From: Ephemerocybe angulata
Lineage: Eukaryota > Basidiomycota > Agaricomycetes > Agaricales > Psathyrellaceae
Assembly: GCA_013368325.1 (NCBI GenBank)
Contig: JAACJK010000073.1
Location: 62,001 to 126,000, forward strand
Length of the DNA: 64,000 nt
Direction: 5' to 3'
In this document: piece by piece, positions 1-64,000 of the stretch
How the letters are laid out: each line of letters begins with the position of its first letter
Numbering within the stretch: position 1 is the first letter of the stretch
Program-made: the position numbers and the translations under genes
The notes under the pieces: generated by a model
Seen by the model: the letters and a program-made list of their open reading frames with translations, nothing else
The model's database searches: none
What the model was told of the DNA's origin: nothing

Positions 1-659
1 GTAAGGGGCAAATAATGCTCAGTATGGGTTGCACAAAGGGTACTCTCATGATACAAACCGCTTCTGATTTGAAAATGTGTCTATCTCTATTGGCAAATAA
101 TGTGATGGACGCGCAGCTTCTTGGACGTTATCTTGCGACCCAGACCAATTACAGCCACCCCAACAATCTTCAAACCTTTTACAACAACCACATTACGTGC
201 CCAGACAGGTCTGAAACCTCGTATGCCATCCCTGCCATCCGAGGACCTAGGCTCTCAAGCTGGAGGAGAGATTGGCCTGGCGTACACCCCCGGCGAGTTC
301 TCCGACGTCTTCCCAAACACCTGAGTTCCTGGATCTGGGTCACCGAAGACACCCCTTCACCGACATACCTACTGCACCAAACGAGCAGCGCGCATTCTGC
401 GACGCCTTCACACACACGAAGACCACCGCCATACTCATCTTTGTCGACAATCATTTTGCCCTTTACTTCGGGAGCGGAATTCATGTCGACCTCTTCCGCG
501 TTTGATATCTGAGATATCCACGCTTAGAAGAAAGTGACGTATCCCGTCGACGATTATCCGCTACCAATTCGCTACAGAAAGTCCGTGTCCGTCGCCCGTA
601 ATGCTTGCATTGGGCCCAACTAACTCGCTACGTTTAAGCTACTAGCTACAGTAACAACC
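1..659. other. No gene recognised
   Basis: Short overlapping open frames exist on both strands, but none shows a recognisable domain, a believable splice structure or a signal peptide. I see no repeat that recurs elsewhere in the window. It may be the 3' flank of a gene lying outside the window. Confidence 0.4.
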
Positions 660-711
660 GGTTCTATAGTGTAGTGGTTATCACTCGAGATTCTGATTCT
701 CTCAAATTCTC

Positions 712-1871
712 GGCTCGCCGCTCATGTCAGTAGCTGCAACTGCAACTGCAACTGGAAAATTATGTAATCAATGTCGTGAGAATAATCTGCTAAGTCTGGT
801 CACCTCCGTGTTTCTCTTCCACCTCGTCGTACAATTTCCCTATTTCTATCTTCCATTGAGACCCATTGACACTATCCTTCTATACTACTTTTTCCTCAAC
901 TGAATACACTATTGAATCCATAGACCTACGCAGACCCCACAAAGACCCCATGGAACCCACTCAAGCCTTGAGAATCACGATCACCTAAGCGCTACGCGGT
1001 ACACCTCCTACTACTCACGCCGAGTCCTCCACTTCCACACCTAATCCCAATACCATTCCCTCAGCTGCTTCCAACATGTCTTGACAACCGTTACCTCAGC
1101 GCCAACTACTCGCGTCGATGCTCAGAATAGGCCACCCCGGTCCCCCGCCCATTTCAAGTGCATTTCAGATTGGCCGCAGAGCGGGAGCACATGGAGAAGT
1201 TGTCAAGAAAGAGGGTGCGGAAAACCTACCAACCACGCGAACCTGTAAAGTGCAGCAACCGAGGCCCAAGGCAGTGCTACAAATGTGGGTCATTTGATTG
1301 CAAGGGGAAGAAGGCAAGAAGAAGGTCCCGAAGATATGTCCCAATCCATGCCAGGATTGCAAGAAGAAGTGCTGGGATGCGTGGGATTGAGTTGAAGATG
1401 CGCTATAGCTTATTACTGCTCTCCGTTATGTATTCAAACTTGTTTTAATCTTACACTTTGAGTTGCCAGTCTTCAAGAATCAAGAGTGGATCTTGACTGC
1501 TCGGTTTGTCCTCTCCTGGCACTGATGTGATTCAATCTCTTCATCGCATCTAATCTACGCGAGTAGCAGGTCCCCGAATGGGAGTTATAGATAGTTTTTC
1601 GGGGAAATAACACGCCAGTAGCATGCGTATCCATCAGAATCCCGCCCCGTTTGGACGAATCAAAATAAACCTCAAGAATACTGCCCAAAGGAATACCCGC
1701 TGGGCTCCCGATATTGTGCACGGCGTAGGTTGTCGCAAACTCAATTTCACACTGAAAGTGAGCTATACTGAGCTCTATCTCCTCCTCCCTCCTCCTCCCC
1801 CTTCCTCTTTTGGAATTCAATTTCGTTTAGTTATTTATTCTATTTCTAGCTACACACACCAGTAGCGAGCC
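712..1871 (+). mobile_element. Inverted-repeat DNA transposon, copy 1
   Basis: This 1160-bp element begins GGCTCGC and ends GCGAGCC, a short perfect terminal inverted repeat. Together with copy 2 it is flanked by an 8-bp target duplication (AAATTCTC), the duplication size of hAT-type and KDZ/Zisupton-type elements. No transposase is encoded, so it is non-autonomous. Internal frames at 1158-1448 (+) and 1473-1820 (-) are short. Around 1250-1400 the + strand keeps cysteine-rich coding traces in two adjacent frames: a CYKCGSFDCKGKK stretch, then a shifted CPNPCQDCKKKC stretch near 1338-1376. This suggests a decayed gene fragment with a frameshift. Superfamily assignment beyond the duplication size is inference. 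Confidence 0.75.
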
Positions 1872-1877
1872 ATTCTC

Positions 1878-3030
1878 GGCTCGCCGCTCATGTCAGTAGC
1901 TGCAACTGCAACTGCAACTGGAAAATTATGTAATCAATGTCGTGAGAATAATCTGCTAAGTCTGGTGTGTTTCTCTTCCACCTCGTCGTACAATTTCCCT
2001 ATTTCTATCTTCCATTGAGACCCATTGACACTATCCTTCTATACTACTTTTTCCTCAACTGAATACACTATTGAATCCATAGACCTACGCAGACCCCACA
2101 AAGACCCCATGGAACCCACTCAAGCCTTGAGAATCACGATCACCTAAGCGCTACGCGGTACACCTCCTACTACTCACGCCGAGTCCTCCACTTCCACACC
2201 TAATCCCAATACCATTCCCTCAGCTGCTTCCAACATGTCTTGACAACCGTTACCTCAGCGCCAACTACTCGCGTCGATGCTCAGAATAGGCCACCCCGGT
2301 CCCCCGCCCATTTCAAGTGCATTTCAGATTGGCCGCAGAGCGGGAGCACATGGAGAAGTTGTCAAGAAAGAGGGTGCGGAAAACCTACCAACCACGCGAA
2401 CCTGTAAAGTGCAGCAACCGAGGCCCAAGGCAGTGCTACAAATGTGGGTCATTTGATTGCAAGGGGAAGAAGGCAAGAAGAAGGTCCCGAAGATATGTCC
2501 CAATCCATGCCAGGATTGCAAGAAGAAGTGCTGGGATGCGTGGGATTGAGTTGAAGATGCGCTATAGCTTATTACTGCTCTCCGTTATGTATTCAAACTT
2601 GTTTTAATCTTACACTTTGAGTTGCCAGTCTTCAAGAATCAAGAGTGGATCTTGACTGCTCGGTTTGTCCTCTCCTGGCACTGATGTGATTCAATCTCTT
2701 CATCGCATCTAATCTACGCGAGTAGCAGGTCCCCGAATGGGAGTTATAGATAGTTTTTCGGGGAAATAACACGCCAGTAGCATGCGTATCCATCAGAATC
2801 CCGCCCCGTTTGGACGAATCAAAATAAACCTCAAGAATACTGCCCAAAGGAATACCCGCTGGGCTCCCGATATTGTGCACGGCGTAGGTTGTCGCAAACT
2901 CAATTTCACACTGAAAGTGAGCTATACTGAGCTCTATCTCCTCCTCCCTCCTCCTCCCCCTTCCTCTTTTGGAATTCAATTTCGTTTAGTTATTTATTCT
3001 ATTTCTAGCTACACACACCAGTAGCGAGCC
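1878..3030 (+). mobile_element. Inverted-repeat DNA transposon, copy 2
   Basis: This 1153-bp element is nearly identical to copy 1 and lies head-to-tail with it, separated by 6 bp (ATTCTC, 1872-1877) that resemble the target-duplication sequence. The only difference I found is a 7-bp indel: copy 1 has CACCTCC at about 804-810, which copy 2 lacks. The internal frames repeat exactly at an offset of 1159 bp (2317-2607 + and 2632-2979 -). The near-identity implies a very recent duplication. Confidence 0.75.
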
Positions 3031-3374
3031 AAATTCTCGAAACCCAGGTTCGATCCCTGGTAGGACCTGACTTTTTGGATTTCGTTCGTCAAGCGTCGAA
3101 CTTTGAAGACCACGTTTGTGCACGGCGAAATGAAGATTCTAAACAACCGCTGTATTTCATTTTCGACTTGCAAGTGGCGAGACGAGCCAAAATGCCCCTA
3201 CTTGTCAAAGCAAGGGAATGTTGAAAATGGGCCGATAGTATCTAGCGCACTCCATCTACTTTATTGATGCACTAACTGAACAAAAGTCTTCATTCCACAG
3301 ATACCATTGGCCGAACAACCCCGCAGAAGAGTCGGCAGAGCAGTAGGCTCAAAATCGGCAACAGCGCAGCATAT

Positions 3375-4140
3375 CGTCATCATCGGCGCCCACTCGTTCA
3401 ACCCGCCCGACCTCAAAGACTTCGAGTCACCCAAGCTATCAATAGGTCACCGGGCCAATCGTCCACTCGCCTCAAGGACTGAATACAGCCTGTAGGACGA
3501 TGAACGAGTAGCTCTGCACAGGGGTGGGGTGACGCGAAGAGACATACAGAGAATCGGGAACGCGCTCAGGTTCGGAAAGGAGTGGGTGGGTCCGTCGAAC
3601 GGCGCTATTCCTATTCCATACACTCGTTCAACTCCCCCAATCTCAAGACTGCCCGCAACGCCTTCCTCCATTCTCAAATGGGCTTCAAGTCACACATGCC
3701 CAAGAGCGACATGCAAATCGCCCACTCGCCTCAAGGACTGGAAACAGCCTGTACGATGATGAACGAGTAGCACTGCATTGGGATGGGTGACGCGAAGAGA
3801 CATGCAAAGAACCGGGAACGCGCTCAGGTTCGCGGAAAGGAATGGACGAGGCGGATGTCACACATTCATGAGTCTATCGCACCCTCCCGCCCACTCGTTC
3901 GGCTCCTCCGAACTCAAGACTTCCTGCAACGCCCTCCCCCCGTTCTCGAATGGCTTCAAATCACACATACCGGCTCCAATGTCAACCGTCCACACTGGAC
4001 TGGATAAAGCCTGTACGACGATGAACGAGTCGCTGATGGATAGGACGGTGTGACGCGAAGAGACATGCAAAGAAGCGGGAACGCGCTCAGGTTCGGGAAA
4101 GCTGTGGACGAGTCCGTCGAACGGCCGCTATTCCACGCCC
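3375..4140 (+). repeat. ~260-bp imperfect tandem repeat, about three units
   Basis: A segment reading GATGAACGAGT...GACGCGAAGAGACAT...GGGAACGCGCTCAGGTTCG recurs near 3500, 3757 and 4020, spaced about 259 and 263 bp. A second landmark, CACTCGTTC, recurs near 3391, 3624 and 3893. The short open frames here are by-products of the repeat, not conserved between units in one frame, so I do not call genes. Confidence 0.75.
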
Positions 4141-5320
4141 GCCAACACCACTACTCGAGTCGTAGACGAGAACCTGGTTGGTAGACGCATGACCAGAGAC
4201 AAGAAGAATCCAAACGACCAAGTCCAACAGAATATCGGCCATCGTCAACGGTCTCTAGTGGGGTCGTAGGCTACGAGCCCGTCCGTCGGAGACAACAAAC
4301 TAACTTCGTCGCGCTAGACTCTAGAGATCGAAGAAGCGATCGATCCGCTCAAAGAAATCCGGACAACCGGGCGCAGACGAAAGATAGATCGACCCCTCAC
4401 ATGCAGCTCTGAATCTCCGGCGCGGAACCCGCTTCGTCGTCCCAGACCCGACTTATTGATTCGTTACGAAGAGAAGGAAGGCGAACAAAGGAGTGTCAGC
4501 GTCCCCCGGTCTGACAGAAACACCGCGCAGTGAAGTGAAGGAAGTCTCGACACCTCCTCAAGATCGACGAGGGGTTCGGGGAGTTACTGTAGCGCCGGAG
4601 GACACCATGATGCATGGACATGCCCTTCCTATCCCCATGTGAGGGCAACGTCCAGTCTGGCGCAGGCTCGACGTCTCCGCGACCGGTACGGACAGAGATT
4701 GGAGTGGGGACTGAGGAAGAGAGGGAAGAAGGTGGATTCAACCGACACAGCCCGAAGACGAAAACGCACCGCTTTCGATACAGTAGACCTCAGACCCCAG
4801 CCACGGTAAGACTTGTCCCAACTTCTCCTACCCCACGGACTACGCATGCCATCCCGAGCAAGAGCGTACGTCGACCGATGGATCAGATAACGAAACCAAC
4901 CGCCGTGCACGATAGATTCCTTGATCGCCCTCCATAAGCGATACCACGGTCGGTCAGATAGAGAGAGTGGGTGTCTCCCATTAGCGCGGCGTGTTCTGGG
5001 GCCAAGGAACGAGGATGGAGGCTAGCGATGGATGTGGGGTGCGATGACAGGAAGGCGCGTGTCGGTTCCGCCCAAACGCTCTTCGGCAGATGCCGTCCGA
5101 TGATTCCCACGAATGCATAGGGCACCTTTGGGCGTTTAAAGGGTTGTAGTCATTCACCGAACACGAAGAGCTTAGCTATTTTCGCTCATACCCAACATGT
5201 ACCCTCCGTTGACGATGAGCCGATTGCCCGGACGGAGGATAGGGATAGATACTATTTCATCTCTTAATCAATCGGCATGCCTCTGAATCGAACTTGGGAC
5301 CAGGGGGCGCGTGAACTTTT
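4141..5320. other. No gene recognised
   Basis: The sequence is GC-rich with short overlapping frames on both strands (for example 4614-4937 +) that lack domains or splice structure. I see nothing supportable. Confidence 0.4.
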
Positions 5321-6235
5321 CCCGTGCTCACTCTGGGCGCTTGAGGCTGAGAGTGGGCAGGCGCTCAATTTCTCGCCTCAACCAACATCTCAGGTCAGGC
5401 ATACTGTAGCTTGAGCAGAGCACACTCGTCACCAAACAAACCATCCCAAGTTCCCCACTCCCACTCAATCTGGGTCATCCCCCAGCCTTGCAAAAAGAAA
5501 GAAACCCCACAAAAAGAAGGAAGGGAGAGGGATCGGGCCAACCGAAGCTGGCTTTAAACTCTTTTTTGTTACGGTTGAGCTACCGATCCGCGTAAAGACA
5601 AGCTCGTATTCGATATATGTATACCCACCCGCCCCCGATCACAAAACCCGATGAGGAGTCAGTCGATCGGTGTGAACCAACGTAACCGGGCGGAGCCGAA
5701 GAGTCCCGAAAGTAACTTGCGCCCGTCAGGCCCAACCACTATCGATAGGTGTGGATGCTCAAAAGACGCTCGTACATACACCTAGATCTCCTCCATCGAA
5801 ACATGACGCCGATATAGCTGCCAGCGTCCACGCAGAGGTAGACTTCTCAGCGCACTGAGATATACTCACCTCAAACTCAAGTAAAAAACTACTGTAACTC
5901 AATGGGCGACTCCAGGGCTCAAATTAGGCCTTACTTATCTCAGGCTCCGCCCCGTACAGGACCCCGAAGGCGGTCTCGCTCGACACTGCAAGATCACTGG
6001 CAAATGCACGCTCAGCTCAGGTCATGCAACAACCGACACTTAAATTACCCTCAGCCATATTGCGCTCAACTTATCCTCAGCTTGAGTCGTACTCCACTTA
6101 CTCCCAGATCCTCAGCCTAAGCTCAACTCATGTAGCCGAACTCGGGCTCAGCTCAATACTCAAGGTCATTCAACAATCTTCTCAAGAGTCAATTCCAAGC
6201 TCGGCGTAATACTCAGCTCAAGGTCATCTCAACTG
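5320..6235 (+). repeat. CTCA/GCTCA-rich low-complexity tract
   Basis: The pentamer GCTCA and its variants recur irregularly, densest at 5865-6235. Longer words also repeat: ACTCAAGGTCAT-like near 6155 and CAGCTCAAGGTCAT-like near 6212. This looks like a degraded minisatellite. No coding frame is supported. Confidence 0.5.
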
Positions 6236-6970
6236 AAGTGCAGGATATGCTAAGGATAGAGCGTCCTAAACGTGAAAAGTATCCGAGTCCGCACACCTGT
6301 AACTAAACCTCGAGAAACTCCAGACCGGTTCAACGGAAACGAAAGTCATGCGAAAAAGGCATAAGAAGTTCGGATTCCGTAATGTAAGCAAAGCAACATT
6401 CCAAAATGCAAATAAAGAGGATAAGATCGGAGCCTGCATTCGGTGCTAGATATCTGCTGTTTCGCTCTGGAGCACGTACTGCGCTTCTCAAATAACGAAT
6501 ATGTGATGCGGCTTTGCACACAAACCACAGGGATCGAAGACCATGCACAGTAATCGATATCGCCCCGGAGCGTCGAATACATCTGTTTTAACATGCAAAC
6601 AGACCAGCAAGTAAAAGTACGGCTATGCATGCCCTCTCTGACATTTATTTAGGGCACTATATCTAACTTTGGCAGCTCGGTGTAGCGGAACCTGCCTCCA
6701 TGGGGCGGGAGATTTTCAGTAACGCCAGATCCGTACGTCTCCGTACGGGATTCGAAGAGCAAAATTGGGGTCTTGAACAGCCTTTCTGGTCACAGATGAT
6801 CCCACTCCTATACGCCAAGGATTATGGTAAACCAGACCAACATGCTTAGGTCATATATCCGTCCGTCGCACTTTCTTAAAAGGCGTCAGCATACCTGCAA
6901 AGAAAGCCCCATACCACAACTTCCACAGCCTTCTTAGCTCGACACCACTCCAGTCCATACTCTTCTCAAT
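6236..6970. other. Non-coding stretch upstream of the Kre9-like gene
   Basis: No conserved frame is seen. The last ~150 bp form the presumed promoter of the secreted-protein gene starting at 6971. I see no clear TATA box. Confidence 0.4.
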
Positions 6971-7486
6971 ATGCGTGCAGGCTCCTTCATCCTCGCCTCC
7001 ATCGCCTTCTTCACCAGCGCCGTCTCCGCTGCACCCGCCGACGTCTTCGTCCCCCACATCACCGCACCCATCGCCGGCGATGTTTGGAAAGTCGGGAGCA
7101 CCCAGGAGGTCACCTGGTACGTCCCCCACTTAAGGAAATTGGCACCGAAACAGACGGGCCGTCCTAATAGCTCACCTCTTGCTATCTCTCAGGGATACCT
7201 CTAACGCCCCTGGGCAAATCAGCAACCCCGAGGGAAAGATCTACTTGAAGCACGTTACCCAGGGCACCATTCTGCTTGACTCGCCCCTTGCCACTGGCTT
7301 CAGCATCCTTGAAGGCAAGCAAGCCGTCCAGGTTCCCAACGTTGCTGCAGGACCCTACCAGATTGTCTGTGAGTTATGTTTCGTCGACTCCATAGCTGTT
7401 TTCAGGAGTGCTAACTGGGAATGGCTTTCTTTCAAGTGTTCGGAGACTCTGGAAATACCAGCCCCACGTTCCAGGTCGTTGCTTAA
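6971..7486 (+). CDS. Small secreted Kre9/Knh1-like protein
   Basis: Three exons (6971-7116, 7193-7368, 7437-7486) encode 123 aa. Both introns have GT-AG ends and branch-like CTAAT/CTAAC motifs (7163 region and 7411 region). Residues 1-20 form a signal peptide with a hydrophobic core and an AVSA-AP cleavage site. The mature part opens with ITAPIAGDVWKVGSTQEVTW, which matches the P-x-x-G-x-x-W-x-x-G-x-x-x-x-V-T-W signature of the Kre9/Knh1 N-terminal (Ser/Thr-rich membrane-anchored) domain family. It ends in a short beta-rich segment, FGDSGNTSPTFQVVA. Family members are cell-wall or extracellular proteins linked to beta-1,6-glucan. This one lacks the Ser/Thr-rich tail and GPI signal, so it should be freely secreted. 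Its exact role is unknown. Confidence 0.85.
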
Positions 7487-7604
7487 GCTCCACAATCTAC
7501 CGTCGCTTAGTAGTCCTACCGTTCCTAATTATAATGCAATGGTGTATATAATTTAGGGGCTCAATTATCTATATAATTGATTATGATAAGGGATGAGCTC
7601 TCAA

Positions 7605-8260
7605 CCACTGCGTCACCAGGTGACGCATCATTTTTGCAACTGGCCCTTCTAATGAGAACAATTTGAAGTTTGCAGTTTGCCTTCTAGTGAGAAGGCTCAG
7701 AGGGGCCTCTAACTTAGAAGGCTCCTGCCTCCCTGCACATTCTCGATACAGCACCGCCTCCTCCCATCCTAGTTCAGTATCCCCATTGCTCACGTCTCTT
7801 TTGGGACTTGAAAATTTCATCGCCGCGCATCCATCGCAGGAACTAAATCAAAACGCCTTATTTTTCATTACCTCAACCTGTATCCTACGTAGAACGGGCG
7901 CAAATAAAAAACAATACTAATAATATGGGATGCTGCTTCAGCGTACACGGTTAGGGGTCGGTTAGGGTTTTAGGGTTTCTGCGGGCGACTGCCCGCACCC
8001 GCGAAGCGGGTAGGGTTTGGGTTAGGGCCGTTTAATGTTAGGGCTACGGATGTCAATTTCTCTAGTGCCTCTTGAGGCGCGCCTTTAGGGTTCGCGCCTT
8101 GGCGCGCGTGCACGCCTTCCTCTTTAGGCAGTTGTTAGGTAAGCTTTGCAAAAATCGTTCTAAGCTAGAGGCTTCTCATTAGAAGTCAAACTGCAAACTT
8201 CAAATCCTTCTCATTAGAAGGGCCAGTTGCAAACATTACGTGTCAGCGACTGACTGCGTA
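7605..8260. mobile_element. MITE with ~70-bp terminal inverted repeats
   Basis: The left end (7634-7705) reads TTTGCAACTGGCCCTTCTAA, then TTTGAAGTTTGCAGTTTG. The reverse complement of 8165-8237 gives the same words in the same order with few mismatches. Weaker similarity continues outward to about 7605 and 8260, so the exact termini and target duplication are not fixed. The interior has no transposase. It holds several TTAGGG/TAGGGTTT units (7948-8036) and GCGCGCC-rich hairpins. The 7581-7820 (-) and 7663-7920 (+) frames are incidental. Confidence 0.75.
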
Positions 8261-9969
8261 CCTAGACGTAATACGGCGGGGACGAATAAGATACATTTGA
8301 TGTGCACAGAGGGAGGGATCCGGGGAGTTGGACTTGATAGTGCGTAGAAAGCTCCTTGGGATCTGCTTACATTGAGAGAAAGTAACTAAGGAATCGAAAC
8401 GGGAAGGACCCGCTATATAGAGCGTCGGGGATACCCGACGGAACTCGGATGGTTACGAATAGGGGCTCTAAGCGCCCCAGCGCAATGGTGACGTGATCTG
8501 GGTGTAGCCCGATCGCGTTCCCTACATCGGCAGTTAGGCTTGACCTGTGACTCACTGGGATACTTTGAAGTGCCTCATGAGACCTATGTTTGCTGGCCCT
8601 TTCAACCTTTATTGCGACGGTTCACTCAATGCTACTCGGTACGTCGTACCTGTACCGTATTACCTGCCAGTGCCATAGCTAGCTCAGTACGCGTGTAGTA
8701 TGTAAGGTGACCTAAAGGACACCACTCTGTGATACCTAGTGGGCGCCAGATAGGGCTCCAGGATGGATTTTATTTTTCAAAAGCAACCTCGCCTCTCCAA
8801 ACGAGACCGAGCTAGGCTAACTAATATGGTGAGTATACATACATCAATGAGAAATGACTGATACCCGTCCTCATAGGAATCACAGTGATCTGGATGCATG
8901 CGCTGTGCTTGAGATGCCTGCTGTGAGGATGGCGTCGCGGCTACGCGCCGACACCATCTGATCCGCCCTCCATTCCCTGCGGCCCAACCATATTGCGAGC
9001 ACCCGACCTCGGACGATGACCGACCCGCCGCGGGCGGTCTCGTACTCATTTCTTAGTCAGCTAGTCTCTACTTCTACGTATATAAGGCTCCTTTGTACCT
9101 ACTGGTTCGTTAGTTCGCTCTGCCCCGAGCTCATCCCTCCATCCGTCCCCAAATACCATTCTCCTTTGCTCGCACTGTCCCGCGGATCGTTCCTACCCCC
9201 CATCGAACTCGAGAGACGACATGTCTGCGCCCAGACGGTCTCGTTCTCCTACACTGCCATACTCCGCGTTGGAAGCGCGTTTTCAGATTAGGCGCCCATC
9301 TCGCAGCCATAGTCGCACGGTCCAACAGCCTCTGATCGATATTAACTCAGAGACGTACCTCACTTATACGTACCTCACTTATTACTTATGCGACAGAAGA
9401 CAACAGTCCAAGGCTAGGGTCCCTAGTACATCTAAGGATCACGCCGGGATTCGATCAAGGGGAAGGTAACAGGAGAGAACTTGGCTTACCTTTTCCAGTA
9501 TGCCACAGCCACGTTCGCAATTTACGACCATCCATCGAGGCTTGTGCCGGCAAGTTCATACTCACACCGCAATTAAGCGTTCCCCAAGAAGTATATCGAG
9601 TTTTGCGCCCCAGTACGGCGGCCTCATGTTTGACGGTTTAGGACCGTCTTCCTGCATAGAGCGCGTTTAGATAAGGGACATGTTGAATATTGACCGCGAT
9701 ACTTCAATCAATCACCTGTTTCTTCCCGAAAACAACCTTAGTTTTGTAGTTGATATATAAGCGCCCATTCAGATGTGATTGTCACCGCACCGCCTCATCG
9801 TATAGGTGGGTGATTAAGATGAAGTATACACGAGACGCAGACTGCAGTCGGGTGAAATTAAATGCGCAGTGTCCTCGCCAGATACTATTCACCGAGAAAG
9901 GCTTGGATGGCAGACGTGATATAATATAAAGCACAAGACCTCAGCAGCAACGTCATTGAGTCACACCCC
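8261..9969. other. No gene recognised
   Basis: Frames up to ~90 codons occur on both strands but show no domain, signal peptide or consistent introns. The final ~200 bp should hold the promoter of the membrane-protein gene at 9970. Confidence 0.4.
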
Positions 9970-11519
9970 ATGCTGGATCGTAAGTACACTTATACAGGAT
10001 CTCTAGTTCGACGCTGAACAGGGTTAATCCAGGTGCGACACACGCCTGGCGGAAATGGGGCCAACGCACCCAGCTCGTCTTATTCCTTCTCCTCGGTACA
10101 GGTCTCTCAGCCGCGCACCATCTTCTGTGCAGAGCACTTCACGGAACGCCCATCCGCCGGGGCGAATTTCGGCTTCTCGGAACGACACTGGCGTACCAGA
10201 CGCTCGTGAGCGCAGGTAGCAACGCCATCGCCCTTTTCATCAAATACTGCTTCTCAGCTACCATCTCAGTCGCCTTCAGCCAGCACTTCTGGCACACCAT
10301 CCCGCCCTTCTCCTCAAAGGGGCGCATCATACCCGCCACCCCTCGCACGCACACAAAGTCAAGACAACAAGAGCTCGAAGACATCGATGCCCCAATAACC
10401 GCAGCGAGCGGGAACCCCTTCCTCCCCTCATCCATCAAGACATGGCTCCTCTCCCCCGGCCTCGCTACGACATCCCTCCTCATGCTCCTCCTCGTGCTCA
10501 TCCCCACATTCGCTCCGGGCTCCATCCGCGTCATCACCCCCGACTTCGGCGTACCCAGTCCCTGCACAATCCAATCACCCAACATCAGCCTCGTCGACAC
10601 CGACCGGAACACGCAAATGGCGACCTTCGCGAACACAGTCATTATCTCCGGCTCGTACCTCCCCATCCCGAGCCCCTGCGGGCGCTGCGCCTACAACGTC
10701 ACCTTCGTCGGCACCTCCTTCCAATGCACCCCAGACGCAACATACAACTTCAGCGGCTTCAAAAACACGTCCACCGATCTCTCCATCTACCGCGGCACGC
10801 TCGACATCAAAGACCCCGACGGCTTCCTCAGAGTCGCCACACGCGGAGGAACCATCTCCGCCCCAACCAACGCCCGCGCCGTCCGATGCAGCGCGCACTC
10901 AACCGTATACACTATCCGCGTCTGGCACAACGCCACCTCATGGATCGAGCCACTCAGCTCTACCGTCCTCACCCAACTCGACTTCCAAATCCTCAGAGTC
11001 CTCCCAGATCGCCAGATCCAGCTCGACGGCCTCTCCACCTTCGCCGTCGCGCTTGGGCTAGCACTGAACGGCGGCGTAACATACAACACGTCCGACGCAG
11101 CCGTCATCTCCCCCCTCCCAGTGCCCTTCAGCCCCCTCTTCCATATGGAGGACCAGAACATCACCGACATCGCCTTCAGCTGGCCGGACATGGAGACGGC
11201 GCTGCCCTCGCTCATGCAGAACTTGACTTTCAGCCTCCTTTCCCGCCAATTCCGCGCCAGGAGAACGGCCGGCTCGTCGTACTTCACGGAGAGCCCAGGA
11301 TTGTGTTGGACGACACAGCCGATATACGAGTATACGGCGTGGCGGCTGTTGACGATATACGGGATGGGGTGGGGCGCGGCGGCTGTGTGGCTTGTCCTTG
11401 GGTTCTGGCACGTTGGAAGGAATGGGAGGGAGCGGGATTTGACGTTTTCGAATCTGGTGGAGGGGTTGGATATTTCGAAGTCTAAGCATAAGCGTAGAGA
11501 ACACCGCCGTCCGTCGTAA
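9970..11519 (+). CDS. Fungal membrane protein with a large lumenal/extracellular region
   Basis: Exon 1 (9970-9979) is only 10 nt. After an intron of 53 nt, exon 2 (10033-11519) completes a 498-aa protein. The start is the only ATG that splices in frame: exon 2 is open well upstream of any internal ATG. Hydrophobic segments are LVLFLLLGTGLSAAHHLL, a second around ALFIKYCFSATISVAF, a third around TSLLMLLLVLIPTFA, and one near the C-terminus (YGMGWGAAAVWLVLGFWHVG). Between the third and fourth lies a ~290-residue loop with several N-x-S/T sites. The tail is basic. The layout (SAAHHLL, then a polar helix, then a TM with SVAFSQHFW) resembles a conserved fungal membrane family often mis-annotated in ascomycetes as formylmethionine deformylase-like. 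No enzymatic motif is visible. Confidence 0.8.
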
Positions 11520-13646
11520 TCTGTAGTATTATCTCGAATGGGTCGCGTACCGTACTGATGAATCTTGAGATAGTCCACACCTAGGGTTCGTTTGGGCTAG
11601 ACGTGTCCGCGCGAAGGTCACATATCCAGAGGTATGTAAGTAAGTAGCACCTAAGCGCTCATCTGTCCGTCCGTCTCGCAGGTCTGTTCGACGCGTGCAC
11701 AACGACGCGACCCCACCCAAAACGTTTCACGAGGGCACAAAACGAAGGTCTGGGTAAGAATAATCAGACCCAGTCCATACCTCGGCAAATAGCCAGATAG
11801 CACCATCACCCAGCACGATTCGACAGCACCGATGTAGTCCGATACCCGCAACGAACAAGAAAACGTCGAATCGAGCGATGGATGAATCATCAAAGGACAT
11901 GCATGGAGAGGACAATGTGACGACGAACAAGGACACGAGCTGAGAGATCCAAATCCAGGCAGCAGGTGTTACCCGATATCCCTCTAGCCTAGAGATAGTA
12001 CATCCTGAGAAACCGAGGAGCCTCGTCGAGGGTTCCCATAAGGCCAAGATGAACGGCGTCGACTAGCAGACAGACGGCGCACAAGGGGCGACCGAGCAGC
12101 TCGAGAATCCATCCGAAAATGGGTGGATGGAGCTGAATAAGAAACGAATGCACCAACGTCCACAAGGGAAAGAGGAGGTCCGGAGGACGGGGTGATGTCT
12201 TATGTCTCCCCAAGCGGAAGGGAGCAGTGACAGCAGCACAATCCGCCGTCTCCATCACAAACCAAACATCGTCCTGGATATCGCTGTGGTATACCTACCA
12301 CTTCCCGTTCACCGGCAGTGGATCATAGACCTGATACTTAGAAAGATCGAGAGTCGAGACATCAGTTACAGACAGAACCACGCCAGAACCACGGAGGTCG
12401 CTACGCAAGGAACGTCAGAGTTCGTAGACAAGGGGTCGGTCGTCAGGAATCGCATCCTTCCCTCCGGGGCCCAAAACAACCCAGCAAGAAGGTCTGCTTC
12501 CGACTCGCTCTCCATGAGAATTCGCCCCCGTCCACCTGGCTACAAAGGATAACAATCGGATCGGCGAACGACTCAGACCTCGACTGAGTCAGAGCGGAGA
12601 GGTTGCGTGCCGAGGTCACCGTGAGGAGAGAGAGAGCGAGCTATCGACCAGGTCCAGGAGGGTCGGCGAGCACCGCGGGATTCGAGTGTCGAGATCCCAG
12701 CGCTCCGTTGCGCATTAGCCAACACGCCATGCGAGTTATCCTCGAACGGGCATCCACGTCCCCCGTAGAACGGCCATAGGGGGGAAGGGTGAGCGAGTGT
12801 CGGAAGGGGTATCAGCTCAAGAGAAGGAGGGTCATGGCCTTCCAGTGGATCCCATGATGGTCACATCCCTAGAGTCATGGGCCGGGGCGGTCGACGAACA
12901 TCCTGAGCCAGGGCGGCAGGGACCATGCGATGCTCAGCGAGAGGAGAGGAGGGGAGGAGAGGAGTGGGCGCTATCGTAGGAGCCGGATGGTCGTCCTGTT
13001 TCACTTCAGCGTTATAAGACGCTGAGATTGGCTGGCACGGCGATGTGGGGAGACTAGGAGAGGCACGAGGGTCGAGAAGGCGGACTGTGTCTTCGGTGGG
13101 TGTTCGGGACAAGGGAGCAGTTCCGAGGAAGGCCGAGGCTGGCGGCTTTGAGTGGTGGCCGATCGATGAGCGGGACCCAGGATGTCGACGAGTAGGAGAA
13201 TGAGCACACGTCGCGTTCCCGCCGCATGCTACTCACCGGGTCTACCTCCCCTTCCCAGTACTTTCCTAGCCTTATCCTTCCCCCCCCCTCCTCAATAGGA
13301 TACGGCGGGAGTCACCGGTGAAGACGCTAAGCGGGTGAGGAGGAACCCGTCATCGTGGTGGTAGAGGAGAACAGGACGACGGACGTCGACGTTCAAACGT
13401 TCACCTTTGATCCATCATCCCGGCGATTCGGATCAAGAGGCCGATAACACCGAAAGCATGGGCGCTAACAGCCACTCAGTGACGACGCAAAAGTGACTAA
13501 TGAAAGTGCATGCTCATTAGCGTGTCATGTACGACGATAGGTATGGTAGTATGCACAGGAAAGACAGTATGTATGGATGATAAGTAGTAAGAAAAGTTCG
13601 GTCATGCTATTGAATATATCAGAGATTCGGAGAGTTTTCAAAGCGC
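11520..13646. other. Long intergenic stretch, no gene supported
   Basis: Downstream of 11519 there is no convincing coding region. The minus strand at about 11727-12258 has two hydrophobic open frames, but they cannot be joined without stops by a good intron. From 12600 to 13250 the sequence turns GA-rich (GAGGAG runs near 12950). The last ~250 bp are the 3' flank of the minus-strand membrane-protein gene. Confidence 0.4.
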
Positions 13647-15753
13647 CTAACTCATCCCAAGGCCAGGGCGCGGGGCGTAATGCTTGGGCTGCTCAACCTC
13701 CTCGTAGAACATGACGTCGGACTTGAGAATCGCCAACCATATGTCCTTCTTTACGTCTTTAGCTTCATCAAGAAGAGTGACAACAGTAACGATGGACACA
13801 ATTAACGCGAAGATCTTGAAGAGCCATAAATGAGCATCGACGGGCGACAGAGCAGCTTTCCACATACCTGACCGAAGTTCATATCCGTGGGATGCGACAG
13901 GTTCGAGGCGTCCGAAGCTTGTATCCAGAGGATATGGGGACCAAGGACAATCCAGAACACCTTTAGTAGATGTGCACGTTTGAATAGCCCCTTACTGTTT
14001 CATTCAGTTAGTACACGTGCGGTTTAATCTGCAGTCGAGGCGATTGACTTACTAAAACTTGTCCAAGGTAAGTGTACGCTGCCACGGCCACGCCGACGCG
14101 GACAGCCAGCATATAATCCATGTAACAACGGTTACAATCTGCATGGTAAAGTACGAGCCATCCGCGTCCTCCTTTGTCGCGTTCTGCGTGCCAAAGTCAA
14201 AGCTCTTGGGATCCCCGACAATGGCGACCCAAACGTTCGCTTCGGTGATGCCGAGTGCGAGGAAGACGCTGATCCCAGATACATGTCGGTTGTCAGTATA
14301 CAAGTGGTTATTGCTATTGTGAGGCGTCAACGTACGTGAGAATGGGCAAGAAAATCTTCATGTTCGACGAGGAGAAGTGGGACCAGCTCCACCATGCGGC
14401 GCTGCAGGCGATGAACAGAATGACCCAGTCCGCGCTGTTAGGCACGAGGAATAACCCGAATAACATCCGGAGGAGCCATACTCCTGCGAAAAACAGCAAA
14501 ATGCTAGAAAGAGAAGAATGAATAAGCGTCAGAAGAGATGATATCAAGATGATATCGCCTTGATAACTCACAAAATTCGTACAGCAAAGACAAGGAACTT
14601 ATTGCTCTCCTTCCGCGGCATCTCTCTGAAAAGCCCAAACGCAATCAGGAGGAACGTGAAACTGTCCTTGCTAGACACGACGTAACTCAGGTCGGGTAGT
14701 GCGGAGACCTGCACAATGGTGACGAGGCAGATGAAGAGCGAGCGATTCATGAAGTTCGGATATATATCGAACATCACGCGCTCAGTCCAACTGACGATGT
14801 CGATGTTCTCCCTCCGCGTAGTGCTGTTCTTCTCAGAGTCCAGGTCCTTGAAGTAGGGCTCCAATGATCTGTATCGCCAAGATGCATAATAAGAATAAGA
14901 GATACGAGGCTCGTATAGAGAGCGCAGGACTTACGGTGAAGGAACCTCGTACGCCTGCCGTTTCGTCCAGAGCAAGATAATACCGTACGCGATGAAGTAG
15001 ATGATAAGCATCCCAACGGTCTGAATAATCACAGGGAGCTCCCACACAACATTAAACCAGAGTGCGGTCGTACCAAATTGCTTGTCGCAGGCCGTTTGCG
15101 GAAACTTGACACCCTTGACGTTCGGTATAAAAAGCACGCAGATCATCGCAATCTCGAAAAGGAAGCTCCCAAGCGAGAAGAGCCTCGCAATCTTGACCTC
15201 CCACGATTGGTTGGCAGGCTTGTCCTTGTTCTCGTGCTGGATGGGGAAGTGGTTCGCGTTCCAGAAGGACTTGGCGGTGTAGTACCACAGGTAGAGAGTT
15301 GCGGGCGAAGCGACTGTGACGATGACGAAGATACCGTCACCCCGACTCAGGTCCCCCTTGAGGGCAGAGACGAGAGCAGCGATATGAAGCGAGTAGAGGA
15401 CCGAGAGGTGGGCATAGAGCATGGGCCGCTGAAGCCAGGGGATGTAGGCGAGAACGATAGCTTTCGAAAGAGTCAATGACATCACAGTAGTCACCTAGAG
15501 AGGAGTCACTCACCGTAGATGATAGTGGTGATGTAGACTATCATAGGTTCAGAATTGTGTCTCAGCTCGGTTTGAATGCACACTCACTGGAGATCTGCTG
15601 CCCAATACCCGTTACGTCGGGGTTGGGGCATGGCGTACCAAACGGACAGATATCATCGCGAGGATCAACGCAGAACGCCTTCTCGTATAACTTCTTGTTC
15701 GTAAGGAAGTTGAATGCGAGGTCAGGGTAGTCGCTGATATTCTGGGAGGCCAT
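13647..15753 (-). CDS. Multi-pass membrane protein, 563 aa (copy A)
   Basis: There are eight exons, in transcript order 15753-15588, 15537-15514, 15460-14935, 14868-14572, 14503-14336, 14268-14053, 13994-13868 and 13814-13647. Exon 2 is a 24-nt micro-exon. All junctions keep phase and match copy B (17764-19920) exon for exon, with identical exon lengths. The protein starts MASQNISDYPDLAF, has a Cys-containing N-terminal segment (CVDPRDDICPFGTPCPNP), then roughly nine or ten hydrophobic segments, and ends QPKHYAPRPGLGMS. The loop QHENKDKPANQSWEVKIARL joins two TM helices. I do not recognise a named family. It looks like one of the basidiomycete-specific polytopic proteins of unknown role. The upstream DNA is not obviously shared with copy B, so the two genes may be regulated differently. 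Confidence 0.85.
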
Positions 15754-17259
15754 GGATTATGTCGCTCAACGCCCGTCAAGGGTGAGAGGGTGAGAATAGA
15801 AACGCAGGGGCTCCGAGGAGAGGTCGTCGTTATATCAAGTTCTGACCGGTGTTAGCAGCTTACCATCACAGGGCGGTCGCCTGTTCGGCCAGCCGGCGCT
15901 CAATGGGCGTCGTCGTAGAACGGAGCTACAATTACCGATTTACCCGGAGAGCGCTGAATGGACATGCTTTGACGCATCAAGGATCGCCAGGACTTGCATC
16001 CCCCAGCCTTAGCTCGTGAGGAAGTGCCCGGTGCGAGACTCCTCAGACTTGATTTGCCTCGCTAGACCACACACGTCCTCACTGGCATCGATGCTAGGAC
16101 ACACTGGCGACTACGTCGTGACTTACTCTCATCGGCGTCATAAACGATGAATAATTGAAATTGATATAGCCGGTTGGTGCCAGGTTGGCACAACCTGTAG
16201 CGCTCAAGCTTTCTGTTGGGATAAGACAAAGCGCCACCGCACGGCCACAGCGGCGAAATACCTCCATGGGCGGTGACTTCGCCGACGTGCGCCCAAAGAG
16301 CACCCACAAACGGCATTCAATATCAATTCTGGGAACCCTTTACAGTGCCGGCAGTGTGGATTAAGTAAACCTGGATGAAACCTGTCAGATGGTTCGCGAA
16401 ATTTCAAACCGTAGGTGATGGTACATATGTAAGTAGGTCCACTAGCAACACGTTCTTTTGATAAGACTTCAACGTGTGATAGAATATGCGTTCAAGGTCA
16501 TCCGAGGAGACCGTGACAGTACCTACATTAGGGTGCTGGTATTCAAATTTCCAGCGCCCAGTCTCGAGGCTCGGGGATGAGTTTGAATCCCGGCGTTAGT
16601 CGATAAGGCACACACTCCTCGGTTCGGTGCTTCCTACCGTGGGGCTCCCTCAGCGCTCGTGAGAGGCAAATGAAACCGAAGTCGCTCCCCCTCCCGTATG
16701 GCTAGTCATTTCCACACGCGCCTATTGCTAGCCACGGCTGGCACCAACAGAACTTGACGTCTGTAATATACGAGGTTAACCTGTGCTCATTGCGCCAGGT
16801 GGAGCAAGTATCAAATGCAACCAAGGTTGTGATTCGAGACTCGAGAGTTGCTCGAGAGGCGGCAAGGTGAAGCAGAATCAGTGATCGATCGCCTCGGGAT
16901 GCATCGAGTTTCCTGATCGATGGAGCCAGAGGGACCAGAAGGACGGATATTGCTCGTTGATACATGGCAGCCGACAGAGACGCTCCCAAGGATAATAACA
17001 ATGTGGCGATCGTCGACGGTGGCAGGATTGAAGATGGTGACATGGTGTAGTTCCCCAGTCCAGGCTGGAGATTATATATGTTTTATCCAACCGCCCATTG
17101 CTTTTAACAAATGAAGAGGTGGTAAGGCTTAGACAAACGTGTGTGTGTGTGTGTAGTGTTCAAAGGATGAGTAAGTAGTGGGTTAGCACTACCCAAACGT
17201 TACAGTGGAGGGCTTAGACAAACGTTACAGTGGAGACGTATGTTTGTATGTAGACACGG
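15754..17259. other. Spacer between the divergent membrane-protein genes
   Basis: No conserved frame is seen. A (GT)n run lies at 17139-17155. A short word (GGCTTAGACAAACG) is repeated at about 17126 and 17211, and AAACGTTACAGTGGAG at about 17195 and 17219. The side next to copy A contains its promoter. Confidence 0.5.
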
Positions 17260-17763
17260 TTGTTTCCAATTCGATGTGGCATGGTGTGTACTTGTGGGCA
17301 GATCCATTGCAGGAGATGCGACTTTCGAGCATGTCCGACCTCCATCGACCAAATAAGAAACTCTTCGGTTATACAGCAACCTATGGATTGCAGAGAACAC
17401 CGCGATTTCTTTGGGATCGCAATTCATGATTAATACACGCCTGAGGATAGCCATATTGTAGGCGGTAATATTTCTCTGTGTGTGGATGTACAGGGAGCCC
17501 TGCCTCTGAATCGTGTACCCACTCATATCACTCGTTTGTGGGTGGCTGTTACTATGCGGTATGAGACGCACCCATTGTGGGTCGGCACATAGCTTCAAGC
17601 GACACACTCATGAAATCTCCTAACATACGATTCGGGCTGGCTTCTCAGACTCATCTTGAGCGCCCAGATGCCTCAAGGTGGACACGTCTTTGATTGCCCA
17701 CAACCCAAAGAAAGATAAATACCCTTAAATTCTGCATGGCGCTTCTCGCCATAACCATACCCC
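17260..17763 (+). promoter_or_regulatory. Upstream region of copy B, duplicated at 20140-20505
   Basis: The region ends in AAGATAAATACCCTTAAATTC (17712 onward), a TATA-like AT-rich motif about 50 bp before the ATG. Landmarks CAGGAGATGCG, CCTGAGGATAGCCATA and GGCGGTAATATTTCTCTGTG reappear in order at 20206, 20319 and 20341 downstream of the gene, with small changes. The repeat therefore covers this gene's promoter and not only its coding sequence. Confidence 0.65.
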
Positions 17764-19920
17764 ATGGCCTCCCAGAATCCCAGTGACTACCCTAATCTCG
17801 CATTCAGCTTCCTTACGAACAAGAAGGCGTACGAAAAGGCGTTTTGCGTGGAGCCGCGCGATGATATCTGTCCGTTTAACATGCCGTGCCCCAACCCCGA
17901 CGTGACGGGTATTGGCCAGCAGATCTCTAGTGAGTGTGCATTCGAACGCACCTGAGCCTGAGATACAATGCTGAACCTATGATAGTCTATATTACCACCA
18001 TCATTTACGGTGAGTTCTTCCTCTCTAGAATGTAGAGACTACTGTGATGGCATTTAAGACTCTTTCGAACTTAGCCATCGTTCTCGCGTACATCCCCTGG
18101 CTCCAGCGCCCCATGCTCTACGCCCACCTCTCGGTCCTCTACTCTCTCCTCATCGCCGCCCTCGTCTCGGCTCTCAAAGGCGACCTAAGCCGGGGCGACG
18201 GCATCTTCGTCCTCGTCACCGTCGCCTCGCCCGCGTCTCTCTACCTGTGGTACTACACCATCAAGTCCTTCTGGAACGCACAGCACTTCCCCATCCAGCA
18301 CGAAAACAAAGATAAACCCGCAAACCAGTCGTGGGAGGTCAAGATCGCCAGGCTGTTCTCGCTCGGAAGCTTCGTTTTTGAGATTGCGATGGTCTGCGTG
18401 CTCTTTATACCGAACGTCAAGGGCGTCAAGTTCCCGCAGGCGAAGTGCGACAAGGTGTTTGGTACGACCGCACTCTGGTTCAACGTCGTATGGGAGCTCC
18501 CTGTAGTGATTCAAACTGTTGGGATGGTTATCATCTACTTCCTCGTGTATGGTATTGTATTGCTTTGGACGAAACGACGGTCGTACGAGGTTCCTTCCCC
18601 GTAAGTTCTGCGTGATATATATTATCCTCACATTTCTTCTAACGCATCTTCGTGTTACAGATCACTGGAGCCCTACTTCAAGGACTTGGACTCTGAGAAA
18701 AGCAGCACTACGCGGCGGGAGAACATCGACATCGTCAGTTGGACTGAGCGCGTTCTTTTCGATAAGTACCCGAACTTCATGAACCGCTCGCTCTTCATCT
18801 GCCTCGTCACCATTGTGCAGGTCTCCGCACTTCCAGATCTGAGTTACATCGTGTCTAGCAAAGACAGCGTCGCGTTCCTCCTGATTGCGTTCGGCCTTTT
18901 CAGAGAGATGCCACGGAAGGAGAGCAATAGGTTCCTGGTCTTTGTGGTTCGGATTTTGTAAGTCTCTCAAGGCGATATATCTCTTATCCGTAGGCGCTTA
19001 TTCACGATTGCATCTCATGTTTCTTTCCAGCATTCTGCTGTTCTTCGCGGGAGTATGGCTCCTCCGGATGTTATTCGGGTTATTCCTCGTTCCTAACAGC
19101 GCGGACTGGGTCATTCTGTTCATCGCCTGCAGCGCCGCATGGTGGAGCTGGTCCCATTTTTCCTCGTCGAACATGAAGGTTTTCTTGCCCATTCTCACGT
19201 ACGTTTATGCCCACAATAGTAACCACTGGTATGCTGACAATTGTCTTGTATTTTGGGGCCAGCGTCTTCCTCGCCCTCGGCATCACGGAAGCGAACGTTT
19301 GGGTGGCTTTTATCGGCGATCCAAAGACCTTTGACTTTGGCACGCGAAACGCGACGAAGGAGGACGCGGACGGCTCCTACTTTACCATGCAGATCGTCAC
19401 CATTGTTACATGGATCATATGCTGGCTCTCTGCGTCTGCGTGGCCGTGGCAGCGTACACTTACCTTGGACAAGTTCTAGTACGTCTATTAATCAATCGCC
19501 TCGCGCAAGTTTAAACCGCACGTGGACTCACTAATTCATCAATGCAACAGTAAAGGCCTATTCAAACGCGCACATCTCCTGAAGGTGTTCTGGATTGTCC
19601 TCGGTCCGCATATACTCTGGATCCAGGCTTCAGACGCCTCGAACCTCTCGCATCCTACGGATATGAACTTCGGCCAGGTACGTCGAATCTAATCTAAACT
19701 AGCGACGTCTCTCTCGCGGATGCTTGCTCATTCAGGACTCTTGTTCTTCAAGATCTTCGCGCTAATTGTGTCCATCGTCACTGTTGTCACTCTGCTTGAT
19801 GAAGCGAAAGACGTGAAGAAGGATATATGGTTGGCGATTCTCAAGTCCGACGTCATGTGCTATGAGGAGGTCGAGCAGCCCAAGCATTACGCCCCGCGTC
19901 CTGGCCTTGGGTTGAGTTAG
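17764..19920 (+). CDS. Multi-pass membrane protein, 563 aa (copy B)
   Basis: The eight exons are 17764-17929, 17986-18009 (24-nt micro-exon), 18075-18600, 18661-18957, 19031-19198, 19263-19478, 19551-19677 and 19753-19920. They give one open frame of 564 codons. The protein is closely similar to copy A along its whole length. Differences are scattered, mostly conservative changes (for example IAMICVLF against IAMVCVLF), which argues that both copies have stayed under selection. Hydrophobic helices cluster around residues 56-75, 80-100, 108-125, 155-172, 190-220, 260-300, 330-390, 400-450 and 505-520. The C-terminal tail is KSDVMCYEEVEQPKHYAPRP. The two genes are transcribed away from each other across a ~2-kb spacer. 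Function is unknown. Confidence 0.85.
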
Positions 19921-20139
19921 ATAGACGCTTCAAAATTCTCCATATATCTTCTTTCGCGTGGCTGAACTTTTCTTACTAGCTACCATCCATAGTTACATCC
20001 TGTCTTTCCTGTGCATAGCTACTCCATCTATCATCCGAATTCATGCCACGCTAGCCTGCCCTTCACTACTAGTCATTATTGCATCGTCTGAATCTGACTG
20101 CTTGTGTGTCATGCATCGCTCCCGTTCGTCACGGTGTGG

Positions 20140-20632
20140 GGTTTCCCAATTCGATGGATTCAGAAAGTGTGTTGTGTACCGGGGACTGGGCATACACTCT
20201 ACCCATTTCAGGAGATGCGGCTTTCTACCTTATTTGGCTCGAATCGAACGTATAAGAACCTTTCGGCCACACAACGATCTATTGACTATTTGGCTTTACA
20301 ATGCATGATCAATGCACACCTGAGGATAGCCATACTTGTGGGCGGTAACGTTTCTCTGTGTGTGGATTATATCACTCGTTTTCTGAAGTACGATTTGGTC
20401 GGGCCTCTCATATTCACCTTGAGCGCCCCTCAAAGTGTTACTGTCAACGCTGCCCACAGCGCCCTAAGGAAGATAAATACACATAAATTCTGCGTTGCGC
20501 TTCTTGATCATTTCCCTCGTAACCATCGTGGTGCTCATCGACGAAGCCAAAGATGTGAAGGAAGATATCTGGCTCGCGGGAAGAGATCGTGCAGCCCAAG
20601 CATTATGCACCTCGACCTGGATTGGGGATGAG
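20140..20632 (+). pseudogene. Relic of a third copy: promoter fused to the last exon
   Basis: Bases 20140-20505 repeat the upstream region of copy B, including the AAGATAAATACACATAAATTC box at 20469. Immediately after it (about 20506-20632) comes coding sequence of the last exon only: LVTIVVLIDEAKDVKEDIW, then a shifted piece reading EEIVQPKHYAPRPGLGMS and a stop. Exons 1-7 are missing and a short internal deletion removes the ILKSDVMCY part. This is a remnant of a former third tandem gene, created by a deletion that joined the promoter to the 3' end. It has no usable start. Confidence 0.8.
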
Positions 20633-21448
20633 CTAATTATTGATCCGATAACGTTCGCGATGTGTACCTAGATATGGAGGTTGCTACACTCGGGCTCCCT
20701 TCCAGCCCTGCAAGCCCCACTTCTCTTACCGCCATCCAAGCACAGCTGCCATACGGGCATGACGGTCGGCCCCACTCAAGAGAGGCAACACCTCACTCAT
20801 TTCTATCCCTCTTTGAAGGCACTATATATCACGACATAGCGGGATACTTCCGCAGCCGCACCATAAGCCGCAGCGCCTTACAAAGAAGTGTTCCGATGGC
20901 GCAATCCCTCCGATGCGCCCGTGGCGTCTGGATACCCCAATCGAGTATGGGACTGATAGACGCGCAGTCTAGCATATCTTCTGGATGGAGAACATGAATG
21001 ATATACCCGTTATCTTACATTGAAGTGTTTTTTTGAACTGAAAAAATTTTGCGTTAACAGTATTGACTGAGTCCAAGGCAGTTCCGGGGCCGTGCACCAG
21101 CGAAAGAGCCTTGAATACTCTTTCCCGAGCACGCAAGTCTAATGAACATTAGTCGGCATTCAAGGTTTATAGACGATCTCCATTGAGTTGACGATCAGTA
21201 CGTTAGTTATGTACGCAGGTCGACAAAGAGACGAACCACCGAACATTGCAGATTTCATGTTATGAATATCTGTAAGCTTCGTTCGACAATCTGTAATCCA
21301 GCACTGCGGGGCGTGACCCAGTAGTCTGGCATACCGCAAGAGATGATACCCAAATAAGCGCAAATGAGGATAACGAATGAGTATAAGAGTTGACTTCACC
21401 TCGTCGTAACACCATAAACCCAGAAACCTTCAACCAACTCATCGAACC
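20633..21448. other. No gene recognised
   Basis: A frame at 20662-20997 (+) has no recognisable feature. The stretch ends in the promoter of the DJ-1-like gene. Confidence 0.4.
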
Positions 21449-22132
21449 ATGAAAGCTATTCAAATCGGGGTCCTCCTCCTCCACTCATACCAATGGCTCG
21501 ACCTCGTCGGTCCAGTTGATTACATTCAAACCCACTCCCAGAAATTCCTCGGCGACGTCGCGCCACCCGCTCTCGTCGCAAAGGCCCCCAACATTACCTG
21601 GCACTACGTCTCCGAGTCCAACGACTTCTCCCCAATCGTCGCTACCTCTGGCCCACCCCAAATCGCCACAGCCACCTTCGAGAAAGTCCCCAAACTCGAC
21701 TACTTGATAATTCCAGGCGCCGACGTGTACCACAAGTTCCCTCCCCAGGCTACGAAGTTCATCCAAACCCGCTTCCCAGAGCTCAAAGCCCTCCTCACCG
21801 TCTGCGTCGGCAGCCTCCACCTCGTTCAAACCGGACTCTTGGACGGCAAGCGCGCGGCAACGAACAAGTATGCCCTCAGGCTCACAGTGGAGCAGGGCAA
21901 GTACCAGCAGTTCAGGAACGTCAGTTGGGTGAAGGACGCTCGGTTCGTCGTTGACGGCAAGATCTGGACTGCGGCGGGCGTCACGGCGGGGTTGGACTTG
22001 GCAGCTGAGTTTGCGAGGGTTACCTTTGACCCGGAGGTTAACAAGTTGGCGTCGGAGTTATTCGAGTATCAGGCGAATCCGGCGAGGCCTGACCCGTTCA
22101 AGTACCTTTTGGATGGGGTCAAGTTAGATTAG
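21449..22132 (+). CDS. DJ-1/PfpI (ThiJ) family protein
   Basis: One exon encodes 227 aa, the usual size for a single-domain class I glutamine-amidotransferase-like protein. The nucleophile elbow is LLTVCVGSLHLVQTGLLDGK, with the reactive cysteine near residue 119. The family signature GLLDGKRAATNK follows directly, and YLIIPGADVY (near 85-94) is the preceding strand-loop. The segment WTAAGVTAGLDLAAEF near residues 172-187 matches the conserved S/TAAGVTAGID motif of this isocyanide-hydratase/ThiJ-like subgroup. Family members include glyoxalase III, chaperone-like deglycases and isocyanide hydratases, and the substrate cannot be read from sequence. There is no signal peptide, so a cytosolic location is expected. 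Confidence 0.9.
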   Translation: MKAIQIGVLLLHSYQWLDLVGPVDYIQTHSQKFLGDVAPPALVAKAPNITWHYVSESNDFSPIVATSGPPQIATATFEKVPKLDYLIIPGADVYHKFPPQATKFIQTRFPELKALLTVCVGSLHLVQTGLLDGKRAATNKYALRLTVEQGKYQQFRNVSWVKDARFVVDGKIWTAAGVTAGLDLAAEFARVTFDPEVNKLASELFEYQANPARPDPFKYLLDGVKLD

Positions 22133-22986
22133 GACATTGTGCGACCGTTGGTGGATAGTCAGTACATTATTGCGTAGTGCGTCGTGGATCGACAGACTGG
22201 CACACTCGATGCCGAAATCAGTACTAGTAGACGTATCTGTGATATATTCTATTATTGGTATCTAGGACATGCAAATCTAGTTCATATTGTAACTTGTAAA
22301 TGGTGCTATTACTGCGCTTCTAGTACTTACACGAACGGGGATCAAACCAGATGCTACCATACAGTAAGGTCATTGGTCGATGGGGATGATCTAACCCAAA
22401 TGTTGCGCAGGAGCCAGGTAATCCCTGTCTGTGTTCACGTAGCACCGAGTAGTTGCCACTCAGGTTGAGTAACCTTTAGATTAAAGCACTGAATGTACGT
22501 ATGATCCTTGGTTGATATCATGAATGGCGATCTATGTCGCCTTGGCGTCTATTTAAGCGCGTTGCGTTGCAGGGCGTGAGCTCTCAAGATAGTCAGCATT
22601 ACCGTGGAACACACTAGGAACACTTTCACATACTCTTTCGTGATATCTTCCTAGCCAATACGTGTCATTTAATCAGAAACTTAGCAAAATTGTAAGGGTG
22701 GCATGAGGTTCGTTTTTTGGAGTCACGGGACAGTAACTTGCTTGCTCTCCATATTGGGCGACATGCACTTGTTTGATCTGTTTGGGTGTGATCCCGTGTT
22801 CATGTTGACCGCGTTGCCACTCTCGTTTCTTTCCTTCTTTCCACTCTCTTCCACCATCATCCTGATATCCTTCCACTCTAACCATCCGCTCTCTACATTG
22901 CGGTCTGTATATACGACCTTACAGTGAGTAGTAACCTTTCGTTTGACTCATGAGCCACACTCACTTGCAGAGCAGTCCTCGCAGAG
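22133..22986. other. Intergenic region upstream of the kinase
   Basis: No independent gene is seen. A frame at 22703-22927 (+) with a hydrophobic, leucine-rich translation ends near a possible donor GTGAGTAG (22924), with an acceptor at about 22972. It may be 5' UTR or an extra first exon of the FunK1 gene. I could not decide between them. Confidence 0.35.
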
Positions 22987-25012
22987 ATGATCGATGACAA
23001 AACAGCGAAACTAGCTTCGTTTGAAGATATCCAGCGCGAAACGAAGGGTCGCATCGTGGGCGCCAAGGAGCGCTGGGCCACGACGATGTACAGCGAGAGT
23101 GTGCCTGAAGAGCTGATGAAGAAGATCAAAGCGAACCTCGACATCACCAATGGCCGATTCAACAACGTCCCCAAAGACCCGGACATGAAGAGTGACCTCT
23201 ACGACCCACTCGTCAACATCATCCAGTCCATCATCACGGCTTCAGGAAACGCCAAATACAAGAACAGCACCCGCGAAGCCATGCACACCCGGGGAAAGTG
23301 TCTTCTCAAACAGGTCGTCAATAGTGAAATCTCACCCGACATCGTTATCAAGGCCACCGGTAACTCGTTCGAGTTACCTCGCACCAATGGTGTCGACTCG
23401 GGCGTGGATGCATCCCTGGGATACACCAATGTGACTTGTGTGATGGAGGTGAAGCTGGATCACACCACCAACGACGATGAGGACCTTCGCGTCGCAAGGA
23501 GGGAGGTTCAGAGAATGGCTGTTCACGCCAAGTAAGTGGCTCACTTCTCCATTCCGTTGAGGGCGTACTAACTCTAATATAGGGAGATATTCGCTCAGCA
23601 ACCGAACCGTCTTTTCTTTCGCGGCCTGGTGATCACGGAGTCGCGTGTCCGGCTCATCCAGTTCGACCGCGCGGGGGTGGTGCATAGCCCGCTCATCAAC
23701 TACCATGACGATCCTGACACACTCATCCGCCTCGTCGTCGGCCTGAGCTCCATCCCCGAGGTCGATCTCGGACTCGACGACACCGTCCGCTGGAATGCCC
23801 CAGAGGGAAGGAAGACCCATGGAGCTGTTATGATGTTTGACGAGAAGACTGAGAAGTACACCAAGTACAGGATGCGGAACCTCGACCCCTTCTTCAAACG
23901 CGACGAACTCTTTGGCCGGGCTACGAGGATGTGGGACGTCGCTGACGCAGATGGCCAGAAGCTTCTCGTCAAGGACGCTTGGATTGGAACGCGCACTACT
24001 CCGGAGCACGTTTCTCTCAAGAAAGCGGTCGATTTACTCGGAGTCCAGCAGCTTGTGGACCACGAAGACAGGACTGGCACGGAGTTTGGAGAGATAGATT
24101 ATCTCCGTCCCATGCCCGAGAAGGGAGACTTCTATGACTTCGAGAATAGAATCTTCCAGCGCATCATCACCATTCGATACGGCGGATCCATAGACTCCTT
24201 TACGACGGAGGCGGAAGTGTTGGCTGCTCTCCGCGACGCCATTGCGGGTGAGTTCCCTTTTTGTTATGATATACTACATAGATCATTAACCATGATCCAG
24301 CACATGAGCGATTAGTAAATGCCGGAATCCTTCACTGTGATATATCCCAAGGAAATATCCTCTTCGGGGGATCCAACGCACCTGAGGGCATTCGTGGCAT
24401 CCTCATTGATCTCGACGTGGCCATGGAGATTATGTATGACAAGAATCCCATTGACCCTCGCACTGTTGTAGGTCACCATGTCTTTTCCAAAATCACACAT
24501 TCATGCTAAACATGCTAACGTGCTCCATTATCTAGGGAACTCGATCCAGTCAGTCTCAGCTTCTACTCAGAGGCCAAGGGTTGTCGTACAGGCCGGCGCA
24601 CGACTACCTCGACGACCTTGAATCATTCTTCTGGGTCCTCATCCATATCATCTTCGACCACGTCGAACACAGCCAGAAATGGGCCAATGGCTTTATCGCG
24701 CTCTGCAGCAGCACCGATAACTTGGACTCAGGAGGCGTAAAGCGAGCCTTCCTCGACGGCGACCTCCTGGATTCGCAGATCCCGGACTGTTGGACTCAGG
24801 AGTGCAAGGACATGGTGATCGCCTTTCACGGGTTTATGGGTTCAATTGCTATCCAGAAGGAGCGTATCATTGGGACCATGATGGAAGAGTGGGACCCTGC
24901 TCCGATGCATGAGCTCCATGCTCAAATGGCGGATCATTATGGAGAAATCCTTGAGATGATTGACGAAGCTCTCGGTGCTCCAGGCTCAAACCGTGCGCTT
25001 CCTCTGGTCTAG
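22987..25012 (+). CDS. FunK1-type fungal protein kinase
   Basis: The four exons are 22987-23531, 23583-24247, 24301-24467 and 24536-25012. They encode 617 aa. The catalytic loop is ILHCDISQGNILF (H-x-D-x-x-x-x-N), split from the upstream part by an intron. The metal-binding triad is LIDLDVAM, that is DLD in place of DFG, as is usual for FunK1. The late motif DYLDDLESFFWVLIHI is the diagnostic HDLESFFYVLLWI-like element of the family. The N-terminal half (MEVKLDHTTNDDEDLRVARR) resembles the nuclease-fold-like N-terminal part seen in FunK1 proteins. Between the metal motif and the DLES helix the usual GTLPFMA is replaced by GTRSSQSQLLLRGQGLSYRP, a divergence that could affect substrate binding. 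FunK1 kinases are greatly expanded in mushrooms. Their substrates are mostly unknown. Confidence 0.92.
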
Positions 25013-25539
25013 ATACTGTACGAGTTCTGTGAAGATTCGAGCTTTCTCATTTTCCACTATCTATATCTATTTCATTCCCGAATGTAATTTTATCTAGTAT
25101 ATACGAAGGTTAGACCTCCACGCGGCCTTCAAATTGCATGCCAGTTTTCTACCATCAGAGACGATGACAGCAAGGTGTATACATACCTATGATACATGGC
25201 CAGACTGGGCTCGGCGACAAGTCTAATAAACCTCAGCATAACTTCAGGAGAGCGGGCGGGTACAACGCACCTCGCCGTCGAGTCGATAGATTGAAGGTGA
25301 AGCAATGATACATGCGATAATCTGATTAGCACACCAAGACGCCCTTCGTGTGTCTCGAGCTTTTAGATACTTGCACGTTCCACACGCGAAGTAGGAAGAA
25401 AGTGCAGAAAACACACCTTCGAATAGTCGTTCCAGACGAGATGCCAGGTAGCAGTAACATCTCGGTAGAAGCACTGCTTATGCTCCTTTGAACAATGGAC
25501 ACGCAGTGACGCAGCTGAAAGCAAACACACAGGGGGACC

Positions 25540-26050
25540 GATATTTTGGCGCCACTCCAGCGAGCGCATAGGACACGAGTCTATATCATAGACACAGTCC
25601 ACAGCTATATCGCATGGAATCGGGGGCAGATGCACGGTCTCGCCGTCTATCAGGTTCAAGCATTCGAGCCTGGGGCTCGTCGACCAAAATGGTCGGTCTC
25701 CCGCGAGTCTGGTGCCACAAAAGAAAAGAAAAGGGCTGAATAAAGGAAGAAATAACTGAAGCTCAAGCCCAACTCCGCATGAATCATGACGTACACAAGG
25801 AGTGGAGGGAAGCCACAAAATTGAACGGCGCACAGGCATGGGGAGTGGCCATCAGCCTGGAGCAAGCGATATCCCCTGTCGCACAGAACCGGGAATGAGC
25901 CCGACGCATTGCACAAGGAAGATCTTCGCGCCCAATACATGTCCACTCGCGACACTGTCGGCTACGTTCGAAGTATGGAAGCGGAGTTCGGGGAAGATGA
26001 GAAGTGCAAGAAAAGTGCAAAGGGGGGGCGGAAGATAGGGCGAGGCAGGA
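25540..26050 (+). repeat. Module copy M1 (partial)
   Basis: This segment opens with GAGCGCATAGGACACGAGTC (25560), followed by GAGTCTATATCATAGAC-type sequence, an AAAAGAAAAG...AAATAACTGAA tract and a CAGAACCGGGAATGAGCCCG box (25881). The same series in the same order recurs in the modules further right. Only the first part is present here. No gene is supported. Confidence 0.6.
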
Positions 26051-27320
26051 GACGCAGTGATGTATCGTGAGGTATGCAAGCCCTGGAACATCATTTTCAC
26101 CTTGAACGAGAGCAAACAGGCCCCGCTCTCGAGCGATCTGAGTTCCTTAGTCAAACATGCCTCGATCCATTGGTCAGTCAACCGCCATGCCGTCGCCTAG
26201 GGGAGGATCAATCGCGGAGGCACGGGAAGGGCAACGAGAATGAGGGCGGGAAGGAGGCCGGATTGTGTTCCCCGAGTGACTATAGAATGGCTCAATGCTG
26301 GAAGCAGGTGAAAGGTGGGGGAAAACGCACCCTCGCTTCGTCACTAGCACTGACTTTCCCCATCGCAGCCCTGCGAACCCATCCTCGATAGCCCGATCGC
26401 AAGGATCGCAAACAACCCAAGATACGAAGAGTATGCACAGATGTCGCCGCCGACACCCACGTTACATTCAGCGCGATATTCAATGCATCGGAGGAGCGGA
26501 TGGTTTCTCGACATGATGGTAGGAAAGAACGAGGGAAAACCCAATGGCAGAACATGGTCCGCTAATATACACCCTCGGCCATCACGCCCACCATCCGTCC
26601 GGCCGTCCGGGCAGGTCCAGACCCCAGTTCATCCCCGCAATTATTCGACCCATTAACGAAGATGTCGTGCGGAGAAACAGTCTCGAAAGAGAGGAGAACT
26701 CCACAGATAGCTAATTGATTGGACGTATTTCTTAAATTTGGAATGCACATTCCGTCACCATCCCCGCTTTCAGGGAGCGTAAGGTGGTGAACCTTTCACC
26801 ACCTTACGCTCCCTAAACGCATAGGATCTAAACGAAGGCGGGTGCTCATGCGCCCTCATGCACACCAGTGCAGCGCTTACCACGGATACAGGCACAGCAG
26901 GGGGACGGGAAGGTTAATGGAAGAGCTTATCTTGGAGGTCATCTTACGTCTACCAACTACATGAAATATACATATCAACTATGGAATGATTTAGTATTGG
27001 GTTCGGGTCGACGGTCAGAAGATACGAAGAAAACCACCGTATAGCTACATCGTCGAGTCAACACGCGAGTCGATACCAAACGGACAATCCCAGCACCGAA
27101 AGCAATACCGTACCAAAAGAGGTGTCACGGACGTTCGCGCTAAGATCAACGCACCGAGGCGCCGCTTACCACCCTTTGGGTCCAGGCTCGATGATACACG
27201 CCGATCCTTCCCAGAAAACCAGATCAAAAGCACCAAGAAGAGGGTTCGGCCAGTCATTCCAGGGTAAAACACGATGATATACCATCTGAGCGTGAAAAGA
27301 TCAAAGGGACATTCGTTGGC
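26051..27320. other. Repeat-poor spacer between modules
   Basis: No gene is supported. The only clear structure is the hairpin listed at 26772-26814. Confidence 0.4.
26772..26814. repeat. Perfect 20-bp inverted repeat, 3-nt loop
   Basis: AGGGAGCGTAAGGTGGTGAA (26772-26791) is followed by CCT and then its exact reverse complement (26795-26814). It could be a minimal transposon scar or a transcribed hairpin. Nothing nearby explains it. Confidence 0.85.
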
Positions 27321-27324
27321 ACTT

Positions 27325-29200
27325 TCGAAGCGAGCGCATAGGAGATAAGCCTATATCATAGACCCACCCCACAACTGCATCGCATGTGCCGGGGCCCAAC
27401 GAGCGTCCCGTCGTCCATCAGGTCAAGCATGTCGTATCAGCATACAACAGGGTAATCGCATTCGATTTGGAGTAGGTATGAGGGATGCGGGAGGTGGGAT
27501 ACGAGCAGAGCAGAGCGAGGGGAGGAGCGTAGAGTGGAGGAAGAAGCGATGCAACCAACACAGTCGCCCCAGCCACCATTCCGGCTATGCGACATAGCCG
27601 ACTAAGTTCATTACACCTCGTCAGCTGGGACGGTCGGTCGCGAGTTCCATACAGCGAGAGAAAAGGAAAAGAAAAAATAGATAGAAAGAAGTGAATGCCC
27701 GGCTCCATTCAGCGTTATTCGTGAAACATGAAGCGCGAAACGCGGCAGGAGTGCCTGAATCCAACGACGGTACACAAGCAGGCGGAGTATTGACAAAATG
27801 CCCACCGACATATCACCTGCAGCACCGAACCGACGACTTGTACCGGCTCCGCACTATACAGACGTTGTCAGTCGAGCATCGAGCCTACTCGGCAAGCGCT
27901 ATATCCAGTTCGACGTTTTAGCAAGAAGTAGACGCGCGCGCGTGCGAGCGAAAGGGATAGGTAGAAAAGCTCAGGCGACGCCGAAGGCACGCAGTATCAT
28001 AACCAGATAGCTAGTGAGTTCAAAGAGGCGAGCTCCTATCCCAGAATCTGAGAGCCCCTGTCACCCCGAACGGGAGCCAAGAGGCCCTAATCATGGGCGG
28101 GGGATCTGGATCTGTCTCAGGAATCGAGCCCGCCACGGATCGCTCAGCCAGGCTGTTGGACTCTCCTCAGCCTTGACGCTCGAAGGGGCATGCAGAAGGG
28201 TGGGCGCAGGAGACGGCAATACGAGAGATAGAGAAAGGGCGAAGACATGGGTCGAGTGCGAAGCACGAAGGACAACATGGAGGCGGAGCGAATGGCGTAC
28301 ATGCACGCGGAGTAGCAACCACTCAGGCCTCCTATCAACTGCTGCACAGCAGAACCGACAGCGTTCCCGCTCTGTACGGCAAGAGATTGGACCTGAATCG
28401 ATCTCTACTCGGTAGCGCTATCACCTGCGTTCAAAGCCCTGGCCATCGACAAGGTGAACGAAGGAGGGTGGAAGTGGGTGCACAGAGAGACGGGGGGAAA
28501 TAAGGGTCAACAGCGGAGGTGAGGAGGGTTTCGAAGGTACGACCAGGGCACGAACCGAAAATAGGGAGCGGAAACGGACGCAGTATCACCCCGAATACGA
28601 GCCACTCACGAGTGGTGTTCTGAGTCCGCACCCCAAATCCCGCCTCGAATCATTCGGCCGTTCGATCATGCCTTGACGAGAGCCTGCTCAGATCGACAGG
28701 GCGATCCTCCTCCTCCACCGTCGTGCAGCGAGACTGATACCCCTTCCTGACGTCCATCGCGCCGAAGATCCAGATCCTTCAAGCGTCGCCTCATGAGCCG
28801 CAGGCGTCTCGTTCATAGATATAGAGACGAGCGGGAGGATTGTCGTGGTGGTGGTGGTGGTGGTGGGAAGGAAGGAAGGAAGGAAGGAACAAGAGCAACA
28901 TCGATGATCAAGCGCCCCGGTGCGGATCTTGCCGGCGCTCGCATCTTGCCGGACGACAGGCAGCCTTGGGATCAAACACGCAGTCTCCCCGGCCCACCTC
29001 CGTACGTATCCACCCCTTTCCTTTCTTGTCCTCGCTTCTCTTCTCTGCACCCATCGATTCCCATCTCCTCCACCAGACTTGAGTGAGTAACAAGGGCTGT
29101 TGCGCTGTTGGATATCTCGATCCAGTTCAGATAGACGTGCGCCGGCGCTCGTCCCCGGCGCTTACTGAGCCTCGTGGGGTGCTTTCAGCCGTATCTTCTT
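27325..29200 (+). repeat. Module copy M2
   Basis: Contains the series seen in M3: GCGAGCGCATAGGAG at 27330, the purine/AT tract near 27660, the box near 27826 and again at 28345 (GCAGAACCGACAGCGTTCCC), the block CACCCCGAACGGGAGCCAAG near 28060, then GGTGGTGG plus (GGAA)n at 28846-28888, and finally TTGGATATCTCGATCCAG (29110). The last part is also found just upstream of the intact ALDH gene (34033). Here it leads into a different, small-protein gene. Confidence 0.7.
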
Positions 29201-29603
29201 ATTGACACGCGCACAAGGAGATCAAGTGTGTTCAAAACGACAACGAGATGTGGAGATAGTAGATTTGCGTCTATAGGAAAAACATCCCTTTAGTTTGAAT
29301 CGAGAACCCTGGGCGTCCAGTGGTACGCCACGTTCATGAGCCAACATAGCCAAAGCGAGCGGCCATAGAGGTGTCTGTGCCTATGCGAACCCTGTTGGAT
29401 CTCCGGAACTTCACCAGAAAGCACTTGGAGGCACCTTTTTGACACAGCACACGCAGCGCATCCTCTTTGAGCCTCTTCACTTTGTGTGTAAAGTATCACT
29501 CAAAGCTCGCCAAATGCTCTCCCAACCCAAAATACAGACTCAGCCTACTTCCATCTCAATCTCCAACTCGCATCCTCCATACTTATACTTTCCTTCCCCC
29601 ACC

Positions 29604-30278
29604 ATGCACGTTCAAGCCTACCTCTTCTTCTGCATCTTCACCTTCATTTCCCAAAGTCAGAAATTCCCACATAACCTCAGCCCCCAACTCACACTCTACG
29701 TTCTCTTCCCCAGTCCACGCATCCATCCTCCCCATCGAAGGCCCCAGCACACTTATAGGCCGTCAAACCGGATCTGCCTACTGCGTAGCAGCATGCGCAG
29801 ACTGGAACACTCTAACGAACGAACGTGCCCACAGAGCCGCGCCCACACCATCCACCAACCTCATAAACCGTTCTCCCTTGAATTGCTACGCTTCATCTAC
29901 CTATGTACTTACTAATAATAATACAGCTTGCGTGCGATGCAACTGGGACGTCCACATGCGTCTGCACAGGCAACCCCGCTCCCTATTACGAGCAATGCGC
30001 GGCATGCGCACTCGCAACCACGCCGAACATCAACACTGTCCCCGGGGCCGTCAAAGCGGGCACACAGCTCCTCGTCGATATATATGGCGGTAAGTCGCGT
30101 CCTCCACATGCCGCATGCATGCCACCGTTCTTTCCAAGCTCGATGCATGAAGGAACGATTGATGACTCAGGATATTTACATGCATGCTTGCTTACTACTG
30201 TGTGTTATTGTAGCGTATGCGTCGTGGTGCAAGAGTTTGTATGGCGTGACTATTCCGCCGCTTAGGCTCACTGCGTGA
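29604..30278 (+). CDS. Small cysteine-rich secreted protein candidate
   Basis: The supported part is exon 29927-30089 followed by 30214-30278. Together they encode ...CDATGTSTCVCTGNPAPYYE, QCAACALATTPNINTVPGAV and ...YGAYASWCKSLYGVTIPPL, ending RLTA-stop. This Cys spacing is typical of small secreted mushroom proteins. The 5' end is uncertain. An ATG in good context at 29604 gives a signal-like MHVQAYLFFCIFTFIS. A plausible intron 29656-29713 leads to IHASILPIEGPSTLIGRQTG, which continues as SAYCVAACADWNTL. Joining that to the 29927 exon in phase needs a weak donor at 29785 and would drop part of the Cys-rich segment. Either the model is slightly wrong or the gene is frame-damaged. Confidence 0.4.
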
Positions 30279-31049
30279 TGTCGGTGCTGCATTCCAGGCG
30301 CCATGGACTCGGTTCCCTTTAACTCAATTGTATATCTCCTTACCCTTTCTACGTTTCACGGTTTCCTCGTTTATTTATTTCGTACTGTTTTCGAAGAACA
30401 ACTGCCCCCAAGACAAATTAGTCGACATTCGTCATGATCCCTTGCACAGTGCACTCCACAAACAAGAATTGGGTTGGATCACGGCGCTAACATACTCGCA
30501 CTGGCCTCCATTACCCCTCTTGTTTGATGTCGAATGCTCGAGCAAAGGTGTCTCTGAGAAGCGAGAAAACTGGATGAATCTCACGCAGTACACGCCTGGG
30601 ATAAATGAACGCACCATCCATGGAGAGAAAGCACGGGCGGAAAGGATTTAGAACTAGGAGCAGTAAAATCGAGATCATGGGACGGGTGTGGGACTTTCGT
30701 CATTTCGCCTCCATGATTGGAGCCTTAACCGAGCCGCCATGCACCAGGTGTGGAATGCTTTCGAGATTGGATTCGCGTCGGCGTTCAGGAGATATAGAAA
30801 CATATGTATACAGTCTAGCTACATTGTTGGGTCAACACACGAGTCAATACCACATGCAAAATCCTTCAGCGCCCGAAACGACGTGACACGGACGATCAAC
30901 ACACCGAGGTGCCATTCACCATCCGTTGCGCCCAGTCTCGACGATACACACAGGTCCTTCCCAGGAAAAGATCAAGTGTACCAAGAAAAGCATTGGACGA
31001 CGATATGCGAACCAAGCGTGCTAAGATCAAGGGAGCCCGATGGGAAGGT
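30279..31049. other. No gene recognised
   Basis: 3' flank of the preceding gene and a short unassigned stretch. Frames at 30328-30651 and 30688-31068 (+) have no recognisable features. The word CGACGTGACACGGACGATCAACACACCGAGG-like near 30877 recurs near 27116 in M2, so module sequence begins before 31050. Confidence 0.4.
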
Positions 31050-32688
31050 TCTCGCAGCGAGCGCATAGGAAAGGAGTCTATCATAGACCCCCTCCATAAC
31101 TGTGTCGCATGTGCCAGAGTCCCCTGCGGGTCCCGCTGTCTATCAGGTTCAAACCCGCGCCGAGCATCGTGTCGATATGCAAGAGTTGGGATACGAGCAG
31201 GGTGAAATAGACCAGAGTAAAGGAAGAAGGAATGCGTAGAATAGCCCCAGACACCACTCGCGCTATGCGAGTCATCTGATTAAGATCATCACACCTCGTC
31301 AACGGGGATGGTCGATTGCGATTCCCATAAGAAAGGAGAATGAATGAATAAAGAAAGAAATAACAGGGTGCCGAGCTTCCCTCAGCATGACGCATGAAGC
31401 GCGAAACACCGCAGGGAATCCTGAGTTGAACGACGGTACACCAGCAAGCGGAGTAGTCAAGGAATTTCTCTCCGACATATCACCTGCAGCACCGAACCGG
31501 CAACGTGTGCCGACTCGGAACTCCGCCCGATACAGACGTTGTCAGAGGAGCACCGAGCTCTACTCGGCAAGAGCTATCCCCAGTTCGACGTTTTAGCAAG
31601 GAGTAGACGCGCGCGTACGAGAGAAAGAGCGAGGTAGGACCACATGAGTGAGTTCAAGGAGGCTGCTCTCGAAAACCTCACAGAAAGCCACTGTCCCCCC
31701 GAACGGGAGCAAAGAGGCCCTGATCGTGGGCGGGAGATCTGGTTCTCCCTCAGGAATCGAGCCCGCCTCGGATCGCTCATTCAGCGTGTTGCTTTGACTC
31801 CTTTACAGTCAAGGTTGGCAGAAGGGTGAACGGAGAAGGACACGGCGATCAAGAGATGAAGAAAGAACAACGACGATCTTGGAGAATGAATCACCAACGA
31901 CACAGTGGAGGGGGAGGAGCCTGAATCAAAAGCGAATGACAGTGTACACGCACGGGGAGTAGAAAGCAGAGTTCGCATTGCGAACGCCTACAGAACCGAC
32001 AGCGTTCCCGCTCTGTGCGGCAAGAGATTGCACCGAGTTGATTTCTACTCGGCAGCGCGGTGACCTGCGGTCGAAGTTCTGGCCAAGGAGCACGCAAGAG
32101 TGGGAAAGTGGGTGCGCAGAGGGGCGGGGGAGATTGAAGGTTGGTATATAGTGGACGCGAGTAGAGGATCGAGGGTACGATCAATGCCCAGAGCTCAGAG
32201 AGGCACATGATCAAGGGCGCCCTACTTATCACACCGAACATGAGCCAAGGGCTATGCTCGCAAGCGATCTGAATGCGCACTGAGAAGCATGCCCCGAATC
32301 GCTCGGTCTGTCGACCATGCCTCGATAAGTGAAGGTAGCGGGGGACGGGGGCGGGGAAGAAGAAAAGAAGAATTCGACCGATCGACGGGTTCACCACCCA
32401 GCACAGCTGAAGCAAACGCACTGAACGACCGGGAATACCGCTTCCTCTAACCCTCCCTCCCATAAATAAACCCAGCGCCCCTCCAGTACCAGCCTGCTCA
32501 CATCGACACGAGCGATCCTCCTCCTCCAGCATCGTGCAGCGAGACCCCTTCCCGACGTCGATTGCGCCCAAGAGCGAGATTCTTCAAGTGTCGCCTGAGC
32601 CCCTGGGCGGCTCGTTCAGCCATTACGAGATATAGAGACAAGAGGAGGGATGTTCCACTCAGCGTCGTGGTGGTAGTGGTGGTTGTGG

Positions 32689-32949
32689 TGTAAGCGCATG
32701 AAGACGCTTGAGTGCGAAGGGGGTATCGTAACCTCTTGTCGGATAGCTCGTCGTCGTCGCAGAGAAATAAACTGGTATTGAGGGGAAGGAAGGTGGGTGA
32801 GGATAACCTGCTGAACACGATGTAGCCTACAGTAGATATATACCAGACCGGTCCGATCTCGGGAAACTTCTAGACTATTCGTTCAGGGTCCTACTGGTCA
32901 CATGAAGGTACGCGCATGGCTGCTACGCAGCCATCGCGCGTTCCTTACA
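32689..32949. repeat. Left LTR (261 bp)
   Basis: Appears identical to 33565-33825 at an offset of 876 bp over the whole length I compared, which implies recent insertion. It contains the palindrome ATGGCTGCTACGCAGCCAT near 32919. Confidence 0.8.
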
Positions 32950-33564
32950 TCTCCCAGGAACTTCTCATACTGACTCTAGGTCAGTGTGACACCAGCGAGC
33001 GATGCGGCTACGATAAAGTCGAAGGTCGGTTGGCTGATTTCGATGGGCGCTTAATGTGACTGCAGACTGCTTGAAGGAATAGTGATGGTGAACCGTGATA
33101 AAGGGGAAGGGTGAAGGCCATCGAATGGAAGCTGAGGACGTCTCTTCTAGCGTGACAACGCGGCGGGGTACTTCTTCAACATGTCGATTGTCGATCTTGA
33201 TGCACTCTGCCCTGCGCAGACTGGTGACTGACTGTGTGGCACTCGTGGCCCGTAAACTTCGTAAACTTGCTTCGATACTTCTGACTTGCTTCTGACTTGA
33301 TAACTTGGCCTGCAGGTGTGGGCTATTGGCGATTCAAGATGGATGCGACTTGGTCGATGGCATACGTGAGCCGTGGTGATGACGCGGGAGTGACGGGCTG
33401 GGGAACAGCGTCCGGGGTGAGCGGTTGATGGCCGGTGACTGAGGGAACGTCGAAGGAAGATGAAACGAAGGAGTGAACGGGCGAATTGGTGTTGGTAAGG
33501 AAGCGTGGCGAACGACGAGAGCGTCTCCAAGAAAGGTTAGAACCCCCTCGCGGTGGGCTCCAGT

Positions 33565-33825
33565 TGTAAGCGCATGAAGACGCTTGAGTGCGAAGGGGGT
33601 ATCGTAACCTCTTGTCGGATAGCTCGTCGTCGTCGCAGAGAAATAAACTGGTATTGAGGGGAAGGAAGGTGGGTGAGGATAACCTGCTGAACACGATGTA
33701 GCCTACAGTAGATATATACCAGACCGGTCCGATCTCGGGAAACTTCTAGACTATTCGTTCAGGGTCCTACTGGTCACATGAAGGTACGCGCATGGCTGCT
33801 ACGCAGCCATCGCGCGTTCCTTACA
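33565..33825. repeat. Right LTR (261 bp)
   Basis: Partner of the left LTR. It lies about 620 bp before the start codon of the intact ALDH gene, so it could influence that gene's transcription. Confidence 0.8.
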
Positions 33826-34390
33826 GTGGGAAGGAAGGAAGGAACACGCAAAATCGATGATCGATGCAAGCGCCACAGTCACGCCGAGCTCGCCGGCCGA
33901 CCGGCGGCACTTGGGCAGGATTGGGGCAGGATCACAAGTCTCAACGCATCCCAGCATCGGCTCTTCTCCTCTCTACACCTAGTCATCCCTTCTCTTCCGT
34001 GACCCAATTTGAAGCGCTGCTGCTGCCCTGATTGGATATCTCGATCCAGGTCAAATGGACGTAAGGACGCCGGCGCTTACTGAGCCTAGAGGGGTGCAGC
34101 CGTATTTCGAGGCCGACGGCATCGAAGGTGTTGACAGGGTAAGGTTATTAATCTTTGGGCATACTGGATGTCCTTGCGGGCGCGCAGCTCGCATGCGCTT
34201 GTTCCTTCCCAGCATCAACCATTTCACGCACGTAAAGGTGTCGTCTCCGAGCACATTACTAACTTTCAAATCTCTTCTCTTACTCATCCCTTCCCTGCAC
34301 ATATTCTTTCTATCTATTCACTTCGATAAGAATGAGTAAATAGTTGCACTGATTTATTGATAGAAAGGGCGTCGCCCAGACAATTTCGAT

Positions 34391-34400
34391 ATTATATAAA
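34391..34400 (+). promoter_or_regulatory. TATA box of the intact ALDH gene
   Basis: ATTATATAAA lies about 50-58 bp upstream of the ATG at 34449. The two decayed copies keep GTATAAAG (42401) and ATATAAAG (47352) at the same place, which supports the assignment. Confidence 0.65.
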
Positions 34401-34448
34401 GCAGTCTCATTCGACCGAGGACCTCTACAAAACTCTACAGCAAACAAC

Positions 34449-36896
34449 ATGACGACCCCACTCTCCGAAATCACCGAGGTGCGCTTCATCCACCCCTCCC
34501 TTCCCCCACTAACGCAACGTGCCCTCGCAGATCCACGCCTCCCTCTCGTCCACATTCCTGACTTCCCTCTCCTCATCCACCAAACCCAACACCACCCCCT
34601 CTTCCAAAGCCGGACAATACCCCGTGCTTTCCCTCCCCTACCGCCAACACCAACTCCTCCAACTCGCCCGGCTAGTCCAAGAAAACGCCGACGCCCTCTG
34701 CCACTCCCTCTGGGTCGACGAGGGAAAGCCGCGCCAGGAAGTACTCATGGCGGAGATCGGCGCCGTCATCGACCGCGCGTTGAAGAGTGCGCGGGAGCTT
34801 GAGGCGTGGGTCGGTGGGGGCGCGGATATGGGGGAGGACGTCAAGTTAGCTGGGTGGCAGGTGGGGTGGAAAGCCAGGGTTGAGAAGAAAGCGAAGGGCG
34901 TCGTCCTTATTATCTCGTACGTCCCATTTTCTTTTTTATGATTTTGTTCTATGTAATGAAACGTACATCGGTTTGCAGCCCGTGGAACTACCCTATAACC
35001 CTGACCCTCCAACCCGTCTGCGGTGCCATCGCAGCCGGCTGCCCCGCCCTCATAAAGCCCTCCGAAGTCGTACCTACATTTTCGAAGCTCCTCGCCGAGC
35101 TCGTCCCGAAGTACCTCGACCCCGCCACATATCGCGTCGCACTGGGCGGCGTACCCGAGATCACAAGGATCCTCGAACTTAAATGTACGTCTCCCTCCCT
35201 CCCATCCCCCATCTTACTTTAGAGATAAAGGGAGAAACTTGAAGCTAACCGCCAGCCTGCGCAGGGGCCCACATATTCTACACAGGCAACGCCCGCGTCG
35301 CGCGCATCATAGCCGCGGCGGCGGCGAAACATCTGACACCTATGACCCTCGAGTTGGGCGGGAAGAGCCCCGTTATTATCGATGGTGCGAGTCTGGGGGA
35401 GGCGGAGCTGCGGGTCGCTGCGCGCAGGATTGTTTGGGGGAAGGTTAATAATGCTGGGCAGGTACGTTTAATTCTCGCACTTATCTTCTACTTTACACTC
35501 GCCTACCCAAACAGATTATAGATCCCATACTAACATCCTTCTGGCCACATGTAGATCTGCGTCGCCCCAGACTACGTCCTCATCGAGCCCGCCTACATTC
35601 CTCAATTCATCTCCGCCTGCCGCGCCGCCCTCGACTCGTTCTTCCCTAATGGCGCGTTGAACTCGCATGACTACGGGAGGATTGTGTCGGAGGCGCATTT
35701 CTCTAGGGTGAAGGGGCTGTTGCGGGATACGAAGGGGAGGGTTGTTATTGGAGGTGGGGTTTTGGATGGGAGCGGGGGCCCGCATGAGGGGGCGTGGGCG
35801 AGGGGGGTGGAGCCGACTGTTGTTTTGCTCGGTGCGTTCGCGTTTCGTTCTTCTTGCATTCGTTCGTTCCCTTGTCTTTGCTGTTCTGTGGTTGGTCGAG
35901 CCTTCTGTGTTTCTTCGTTCTCTGTTCTCTTCTCTGTTCTTAGTTCTCCCTGGTCTTCTGTTCTTCGTTTTGGTGTGACTACCGAATACATGGACTCGAT
36001 GCTGACGCGTAATTCCATTTCTGCTATGCTACGTAGACGAAGCGACCGCCGCCGACGACGTCCTCCTCCAAGACGAGCTCTTCGCACCCATCCTGCCCAT
36101 CCTGCCTGTCGCATCCGTGGCTGCTGCGCTGGAGTATGTGAGGGCGCACGCGCACCCGCTTGTGATTTATGCGTTTACGGAGAGTGATGAGGTTAAGAGG
36201 GAGGTGAAGGCGGGGACGATGAGTGGGAATGTGGTGTTTAATGATACATTTAATCAGCTTTCTGGTGCGTACCTCTCGTTTGTACGATTTTCGTTTCGTC
36301 GTGCGTCCATACGTACGTTGAATGGGGGCTTCGTTTGGGCGCAGCGTGTTCATGCGCGCGCTTGTTTGTTCGTTCGGGCGCTCGTTCGGTCGTTCTTTCT
36401 TGGATTCGTGCAGTCGTGCGGTCGTGCGGTCATTTGGGATTGGGTGAAAGAGTATTGGTACTGATTATGATTGTGTTTAGTGGATGAGATACCGTTCGGA
36501 GGTGTTGGGGAGAGTGGGTATGGGAGGCAGCCTTTGAAGTGGACGTTCGAGGAGTTTGTATATTTGAGGAGTGTTCTGGACGTACCGTTTAGGTGAGTCT
36601 CTTTCTTCCTTCTTTCGTTCGCTCTTTCGTCTGGGCTTCTCGTTCTGGTGTTCGACTTTCCGTGTTCCACTTCCAAGCTCGGGCGGGTGTACACTCGTTA
36701 TGAGCTGGTTTGGGAAACCTGAGTCAAGTCTTCGCTTGTGTACATGACGTGTGTTTGAACGCATGCTGACGTTCAATATAGCGAGGAGCCGAAGTTTGGA
36801 GGACGCTACCCGCCGAGCTCGAAGGAGAGTTTGGACTTTTTCGAGAGATGTCTGAAGGTTCCAATTGCGAGTGTTGAGGAGCTTGGGGGAAGGTGA
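34449..36896 (+). CDS. Class 3 aldehyde dehydrogenase, intact copy
   Basis: The eight exons are 34449-34478, 34531-34916, 34979-35184, 35265-35461, 35555-35831, 36037-36264, 36481-36592 and 36782-36896. They encode 516 aa with all phases consistent. It oxidises aldehydes to acids with NAD(P)+. Visible motifs are the coenzyme-binding [20 protein letters not shown] and KPSE, the loop [12 protein letters not shown], the general base in TLELGGKSP (about Glu237), the catalytic cysteine in [14 protein letters not shown] (about Cys275), and the C-terminal [13 protein letters not shown]. The Glu-Cys spacing is 38, a few residues longer than in mammalian ALDH3. No hydrophobic tail is present, so it is not the membrane-anchored fatty aldehyde form. 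The protein ends EELGGR-stop, slightly shorter than the frame traces in the third copy. Two decayed duplicates lie downstream. Confidence 0.93.
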
Positions 36897-37570
36897 ATGG
36901 TGCTAACGGTGTTAGTGGCGCTTCTATGCTCTAAGGCACGGTCAGGAATTGGGCTTGCAATATGGGTTGGGCGAGGAAAGGAACGCAGAAGTGAATATAA
37001 ATATCGTTGTGTGTGCGTTTATGTATTCATTGAATCGGATCGCATGTGTGTATGCATGGCCGATTCGACATAGGTTCCCAGGTTCAAGGTAGCCATTCGA
37101 CAGTCGGGGATGATATGCGCGGATGCATTGAGCATCTCATCTATATACTCCCAATGGCTGATTCCTGGGACTTATCGTTATAGATCGTCCGACAGTACGA
37201 CACCGTCGACCATCCGAAAAGGCGGCCCCTCGAGTACCCCGCCCACGCTCGAAGGTTCGACACCGAAGAAGATTTGAAGGGTGCTGGGGCGCACCAGCAC
37301 ACACGAGCTTCACCTTAACCTGCATCTATCTCGATAATCCATGCGCCCTTCCCGTGTTTCGCAGTCCCGCATTTGCTTGAAGCTTTCATGATAGTTACAT
37401 GTCGCACCCAGAAGGAGAAAGAAATGGCAGCAGAATCAAGACACACCTTCAACTTCGAAGAATAATGTAGATTCCAGACGGGATATGGCCGTCCATCTGA
37501 CATCAGATTCAAATTTGGTACATTACTATACTGCGCTGGGTACTGTCGAAACTCGTCGACATGGATGGCC
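36897..37570. other. 3' flank of ALDH copy 1
   Basis: The first ~220 bp (AATATAAATATCGTTGTGTG..., CGATTCGACATAGGTTCCCA) match the 3' flank of the third ALDH copy at about 50080-50180. The duplication therefore extended past the gene. No other gene is seen. Confidence 0.55.
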
Positions 37571-40080
37571 TCAAAGATTTAAGAAAATGCATGAATAAAT
37601 AAAGGAATAGAGCAAAAAATAGCTGAATCCCGAGTTTCCCTCAGCATGAAGCATAGTAGAAGAACCCAAATCAAACAACAGTAAATATCTACGCGGAGTA
37701 AAGTCCGATGTCCCTCCAGAATCACTTGCAGTGCAGAATGGGGAGTCTGGACCCGCTCTGCACAATACAAGGGTATTCCTATACCGACTGAAGGGCTCAC
37801 GCTGAAAAGAAATAACCGGAATTTTCTCCCCTAGCAGATGCCCAAATCGACGGGAATAATCCTCCTCCAGCATCGTGCAGTGTGACGCTTTTGCCGCCAA
37901 TCAGGCGGAGAATCCTTCAACCTCGCATGAGCCCCTGAGCGAGCCGCCCAGGGATTACGAGTTACAGAGACAAGACGGAGGGCGTCGCTCATGCGTATGC
38001 GTGGTGGTGGTGTGAGAAGGTATGGCGGGCCGTTTGTCTAAATATTCAGCGCGCAAATATTTGACCTCGCGCGCATAAATTTGGTCTCCGCGCGCAAATT
38101 TGAAGTGAAAAAGATGTAAAAGCTCACCGAACATCTAGCGCGCAAATTTCGAGTCAGCGCGCAACTTTTTAGTGAGGCAGCGCAAAAATCGAGGCGCGCG
38201 CAACTAATCCAGCGCGCAAATTCACATCAAGCGCGCAAACACAGATAGGGGCTATTCCGACTTCAATCCCCCCAGGCAGACGCATGTGGAACCCAAGCTG
38301 CGCTGCCCGACGATTTAGCTGTGAAGGACATCCCTCTGAGTCATCCAGCACAGTTGCGACTAGAGATAAGAAAAGGAAGGAAGACTAAGCTCGAGTAGGA
38401 AACAGAGAATAGTGGAGGAGAACTAGAAGCGAATGACGGTACATATTCCCGCGGAGTAGAGTCCAGACGGTGCTAACACATATCATCTGCAGCACACATT
38501 GGGGGGCGTTGATCCCCCTCTGCACGATACAAGAGACATTCTGAAGCAAGAATGGAGCTCCACTCGGCAGCACCATCTCCCGCGTTCGAGGGTTTGTAAT
38601 ATGACGGGACTCAATCAAACCACCCGCTATACGTCCGACCACACCACATACAGAGTGACATCAAAGGGGCACTGCCAAGGCAAACATCACCCTGAACGAC
38701 AACGAGAGCCGAAGGCCCCCCATCGTGGCCCGGGGAGTGATATGTGTCTTGCGCAGTCCGCCTCGCCTCGATCATCTAGCCCGGTGGTTCTTCCTTCAAT
38801 TGTGAAGGTAACGGTGAAGCGTGCGGTATGATATGAAGAGTGGAAGACAATGGGAGAGGAGAGGCGGGCGAAGAAAATCAACCAATAAATAGCACGCCCC
38901 ACGAGGTATACAGAACACCGTTCGCACAACGCGGTGTCAGATATGACCGAAGAGTTCGTCCCTCTCGAAGATTGAGTTTCGGCGAATCACGAAGCACAAA
39001 ACAGGAACGACGGTACCTAGGCTCGCGGAGCGGATGACGATTTCAGGTATATCACTTTACGCACGGAACCGGGAGCGTGAATCCCGCTCTGTACGCAAGA
39101 GATTGTCCCCTCAATCAGTCTCCGCTCGGCGGCACATTCACCCGCCGTCGAAGTTCTGTGCGAGAACACAGGTACGGAAGCGGGAAAGGAAGAGAGAGAA
39201 AGGAAGGTCACACAATAGTGACGGGCGGAAACCGACGGGAGGGAAACGAAGCCCAACACTGGAAGACGCGTTTGAGGTCTCTAGGGTACGACGAGAATCG
39301 CGCCCTCAGCTAATCCATCATTACCATTACCACTTCGAACTAGAGCCAAGAGGTCCCGCTCACGAGCGATATCTGAGTACGTAGCGCTCGGTCCACCTCA
39401 AATCACTTGGCTTCTTCGAAGTCGGAGTTAAGGTAGGGTGAGGATTGACTGCATGACGCAGAGCGGGAGGGCGAGGACGCCGGTGGCGGGGTAACCAAAG
39501 GGAGGACGCAGCCGATCGAAGAGCTCACCGCCTAGAACAGGTGATGCGTACGCACTGAATGACCGGTAATGTCCGCTCCCATAATCCCCCCGCCGTAAGC
39601 CCATCGCCCATTCACCACCAGACTCCAATCGACAGGAGCGACTTCCTCCAGAAGCGTCGTTCGGTGAGCCCTCTTCAGACGTCGATCCAGACCCTTCGAG
39701 CATCGCATGAACTCCAGGGCAGCTCGTCCAGCGATTAGAGGATACAGAGACAGGAGGAGGGGCGTTTTGCTCATGCCTGATGGTGGTGGGAAGGAAGGAG
39801 AACAAACGACATCGACAATCGATTATCGATGCAAAGCGCCCGCAGCGCCGAGCTCCGAGTCGCCGGCCGACCGCGGAACCAAACATGGGCTTCGATTCCA
39901 TGTCGCCTGACCTCCGCCTGCTGTATCCTCCCTCTCTTCCCATCCTCTATTCCCTTCTCTACATCTAACCATTCTCTGTGAGCGAGTAAGTTGAACGTGC
40001 GCATCCGTTTCGCAGAGGGTGTCTGATAAGCTTGAGCGTTGGACGTTGATCTTGGTTTCATCTGTGTACGGCCGATTCTG
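37571..40080 (+). repeat. Module copy M4, no gene attached
   Basis: Contains AATAAATAAAGGAATAGAGC (37583), boxes near 37735, 38505 and 39066 (GAACCGGGAGCGTGAATCCC), a block like CCCTGAACGACAACGAGAGCC (38690), and the GTGGTGGGAAGGAAGG segment with CGACAATCGATTATCGATGC near 39782-39835. No ALDH coding sequence follows. Frames such as 39034-39384 (+) and 39428-39943 (-) lie inside the repeat and are not called. Confidence 0.65.
38046..38240. repeat. Cluster of nine GCGCGCAAA-type motifs
   Basis: GCGCGCAAAT or close variants occur at about 38049, 38069, 38090, 38138, 38157, 38180 (GCGCAAAAA), 38194, 38212 and 38231, mostly about 20 bp apart and all on the same strand. Several are followed by TTT, making AAATTT half-palindromes. 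The spacers between motifs are not repeated. No other module copy contains the cluster. Confidence 0.8.
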
Positions 40081-40379
40081 CGGTTCTCATTGCCCACTCA
40101 GCGGCAACAATCTGGCTGTACGACATCAATGGCCGATTCTTCTGGGGATGTAGTGTAGAAGAATAAAATTGAAGTGTGAAAGCGAGACAGTGCAATTGTA
40201 GAAAGTGATCAATACACCATGCCTACCCGCATTGTAAGCTTTGCTATACTTACCAGACAGACCCCGGAAGGGTGCTTCCAGACAAGACAATATATGAGGT
40301 ACAATAACACCTCAGCAGAACCACCGCTTACTCCGACTTTGAACAATACACACACAGCTAAACACAAAATAAACGGGCG

Positions 40380-42400
40380 GGGTCGTTTGACCCAGTCAGC
40401 GAGCGCATAGGACCCGAGTCTATATCCTAGACACAGTCCGCAGCCGTGTCACATAGTACTGGGACAAATACACGTCTCGCCGTCCCTGAGATTCAAAGAT
40501 GGTGCATTACCATACCACTCTGAGGACCCTATCGAGCTTGGAGCTCGCCGAAATGGATGCTCGTTCGAACGACTAAACAAAAGAAGATGAAATAAATGAA
40601 TAGATAAAGAGATAGCGTAGAAAATAGTTGAATACCGAGCAAGAAGCGTGACGAAAGCCACAAGAACCATAAGCGAACGATGGTAGATATCTACGTGGAG
40701 TGGAACCTTCTCCGTGATGGATCTCACTTGCTACACAGAACCGGGAGCTTGAACCCCCTCTGCACGGTACAAGAGACATTCCAGGGCAAAGAAGCGCCCC
40801 ACTCGACAAGCGCTATCGCCGTGTTCGATGTTCCAACCTAGATGCCATGGTATACAGATATCGATGAAAGGGCGTGAAACGAGTTAACAAAAGAATGGTA
40901 TCCCGCAGCACGCATGATGAGCTCAAAGAGGCGAGCATCGCGGGGTGGGAGCTCTCATCACCCTGAACGATAACGAGAGCGACGAGGCCCCGTCGTGGTC
41001 TATGGGCGAGCGATTTGAGTCTCTATCACGCAGCACGCTCCACCTCATATCCGTCACTTGGCCTGTTGGTCGTTTACCACCTTTTGGATGCAGCATTCGT
41101 GCGTCTATCATCCGCGTCGGGTGTTCCCCCGAAAAGGGATCAAGAATGAGAACAAAAGTGTTCAAAGAGACAATCCACGGTGAGATACGACAGGGCGTCG
41201 CCTGAACATGAAAAGACCAAGGAGGGTTTTGAAGACGCAGCAGACCATAGCGAGCGCATAGGAAACGAGTCTATTATGATAGACCCGGTCCACAGTTCTC
41301 TCGTGGGCCGATTTCCGCAAGACCCCCGTTGCTTGACATATTCAGACACGCTATACACGATACCTCGCTGGGTATGTGGGAGAAGCAGCGACACACCGAA
41401 CGAAGTGTCGCTCCCAGACCTGAGGAAGTTCGTCACGGCAACGCGTTCAGCCGCGACTCCGGTACACGAAAGGGGAAAAGGTATGAAGGAAAAAATAAAT
41501 GACTAAAAATCGTTTCGAATCGAACCGTCGGGGGGTACGCAGACATGCGGAGGAGACCCCCGCCAACCTGCATCACTTGCCCAAACGAAAGGGGAATGAA
41601 CCGGCTTCGCATGGTACAAGCATTGCAGAATCGGCCTTGACCTGCGCTCGGTTGCGCTGTCCCCCGCGTTTTTGAAATCCTAGGTGAGAACGAAGATGGA
41701 CGGGAGAGAAAGGAGGAGAATGGGAGAGAGCGTGGGAGAGAGAGAATGGGGTGCAAACAAGACAAGCGTAAATTGACGGGAGGGATGCAAAAAGCGAAGC
41801 TGGAGAGCTGAAGGGCGTGAATGAAGGTAGAATGGCGGGCTGCCGAGAACATGTCTAATTTATCGAGAGGACCCGGCCAACAGGACAATTTAGCAAGAAG
41901 GAGGGGAGGAAAAGAGGGAGATAGATTGCAGGTAGTGTCGAAGTTAACGACCTCGCACCAGATCTACCCCCCAACGCCGCCTGAATCGAGGGACGACGAC
42001 CGCCACATTCCTCTTCGCATCGTGCCCGACCCGGGTCCGCCGACGTGACCTGCACTACTACTCCTCCCAGACGCTCATTTGGATAAACGAAGACAGATGG
42101 GGAGTGGAGGGCGTTCAGCTCATGTGTGGTTGTGGTGGGAAGGAACAAGCACGTCGAATCGATCATCGATCCAAGCGCCCGCGCCGAGTCGGCCGACCGG
42201 GGGCATTAACACACACGGCCAAACATGACGAGCGCTTCTCACCGCATGCGCTCATTCCTTCCCAGCATCGACGATGTCGCCTTCCATATCTCGTTCTTTC
42301 TTCTCTCCCATCTCTTCCCTTTCTCAGCTCTCCCCCTGCCTCTATCCTTTCGAGTCTATCCTCTTCGATAAGGCTGAGTGAATACGGACGATTTTGGGGG
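40380..42400 (+). repeat. Module copy M5, upstream of ALDH pseudogene 1
   Basis: GAGCGCATAGGACCCGAGTC occurs at 40401 and again as GAGCGCATAGGAAACGAGTC at 41253, so parts of the module are themselves doubled. The box at 40738 (GAACCGGGAGCTTGAACCCC), the CACCCTGAACGATAACGAGA block near 40960 and the GGTTGTGGTGGGAAGGAACAAG/CGATCATCGATCCAAGCGCC segment at 42125-42181 follow the same order as M3. Confidence 0.65.
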
Positions 42401-42455
42401 GTATAAAGCCGCCCAGTTCGATCGAGTACCCACCCCTACGACGCTCTACACCAAC

Positions 42456-43431
42456 ATAACGACCCCACTCTCCGAAATCGCCGAGGTACGCACCTCTCTT
42501 TCTCCCTTGCTCCTCACTAACACACCCTCCGTAGATCCACGCCCCCTCAAATACCCATTCCTCTCCTACCTCTCCACCCCGATCAAGCCCTCTCCCACCA
42601 CCTCTACCGGATGCCCCCTCCTCTCCCTCCCCTACGCCAGCATCAACCTTTCCAACTCGCGTGCCTCGTCCAAGAAAACGCCGACGCCCTCTGCCACTCT
42701 CTATGGCTCGACGAGAGCAAGTCGTCTTGGGGGAGATCGGGGCTATTGGTCGAGGGGTGCTCGGGAGCTCGAGTCGGTGGAGGGGGAGGGGAAAAGATTG
42801 GGGAGGACGTGCAGTTGGAAGGTCAGCAGGAGGCGTCGAAGGCGAGAGTTGAGACGAAGGCTAAGGGAGTTGTGTTGATAATCTCGTACGTCGCGCTTCC
42901 TTCTTTCAATTTTCGTATCCCCATATACTCTTCTCTTTACTGACGAACGAACGCACATTTGTAGGCCGTGGAACTACCTAATTATTCTAACATTCCAATC
43001 TCTCTCTGGCGCCATCGCAGCCGGCTGCCCCGCTCTAATCAAACCCTCCAAAGTCGTACCCTCGTTATAATTTCTCGAAGCTGCTCTCCGAGCTCGTACG
43101 GCAGTTCCCCACTGCGTATCGCGTTGCGTTGGGCGGGGTGCCGGAGATCACGAAGATCCTCGAGCTCAAATGTATGTATCCCTCCTCTTACTTGAGAGAG
43201 AGAAAGAACTAATCGCCGTGCGCAGGGGCCCACATATATTCTACACAGGCAACGCCTGCGTCGCGAGACTCGCCTGCATCATCTCCGCCGCCGCAGCGAA
43301 GCAACTGACTCCGATGACCCTCGAGCTGGGCGGAAGAGCCCCGTCATCATCGATGCTGCCAATCTCGGGGAGAAAGAGTTGCGGGTGGCGGCGCGGAGGG
43401 TTATGTGGGGGAAAGGATAATGCTGGGCAGG
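42456..43431 (+). pseudogene. ALDH copy 2, truncated and start-less
   Basis: The first exon is preserved as DNA (42456-42485), but the ATG is now ATA. Remnants of exon 2 (about 42535-42889), exon 3 (about 42965-43171) and exon 4 (about 43226-43431) follow. They match the intact gene, including PWNY and TLELGG-like segments, but carry several frameshifts: exon 2 needs three frames, and LGGKSP reads LGGRAP after a deletion. Exons 5-8, with the catalytic cysteine, are absent. A region upstream with TATA-like GTATAAAG is kept. Confidence 0.85.
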
Positions 43432-44950
43432 TACGTGTCGGTTCATTCGTTTGGATGGGTTTTATCCCTCCTTGTGTTTCGGTGTTCTCTTCTTTGGTTT
43501 TCGTCGTGCGTTCATTTTTACTGGGTCGTACCCGAGACGTGGAATGGGAATGCTCGGCAAGGAAGAAAGGAAGGAAGGGGCAGTTGGGCTGGGATCTTGG
43601 TTTGACCGCGGACCGTTCGATGTGAATGGGTCTGGTCGGTCGGCTTAGTCGCTGCTATCTCTGTGTTCTTCCTTCATCTTTTCACTAAGTTTCCCATTGT
43701 CATGGCTCGGTGCGGAATTCCACTTTCGAAGTGGAGTTCCGTTTTCGGCGACGTGGAGTTCGGAATTGCGTGGTGTTCGTCTCATTCGCGCTCGTGTTCG
43801 AGGCTGGTTTTCGAGGTTGGTATTGGCGTTGAGGATTTGGGATGTAGATGCGGTTGTCGATGTGGATGTGCGACGACGCACGACTGGATGGCGCCCGAGA
43901 TCGCAGATCTCGGGCGTATACAGTCTACGCTCGGAGCGGGCGCTTAGCCATGGTCTAGTATCGCGCGCATCTAGCCTTTCAGTAGGATTTGTTTTCGTTT
44001 GCCTTCACTTTGCGGTTGGAAGTGGGTTGCGTTGAGGCGGACGGTGAAGATGTACGCACTGCACTTAGACGACGAGGCAGGTTGGGGTCGGGTAATCTCT
44101 ACGTCTGCTGTCGTCGGACTGTTTTGGTTGCGTTCGGCGCCAGGATGAGTTCAGGCCGTTGACGGCGTCGTCTTCGGTTGCGTGAGTTCTTGTCTAGATA
44201 CGCATCCTCCGCGCTCCGCTTCGTCGATCTTGAGGCAGTGTTAAGGCTTGCTTCACTTGACTATTTGATACTCGATGTTCGTGTGTTTTGCTAATTTCCT
44301 TCATACGATGCTTCGCCTGGGTTTCATGCTCCCTTTGGAGCTGGTGTAGGGATGTTCGCTGCGCTGAACAACGAGGCCGTTGCGGATGGTGTAATCCGGG
44401 TGCACTGCAGATTCTCGGCTGAATTTTTTGGTCGCGTCCGTTCAGGCGCCGGCGCCTGGTTGCATTCATCGCAGACAACTTTGTCCATCTCGGGGATGTG
44501 TTTGAGCAAACTTCACCTCTCTTTCCTCACAAACAACGTCGAGTCTGGGACGATGAGGCTTACCCTGGAGTGCAAGATTCAGAGCTGCATGAGCCGAGTC
44601 GAAGGACTTTTCGGCTCTGTTCGGTCGCTTGGGTCTTATGCGCTCATCCGTGAGCTTCTTGGATCTTTAGTGCGACGATGTACCCTGGGGAGGTTGTTTG
44701 TTTGCATTGGTTAATCTGGGTTTGCGGTTTCTCTTTCTCTTCTCGACTGCTCATCCTCGATCTTACTTTACGTGGTCTATGCATGGGAACACTGTAATTA
44801 GCCCAAATACGGAAGTACGGCATAGAAGAGGCGTTCTGATGCACATGGGCTAGCTCTCCGTTTACTGCGCACCATGGCGTCCACGATGGAAACTAACTTA
44901 ATCTACGAATAATCTCCCGAAAGCTCATACCGATCCATGTTTACTTCCTC
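43432..44950. other. Replacement sequence after ALDH copy 2
   Basis: The first ~220 bp correspond to sequence after exon 4 of ALDH copy 3: GATCTTGGTTTGACC...GTTCGATGTGAA at 43591 against GATCTTGGTTGACC...GTTTAATGTGAA at 48510. Both decayed copies thus share non-ALDH DNA at this point. The remainder (T- and G-rich on the + strand) holds frames up to ~120 codons with no recognisable domain. Confidence 0.5.
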
Positions 44951-47350
44951 CCAGCGCTGTGCTGCGGGCTTCAACAATTATGACACAGAACCCGCAATCC
45001 ATGAGGGTTTGTAGGCCTACGGACGCGGACAGTTATTGCAGACACACTGATGACACGAATCTGATGAAGAGGCGAGACGAACAGGAATCGCAATTGCTAC
45101 ACAGGACTGAGTGCTCGACATTACATAGAAGGAATCCAAGGAAAGGAGAGATGAGAAGAGATGAGAAGAAAGGCTTAGGGATCAAACGATAAACAGTTCT
45201 CGGGGCGTATACTCTCTGCGACTGCAGTTGGGGAATCAAGTAGTGCTCCTGCGTGCGGTATCAGTCGCCAATCTCACTCTGGATTCTACACACACAGCTT
45301 TCGACTCGCTAAACTCACAGGTGACAGAAGTTGTGAATCGATATATTTAGGATAAAATTGAAGTCGTGTTCACGCCCCATTAAAGGTCATGTGCACATTA
45401 CTGAGGGACACATGCACGCAATACTCTCGCCCTCCATCAGGTTCAAAGATAGTGCACTACTATAATGAGCTGGGATGGGTTACCTGTCAATTGGGATACT
45501 TCGACACGGATGTTCGTTCATGAGTCTGGGACGATGAAACAAAATAAAATGAATGAATAAACAAAGGGATAGAGAAGAAAATAGTGAATATTGCGCTTCC
45601 CACAGCATGAAAGATGAAAAATGGCCAGAAGAACCAGAATCGAGGGATGGGAATTGTCTACGCGAAGTGGAGCTTCTCTATAGGCTCTGATATCACCTGC
45701 AGCGCAGAACCGGGAGCCTGAACCCGCTCTGCACGATACAAGCGACATTCCAGAGGCAGAAAGGAACTCCACTCGGCAAGCGTATTCGCCCATGTTTCGA
45801 GGTTCCGACCTAGGTATTCCACCATACGGGCGTAAAAATAGTAAACAATAGCAGACGTCATGTGTCCACATACATAGTGAAATCAAGGAGGCGAGCCACC
45901 ACTCTCCGAACCTGATCACCCCGAGCCCCAACAAGAGCCAAAGGGCCCCATCGCAGCCCGCGGGCGAGTGAGCTCGCAGGTCGTGTAGCCCGCCTCGGAT
46001 CAATCACCTAGCATGCACTTCTTTACAGTTTGTAGGACGAGCGCGAAAGGGACAGGAGAGTGGAGTAATTCGATAACCAGCACGCCGAACGAGGTGTTGG
46101 TCGCGCCAAATCAAGGTAGTTTACCACCTGTGCGTGCGGCGCAGCGCTTCGGGCATCTATTATACATACGCGCCTGTCGTGCCTGCAAAACAGATCAAGG
46201 GTGTGATCGTTCTTAGAGTTATTCCAGGGTAAAATATGAGACGACGTGCCACATGAGCGTGAAAGGATCAAGGAGACTTCCAGTGAACCTCGCAAACGAG
46301 AGTATTGGAAGCGAGTCTATATCGTAGACCCAGTCCGCGACTGCCTCGCGTCGCTATGGTTCCAAGCGGACGTCTCGTCGTTTCGCACATTCAAGCACGT
46401 CATATCGCTACAGCGCACAGGGTATCGTGTTTCGAGACAGTTGAAATGCACGAAAGGTCGGAGCGGGGAACGACGACGAAACAAAGAAAAAGTAAAACTA
46501 AGCTCGAGTGGGAAACGTAAACAGAGGAGAAGAATTAGAATCGAATGGGTACATAGGCACGCGGAGTGGGTTGTGCGTTCCCATTGCATCACTTGCCCCA
46601 GGAGCCGGAGATGATCCTGCTCTACGGGGTACAAGAGACATCGCAGGGACCGTCGACGGCCACTCGGCAGCGGTGGCGCCCGCAAATTCGAAGTTCTGCG
46701 CAGTAGCAGGCACATGGATAGAGATAAAGGGAGACTCGGAGAAAGGGAGAGTGACGAACGGTCAGCGGGGCGCCGAAGACGATCGAGGAGCGGGCTGCAG
46801 AGAACAGGTCAAACGCATCGAGAGGACCTAGGCCATTCCTGTAACTTGAGAAGAAAGGGGGGAGAAAGAGGGAGATGGATGACACATGGTGTCAATGTTA
46901 AATGACCTCGAACCTGTTGATCTCCCCCAACGTCGCCCCAATCGAGCCGGACGACGACCGCAACAATTACTCTTCCCATTCTGGCCCACCCAGGTCCACC
47001 GGTGCGACTCGCGCTACTACTCCTCGCAGAAGCTCTTGAAATTTACGAAGACTAGAGAGAGAGAGGAGGGAGGCCACGCTATGCATGGTGGTGGTGGGAA
47101 GGAACAAGTACGTCGAATCGATGATCGATCCAAGCGCCCTGCGGCGCCGAGTCGGCCGACCGACCGGGGGCACGCAGGACCAAACATGACGGGCGCTTTT
47201 TAACGCATTCGCTTGATCCTTCCCAGCATCAACCACGTCGCCTTCCAAGTTCCATATCGTTCTCTTTCTTCTCTCCCATCTCTTCTCTTTCTCAGAACTT
47301 CTCTTCTCTATCTACCCCTCCATCTATCCCTTCACTGAGCCGCGCTGCGG
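44951..47350 (+). repeat. Module copy M6, upstream of ALDH pseudogene 2
   Basis: Landmarks are AATGAATGAATAAACAAAGG (45549), GCAGAACCGGGAGCCTGAAC (45703), CACCCCGAGCCCCAACAAGAG (45918), a degenerate GAGTATTGGAAGCGAGTCTA (46301), a second box near 46598, and GGTGGTGGTGGGAAGGAACAAG with CGATGATCGATCCAAGCGCC at 47085-47139. TATA-like GATATAAAGG lies at 47351. Confidence 0.65.
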
Positions 47351-47386
47351 GATATAAAGGCGCCCAGGTCAATCGACGCAACTTTC

Positions 47387-50048
47387 TGATCCCACTTTCC
47401 GAAATCGACGGCGTACGCACCCCATCTCCCTCCCTTATCACCTTCCCCTCCCACTAACGCCCACCCCGCAGATTCACGCCTCCCTCACATCCACGTTCCT
47501 CCCCTCCTCCACCAAACCCTCTCCCACCACACCATACCCGCTCCTCTCCCTCCCCTACCGCCAACACCAACTACTACTACTACTACCCTCTGCCACGCCC
47601 TATGGCTCGACGAGCGCAGGCCGCGCCAGAAAGTCGTGATGGCGGAGATCGGGGCTAGCTGTCATTGGGCGCTTGCTCAAGGGTGCAAAAGAGCTCGAGA
47701 GCTAGGTCGGAGGACGAAACGGGGGAGATATTGGGGAGGATGTGCAGTTGTTGATTATCTCGTACGTCCCCCTTGCTTCGCTCATCCCTTCCTTAGGACT
47801 CCGGTCGCTGACGATGCGCATGTAGCCCATGGAACTACCCAATAATTCAAACCTTCCAACCTCTCTGGGACGCTATCGCAGCTGCCTGCCCAGCGCTCAT
47901 CAAGCCCTGTGAACTCGTATCTACCTTCTTGAATCTCCTCTTCGAGCTCGTCCCGAAGTACCTTCATCCTGCCGCGGCGTCGCACTGGGCGGGGTGCCGG
48001 AGATTATGAGGATTCTTGAGCTCCTACTCCTTCCATCCGTCCATCTCTCGCCCATCTCTCGTCCATCTCTCGTCCATTATTCCTTCTCCCGCTCTCCCAT
48101 CCTTTCCGGATATCCTCCTCGACGTTGACGTTGACCTCCTCCTCCTCGATTCTACTCTACCAAAAGCTGAAGCTAACGCCTCTCAAATAGGGGCCCACAT
48201 GTTCTACGCAGGCAACGCCCCCATCGCCCGTATCATCGCCGCCCCCGCAGCGAAGCATCTCATGCCGATGACCCTCGAGCCGGGCGGGAAGATCCCCGTT
48301 ATCATCGCGGCGGCGTCAAACGGGGTGAGGAGGAGCTGTGTGTGGCAGCGAGGACGGTTGTGTGGGGAAAGGTTAATAATGATAACGGTGGGCAGGTGTG
48401 TGTGTGCGTGATTTCGCTTTCGTTTTGTTATATGCTCTTTTTGGGCGGCTGTTTGCGTGTTCCTTTTGTTTTTCTCGTGATGGGGTGCATGGATGGGAGG
48501 CGGGATATAGGATGCGATCTTGGTTGACCATGGGCCGTTTAATGTGAACGCGACTGGTTGGCTTAGTCGCATTTCAGTAATTTCGCGCCTCCCTCCATTG
48601 TCTCCATTCCATTCGTCCCTCCCTCGTTCCCATTTCCGTCTTCCCCCTTACTTCATTCGACGGGGCGATGCCCGAGATAACTGGCCCTCGGACAGTCGCT
48701 CGTCCCAGATGTATTGAGACTGCGCTCGGAGTGCTCGTTGCGGACGCCAGATCGCGAGCGTGTGTGGTGCTGTGGCTTGATATGATAGGCGCCGAGCTGG
48801 GATGCTTGTGTCTGTGTCTCCCGTTGTGCTCCATTGTGCTCCGTTTCTTGTTGGGTTTATGTGATTTCTGTGCATCGAAGCGTTTTGTTTGGTCCTCTAC
48901 TCTACTCTCTTTCAATGTGAGTGTAAGGAAGAAGATCGATTGTGCAGGAGGAGCGGGGTGGGGACGTTCGCGCTGCACCGGACGACGAGGCTGCGTCGAT
49001 GGTGGTGTCATCTCTGGGTACACGGTTGGCGGACCTTTCTGGTTGCGTTCGTACGGGCACCTGGAGTGGCCATGCAACAATGTCCTCGTCTATCTTTGGG
49101 CGGTGCTAAGACTTCCTCCCCTTCGCTGTTCAGTGTTTGGGTGCTTGCCTCTCATTTCATGAGATTGGTTCAAGGGTGTGTGGAGGCGTGGGCTGCGCTG
49201 TGCTGGTGGACGAGGTGGGGGGGGGCCATATGTAATCTCTGGGTGCACGATCGACAGACTGTTTTGGTTCTGTGCATTTGTATCTGGATGGTCATGTGGT
49301 CTCTTCTCTTTCGTCGACCTTGGCGCGGTGTTGACTTCACTTCCTCTTTCGATGTTTTAATCCTCAGTTCGTTGTTTCCTTCTTTTCCTTCGTTCGTTAT
49401 CTTTCGTGCGTTTGGTCATTTTTTTATTCGTGCGTTCGTGCGTGCGTGTGTTCGTCTCATCGTGCATGCATTCGTGCGTTTATTCCTTCGTTCGTGCGGT
49501 CGTGCGGTCTTTCCTTGTTTTGGGTGGGACTCGAGAGTATTGGTGCTGATTACGACTGTGTTTATTCGATGAGATACCATTTGGAGGTGTTGGGGAGAGT
49601 GGGTATGGGAAGCAGCCATTGAAGTACACTTTTGAGGAGTTTGTGTCTTTGAGGAGTGTTCTGGAGGTACCGTTTAGGTGAGTTCCTTTCTTTGTTCTTT
49701 TTTTTTGCTCAGTTTTCGTCTGGGCTTCTCGTTCCGGTATTCGACTTCCGGTGTTCCACTTCCGAGCTCGGGCGGGTGTATGTTCCTCACGATCTGCCCG
49801 CTTCGGTGATTTGGGACGCCCCACTTGAGACTTCGCTTCTGTGTGCTTGAACGCATGCTGACATTCAATTTAGCAAAGAGCCGAATTTTGGCGGACGCTA
49901 CCCGCCGAGCTCGAAGGAGACTTTGGACTTTTTCGAGTGGTGTTTGAAGGCTCGGATTCCGAGTGTTGAGGAGCTGGGTGGGAAGGTTAATGTGACGAAC
50001 GTTAATGAGGCTTCGAAGCTCCAAGGCACGTTCATGAGTTGGGATTGA
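47387..50048 (+). pseudogene. ALDH copy 3, start-less, missing central exons
   Basis: The exon 1 region begins CTGATCCCACTTTCCGAAAT instead of an ATG. Traces of exon 2 (about 47472-47760, with a large internal deletion), exon 3 (47826-48010) and exon 4 (48190-48396, WAHMFYAGN-like) follow. Exons 5 and 6 are replaced by about 1.1 kb of unrelated DNA. Exon 7 (about 49571-49679) and exon 8 (about 49874-50048) are recognisable, with [12 protein letters not shown] and PPSSKETLDFFE, but the exon 7 acceptor TTTAG has become TTTAT. The catalytic cysteine is lost. The 3' flank matches that of the intact copy. Confidence 0.87.
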
Positions 50049-51240
50049 AATATGGGATGGGGAAGGGAAGGAACGCAAAAGTGAATATGAATATCGTTAT
50101 GTGTAAGTTTAAATGTATTTATCGTGTGATTCGAATGGCTCGTGTATGTACGGCTGATTCAACGTAGATCCCAAGGTAGGTACTCAACCGGCGGGGACGA
50201 GGATTTACGGCCAACCGGGACGGAGCACGGAGGATGGGCGGTGTGATGACCGAGTGAGGTATATAGAGCTCCGATTACAGCTTCGATTGGGGTTTTGCTC
50301 CTTCCTTCCTACCCCCATCCCCTCCTAGTGCCATCTCCTTTCTAGATATGTCCTCCGCTGCGCTCGAGGTGAGATCATTGCGTTCGGGGTCGCATGTTAT
50401 TGGACATGCCTTAGATCGTCTTCGATGGGCGGGATCGGTCTGCTATGTTCATCGTCGATGTGCCGGCACATAAGCTGCGCTGGTGGGGCAGCATTGATTT
50501 TCTTTCTTCCATTGCTCCGCTTTAAATCCATCAAATGAGCGAAATACATGCGATTACACCGAGCTTAAGTGGTAGTTGATGCGGATGTCTACTATGGCTC
50601 GTAATTTGGGTACAGTTACCCACATTTTTGCCTGCCCAGGTAGGATTCATCCTATCAGACCGCCATAGAAGTTCCGTGACCCATCCAATGTTTCCTCGCT
50701 TTTGACCCTGACTCTCATATTTGAACCCGGTCTTGCTGCATTCAAGGCTCGTGTGATATTCGCTGTATTTTTTCGTCTAGTCGCACCTCTATGATGGCGA
50801 CCAGGTCCATGGCATTCACTATAGGACTACTGGAATTTGCAAGGATATCATTATGGGCGGGGTCTGATTGACTTTGCCCTGTACCTTGCCTGTACCTTCA
50901 TGAATTCTTCGTCGGAATGTCGGAAGAGTGTGGGCTTCTCTAGTCTGGACGGTCATGTTGCGTCAGGCGGTCATACGGGCCGCTGTCCCCTCTATTACTT
51001 TCTTCGTTTGGTTGATTCTTTCTGTTGTGGATTATTAGGCAAGTAGATACAGGGAAAGATCTACATATGGCATTGACTCGGCTGGAAATAGGCCTTGTCT
51101 TGTATGTTGATAATTTACTACGTGTCGTGGCCCAGTCAGCGATCACTCCTGCGCATAGGAGGATAGCGACGTATGAGGCTCAAAAATACACATAATATTA
51201 CGCCTATCACGCAAGAGCTACACTTTTGGGAATTAGATGG
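50049..51240. other. No gene recognised
   Basis: The first ~150 bp are ALDH 3' flank. The rest shows no conserved frame. It lies at the likely left edge of the transposon island, but I could not place a terminal repeat. Confidence 0.4.
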
Positions 51241-51279
51241 ACTACACGACACACACGCGAAAGCTTCAGGGCGATTTAT

Positions 51280-51850
51280 TGACACTCACTGGCAGAGACG
51301 CGAAAGCTGACAGAATACGGGTTCTTGACAGACTCGCGAGAGCTAGAGACGATGGTGGGATAGTCGCGAGAGCTAGAGGAGATGGGGTGCACGGGAGGGC
51401 TACCATGGAGGAGAGACAGAGTACTCTGCGGGAAACACGCGAGAGTTTGCAGATGGACACCTTGCCTACGCAGACGCAAGAGCTGAAGAGGCTGGACGGA
51501 CGCGAGAGCTGAGTCGGAGATTGAGTGCGAGAGCTGAGGAGACTGGGCACCTTGCCTATCCAGACACGAGAGCTGATGAGGTTGGGAGACGCAGGGTGAA
51601 GGAGACTCGAGAGCTGACACGGAGCTGGGGGAAGATTAGGGAGACTCGAGAGCTGACGCGGAGCCGGGGAGCAACGGAGGGGGCTCTCGACACAATCGCG
51701 AGAGCTAGAGACGATGGTGGGACAGTCGCGAGAGCTAGAGGAGATGGGGTACACGGGAGGGCTACCATGGAGGAGAGACAGAGTACTCTGCGCGGGATAT
51801 GCAAAGCTAGCGAAGTGCGGAGGGTCGAAGACTCGGAGGACGGTTATAAC
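51280..51850. repeat. GCGAGAGCT minisatellite with a ~100-bp direct repeat
   Basis: The word GCGAGAGCT (or ACGCGAGAG) recurs many times. A ~100-bp segment (CGAGAGCTAGAGACGATGGT... to GAGACAGAGTACTCTGCG) is present at about 51333-51432 and again at 51700-51793 with two or three changes. Confidence 0.8.
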
Positions 51851-51879
51851 CTGAGCTTACCGCGGGAGCTAACGTGGAG

Positions 51880-52440
51880 ACGGAGAGGACAGAGGGTGGA
51901 GGACGAAGTGACGGAGGGAGGAGGGGGTGGGAGGGAGGAGGGAGTGACGGAGGGAGGAGGGAGTGACGGAGGGAGGGCGGAGTGACGGAGGGAGGAGGGA
52001 GTGACGGAGGGAGGGCGGAGTGACGGAGGGAGGACGGAGAGACGGAGAGGACGGAGGACGGAGGACGGAGTGACGGAGGGAGGAGGGAGGTGGGAGAGAC
52101 GCGAGAGTTGACGCGGAGGAGGAAGGACGGAGGGAGGAGGGAGGTGGGAGAGACGCGAGAGTTGACGCGGAGGAGGAAGGACGGAGGGAGGAGGGAGGAG
52201 TGACGGAGGGAGTTGACGCGGAGGAGGAAGGACGGAGAGATGGAGGGAGGAGGGAGGTGGGAGAGACGCGAGAGTTGACGCGGAGGAGGAAGGACGGAGA
52301 GACGGAGAGGATGGAGGGCGGAGGACGGAGTGACGGAGGGAGGACGGAGTGACGGAGGGACGGAGGGCAGAGGACGGAGTGACGGAGTGACTGAGGGAGG
52401 ACGGAGGGGTTGTGAAGGATGGAGCAGAGACATGAGAGTT
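51880..52440. repeat. Purine-rich minisatellite (GACGGAGGGAGGA)
   Basis: The + strand is almost entirely purine with spaced T/C. Units GAGTGACGGAGGGAGGAC/GGAG of about 15-30 bp repeat throughout. A longer unit with GGTGGGAGAGACGCGAGAGT and GACGCGGAGGAGGAAGGACG recurs near 52090, 52146 and 52256. The long proline/serine-rich minus-strand frames (51807-52669) come from this repeat and are not genes. Confidence 0.85.
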
Positions 52441-52499
52441 GTTGCGGAGGGAGATGGAGACAATTGATCTGATTTGATTCATGAGGTGTAAAGGAAAGC

Positions 52500-53248
52500 C
52501 TATTTAGATACATATGTAGGAACATGGAAACCATTCGGACCGTATATTGCCTCGTCGCCGGGTGTTCTCCCAATGATCTGGAGAGTGTGCAGGGCATCGT
52601 CCCACAGTTCCAAAGCCTGCCATAAATCCTCCGTCTCGATGCACCGCTTCTTGTAATAATCCAAGCCACCTTGGAGATGCTTCACCCACTCACTAAAAAT
52701 GTGTAAGTCATAAATAGGAGACACCAGTCAAAACAATCGGCTGTAGCTTACCCGTCGGAGTAGATCCCTGGAACACGGCCTTTGGTGACCACATAGAAAA
52801 TGGAGCTGGTGGGAATAAACGGTGGTACAATCGCCGGGCTCGTGCCTTCAAGCAGCTTGAACTCCCCCGACCGCCGCCAGCCCACGGGGAGCATGCCGTA
52901 CAGTTCTCGTGGCCTATGGATCCTCCGCCGCTCAGCTATCTCCTCCCTGATATCCTCCATGTGTCCTTCTACACCCAGTTCATCATCGTTGACACGATTG
53001 CTGACCCGCTCGATGTCCAATCGGGTTTCAAACATCTGATCCAGAAGGTTTTCGTTTTGGCTACGGAGCACGATGGCATGATTGTGGACCTGGTTGACCA
53101 TGGTGCCGAGGTACTGAATCTTGTTGTTGAGGCGGGCTATGGTAGTGTTGACGGCGGCTAGCGAAACATCGGGTACTGGACTGCCAGACATGGAGTCGTC
53201 AGAGATAGCGGGGATTGCGGTGGGAGGAGGTTGAATGAGGTGAGACAT
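52500..53248 (-). CDS. Viroplasmin-like (RNase H1 N-domain-like) protein, copy 1
   Basis: Exons 53248-52752 and 52692-52500 encode 229 aa. Residues ~35-110 form a predicted coiled coil (TTIARLNNKIQYLGTMVNQV, then heptad-like DIERVSNRVNDDEL). The C-terminal part starts FYVVTKGRVPGIYSDGEWVK, the Y-x-V-x-x-G-x-x-P-G-I-Y-x-x-W signature of the small alpha/beta domain shared by RNase H1 N-termini and caulimovirus inclusion-body proteins, which binds RNA-DNA hybrids or mediates protein contacts. It ends in TPGDEAIYGPNGFHVP. There is no RNase H catalytic domain, so this is a stand-alone binding protein. It is paralogous to the gene at 54002 and divergent from it, and minisatellites lie on both sides. 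Confidence 0.75.
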
Positions 53249-53399
53249 GTGAAGAGAACGGAGTGGAGAAAGGCTGATGGATGTTCTACTTAAATTAATT
53301 TGGCACAGAGACGCTGAGTGAGTGGGCTCTCGTGAGCCATATCATATACGGCATTTGATGATAGATGTAATCTCCGGCGCGTCATCAGGGAGGTGTCAT

Positions 53400-53880
53400 T
53401 GATGGTGTTGACAGAGCGGAGTGATGGATGGAGGACGGAGGGAGGATGGAGGGAGGACGGAGGAAGAAGTGACGGAGGAAGGATGGAGGGGTTGTACGGG
53501 AGACACACAAGAGTTGACACAGAGGGACGGGTCACGGATGGGGGACGGAGGTCAGAGTGACGGATGGAGGTTGGAAGTCGGAGTGACGGATGGAGGTCGG
53601 AGGTCGGAGTGATGGATGGAGGATGGAGGGGTTGTGCGGGAGACATGCAAGAGTTGATGCGGAGGGAAGATGGAGGACGGAGGGAGGAGTGACGCAGGAT
53701 GGAGTCAGGAGACACTCGAGAGTTGAGGCGGGAGGACAGAGAGACGGAGAATGGAGAGACAGAAGGCGGGCGGAGGACAGGGTCGTGTAGGTGGGTGTCT
53801 ACATGGTACACACGAGAGCTGAAGAGGATGGACGGATCGACTGAGTGTAGAAAAATGTAGGGCGGACGGAGGACGTCGGT
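53400..53880. repeat. Second purine-rich minisatellite
   Basis: GACGGAGGGAGGATGGAG, GAGTGACGGATGGAGGTCGG and GGAGACACACAAGAGTTGAC-like units repeat, of the same kind as the array at 51880-52440. It lies in the divergent spacer between the two viroplasmin-like genes. Confidence 0.8.
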
Positions 53881-54001
53881 CCCTGGCTTAACTGTCACAC
53901 TGTATTAAATATACAATAAATATCTCTTCCCGAGAGTATTGGACTATTTAAAGAGAACCAATAGCTCGCTCTATATGTGAACGACCCTCCCTGGACATAC
54001 T

Positions 54002-54746
54002 ATGAACACCCCTGGTAGCAACACCTCTAATCCTGTCATCTCTCCTGGCCCTCCAATCTCTGCGATGCCTGGACCAGCTCAAGGTTAGTCTTCTGAAAGT
54101 ATAGTGCAGGCCATCCTTCTAATACAACCTCAAGGGCTCCTGCAGATAACTTGTACCAAGCACGGAGGTTTGCAGGACCCTGGACCCCCAGAGGAGGACG
54201 CCGAGGAGGACGCCGAGGCAAAGAGGTTTGCCGAGCTCAAGGCTGATGTCCTGAGAATGTCCAAGAAGGTCGAGGACCTTGCCCAGCTCGCCGATGAAGC
54301 TTGTATTGCCTCTGCGAAGATCACCGATACCGACAGGAATATGGTTGGATTCGCCCAGAAGGTCATCGATACACTGGAGAACCTGCGCAAGGACCTCGCT
54401 TTGCCGTTCGTCGAGGCTGAAGTCCCCCGATTTGATGAATCAAGCAGTGTCTTCTATGTCCTCACAAAGGGGAGGGCTCCGGGAATATATTCCGACGAGT
54501 TGAGTCCTTTAAATCTTTTCTCTCAGTCAGGCGGATTTTAACGACACAAAACTTAGGGCGTGGGTTCAGCTTCTCGTCGAAGGCCTCGACGATAGCCAGA
54601 GGAAGGTCACCACCGTTGAGACACTCGCCGGGGCGTTGTCCATTTGGGCCGGAGAAGTCAAGGATCTCGCGTTCACTGGTCGGGTTCCTGGAGATGAAGC
54701 TACCTATGGTCCCATCGCTTTCCATATCCCCCCCAGTGCTCTTTAG
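54002..54746 (+). CDS. Viroplasmin-like protein, copy 2
   Basis: The three exons are 54002-54083, 54135-54498 and 54557-54746, giving 211 aa. The layout equals copy 1: a proline-rich N-terminus, a coiled coil (AELKADVLRMSKKVEDLAQL and following), then SSVFYVLTKGRAPGIYSDEA and WVQLLVEGLDD, ending RVPGDEATYGPIAFHIPPSAL. The last intron interrupts the IYSD motif at the same place and phase as in copy 1, so the genes share a spliced ancestor. An extra first intron distinguishes this copy. It lies 185 bp before the TET/JBP gene and points the same way. Confidence 0.75.
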
Positions 54747-54931
54747 TTTCCCTTGTAATATTATCAGTGACCACTTTGTATGTCAATCGAAAGATCTGAT
54801 TGGTATGATGGCCATGCGGAGCAGAAAGACATGCCTTGGATGGGATTACAGACCCGGCGATCTGGCCAATGGAACCACAAAAAGCTTCCGTGTTTAAATG
54901 AGACGGGACCTTGAGTCAGAGAGCACACAAC

Positions 54932-56277
54932 ATGGCCACTCTGGAATCAGAACCATCCGTCGGGCTTCAACTCTGTGCCACTGTGGGCAGATTCATGCAA
55001 GACATCTTTCGCTACAAGCTCGACGCTCGCAACCACTACGATTTACCTATCCCTGCTTTGCTTGACCGGGAGTTGGTGGAGGATTGCTACCTCGCCGTCG
55101 ACACCGTGTTTGAGGCCGCTAAAGGTCGTAACGAATGTGAGTCAAAGTAACCATCAGAAATGACGAAATATTACTTACCACTTCTTCCCAGATTCGACAA
55201 GTTGGACTCTGGCTGAATACACAGCAGGAGCGAAAAAGCCTAACGACGGGACGGGCGATGGAGAGTTCCCCAAAGCAACATTGAACCGATGTCAGGAGCG
55301 GCCTACCCTGACGGACACTCCTTGCCACGTTAGCGACTCGGACGGAAGGGTTCTTGCCTGGTATTTTCCGGGGGCGATATCAAGCCGGCGTCAGGTAAGT
55401 TAGAAAGTTGTAATTTAAAAGATAAACTAACAATGAATGTGAAAAGGCGCAGGTGGAGAAGGCCATTGTGGACCTTGCTCATGCGATGGAGAAGCCACTC
55501 CCGATGGGTCAAGATGGGAAAACATCCTGGAGGACAAATTCTTTTTTTTTTCGGAATCCGGAGGAGTGTGCAGTGCGGCCTGGGTGCGTATGCTTCAGCC
55601 CCTGCTGGTACAGTCAGGCACATCCGGTATGTGTACGATGCCCAATTGTTTATTTCAGTAGGACTGACGCACCTAAGCCCCCGAACCACGAACCTGGACC
55701 CTCCCAGACGCTTGCCGTCGATAAAGACAATGAGCAGTTTATCCGCTCGTTACAAGAGTATAATGCTCTTGTTGGCGGAATGCTCGCCGTCATCCATCCC
55801 GACCTCTATGACGTCGCCCTTGCTACTTGGAAGACCATACACCACTGCCCGGCAGGATCCACGAGACCGGATCGCGTCCAGGAGCTCCTTGGTATATGGG
55901 CATCTCCCTTCACCGCCATTTCCTTAATTGTCAACCGCGAGACGCCCATTCATAAGGATCGCCTGGGAGGCCAGAACTATCTCGATGCCGTTGCGACGTT
56001 TGGGAATTATGTGAATGGGAGGTTCGAAATTCCTGCCCTTGGGATGAGGTTCCGGTACAACCCAGGGTGTGTTATCTTCCTCAACTCGTATAACTTCGCG
56101 CATGGTGCCTCCCGCGTTGAGGGTGAGCGGTATTGCATCGCCTCCTTCTTCCGCCCAGATATGGTCAAGAACGGCTCGTTATACCACCAAGGGGCGGAAT
56201 CACTGCCGGCCATCCAAGATTATCGTAGGTTCTACGTTGAAGAGTACAGGGGCAGGGAGTCGACGGGAAAGATGTAG
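54932..56277 (+). CDS. TET/JBP-type 2-oxoglutarate Fe(II) dioxygenase
   Basis: Exons 54932-55136, 55192-55394 and 55447-56277 encode 412 aa. An alternative in-frame acceptor at 55453 removes two residues. The double-stranded beta-helix motifs are the iron-binding PIHKDRLGG (H-x-D, about His305 and Asp307), then RFEIPALGMRFRYNPGCVIF, the distal ligand in NFAHGASRVEG (about His355), and a 2-oxoglutarate-binding arginine in GERYCIASFFR (about Arg364). This motif set is that of the fungal TET/JBP family, whose members oxidise 5-methylcytosine (or thymine in JBP) in DNA. The N-terminal 135 residues are a lineage-specific extension. Mushroom TET/JBP genes are frequently neighbours of KDZ transposases, as here. 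A poly-T run (55543) is in the third exon but the frame stays open. Confidence 0.85.
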
Positions 56278-56333
56278 ACAGACGGAATGGTGTATTTAGC
56301 CTGACGAATCAATTAGCGGAGCATACCAAGTGT

Positions 56334-57150
56334 TTACATTAATGGAGAAAAATACGTCCGCATGAGACTGTCCTGGAGCGTTTTAGCCTCCTCCAGGACA
56401 TCTCTATGTCGGTCAAATGCACCGATGCTAACCTCCATTGCCTCCATGTGCCTCCCAAGTAAAACTTCACCAAGTGCGACGACATTAGCCTTCCTCCTAA
56501 CCCGTTCCGACGCTGCTCCAGTTATCCTGACCCGATAGGCCTCCTGCCAGAGCCCAATAACAAGTTGGGGAACAATAGCTTTGGCGGTTCCAAGGGACCT
56601 CCGCGTATCGCCAGACCACAACCACCAGCAATATTTCTTCGATATTTCGTGATCCCAGGGAGGGAGGGCTTCGGAGGCTGGATTGTTGTCGGCTTCGAGT
56701 TTCTTGTAGTCGCTTGGCGCCATGAAAACCCACCTGGCATCTGGCTGGAGCTCCAGGCCGGCCCGGAGCCAGGGGTTGGGGTCAATCTTTCCATCGGTAT
56801 AGAGAACGGACAGGGCATGAATGGAAGTTGCTACATGCTGGTTATCGGGGTCAGTTCTCCGATCTCAAAGATAAAAGTGTTCTGTTACATACCAGCTCCG
56901 CATTGAACCAGTCAAGCATGTGTGATGAGTCTTCTGAGTGCACAACCACTGCTCTCACCCCTGACATGGCACCCCGAAGCCTCGCAGCCATCATCGTGTT
57001 GAGCAAGCTCCAGTCTCCGGAGGATTGGCATGCCCAATCTGCATCGAGTAAAGACCTGGTTGCTCCGTTGAAATCGTTCAGAGACATTGGGGCGGTACAG
57101 GTACGATACATGGAATAACAATTAAATACGGTGTGTGTGCCTGATGTCAA
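56334..57150 (-). CDS. Unrecognised KDZ-island protein, 253 aa
   Basis: Exons 57150-56893 and 56837-56334 join in phase 0. The first ATG in frame is used. MYRTC (57108) and MSLNDF (57087) are alternative starts. The protein is soluble, rich in Trp and Asp/Glu (RSLLDADWACQSSGDWSLLN, PDARWVFMAPSDYKKLE, WDHEISKKYCWWLWSGDTRR), with a helical C-terminus (RHRDVLEEAKTLQDSLMRTY). I recognise no family or catalytic motif. Its stop lies 56 bp from the stop of the dioxygenase gene (convergent), and its start is 51 bp from the stop of the next minus-strand gene. This packing suggests it is part of the same element. Confidence 0.7.
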
Positions 57151-57201
57151 ATGGGGCCAATGACATATAAAGCCAAATAGAGGTTTCGAATTCTAACTAA
57201 A

Positions 57202-58067
57202 CTAAGAATCGCTGGTAATCCTAAACGTTGCAACTGCCGGCGCGTCAAGATTGAGGACTGGTGGTACAAGATCCTCGTTGTTGAGTGATCCGACAAGGCT
57301 CTCGCACTGCTGAATTCCGGTCCACACAACCGAAAGTGCATTGAGTGTGGTCTTCTGCTCCTCGTCAAGGTAAGCCTCCGTGGAGCGAAAATTTGCAGAG
57401 AAGTCGCGGAGCTCGTTGAGTGACATCAGCTCAATATTTGCAGTCGTGGTTTTTAACGCGGAATGGGGTGAGGGGTGATGGCGGGGGAACATCTTTTTCT
57501 TACTCTCCAAGTTATCGCCCACGTTCCGAAAGTCAATGTCCAACACCTCCTCCAACGCTCGCTTGTCATTCCACCAGTCTTCTGCGTATTTTCCGATCCG
57601 AGGGTCATGGAGGGAGCTGGTAGCTACGACTGTGGCCACTGAGTCCTTCTGCAAGCCGCGGAGTGTATGAGGTTCGCTGAGGGCGAGCAGAGTAAGGAGC
57701 CTGTAGAGCTCCGGAATGGAGATCTGACTGGGGTAGCGGAGGGTGACGACTCCGATAACGGCGTGTGCGTACATCTAGAAATGAATGTTAGCCCCGCCTC
57801 TGCATCTCACAATCCTGAACCCACAATTTCCTGCCACATATTCTTTCTGAAGAACATGCGTTCCAGCCCCGATGTACTATCGTAGATTGCTATGAGGCGA
57901 TCACACATAGTGCGGAGCCTGCTTGATGTGTAATTGGCGGAAAGCTGGGAGTCATCGAGGTTTAAGCCATACAGGAAAGACAAGCTGGCTTGGGAGACAG
58001 AATGGGAAGGCATCTGCAGAGAAGTGGGTGGCGAAGGTAAGATAATCTCTGTAACGGCTTGAGACAT
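57202..58067 (-). CDS. Unrecognised KDZ-island protein, 271 aa
   Basis: Exons 58067-57825 and 57774-57202 join in phase 0 (MWQEI then MYAHAVIGVVTLRYPSQISI). The sequence is mostly helical and lacks signal peptide, TM helix or zinc motif. Recognisable stretches are ELYRLLTLLALSEPHTLRGL, KYAEDWWNDKRALEEVLDID and VWTGIQQCESLVGSLNNED. Starting only 24 bp after the transposase stop codon, it has a TATATATAG just before the ATG (58070 region), so an own promoter inside the transposase 3' end is likely. Function unknown. A role in transposition is inference from position. Confidence 0.7.
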
Positions 58068-58091
58068 CTATATATAGCTTACATGACTAGA

Positions 58092-61000
58092 TCATCCCGT
58101 GTCCGAACTCTCGTTGACACCGATGGCCGACTCCTCGTACCCCGTGGAATCACTGTCACTACCGGTATCAAAAGAAGACTCTAAATATATCTCCAGTGAC
58201 CTTCTTGCTTCGTTAAATTTGGCGAGAGCATGTCGCCGAAGCCGACTCCACATTGCGGAACGGCGTGAGGACCAAGCTTTCTGGGCCGCAGTCTGATTGG
58301 GGAGCTCCGCCCACTCGGACGATTGCTCCGCTTGGTACGAGAAGTAGTTTAGCACCCACTGCATTTCCTCCGCAATCAATGTATGCTCCTCAACCCACCG
58401 CGCGTGCCGTGCGCGTGCCTTGAACCAATTAACTCGATGAACTAAGTTTCAGTGAGTAAATGATTGCCTGAGTGAGTGAATTAATCTTGGGGGGGGACTC
58501 ACGTTCATTCAAGTACGCGTCGTTGCTCAGATCACTGGAAAGTCTTTGTGACCAGATCCAAGAAGGTGGGCTGTTCCGATGGCCCCGCTCACGGTGATCG
58601 TATATGTGGGCTATAGGTTTAATGTCGGCTGGGAGTATTGGCTTGAAATCCTGGAGGATTTGCTTGGATGCCCCAAGTCTGGTCAAAGCCCAAAGTGTTT
58701 GTCGATAAAGCGAGCGGAGGTAGTTTATAGTTCGGTTGGAGGCTGCGACACCGGAGTACCCACGGAGACGATCCTTCTTCCCGGAAGCCAGATTGATGTT
58801 GGCACGGAAAAGGAATGTCTTATTACCCACTTCTAGGTGGATGCGTTCGAGGCAGTCGGAGGCCTGTGCGATGCGGAGCTTTACTTCCTTCTTCACTGCC
58901 CTTTGCCACACAGGAGGAAGATCTAGACATGCTGAAGGTAACGCAATTTGGATGAACTCTGGGAGTCCGTCCATGTCCAGGAGAGGATTGGAGGTGTCGC
59001 AGGTATGGTCACAGTCCTCCGCATCACAAATGCAGTGAGGCACAGGCGGAGGAGCAAGCTCAAGCTCAGAAACATCCAGGAGTGGAAAAAGAGATTCAGC
59101 ACCCTTATAAAACTCCTGGATGCGCATCGCTAGCCGATCTCGTTTTGTGGCTATATCAATTCTTTGGGTGTCAGACGGAGCCTTTCCGCTCCGCCGAACC
59201 GTTAGAATCGTCTGGAGTCTGTGCTGCAATTTAAAACAGGGAAATGTTGATCCGACGGAGATACTCACTGCTGTTCCTGAATGTCTAAGCCCAAGGATAG
59301 CCATTTAGTTACACCCAGAGCCACATCATCCGCTGTGTCTTCATTTTCCATGAGATCCGCCTGGACCCGTTTTCGTGTCGGTTCTTCAAGAACAGAGGAT
59401 ATAAGTGCACAAGGTTAGGAAGATAACTGGATGGCGTACGTTTGAGCTTCTCCGTGACATTGAAGACATCCATCGCCGCCACATTTTTCTTTCGGTTATC
59501 TAGTGCATTGTCCATGGACAACGTCCAAGTGGAGATCTGGGAAGGAGACGCAGTGGAGGAGAGCGCCTTGTAGTCTCCGTACGCCTTGTCCAGCTCTTTC
59601 CGCGAGGAGAGCAGATTCTTGCTCAGTGCTGGGACTGGGGGTGGAAACGAGTGTCAGCGTTTGAAGTCCGTAACGGGCAAGAGGGGAGAATAGTTGACAC
59701 ACTTAAGCCTAGCATTTTCTTCCAGTTGCTATCGAGCATATGGGCGTCAAGCACTTCCATGCGGTGTGGAAGCGTCATTACACTAGATGTCCTCCCGACA
59801 TCATTCAGCGTTGACCAGAGAGACTCCAGGATCTCTCCGCTCGTCATTCCCGCCCCGGGAATGAATGAAGGGGAGTATCGAGCCATGCACCTCTCCTTAT
59901 GGCCATGTACGTGCCATGTTCCAATTCCCCAAATAACATTGTCCAGGTCTTCGGCATCTAGCAAGCGATCATTTGCACTCATCCTCCGTTTGGCATTCGT
60001 GCTATATTGGCATCCGATGTCATAGAGCAAAAGGATAGCCGGAGCGTCAAGGGTAGGGCCATAGCGGAGCCCCTGTGTAACTCCATAGTCAATATTGAGC
60101 TGCCTGTTCATGGATTATTAGGTTAATAATGATTAATGAGTGAATTGTTATGGCTCCGCACCTCTCGCCCTTTTGAAAGTCTACCACTGACGTTGGCACA
60201 AATGCTCCGTGTCTACTGCAAGCCAGAGCGCCAATTCCACTGACATCACACCCCTTATGTGGCTTTGAACGATCCGCGATCGCTCGATGGTCGTAGCATT
60301 TGGATCTCTAAAAGCAGAGTGAGATGTATTAGCTTGGTATTAGCAGCAGCTGTATGTAAGGAAACGTGTCTCCTTACCTCCTTTTCCTCCGTCGTTTCAA
60401 GGACATGTTCAGAATATGGAATAGGAGCGGTGACGTAGCCCTCCCCCGCCTTCAAGCCTATATCCTTTGTCCCGCCTTTTTGCATACGATGAATGCACTT
60501 AAAATTTCCGTCGATAACAAACCCCCGCATGTACAACCACCTCCGCAGGTCATCAATCCAGGTCCGGGGAAGGTTGATACCAGGCTGGGGGCATGCCGCA
60601 CAAAAGAATGCAAGTTCTCCGGGACCAGGAAAGTCACTCCGGTTTGCGTATCCGAAGGCTGCCAGTTCCTTAAGATGTCGCCATTGGCGGCCCACACGGA
60701 GTAACTCTCGATATCGATCCTGAAAAGCAATAGTTCAATTTGAATGGAGTCACGGAGGAGCAAATAATAGAAACATACAGGAACGGAACTAGGGAACGTC
60801 TCGTTGGTGAGACGTCGCAACTTCCCGAAGAAATTATATGTTGAGGTATGGCATTCCAGAGTCTCCGTCAGATAATAGTCAAGGAGTTGGCATGTGAATA
60901 CAGATCGAGGCTCGTCCTCCGTCGATGGATAAAGCCCCGACCCGAGTAGCTGGAATGGAAACGGAGCTGCTCCCTCGCAGTTACACTTGGCCACTGGGAG

Positions 61001-61740
61001 GTGGTGGATGCCGTTTGTGTGAACGACAAGGAGTACGGGACACCCATGAATTTTGCGACCTGGAGGGCTGGCTCCGTATGTGACATCGTCGTCGGAGGGC
61101 TTGGTCGGGCCCGTATCACCCTTTCTGTAGCTCGATTTGGGACAGGGTTCACCATAATGGCCCAGGTGGACGACAACTCCTACACTCCACAGCCAAGCTG
61201 GCTCATAGTGCTCCCCCGTCCAGCGTTGGATCCTATGCAGCTGGTGCTCCGCATGTTCTGATTTGCAGCACTGCGCACAGAAGAAGGTGCGCCCTATGCA
61301 GTCGTCGCACCGGTATATCCCTTCCCGTCTTCCACAGATTAAGCAATCCCCGTTCTTTGGTGGGGCCTCTCGCTCGAGCATGACCATGAGGTACTCCCGA
61401 TAATTGAGCATCCATCTCCGCATGTAGTCCGGTTGGGTCTGGTATGCTTGTTATTAGTCGGGGACATGATGTACGCTGAACCACGCACCTTGGTAACCCC
61501 CATGTTTGATATATCGATGGTGAGAGACTCCAAAGGTCCGTCATCATCGCCCTCCTCAGACGACGAGGGATCAGGGGAGGTGTGACGGGACACCCTCGAA
61601 CGTTTGTACGCAGGGGTAAAGGATCGCTTTCTTCGCTGAGAGGGCTGAATGGAAAGCTTCCGTCCCCGGGAGCTATGATTCACAGTGAAGGTAGACCCTC
61701 CTGTGAGTGGGCTCTGAATCTTCCGCTTTCGGGGTCGCAT
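58092..61740 (-). CDS. KDZ (Kyakuja-Dileera-Zisupton) transposase with CxC2 cluster
   Basis: The nine exons are 61740-61489, 61438-60779, 60719-60378, 60307-60162, 60103-59703, 59634-59440, 59383-59269, 59218-58503 and 58441-58092. They give 1058 aa with no stop. The N-terminus is basic and Ser-rich (nuclear targeting likely). Residues ~116-152 are the CxC2 cluster CLICGRREGIYRCDDC...FCAQCC...H...H. The RNase H-like transposase core follows: CPQPGINLP, FVIDGNF (Asp374), ACSRHGAFVPTSVVDFQKGE, LLYDIGCQY (Asp495), GHKERC, and GEILESLW (Glu560). These are the three acidic residues expected for catalysis. The C-terminus includes KWLSLGLDIQEQQ and a long helical tail. Complete length and conserved motifs suggest an active or recently active transposon. 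Confidence 0.95.
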
Positions 61741-61968
61741 ATTATCGGAGATGCGTTGAGGATGGAAAAGGACCAGAGACTATATATTATTTGGACAGAT
61801 GGATACACCCGATCCGGGTGGATCCAATTAAATCTGAGATCTACTGTTGCTCAATATCTGTATTTAAGCTGGCTGATTTTGGAGATTACAAGCCGCACCC
61901 ATACCTTTATTGCACACACTCCTCCGTTGATCCATCGCACCATAATCCTCTCCATATTCCACCATCCA
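61741..61968. promoter_or_regulatory. Divergent promoter between transposase and acidic protein
   Basis: Only 228 bp separate the two start codons. TATATATTAT at 61781-61790 lies about 40 bp from the transposase ATG. On the other side the AT-rich CTGTATTTAAGC (61857) lies ~110 bp before the acidic protein ATG. Co-regulation is a reasonable inference. Confidence 0.6.
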
Positions 61969-64000
61969 ATGACCAAGACATCCAACACGGACGTTAGTAC
62001 AAGCGAGGAGGAGCTAGTCTCTCGCTCCGGTGGCAGCGTATCCAGCGGTGAGAACAATGACAATAGCGAAGCCAGTAGCGAGGGTGAGGGGAGTGGCGAT
62101 GCTGAAAGCGGGGAAGGGGCCAATGATACTGATCAGAGCGTGGAGGAGGAGGAGGAGGGAGAGGGAGAGGAGCACCGGGTTGAGCATGAGGAGGAGGACG
62201 GAGACGTCCAAGCTGAGAATGGGGAGTTCATGACCCTCTCTCCGGAGGATCAAACGATCCTCCATGAACACCTAGCTATCTATCGGGTGTCCGCTAAGGC
62301 GAAGCGACCCTCCGTGGCACAGAATTGCGCCAAGCTGATTACCTCCCGACGGAGAGAAGCGAACCAGGCTCTCAGTAAGAGGGAGAGCAAAGCCTTACCT
62401 CATGTATGTACTTGTTGTACGCGGTTGTGAGTCAGACAATACTGATCTTGATTACAAACCTAGGTACTCAAAGATTGGTTTGACGCCCAGACTCCACGGA
62501 CAACAGTGAAGGGTGCAGTTGGGAAGGTGTGGAATGTGAGAGGAGTCTTGCAAGTTGAGCTTGCGGAGGAGATCAAGGAGGTGCGGGATAAGATGACGAA
62601 GAAGTGGGAGCGATCGGCGGAAGGCAGGAAAGCGACGAAAAGCGAGAGAGCTAATAAGCAGATTGGGTTCTATGGTAATGCAACGACCGAGATACTCGAA
62701 GCGCTACCAGAGGAGGAGCGCCGGCGATATGAGAAGATGGCACGGGAGTGGACTCTGGAGGGGCCCTCGATGGAGGAGCAACAGAGGTGAGCGCGTTCTG
62801 CATCAAAAATACTACATACTGACGATGCAAACTCGGAGATCGTCGAAAAACTTTATGAAGGATGCCGATGCGTTTGCCATTCGCTGTTATAGCCGAATGA
62901 ATGTTCGGTTATTCATGTTCGCATCCTACTTGGACGAAAGAGGTACGTCACTACCGTCTACAAAGTCAGCGAAATGGGAAATCTGAGTTCTCGCTATCTG
63001 GATCCAGGTGACCTCGTTAGCATGCCAATGGATTTCACACAGGTAGTGGGGGAAACGTCCTTCACTGCAAGATACAAAGAATTGATCGAGACATCCGAAT
63101 TGACCGCTGCGTGGGATAAATGGAGCAAAAAGGAACTTACCTCTTCCCATCACCAAACGACTCGTGCTACGGGGGAGCATATCCGCCCAGCATCTAAAGC
63201 TCTCCTTGTCTTACAAAAGAATCTCTATTCAGAGCCTATTCTACCTGATCCACGTGAAGTCCCACTGGGGATCAGGCCCAAGGACCATCTCACACGCCTC
63301 TTCCGAACGTTCATGGTTATGTCCTATGGTGCGTAAAGTTATGGTTTAGTGTCTTAATCTACTCTTAACCTTTCCACCCATCTTCCAGCGGTTGCAATGG
63401 GGACGGCAGATGACGGCACACGTGCAGTCGTTCCATGGTCGAAGCTCACTGCGGACCCAAAGAGCTTCATAGCGGAGGAGCACCTCCCATCGAAGTACCA
63501 CGAACACATGAAACTCGATCCATCGACATGGCGGTTGACAACTCTCCGTTCGCTCTTGACATTCTGGTGGGACCGTCAAGCTGACTTCAGTCGACGGAGG
63601 GTTGTTGATAAACCCGCATTCGAGTTCCATTCCTATTGGGATCCGACTTTGAAGAAGTGTGTCCCAAGAGTTCCCCGGGTGCAGTACATTGATCCCGAGC
63701 CATCCGGGGAGGAAGGAGGGCAGGAGTCGCCTCGACCACGCAAGCAACAGCCGACGAAGAGTAAAATCCCTCCAAGAGGCAACAGGCCTCGCACACGATC
63801 AACCTCGAGAAGACCCGCGTCCCAAGACTCTTCCATTGCGTCCAGAACACGATCCAGCTCAAGAGCATCCGAAACATTGAACACCAGGTCACCATCGAAC
63901 GGGAAAGGTTCAAGTTCAAAGTCAAAAGGGCCGGAGGCGGGGGGAGCAGCAGGAGGTAAGTCGTCCAAGTCCAACGCGGGAAAGGCAAATGGGTCGAAGG
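61969..64000 (+). CDS. Acidic KDZ-linked protein, 3' end outside the window
   Basis: The exons are 61969-62403, 62464-62786, 62839-62942, 63008-63328 and 63389 to the window end, all in phase and open. The N-terminus (to ~residue 90) is very acidic and Ser-rich (SVEEEEEGEGEEHRVEHEEE). Next comes a basic helical region with KKWERSAEGRKATKSERANK and ATTEILEALPEEERRRYEKM AREW, which recalls HMG-box-like or transposon-linked basidiomycete nuclear proteins. NVRLFMFASYLDERGDLVSM follows, a form common in such proteins. The C-terminal part is Arg/Ser/Lys-rich, with many RTRS and GKGSSSKSK runs. I recognise no enzyme motif. DNA or chromatin binding is likely but unproven. Confidence 0.75.

Follow-up and report, generated by a model that had tools for sequence, protein, structure and literature searches.

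Genes of the island

The window, a 64,000-nucleotide stretch of contig JAACJK010000073.1 from Ephemerocybe angulata, contains a gene island built around a KDZ transposase (58095..61779, minus strand), recognized from Pfam and motifs, with its CxC2 cysteine cluster at 60797-61033. The CxC2 match scores 79 bits against a Pfam cut-off of 27, and a KDZ-core match lies at C97:121725-122105 (C97 is our handle for the window's contig and for the element on it). The conserved exons are stop-free and retain DGNF, YDIGCQY, and GEILESLW, motifs recognized by eye. A TET/JBP dioxygenase is encoded on the plus strand at 54902..56277 (Pfam and CcTET alignment; 82 bits, cut-off 34.9), with its HxD at 55951 and distal His at 56101, and matches CcTET (8jkk, E 2.4e-33; 7vpn, E 2.6e-33). 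Aligned to 8jkk, it keeps the AG-type, CcTET-like HxD...H iron triad (HKDRLGGQNYLD and FAHG); equivalents of CcTET G331 and D337, residue numbers given in the main text of PMC12730594, are also present, their positions being counted by eye. Both enzymes had been named in an earlier note on this DNA and are borne out, as is its pair of unrecognized proteins, UNK1 (57205-58067) and UNK2 (about 56334-57087), both on the minus strand and neither with a Pfam match above a cut-off.

Relatives of UNK1 lie between KDZ and TET in six element families, weakly in element Q, and profile comparison relates them across families (E 1.8e-12); among the islands compared, UNK2 is matched only by the copy in C189. 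A single-sequence homologue search with UNK1 found none, a weak negative from a search limited in length and word size, and a profile search under the same limits returned one protein, from Ephemerocybe angulata, among 7997 candidates scored. The structure model of a UNK1 relative (P0006) was too poor to use (pLDDT 46).

Divergent from KDZ, a gene with an acidic N-terminus occupies 61969..64000 on the plus strand (start approximate) and runs on to about 65124 (L027). The acidic nuclear-type protein reported earlier is present and is probably an HMG-box protein: pieces of its relatives in C47 (28.9 bits) and C120 (25.8 bits) pass the PF09011 cut-off of 22.4, though for the copy in the window itself the Pfam search returned nothing of the HMG type.

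Two further genes, VPL1 (52500..53248, minus strand; two exons, N-terminal coiled coil) and its paralogue VPL2 (54002..54746, plus strand), were modeled by hand. They share 49% identity in their conserved C-terminal part and the motif FYV.TKGR.PGIYSD..W. Their core motif, YVV.KGR.PGIY...W, resembles the RNase H1 N-terminal/caulimovirus viroplasmin domain (PF01693; 1qhk, ribonuclease HI); however, scores of 17.4 and 14.6 bits (E 0.0055 and 0.04) fall under the Cauli_VI cut-off of 21, and 1qhk, the best and only PDB match up to E 10, reaches only E 1.1. The two viroplasmin-like proteins of the earlier note stand as paralogous genes with a common motif, both sub-threshold for the domain itself, and a hybrid-binding reading of that domain rests on this sub-threshold match. 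A homologue search with VPL1, also limited in length and word size, returned five proteins, named Ephemerocybe angulata; the structure model of a VPL1 relative (P0001) was too poor (pLDDT 40).

Ends of the element and of its sisters

The left end of the element was placed at the break of the C97–C189 alignment, and the right end is similar to the end of a related element, P. Between them lie 22,020 bp, from 51144 to 73163 (L027:9163), of which 51144..64000 falls in the window and 9.2 kb beyond it. The flanks, once joined, split with a 7-bp overlap corresponding to a target site duplication (TSD), CAGCGAT, at 51137..51143 and 73164-73170 (L027). The termini are CA...TG, the TET side starting CACTCCTGCGC... 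and the far side closing ...TCTACTGAACGGCCTG. Beyond the window the element holds the rest of the HMG gene, a gene with a zinc cluster and coiled coil (G; 68770-65577, minus strand), a further gene (H; open frame 70700-70954, plus strand), and a C-rich array (about 71100-72800).

No empty site for the window element was found in the assembly. A paralogous one was sought among the repeats clustered beside the element, but sequence is not conserved there around the insertion point. The right flank is found again on C75 and C98, which are probably contigs overlapping at the same locus.

Element P (18,757 bp; TSD TGTAGTC) likewise has CA..TG ends, and a nearly identical copy of its target shows the site empty. 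The C120 element (18,945 bp; TSD TTTCCTT; CA..TG ends) carries a 59-bp inverted repeat beginning about 30 bp inside its ends; its inverted subterminal sequence scores 55, whereas 300 random pairs reached at most 26. The best end pairs for C47 and C232 scored 25 and 22 against null maxima of 27 and 25, so none was accepted, and a 7-bp TSD was found for neither, the C232 stretch possibly ending short of its right end. A target duplication was also searched for in element Q and none was pinned down. Within the terminal 250 bp of C97, inverted repetition was not above chance.

The transposase, the dioxygenase, and the named partner genes thus all lie inside the ends of one mobile element, as the earlier note had expected, though its span of 52500..64000 was too narrow, and the terminal inverted repeats and 8-bp duplication it had predicted were replaced by a different signature: no terminal inverted repeats were found in the window element, P, or C120, and the duplications in all three are 7 bp. 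Zisupton, also of the KDZ class, is marked by an 8-bp TSD, which none of these three elements shows.

Just inside the left end lies a subterminal G-rich minisatellite array (51879..52408, plus strand; smaller blocks within 53410-53630), and a related array stands in inverted orientation by the far end. Such inverted arrays occur inside both ends in two of the three elements, C97 and P. The P arrays share 78% identity over 895 bp, with 27 inverted and no direct hits at E 1e-3; the C97 arrays give eight inverted and no direct hits. At E 1e-5 there are 26 (P) and five (C97) inverted hits, compared with 0/50 full-length shuffles for each, while at E 1e-3 one inverted hit appeared in 3/50 C97 shuffles. 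The C97 and P arrays are unrelated to one another, and Q has no such inverted arrays. Observed/expected CpG is 0.71-1.00 in elements versus 0.99-1.03 in three other stretches; it is 1.01 at C232:220000-228000, which contains G and H of the C232 element, and 1.04 (a KDZ locus) and 0.90 at two further loci. As a pointer to methylation, this CpG depletion is suggestive only, because C47 and C232 are hardly depleted.

Taken together, the alignment break, the P-like end, the TSD, and the genes show that the island is very probably a TET+ Kyakuja-type DNA transposon (KDZ class) that moves by cut-and-paste, is complete, and looks intact. At the level of sequence, its conserved KDZ exons and main TET exon are stop-free.

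An ordered core and its viroplasmin-like companions

The genome contains 82 CxC2 matches, and KDZ loci this numerous, together with a VPL1 copy away from any of them (at C11), could suggest a small KDZ element amid unrelated genes and older repeats, with the partners as bystanders. We regard this as very improbable. A convergent KDZ cluster of class B (our term for TET-type KDZ loci) lies within 10 kb of 17 of the 25 over-cut-off TET matches, and within 12 kb of 18/25; only 2.8% of random points would be expected to have some CxC2 match at 10 kb or less, and chance linkage of TET and KDZ is excluded. The order TET> <UNK1 <KDZ HMG> recurs in six element families and is lengthened by <G H> in four, as seen in C97, P, C120, and C232, and 19/23 HMG matches have a class-B KDZ in divergent orientation at a distance of 2.4-4.0 kb. 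This order persists even where families have diverged so far that synonymous sites are close to saturation or have reached it. In both the window element and P, a single pair of ends flanked by a 7-bp TSD encloses the genes, which also argues against bystanders; for P, the empty site contradicts that reading.

Ratios of dN/dS indicate that purifying selection acts on TET (0.13 for C47/C232; 0.12 for C97/C189), KDZ (CxC2, 0.06 for C47/C232), UNK1 (0.11-0.16 and 0.14 for the same two pairs), and HMG (0.06 for C47/C232). HMG and UNK1 are the more constant partners of TET-type KDZ, followed by G and H. The G genes of C97/P and of C120/C232 have position, orientation, and a zinc motif in common, with no direct sequence match between them, and the H match between these pairs is weak. 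The extended core is not universal, since Q lacks G and H and C47 shows neither within the 9 kb examined.

The viroplasmin-like genes behave differently from the constant partnership proposed in the earlier note: they are frequent, occurring at 8/26 class-B loci, with no match in P or Q. Conversely, of the 13 loci of this family, 10 have a KDZ cysteine cluster no more than 10 kb away. The C11 copy of VPL1 has no KDZ nearby, and a partner gene without KDZ had been named in the earlier note as refuting, which applies here in part. C11 and C120 share a 1.26-kb repeat (94.9% identity) in which VPL1 is the sole recognized gene. C97 and C189 are 96.5-100% identical in their first 800 bp; the VPL1 bins (52544-53143) stand at 98-100%, values drop from 99.5 to 90.5% within VPL2, and bins past 54944 show 67-89%; correspondingly, dS is 0.017 in VPL1 exon 1 versus 0.82 in TET. 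These data indicate that viroplasmin-like genes have followed a separate course in recent times and pass between elements.

The same observations would fit another reading, in which the TET-side end carrying VPL1 and VPL2 moves as a unit by itself, or arose by recent recombination, and was joined to a Kyakuja element; the viroplasmin-like genes would then be passengers with no part in the element's biology. We consider this unlikely, yet deserving of serious weight. Against it, viroplasmin-like genes recur beside KDZ, diverged, in three arrangements (on the TET side, on the HMG side, and beside class A, where matches are weak at E 0.002-0.004), and VPL1 is under some purifying selection (dN/dS 0.08-0.47), as would be the case for a useful exchangeable accessory.

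Known relatives and a putative anti-silencing role

Linkage of TET/JBP to KDZ transposases, along with proteins including a divergent HMG domain, was reportedly described by Iyer et al. in PNAS in 2014; the linkage observed here is the same, as is, probably, the HMG-type partner. Plant En/Spm (CACTA) elements offer a parallel for the arrays, in that an element protein binds subterminal repeats and is tied to methylation control, and the arrays here would work similarly. These plant elements are of another transposase class, with a 3-bp TSD and short terminal inverted repeats, and to our knowledge contain no TET enzyme.

By TSD length, ends, and gene content, the window element is provisionally assigned to Kyakuja. 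Whether KDZ-TET/JBP genes sit in complete transposons had been unknown according to the introduction of Kojima (2025; PMC12730594), whose TET+ Kyakuja share KDZ with an AG-type TET/JBP, a 7-bp TSD, CA..TG ends, and the absence of terminal inverted repeats with the window element. As this signature is published, the pairing of KDZ and TET is not new, and in this the earlier note was right to call it known. The main text of that paper contains no mention of HMG, viroplasmin, "ribonuclease h," subterminal, minisatellite, "tandem repeat," or "angulat"; relative to that text, the ordered core, the non-constant, exchangeable viroplasmin-like genes, and the inverted arrays are new and make this an elaborate variant, though Table S1 and Data S1 could contain more.

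We propose that, with assistance from the HMG and zinc-cluster proteins, the KDZ transposase would recognize the ends, partly via the inverted subterminal minisatellite arrays, and move the whole block. TET would, somewhat more probably than otherwise, oxidize methylated bases on the element, chiefly at ends and promoters, keeping it expressed and mobile. Viroplasmin-like proteins may be exchangeable accessories that counter RNA-based silencing or associate with nucleic acid of the element itself, a role we advance with considerable doubt. The anti-silencing model of the earlier note is a plausible inference, already in print for TET.

An alternative in which TET marks host DNA, or acts as a host-useful regulator, could draw on the main text of PMC12730594, where CcTET is an active enzyme and a paper on oxidized methylcytosines in Coprinopsis cinerea is listed; element-encoded TETs could also act in trans. 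It appears distinctly unlikely, however, as TET is under selection in diverged families while lying inside the element, and the same text argues likewise for an element-side role (Kojima, 2025).

Within the preferred element-side role, a bolder and rather improbable extension is a counter-silencing cassette: HMG and zinc-cluster proteins would bring TET to CpG-rich inverted end arrays, end methylation would serve as a transposition switch, and viroplasmin-like modules, swapped along with an element end, would add protection from RNA-guided silencing. If true, this would be a multi-gene anti-silencing cassette within a eukaryotic DNA transposon.

A loose gene neighborhood has become an element of 22 kb whose ends are exactly known, and the role of a transposon-borne TET is therefore directly testable, by relating end and array methylation to the TET, HMG, and zinc-cluster genes that the element itself carries. 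Its ordered core, together with an end module that is exchanged, suggests an organization beyond that of a simple transposon, and the gene content suggests that the element may bring its own equipment for escaping silencing, a DNA-demethylation-type enzyme together with partner genes.

Ends, gene content and subterminal arrays

On contig C117, an older KDZ-TET element (Q) is interrupted by an island related to that of the window, in which pieces of TET, KDZ, UNK1, HMG and G are 29–96% identical to their relatives at the protein level. The empty site for this island, element P, is visible in a 99–100% identical copy of Q on C22; the insert measures 18,757 bp, starts with CAGGACATTCAGTAGAT and ends with GCAAGTAGTG, and its flanks share an overlap of exactly 7 bp, TGTAGTC. 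On C97, the contig of the window, the left end of the element at 51144 is a break of alignment with the copy on C189 (CACTCCTGCGC) and is preceded by the 7 bp CAGCGAT. A second CAGCGAT lies at 73164, immediately after the far end, ...TCTACTGAACGGCCTG, which is similar to the end of P on the opposite strand, and when the two flanks are joined into one query, its two matches overlap by just these 7 bp. The window element therefore occupies 51144–73163 (22,020 bp), extending 9.2 kb past the window. This pair of ends ranked first among seven candidate pairs in a scan of C97; its inverted end score of 22 was not above chance in that scan, so the ends in C97 are placed by the alignment break against C189, the similarity of the far end to P, and the target duplication. 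A scan of 35 candidate pairs yielded a third element, C120:362224-381168 (18,945 bp), with the duplication TTTCCTT and an inverted subterminal alignment score of 55, where 300 random pairs reached no more than 26. The duplications are accordingly 7 bp instead of the 8 bp anticipated by the earlier note.

Genes in the window element run in the order VPL1 (reverse), VPL2 (forward), TET (forward), UNK2, UNK1 and KDZ (all reverse) and HMG (forward), followed past the window by G (reverse), which encodes a zinc cluster and a coiled coil, and H (forward). The contents of the island proposed in the earlier note are borne out: it holds the CxC2/KDZ transposase and the TET/JBP enzyme, a pair of related viroplasmin-like genes (VPL1 and VPL2), two unrecognized genes (UNK1 and UNK2) and the acidic protein, which is probably an HMG-box protein; these partners, together with G and H, lie inside the ends of the 22,020-bp unit. 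A diverged repeat cluster surrounds the element (25446–50177 in the window; 73431–76028 in the adjoining stretch L027), whose pieces, 65–79% identical, occur repeatedly on either side of it. Elsewhere in the window, 706–3039 holds a tandem duplication of 1.17 kb (99.2% identical), and Rfam returned no match within the window.

Just inside both ends of P lie minisatellite arrays of ~1 kb, inverted and 78% identical over 895 bp. The C97 arrays are weaker (eight inverted and no direct matches at E 1e-3) and are unrelated to those of P. When one arm was dinucleotide-shuffled over its full length (50 shuffles each for C97 and P), any inverted match at E 1e-3 appeared in 3/50 and 1/50 shuffles, respectively; at E 1e-5, C97 retained 5 inverted matches and P 26, with 0/50 shuffles matching in each. 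The P arrays are CpG-rich (observed/expected 1.24–1.35, versus 0.77 in the interior and 0.99 in the host flank); the contrast in C97 is small (0.94–1.03 versus 0.85). An inverted match was absent from the stretches compared in Q, C47 and C232, and in C120 was limited to one of 59 bp.

Core genes across element families

TET, UNK1, KDZ and HMG share order and orientation in six of the six families with enough sequence: C97 (including C189 up to its contig end), P, Q, C120, C47 and C232. In Q, UNK1 is matched only weakly (E 5e-9, 5e-6). G and H come next after this core in C97, P, C120 and C232; Q, at 11.6 kb, terminates directly after HMG without either, and neither was found in the 212.9–221.9 kb interval examined in C47. 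C97 and P have strongly similar H genes, and similarity continues from P to C120 (E about 5e-5) and from C120 to C232 (E 6e-10), with only 18–22 bits for C97 against C120 and C232. G matches in sequence within C97/P and weakly within C120/C232 (E 1e-4); between these pairs, agreement is limited to position, orientation and the zinc motif, and pieces of the C97 G protein used as direct queries had no matches outside C97, P and C75, a contig that duplicates C97. The core genes are under selection, with C47/C232 dN/dS of 0.13 for TET, 0.06 for CxC2, 0.11–0.16 for UNK1 and 0.06 for HMG (dS at least 1.1); dS was not estimable for the KDZ core of this pair or for most C97/P pairs. For UNK2, C97/C189 dN/dS is 0.34–0.46.

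Linkage of KDZ with TET/JBP and a divergent HMG protein was reportedly noted by Iyer et al. in 2014. Searching the 58.7 Mb genome, of which the window is C97:62001-126000, we obtained 82 CxC2 matches, of which 26 short ones were called class B and the other 56 class A, and counted 25 TET matches above the cut-off, excluding 5 more below it. CxC2 of either class lies within 10 kb of 18/25 TET matches; TET is convergent with class-B CxC2 in 17/25 within 10 kb and 18/25 within 12 kb. The seven TET matches outside this set of 18 are on C189 (truncated by the contig start), C232:289114 (KDZ-core match at a distance of 4 kb, at a contig end), C98 (class-A CxC2, divergent), C117:995377, C112, C209 and C18. 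Class-B CxC2 occurs within 10 kb of 19 of the 23 HMG matches, divergent in 19/19. C22, with DNA 99% identical to Q at the site, was missed by the HMG search, and these counts are therefore lower bounds.

Several fragments were also observed. A second TET-like fragment, C117:1030665-1031425 (in L035), begins close to where Q ends on the right (1030733), and relatives of the fragment's stretch lie at C112:484833 and C18:734845. A distant UNK1 relative at C47:676108-676698 (26%) has two internal stops, with no CxC2 match nearby in the genome-wide search. Roughly the terminal 94 bp of Q recur (78–96%) at C207:320902-320994, perhaps marking where the KDZ-TET locus on that contig ends, and at C117:3248880-3248972 and C47:76492-76584, perhaps the ends of derivatives.

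Distribution and exchange of viroplasmin-like genes

By our own count from genome searches, viroplasmin-like genes occur as 16 copies at 13 loci. The constant partnership suggested by the earlier note does not hold from the transposase side, where only 8 of the 26 class-B KDZ loci have such a gene. A refuting observation that it named, partner genes found without KDZ elements, applies in part through the C11 copy, which lies at least 56 kb from the nearest CxC2; 10/13 viroplasmin-like loci have CxC2 within 10 kb. At the remaining loci, C179 is 15.8 kb from CxC2, and C189 is cut by the contig end with TET present. The gene stands on the TET side in C97, C189 and C120, and on the HMG side in C215, C219, C179, C47, C125 and C197; on C98 and C218 (twice), weak matches (E 0.002–0.004 for the best piece, 0.02–0.06 in a second search) adjoin class-A KDZ. 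In this small class-A subgroup (C98:185320-193425, C218:211327-213078, C218:712461-714165), the viroplasmin-like match is about 1.3–1.6 kb from the CxC2 exon; the C98 locus has a TET match too.

Between C97 and C189, the two VPL1 exons have dS of 0.017 and 0.16, and two pieces of VPL2 have 0.04 and 0.33, compared with 0.82 for TET, 0.67 for UNK1 and 0.43–0.55 for UNK2. Identity in 200-bp bins is 96.5–100% over the first 800 bp and 98–100% in the VPL1 bins (52544–53143), declines from 99.5 to 90.5% across VPL2, and is 67–89% over 54944–57743; minisatellite bins align poorly. VPL1 DNA is 89% identical between C97 and C120, a pair whose TET proteins are 47% and KDZ pieces 29–61% identical, and a 1.26-kb repeat common to C11 and C120 has VPL1 as its sole recognized gene. 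Judged by these comparisons, the history of the viroplasmin-like genes is more recent than that of the other genes, and they are exchanged between elements. Separately, the predicted E. angulata protein P0002 has a stretch that is H-like by eye fused to VPL1, which suggests a copy with H and VPL1 side by side.

Relation to known elements

TET+ Kyakuja elements with 7-bp target duplications and CA..TG ends have been published (Kojima 2025, PMC12730594); the window element resembles them in its 7-bp duplication and its combination of KDZ and TET. The window TET retains the iron ligands and equivalents of G331 and D337 of CcTET, residues described in PMC12730594. By analogy with known families, KDZ would be the mover of the element, and a CcTET-like enzyme would be expected to oxidize 5mC and 6mA. 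HMG and G would target TET to the element ends, the subterminal arrays may have a role, and the VPL proteins might take some part against RNA-based silencing. Transposon TETs have been proposed as an escape from methylation-based silencing (Kojima 2025, PMC12730594), so the methylation-escape part of the earlier note's model is already published. Literature searches returned no paper combining KDZ and viroplasmin, none pairing "subterminal repeat" with Kyakuja, and none on Ephemerocybe angulata mentioning "transpos". Within the literature searched, the ordered core extended by G and H, the inverted arrays and the exchangeable VPL genes are new details of a known element type.
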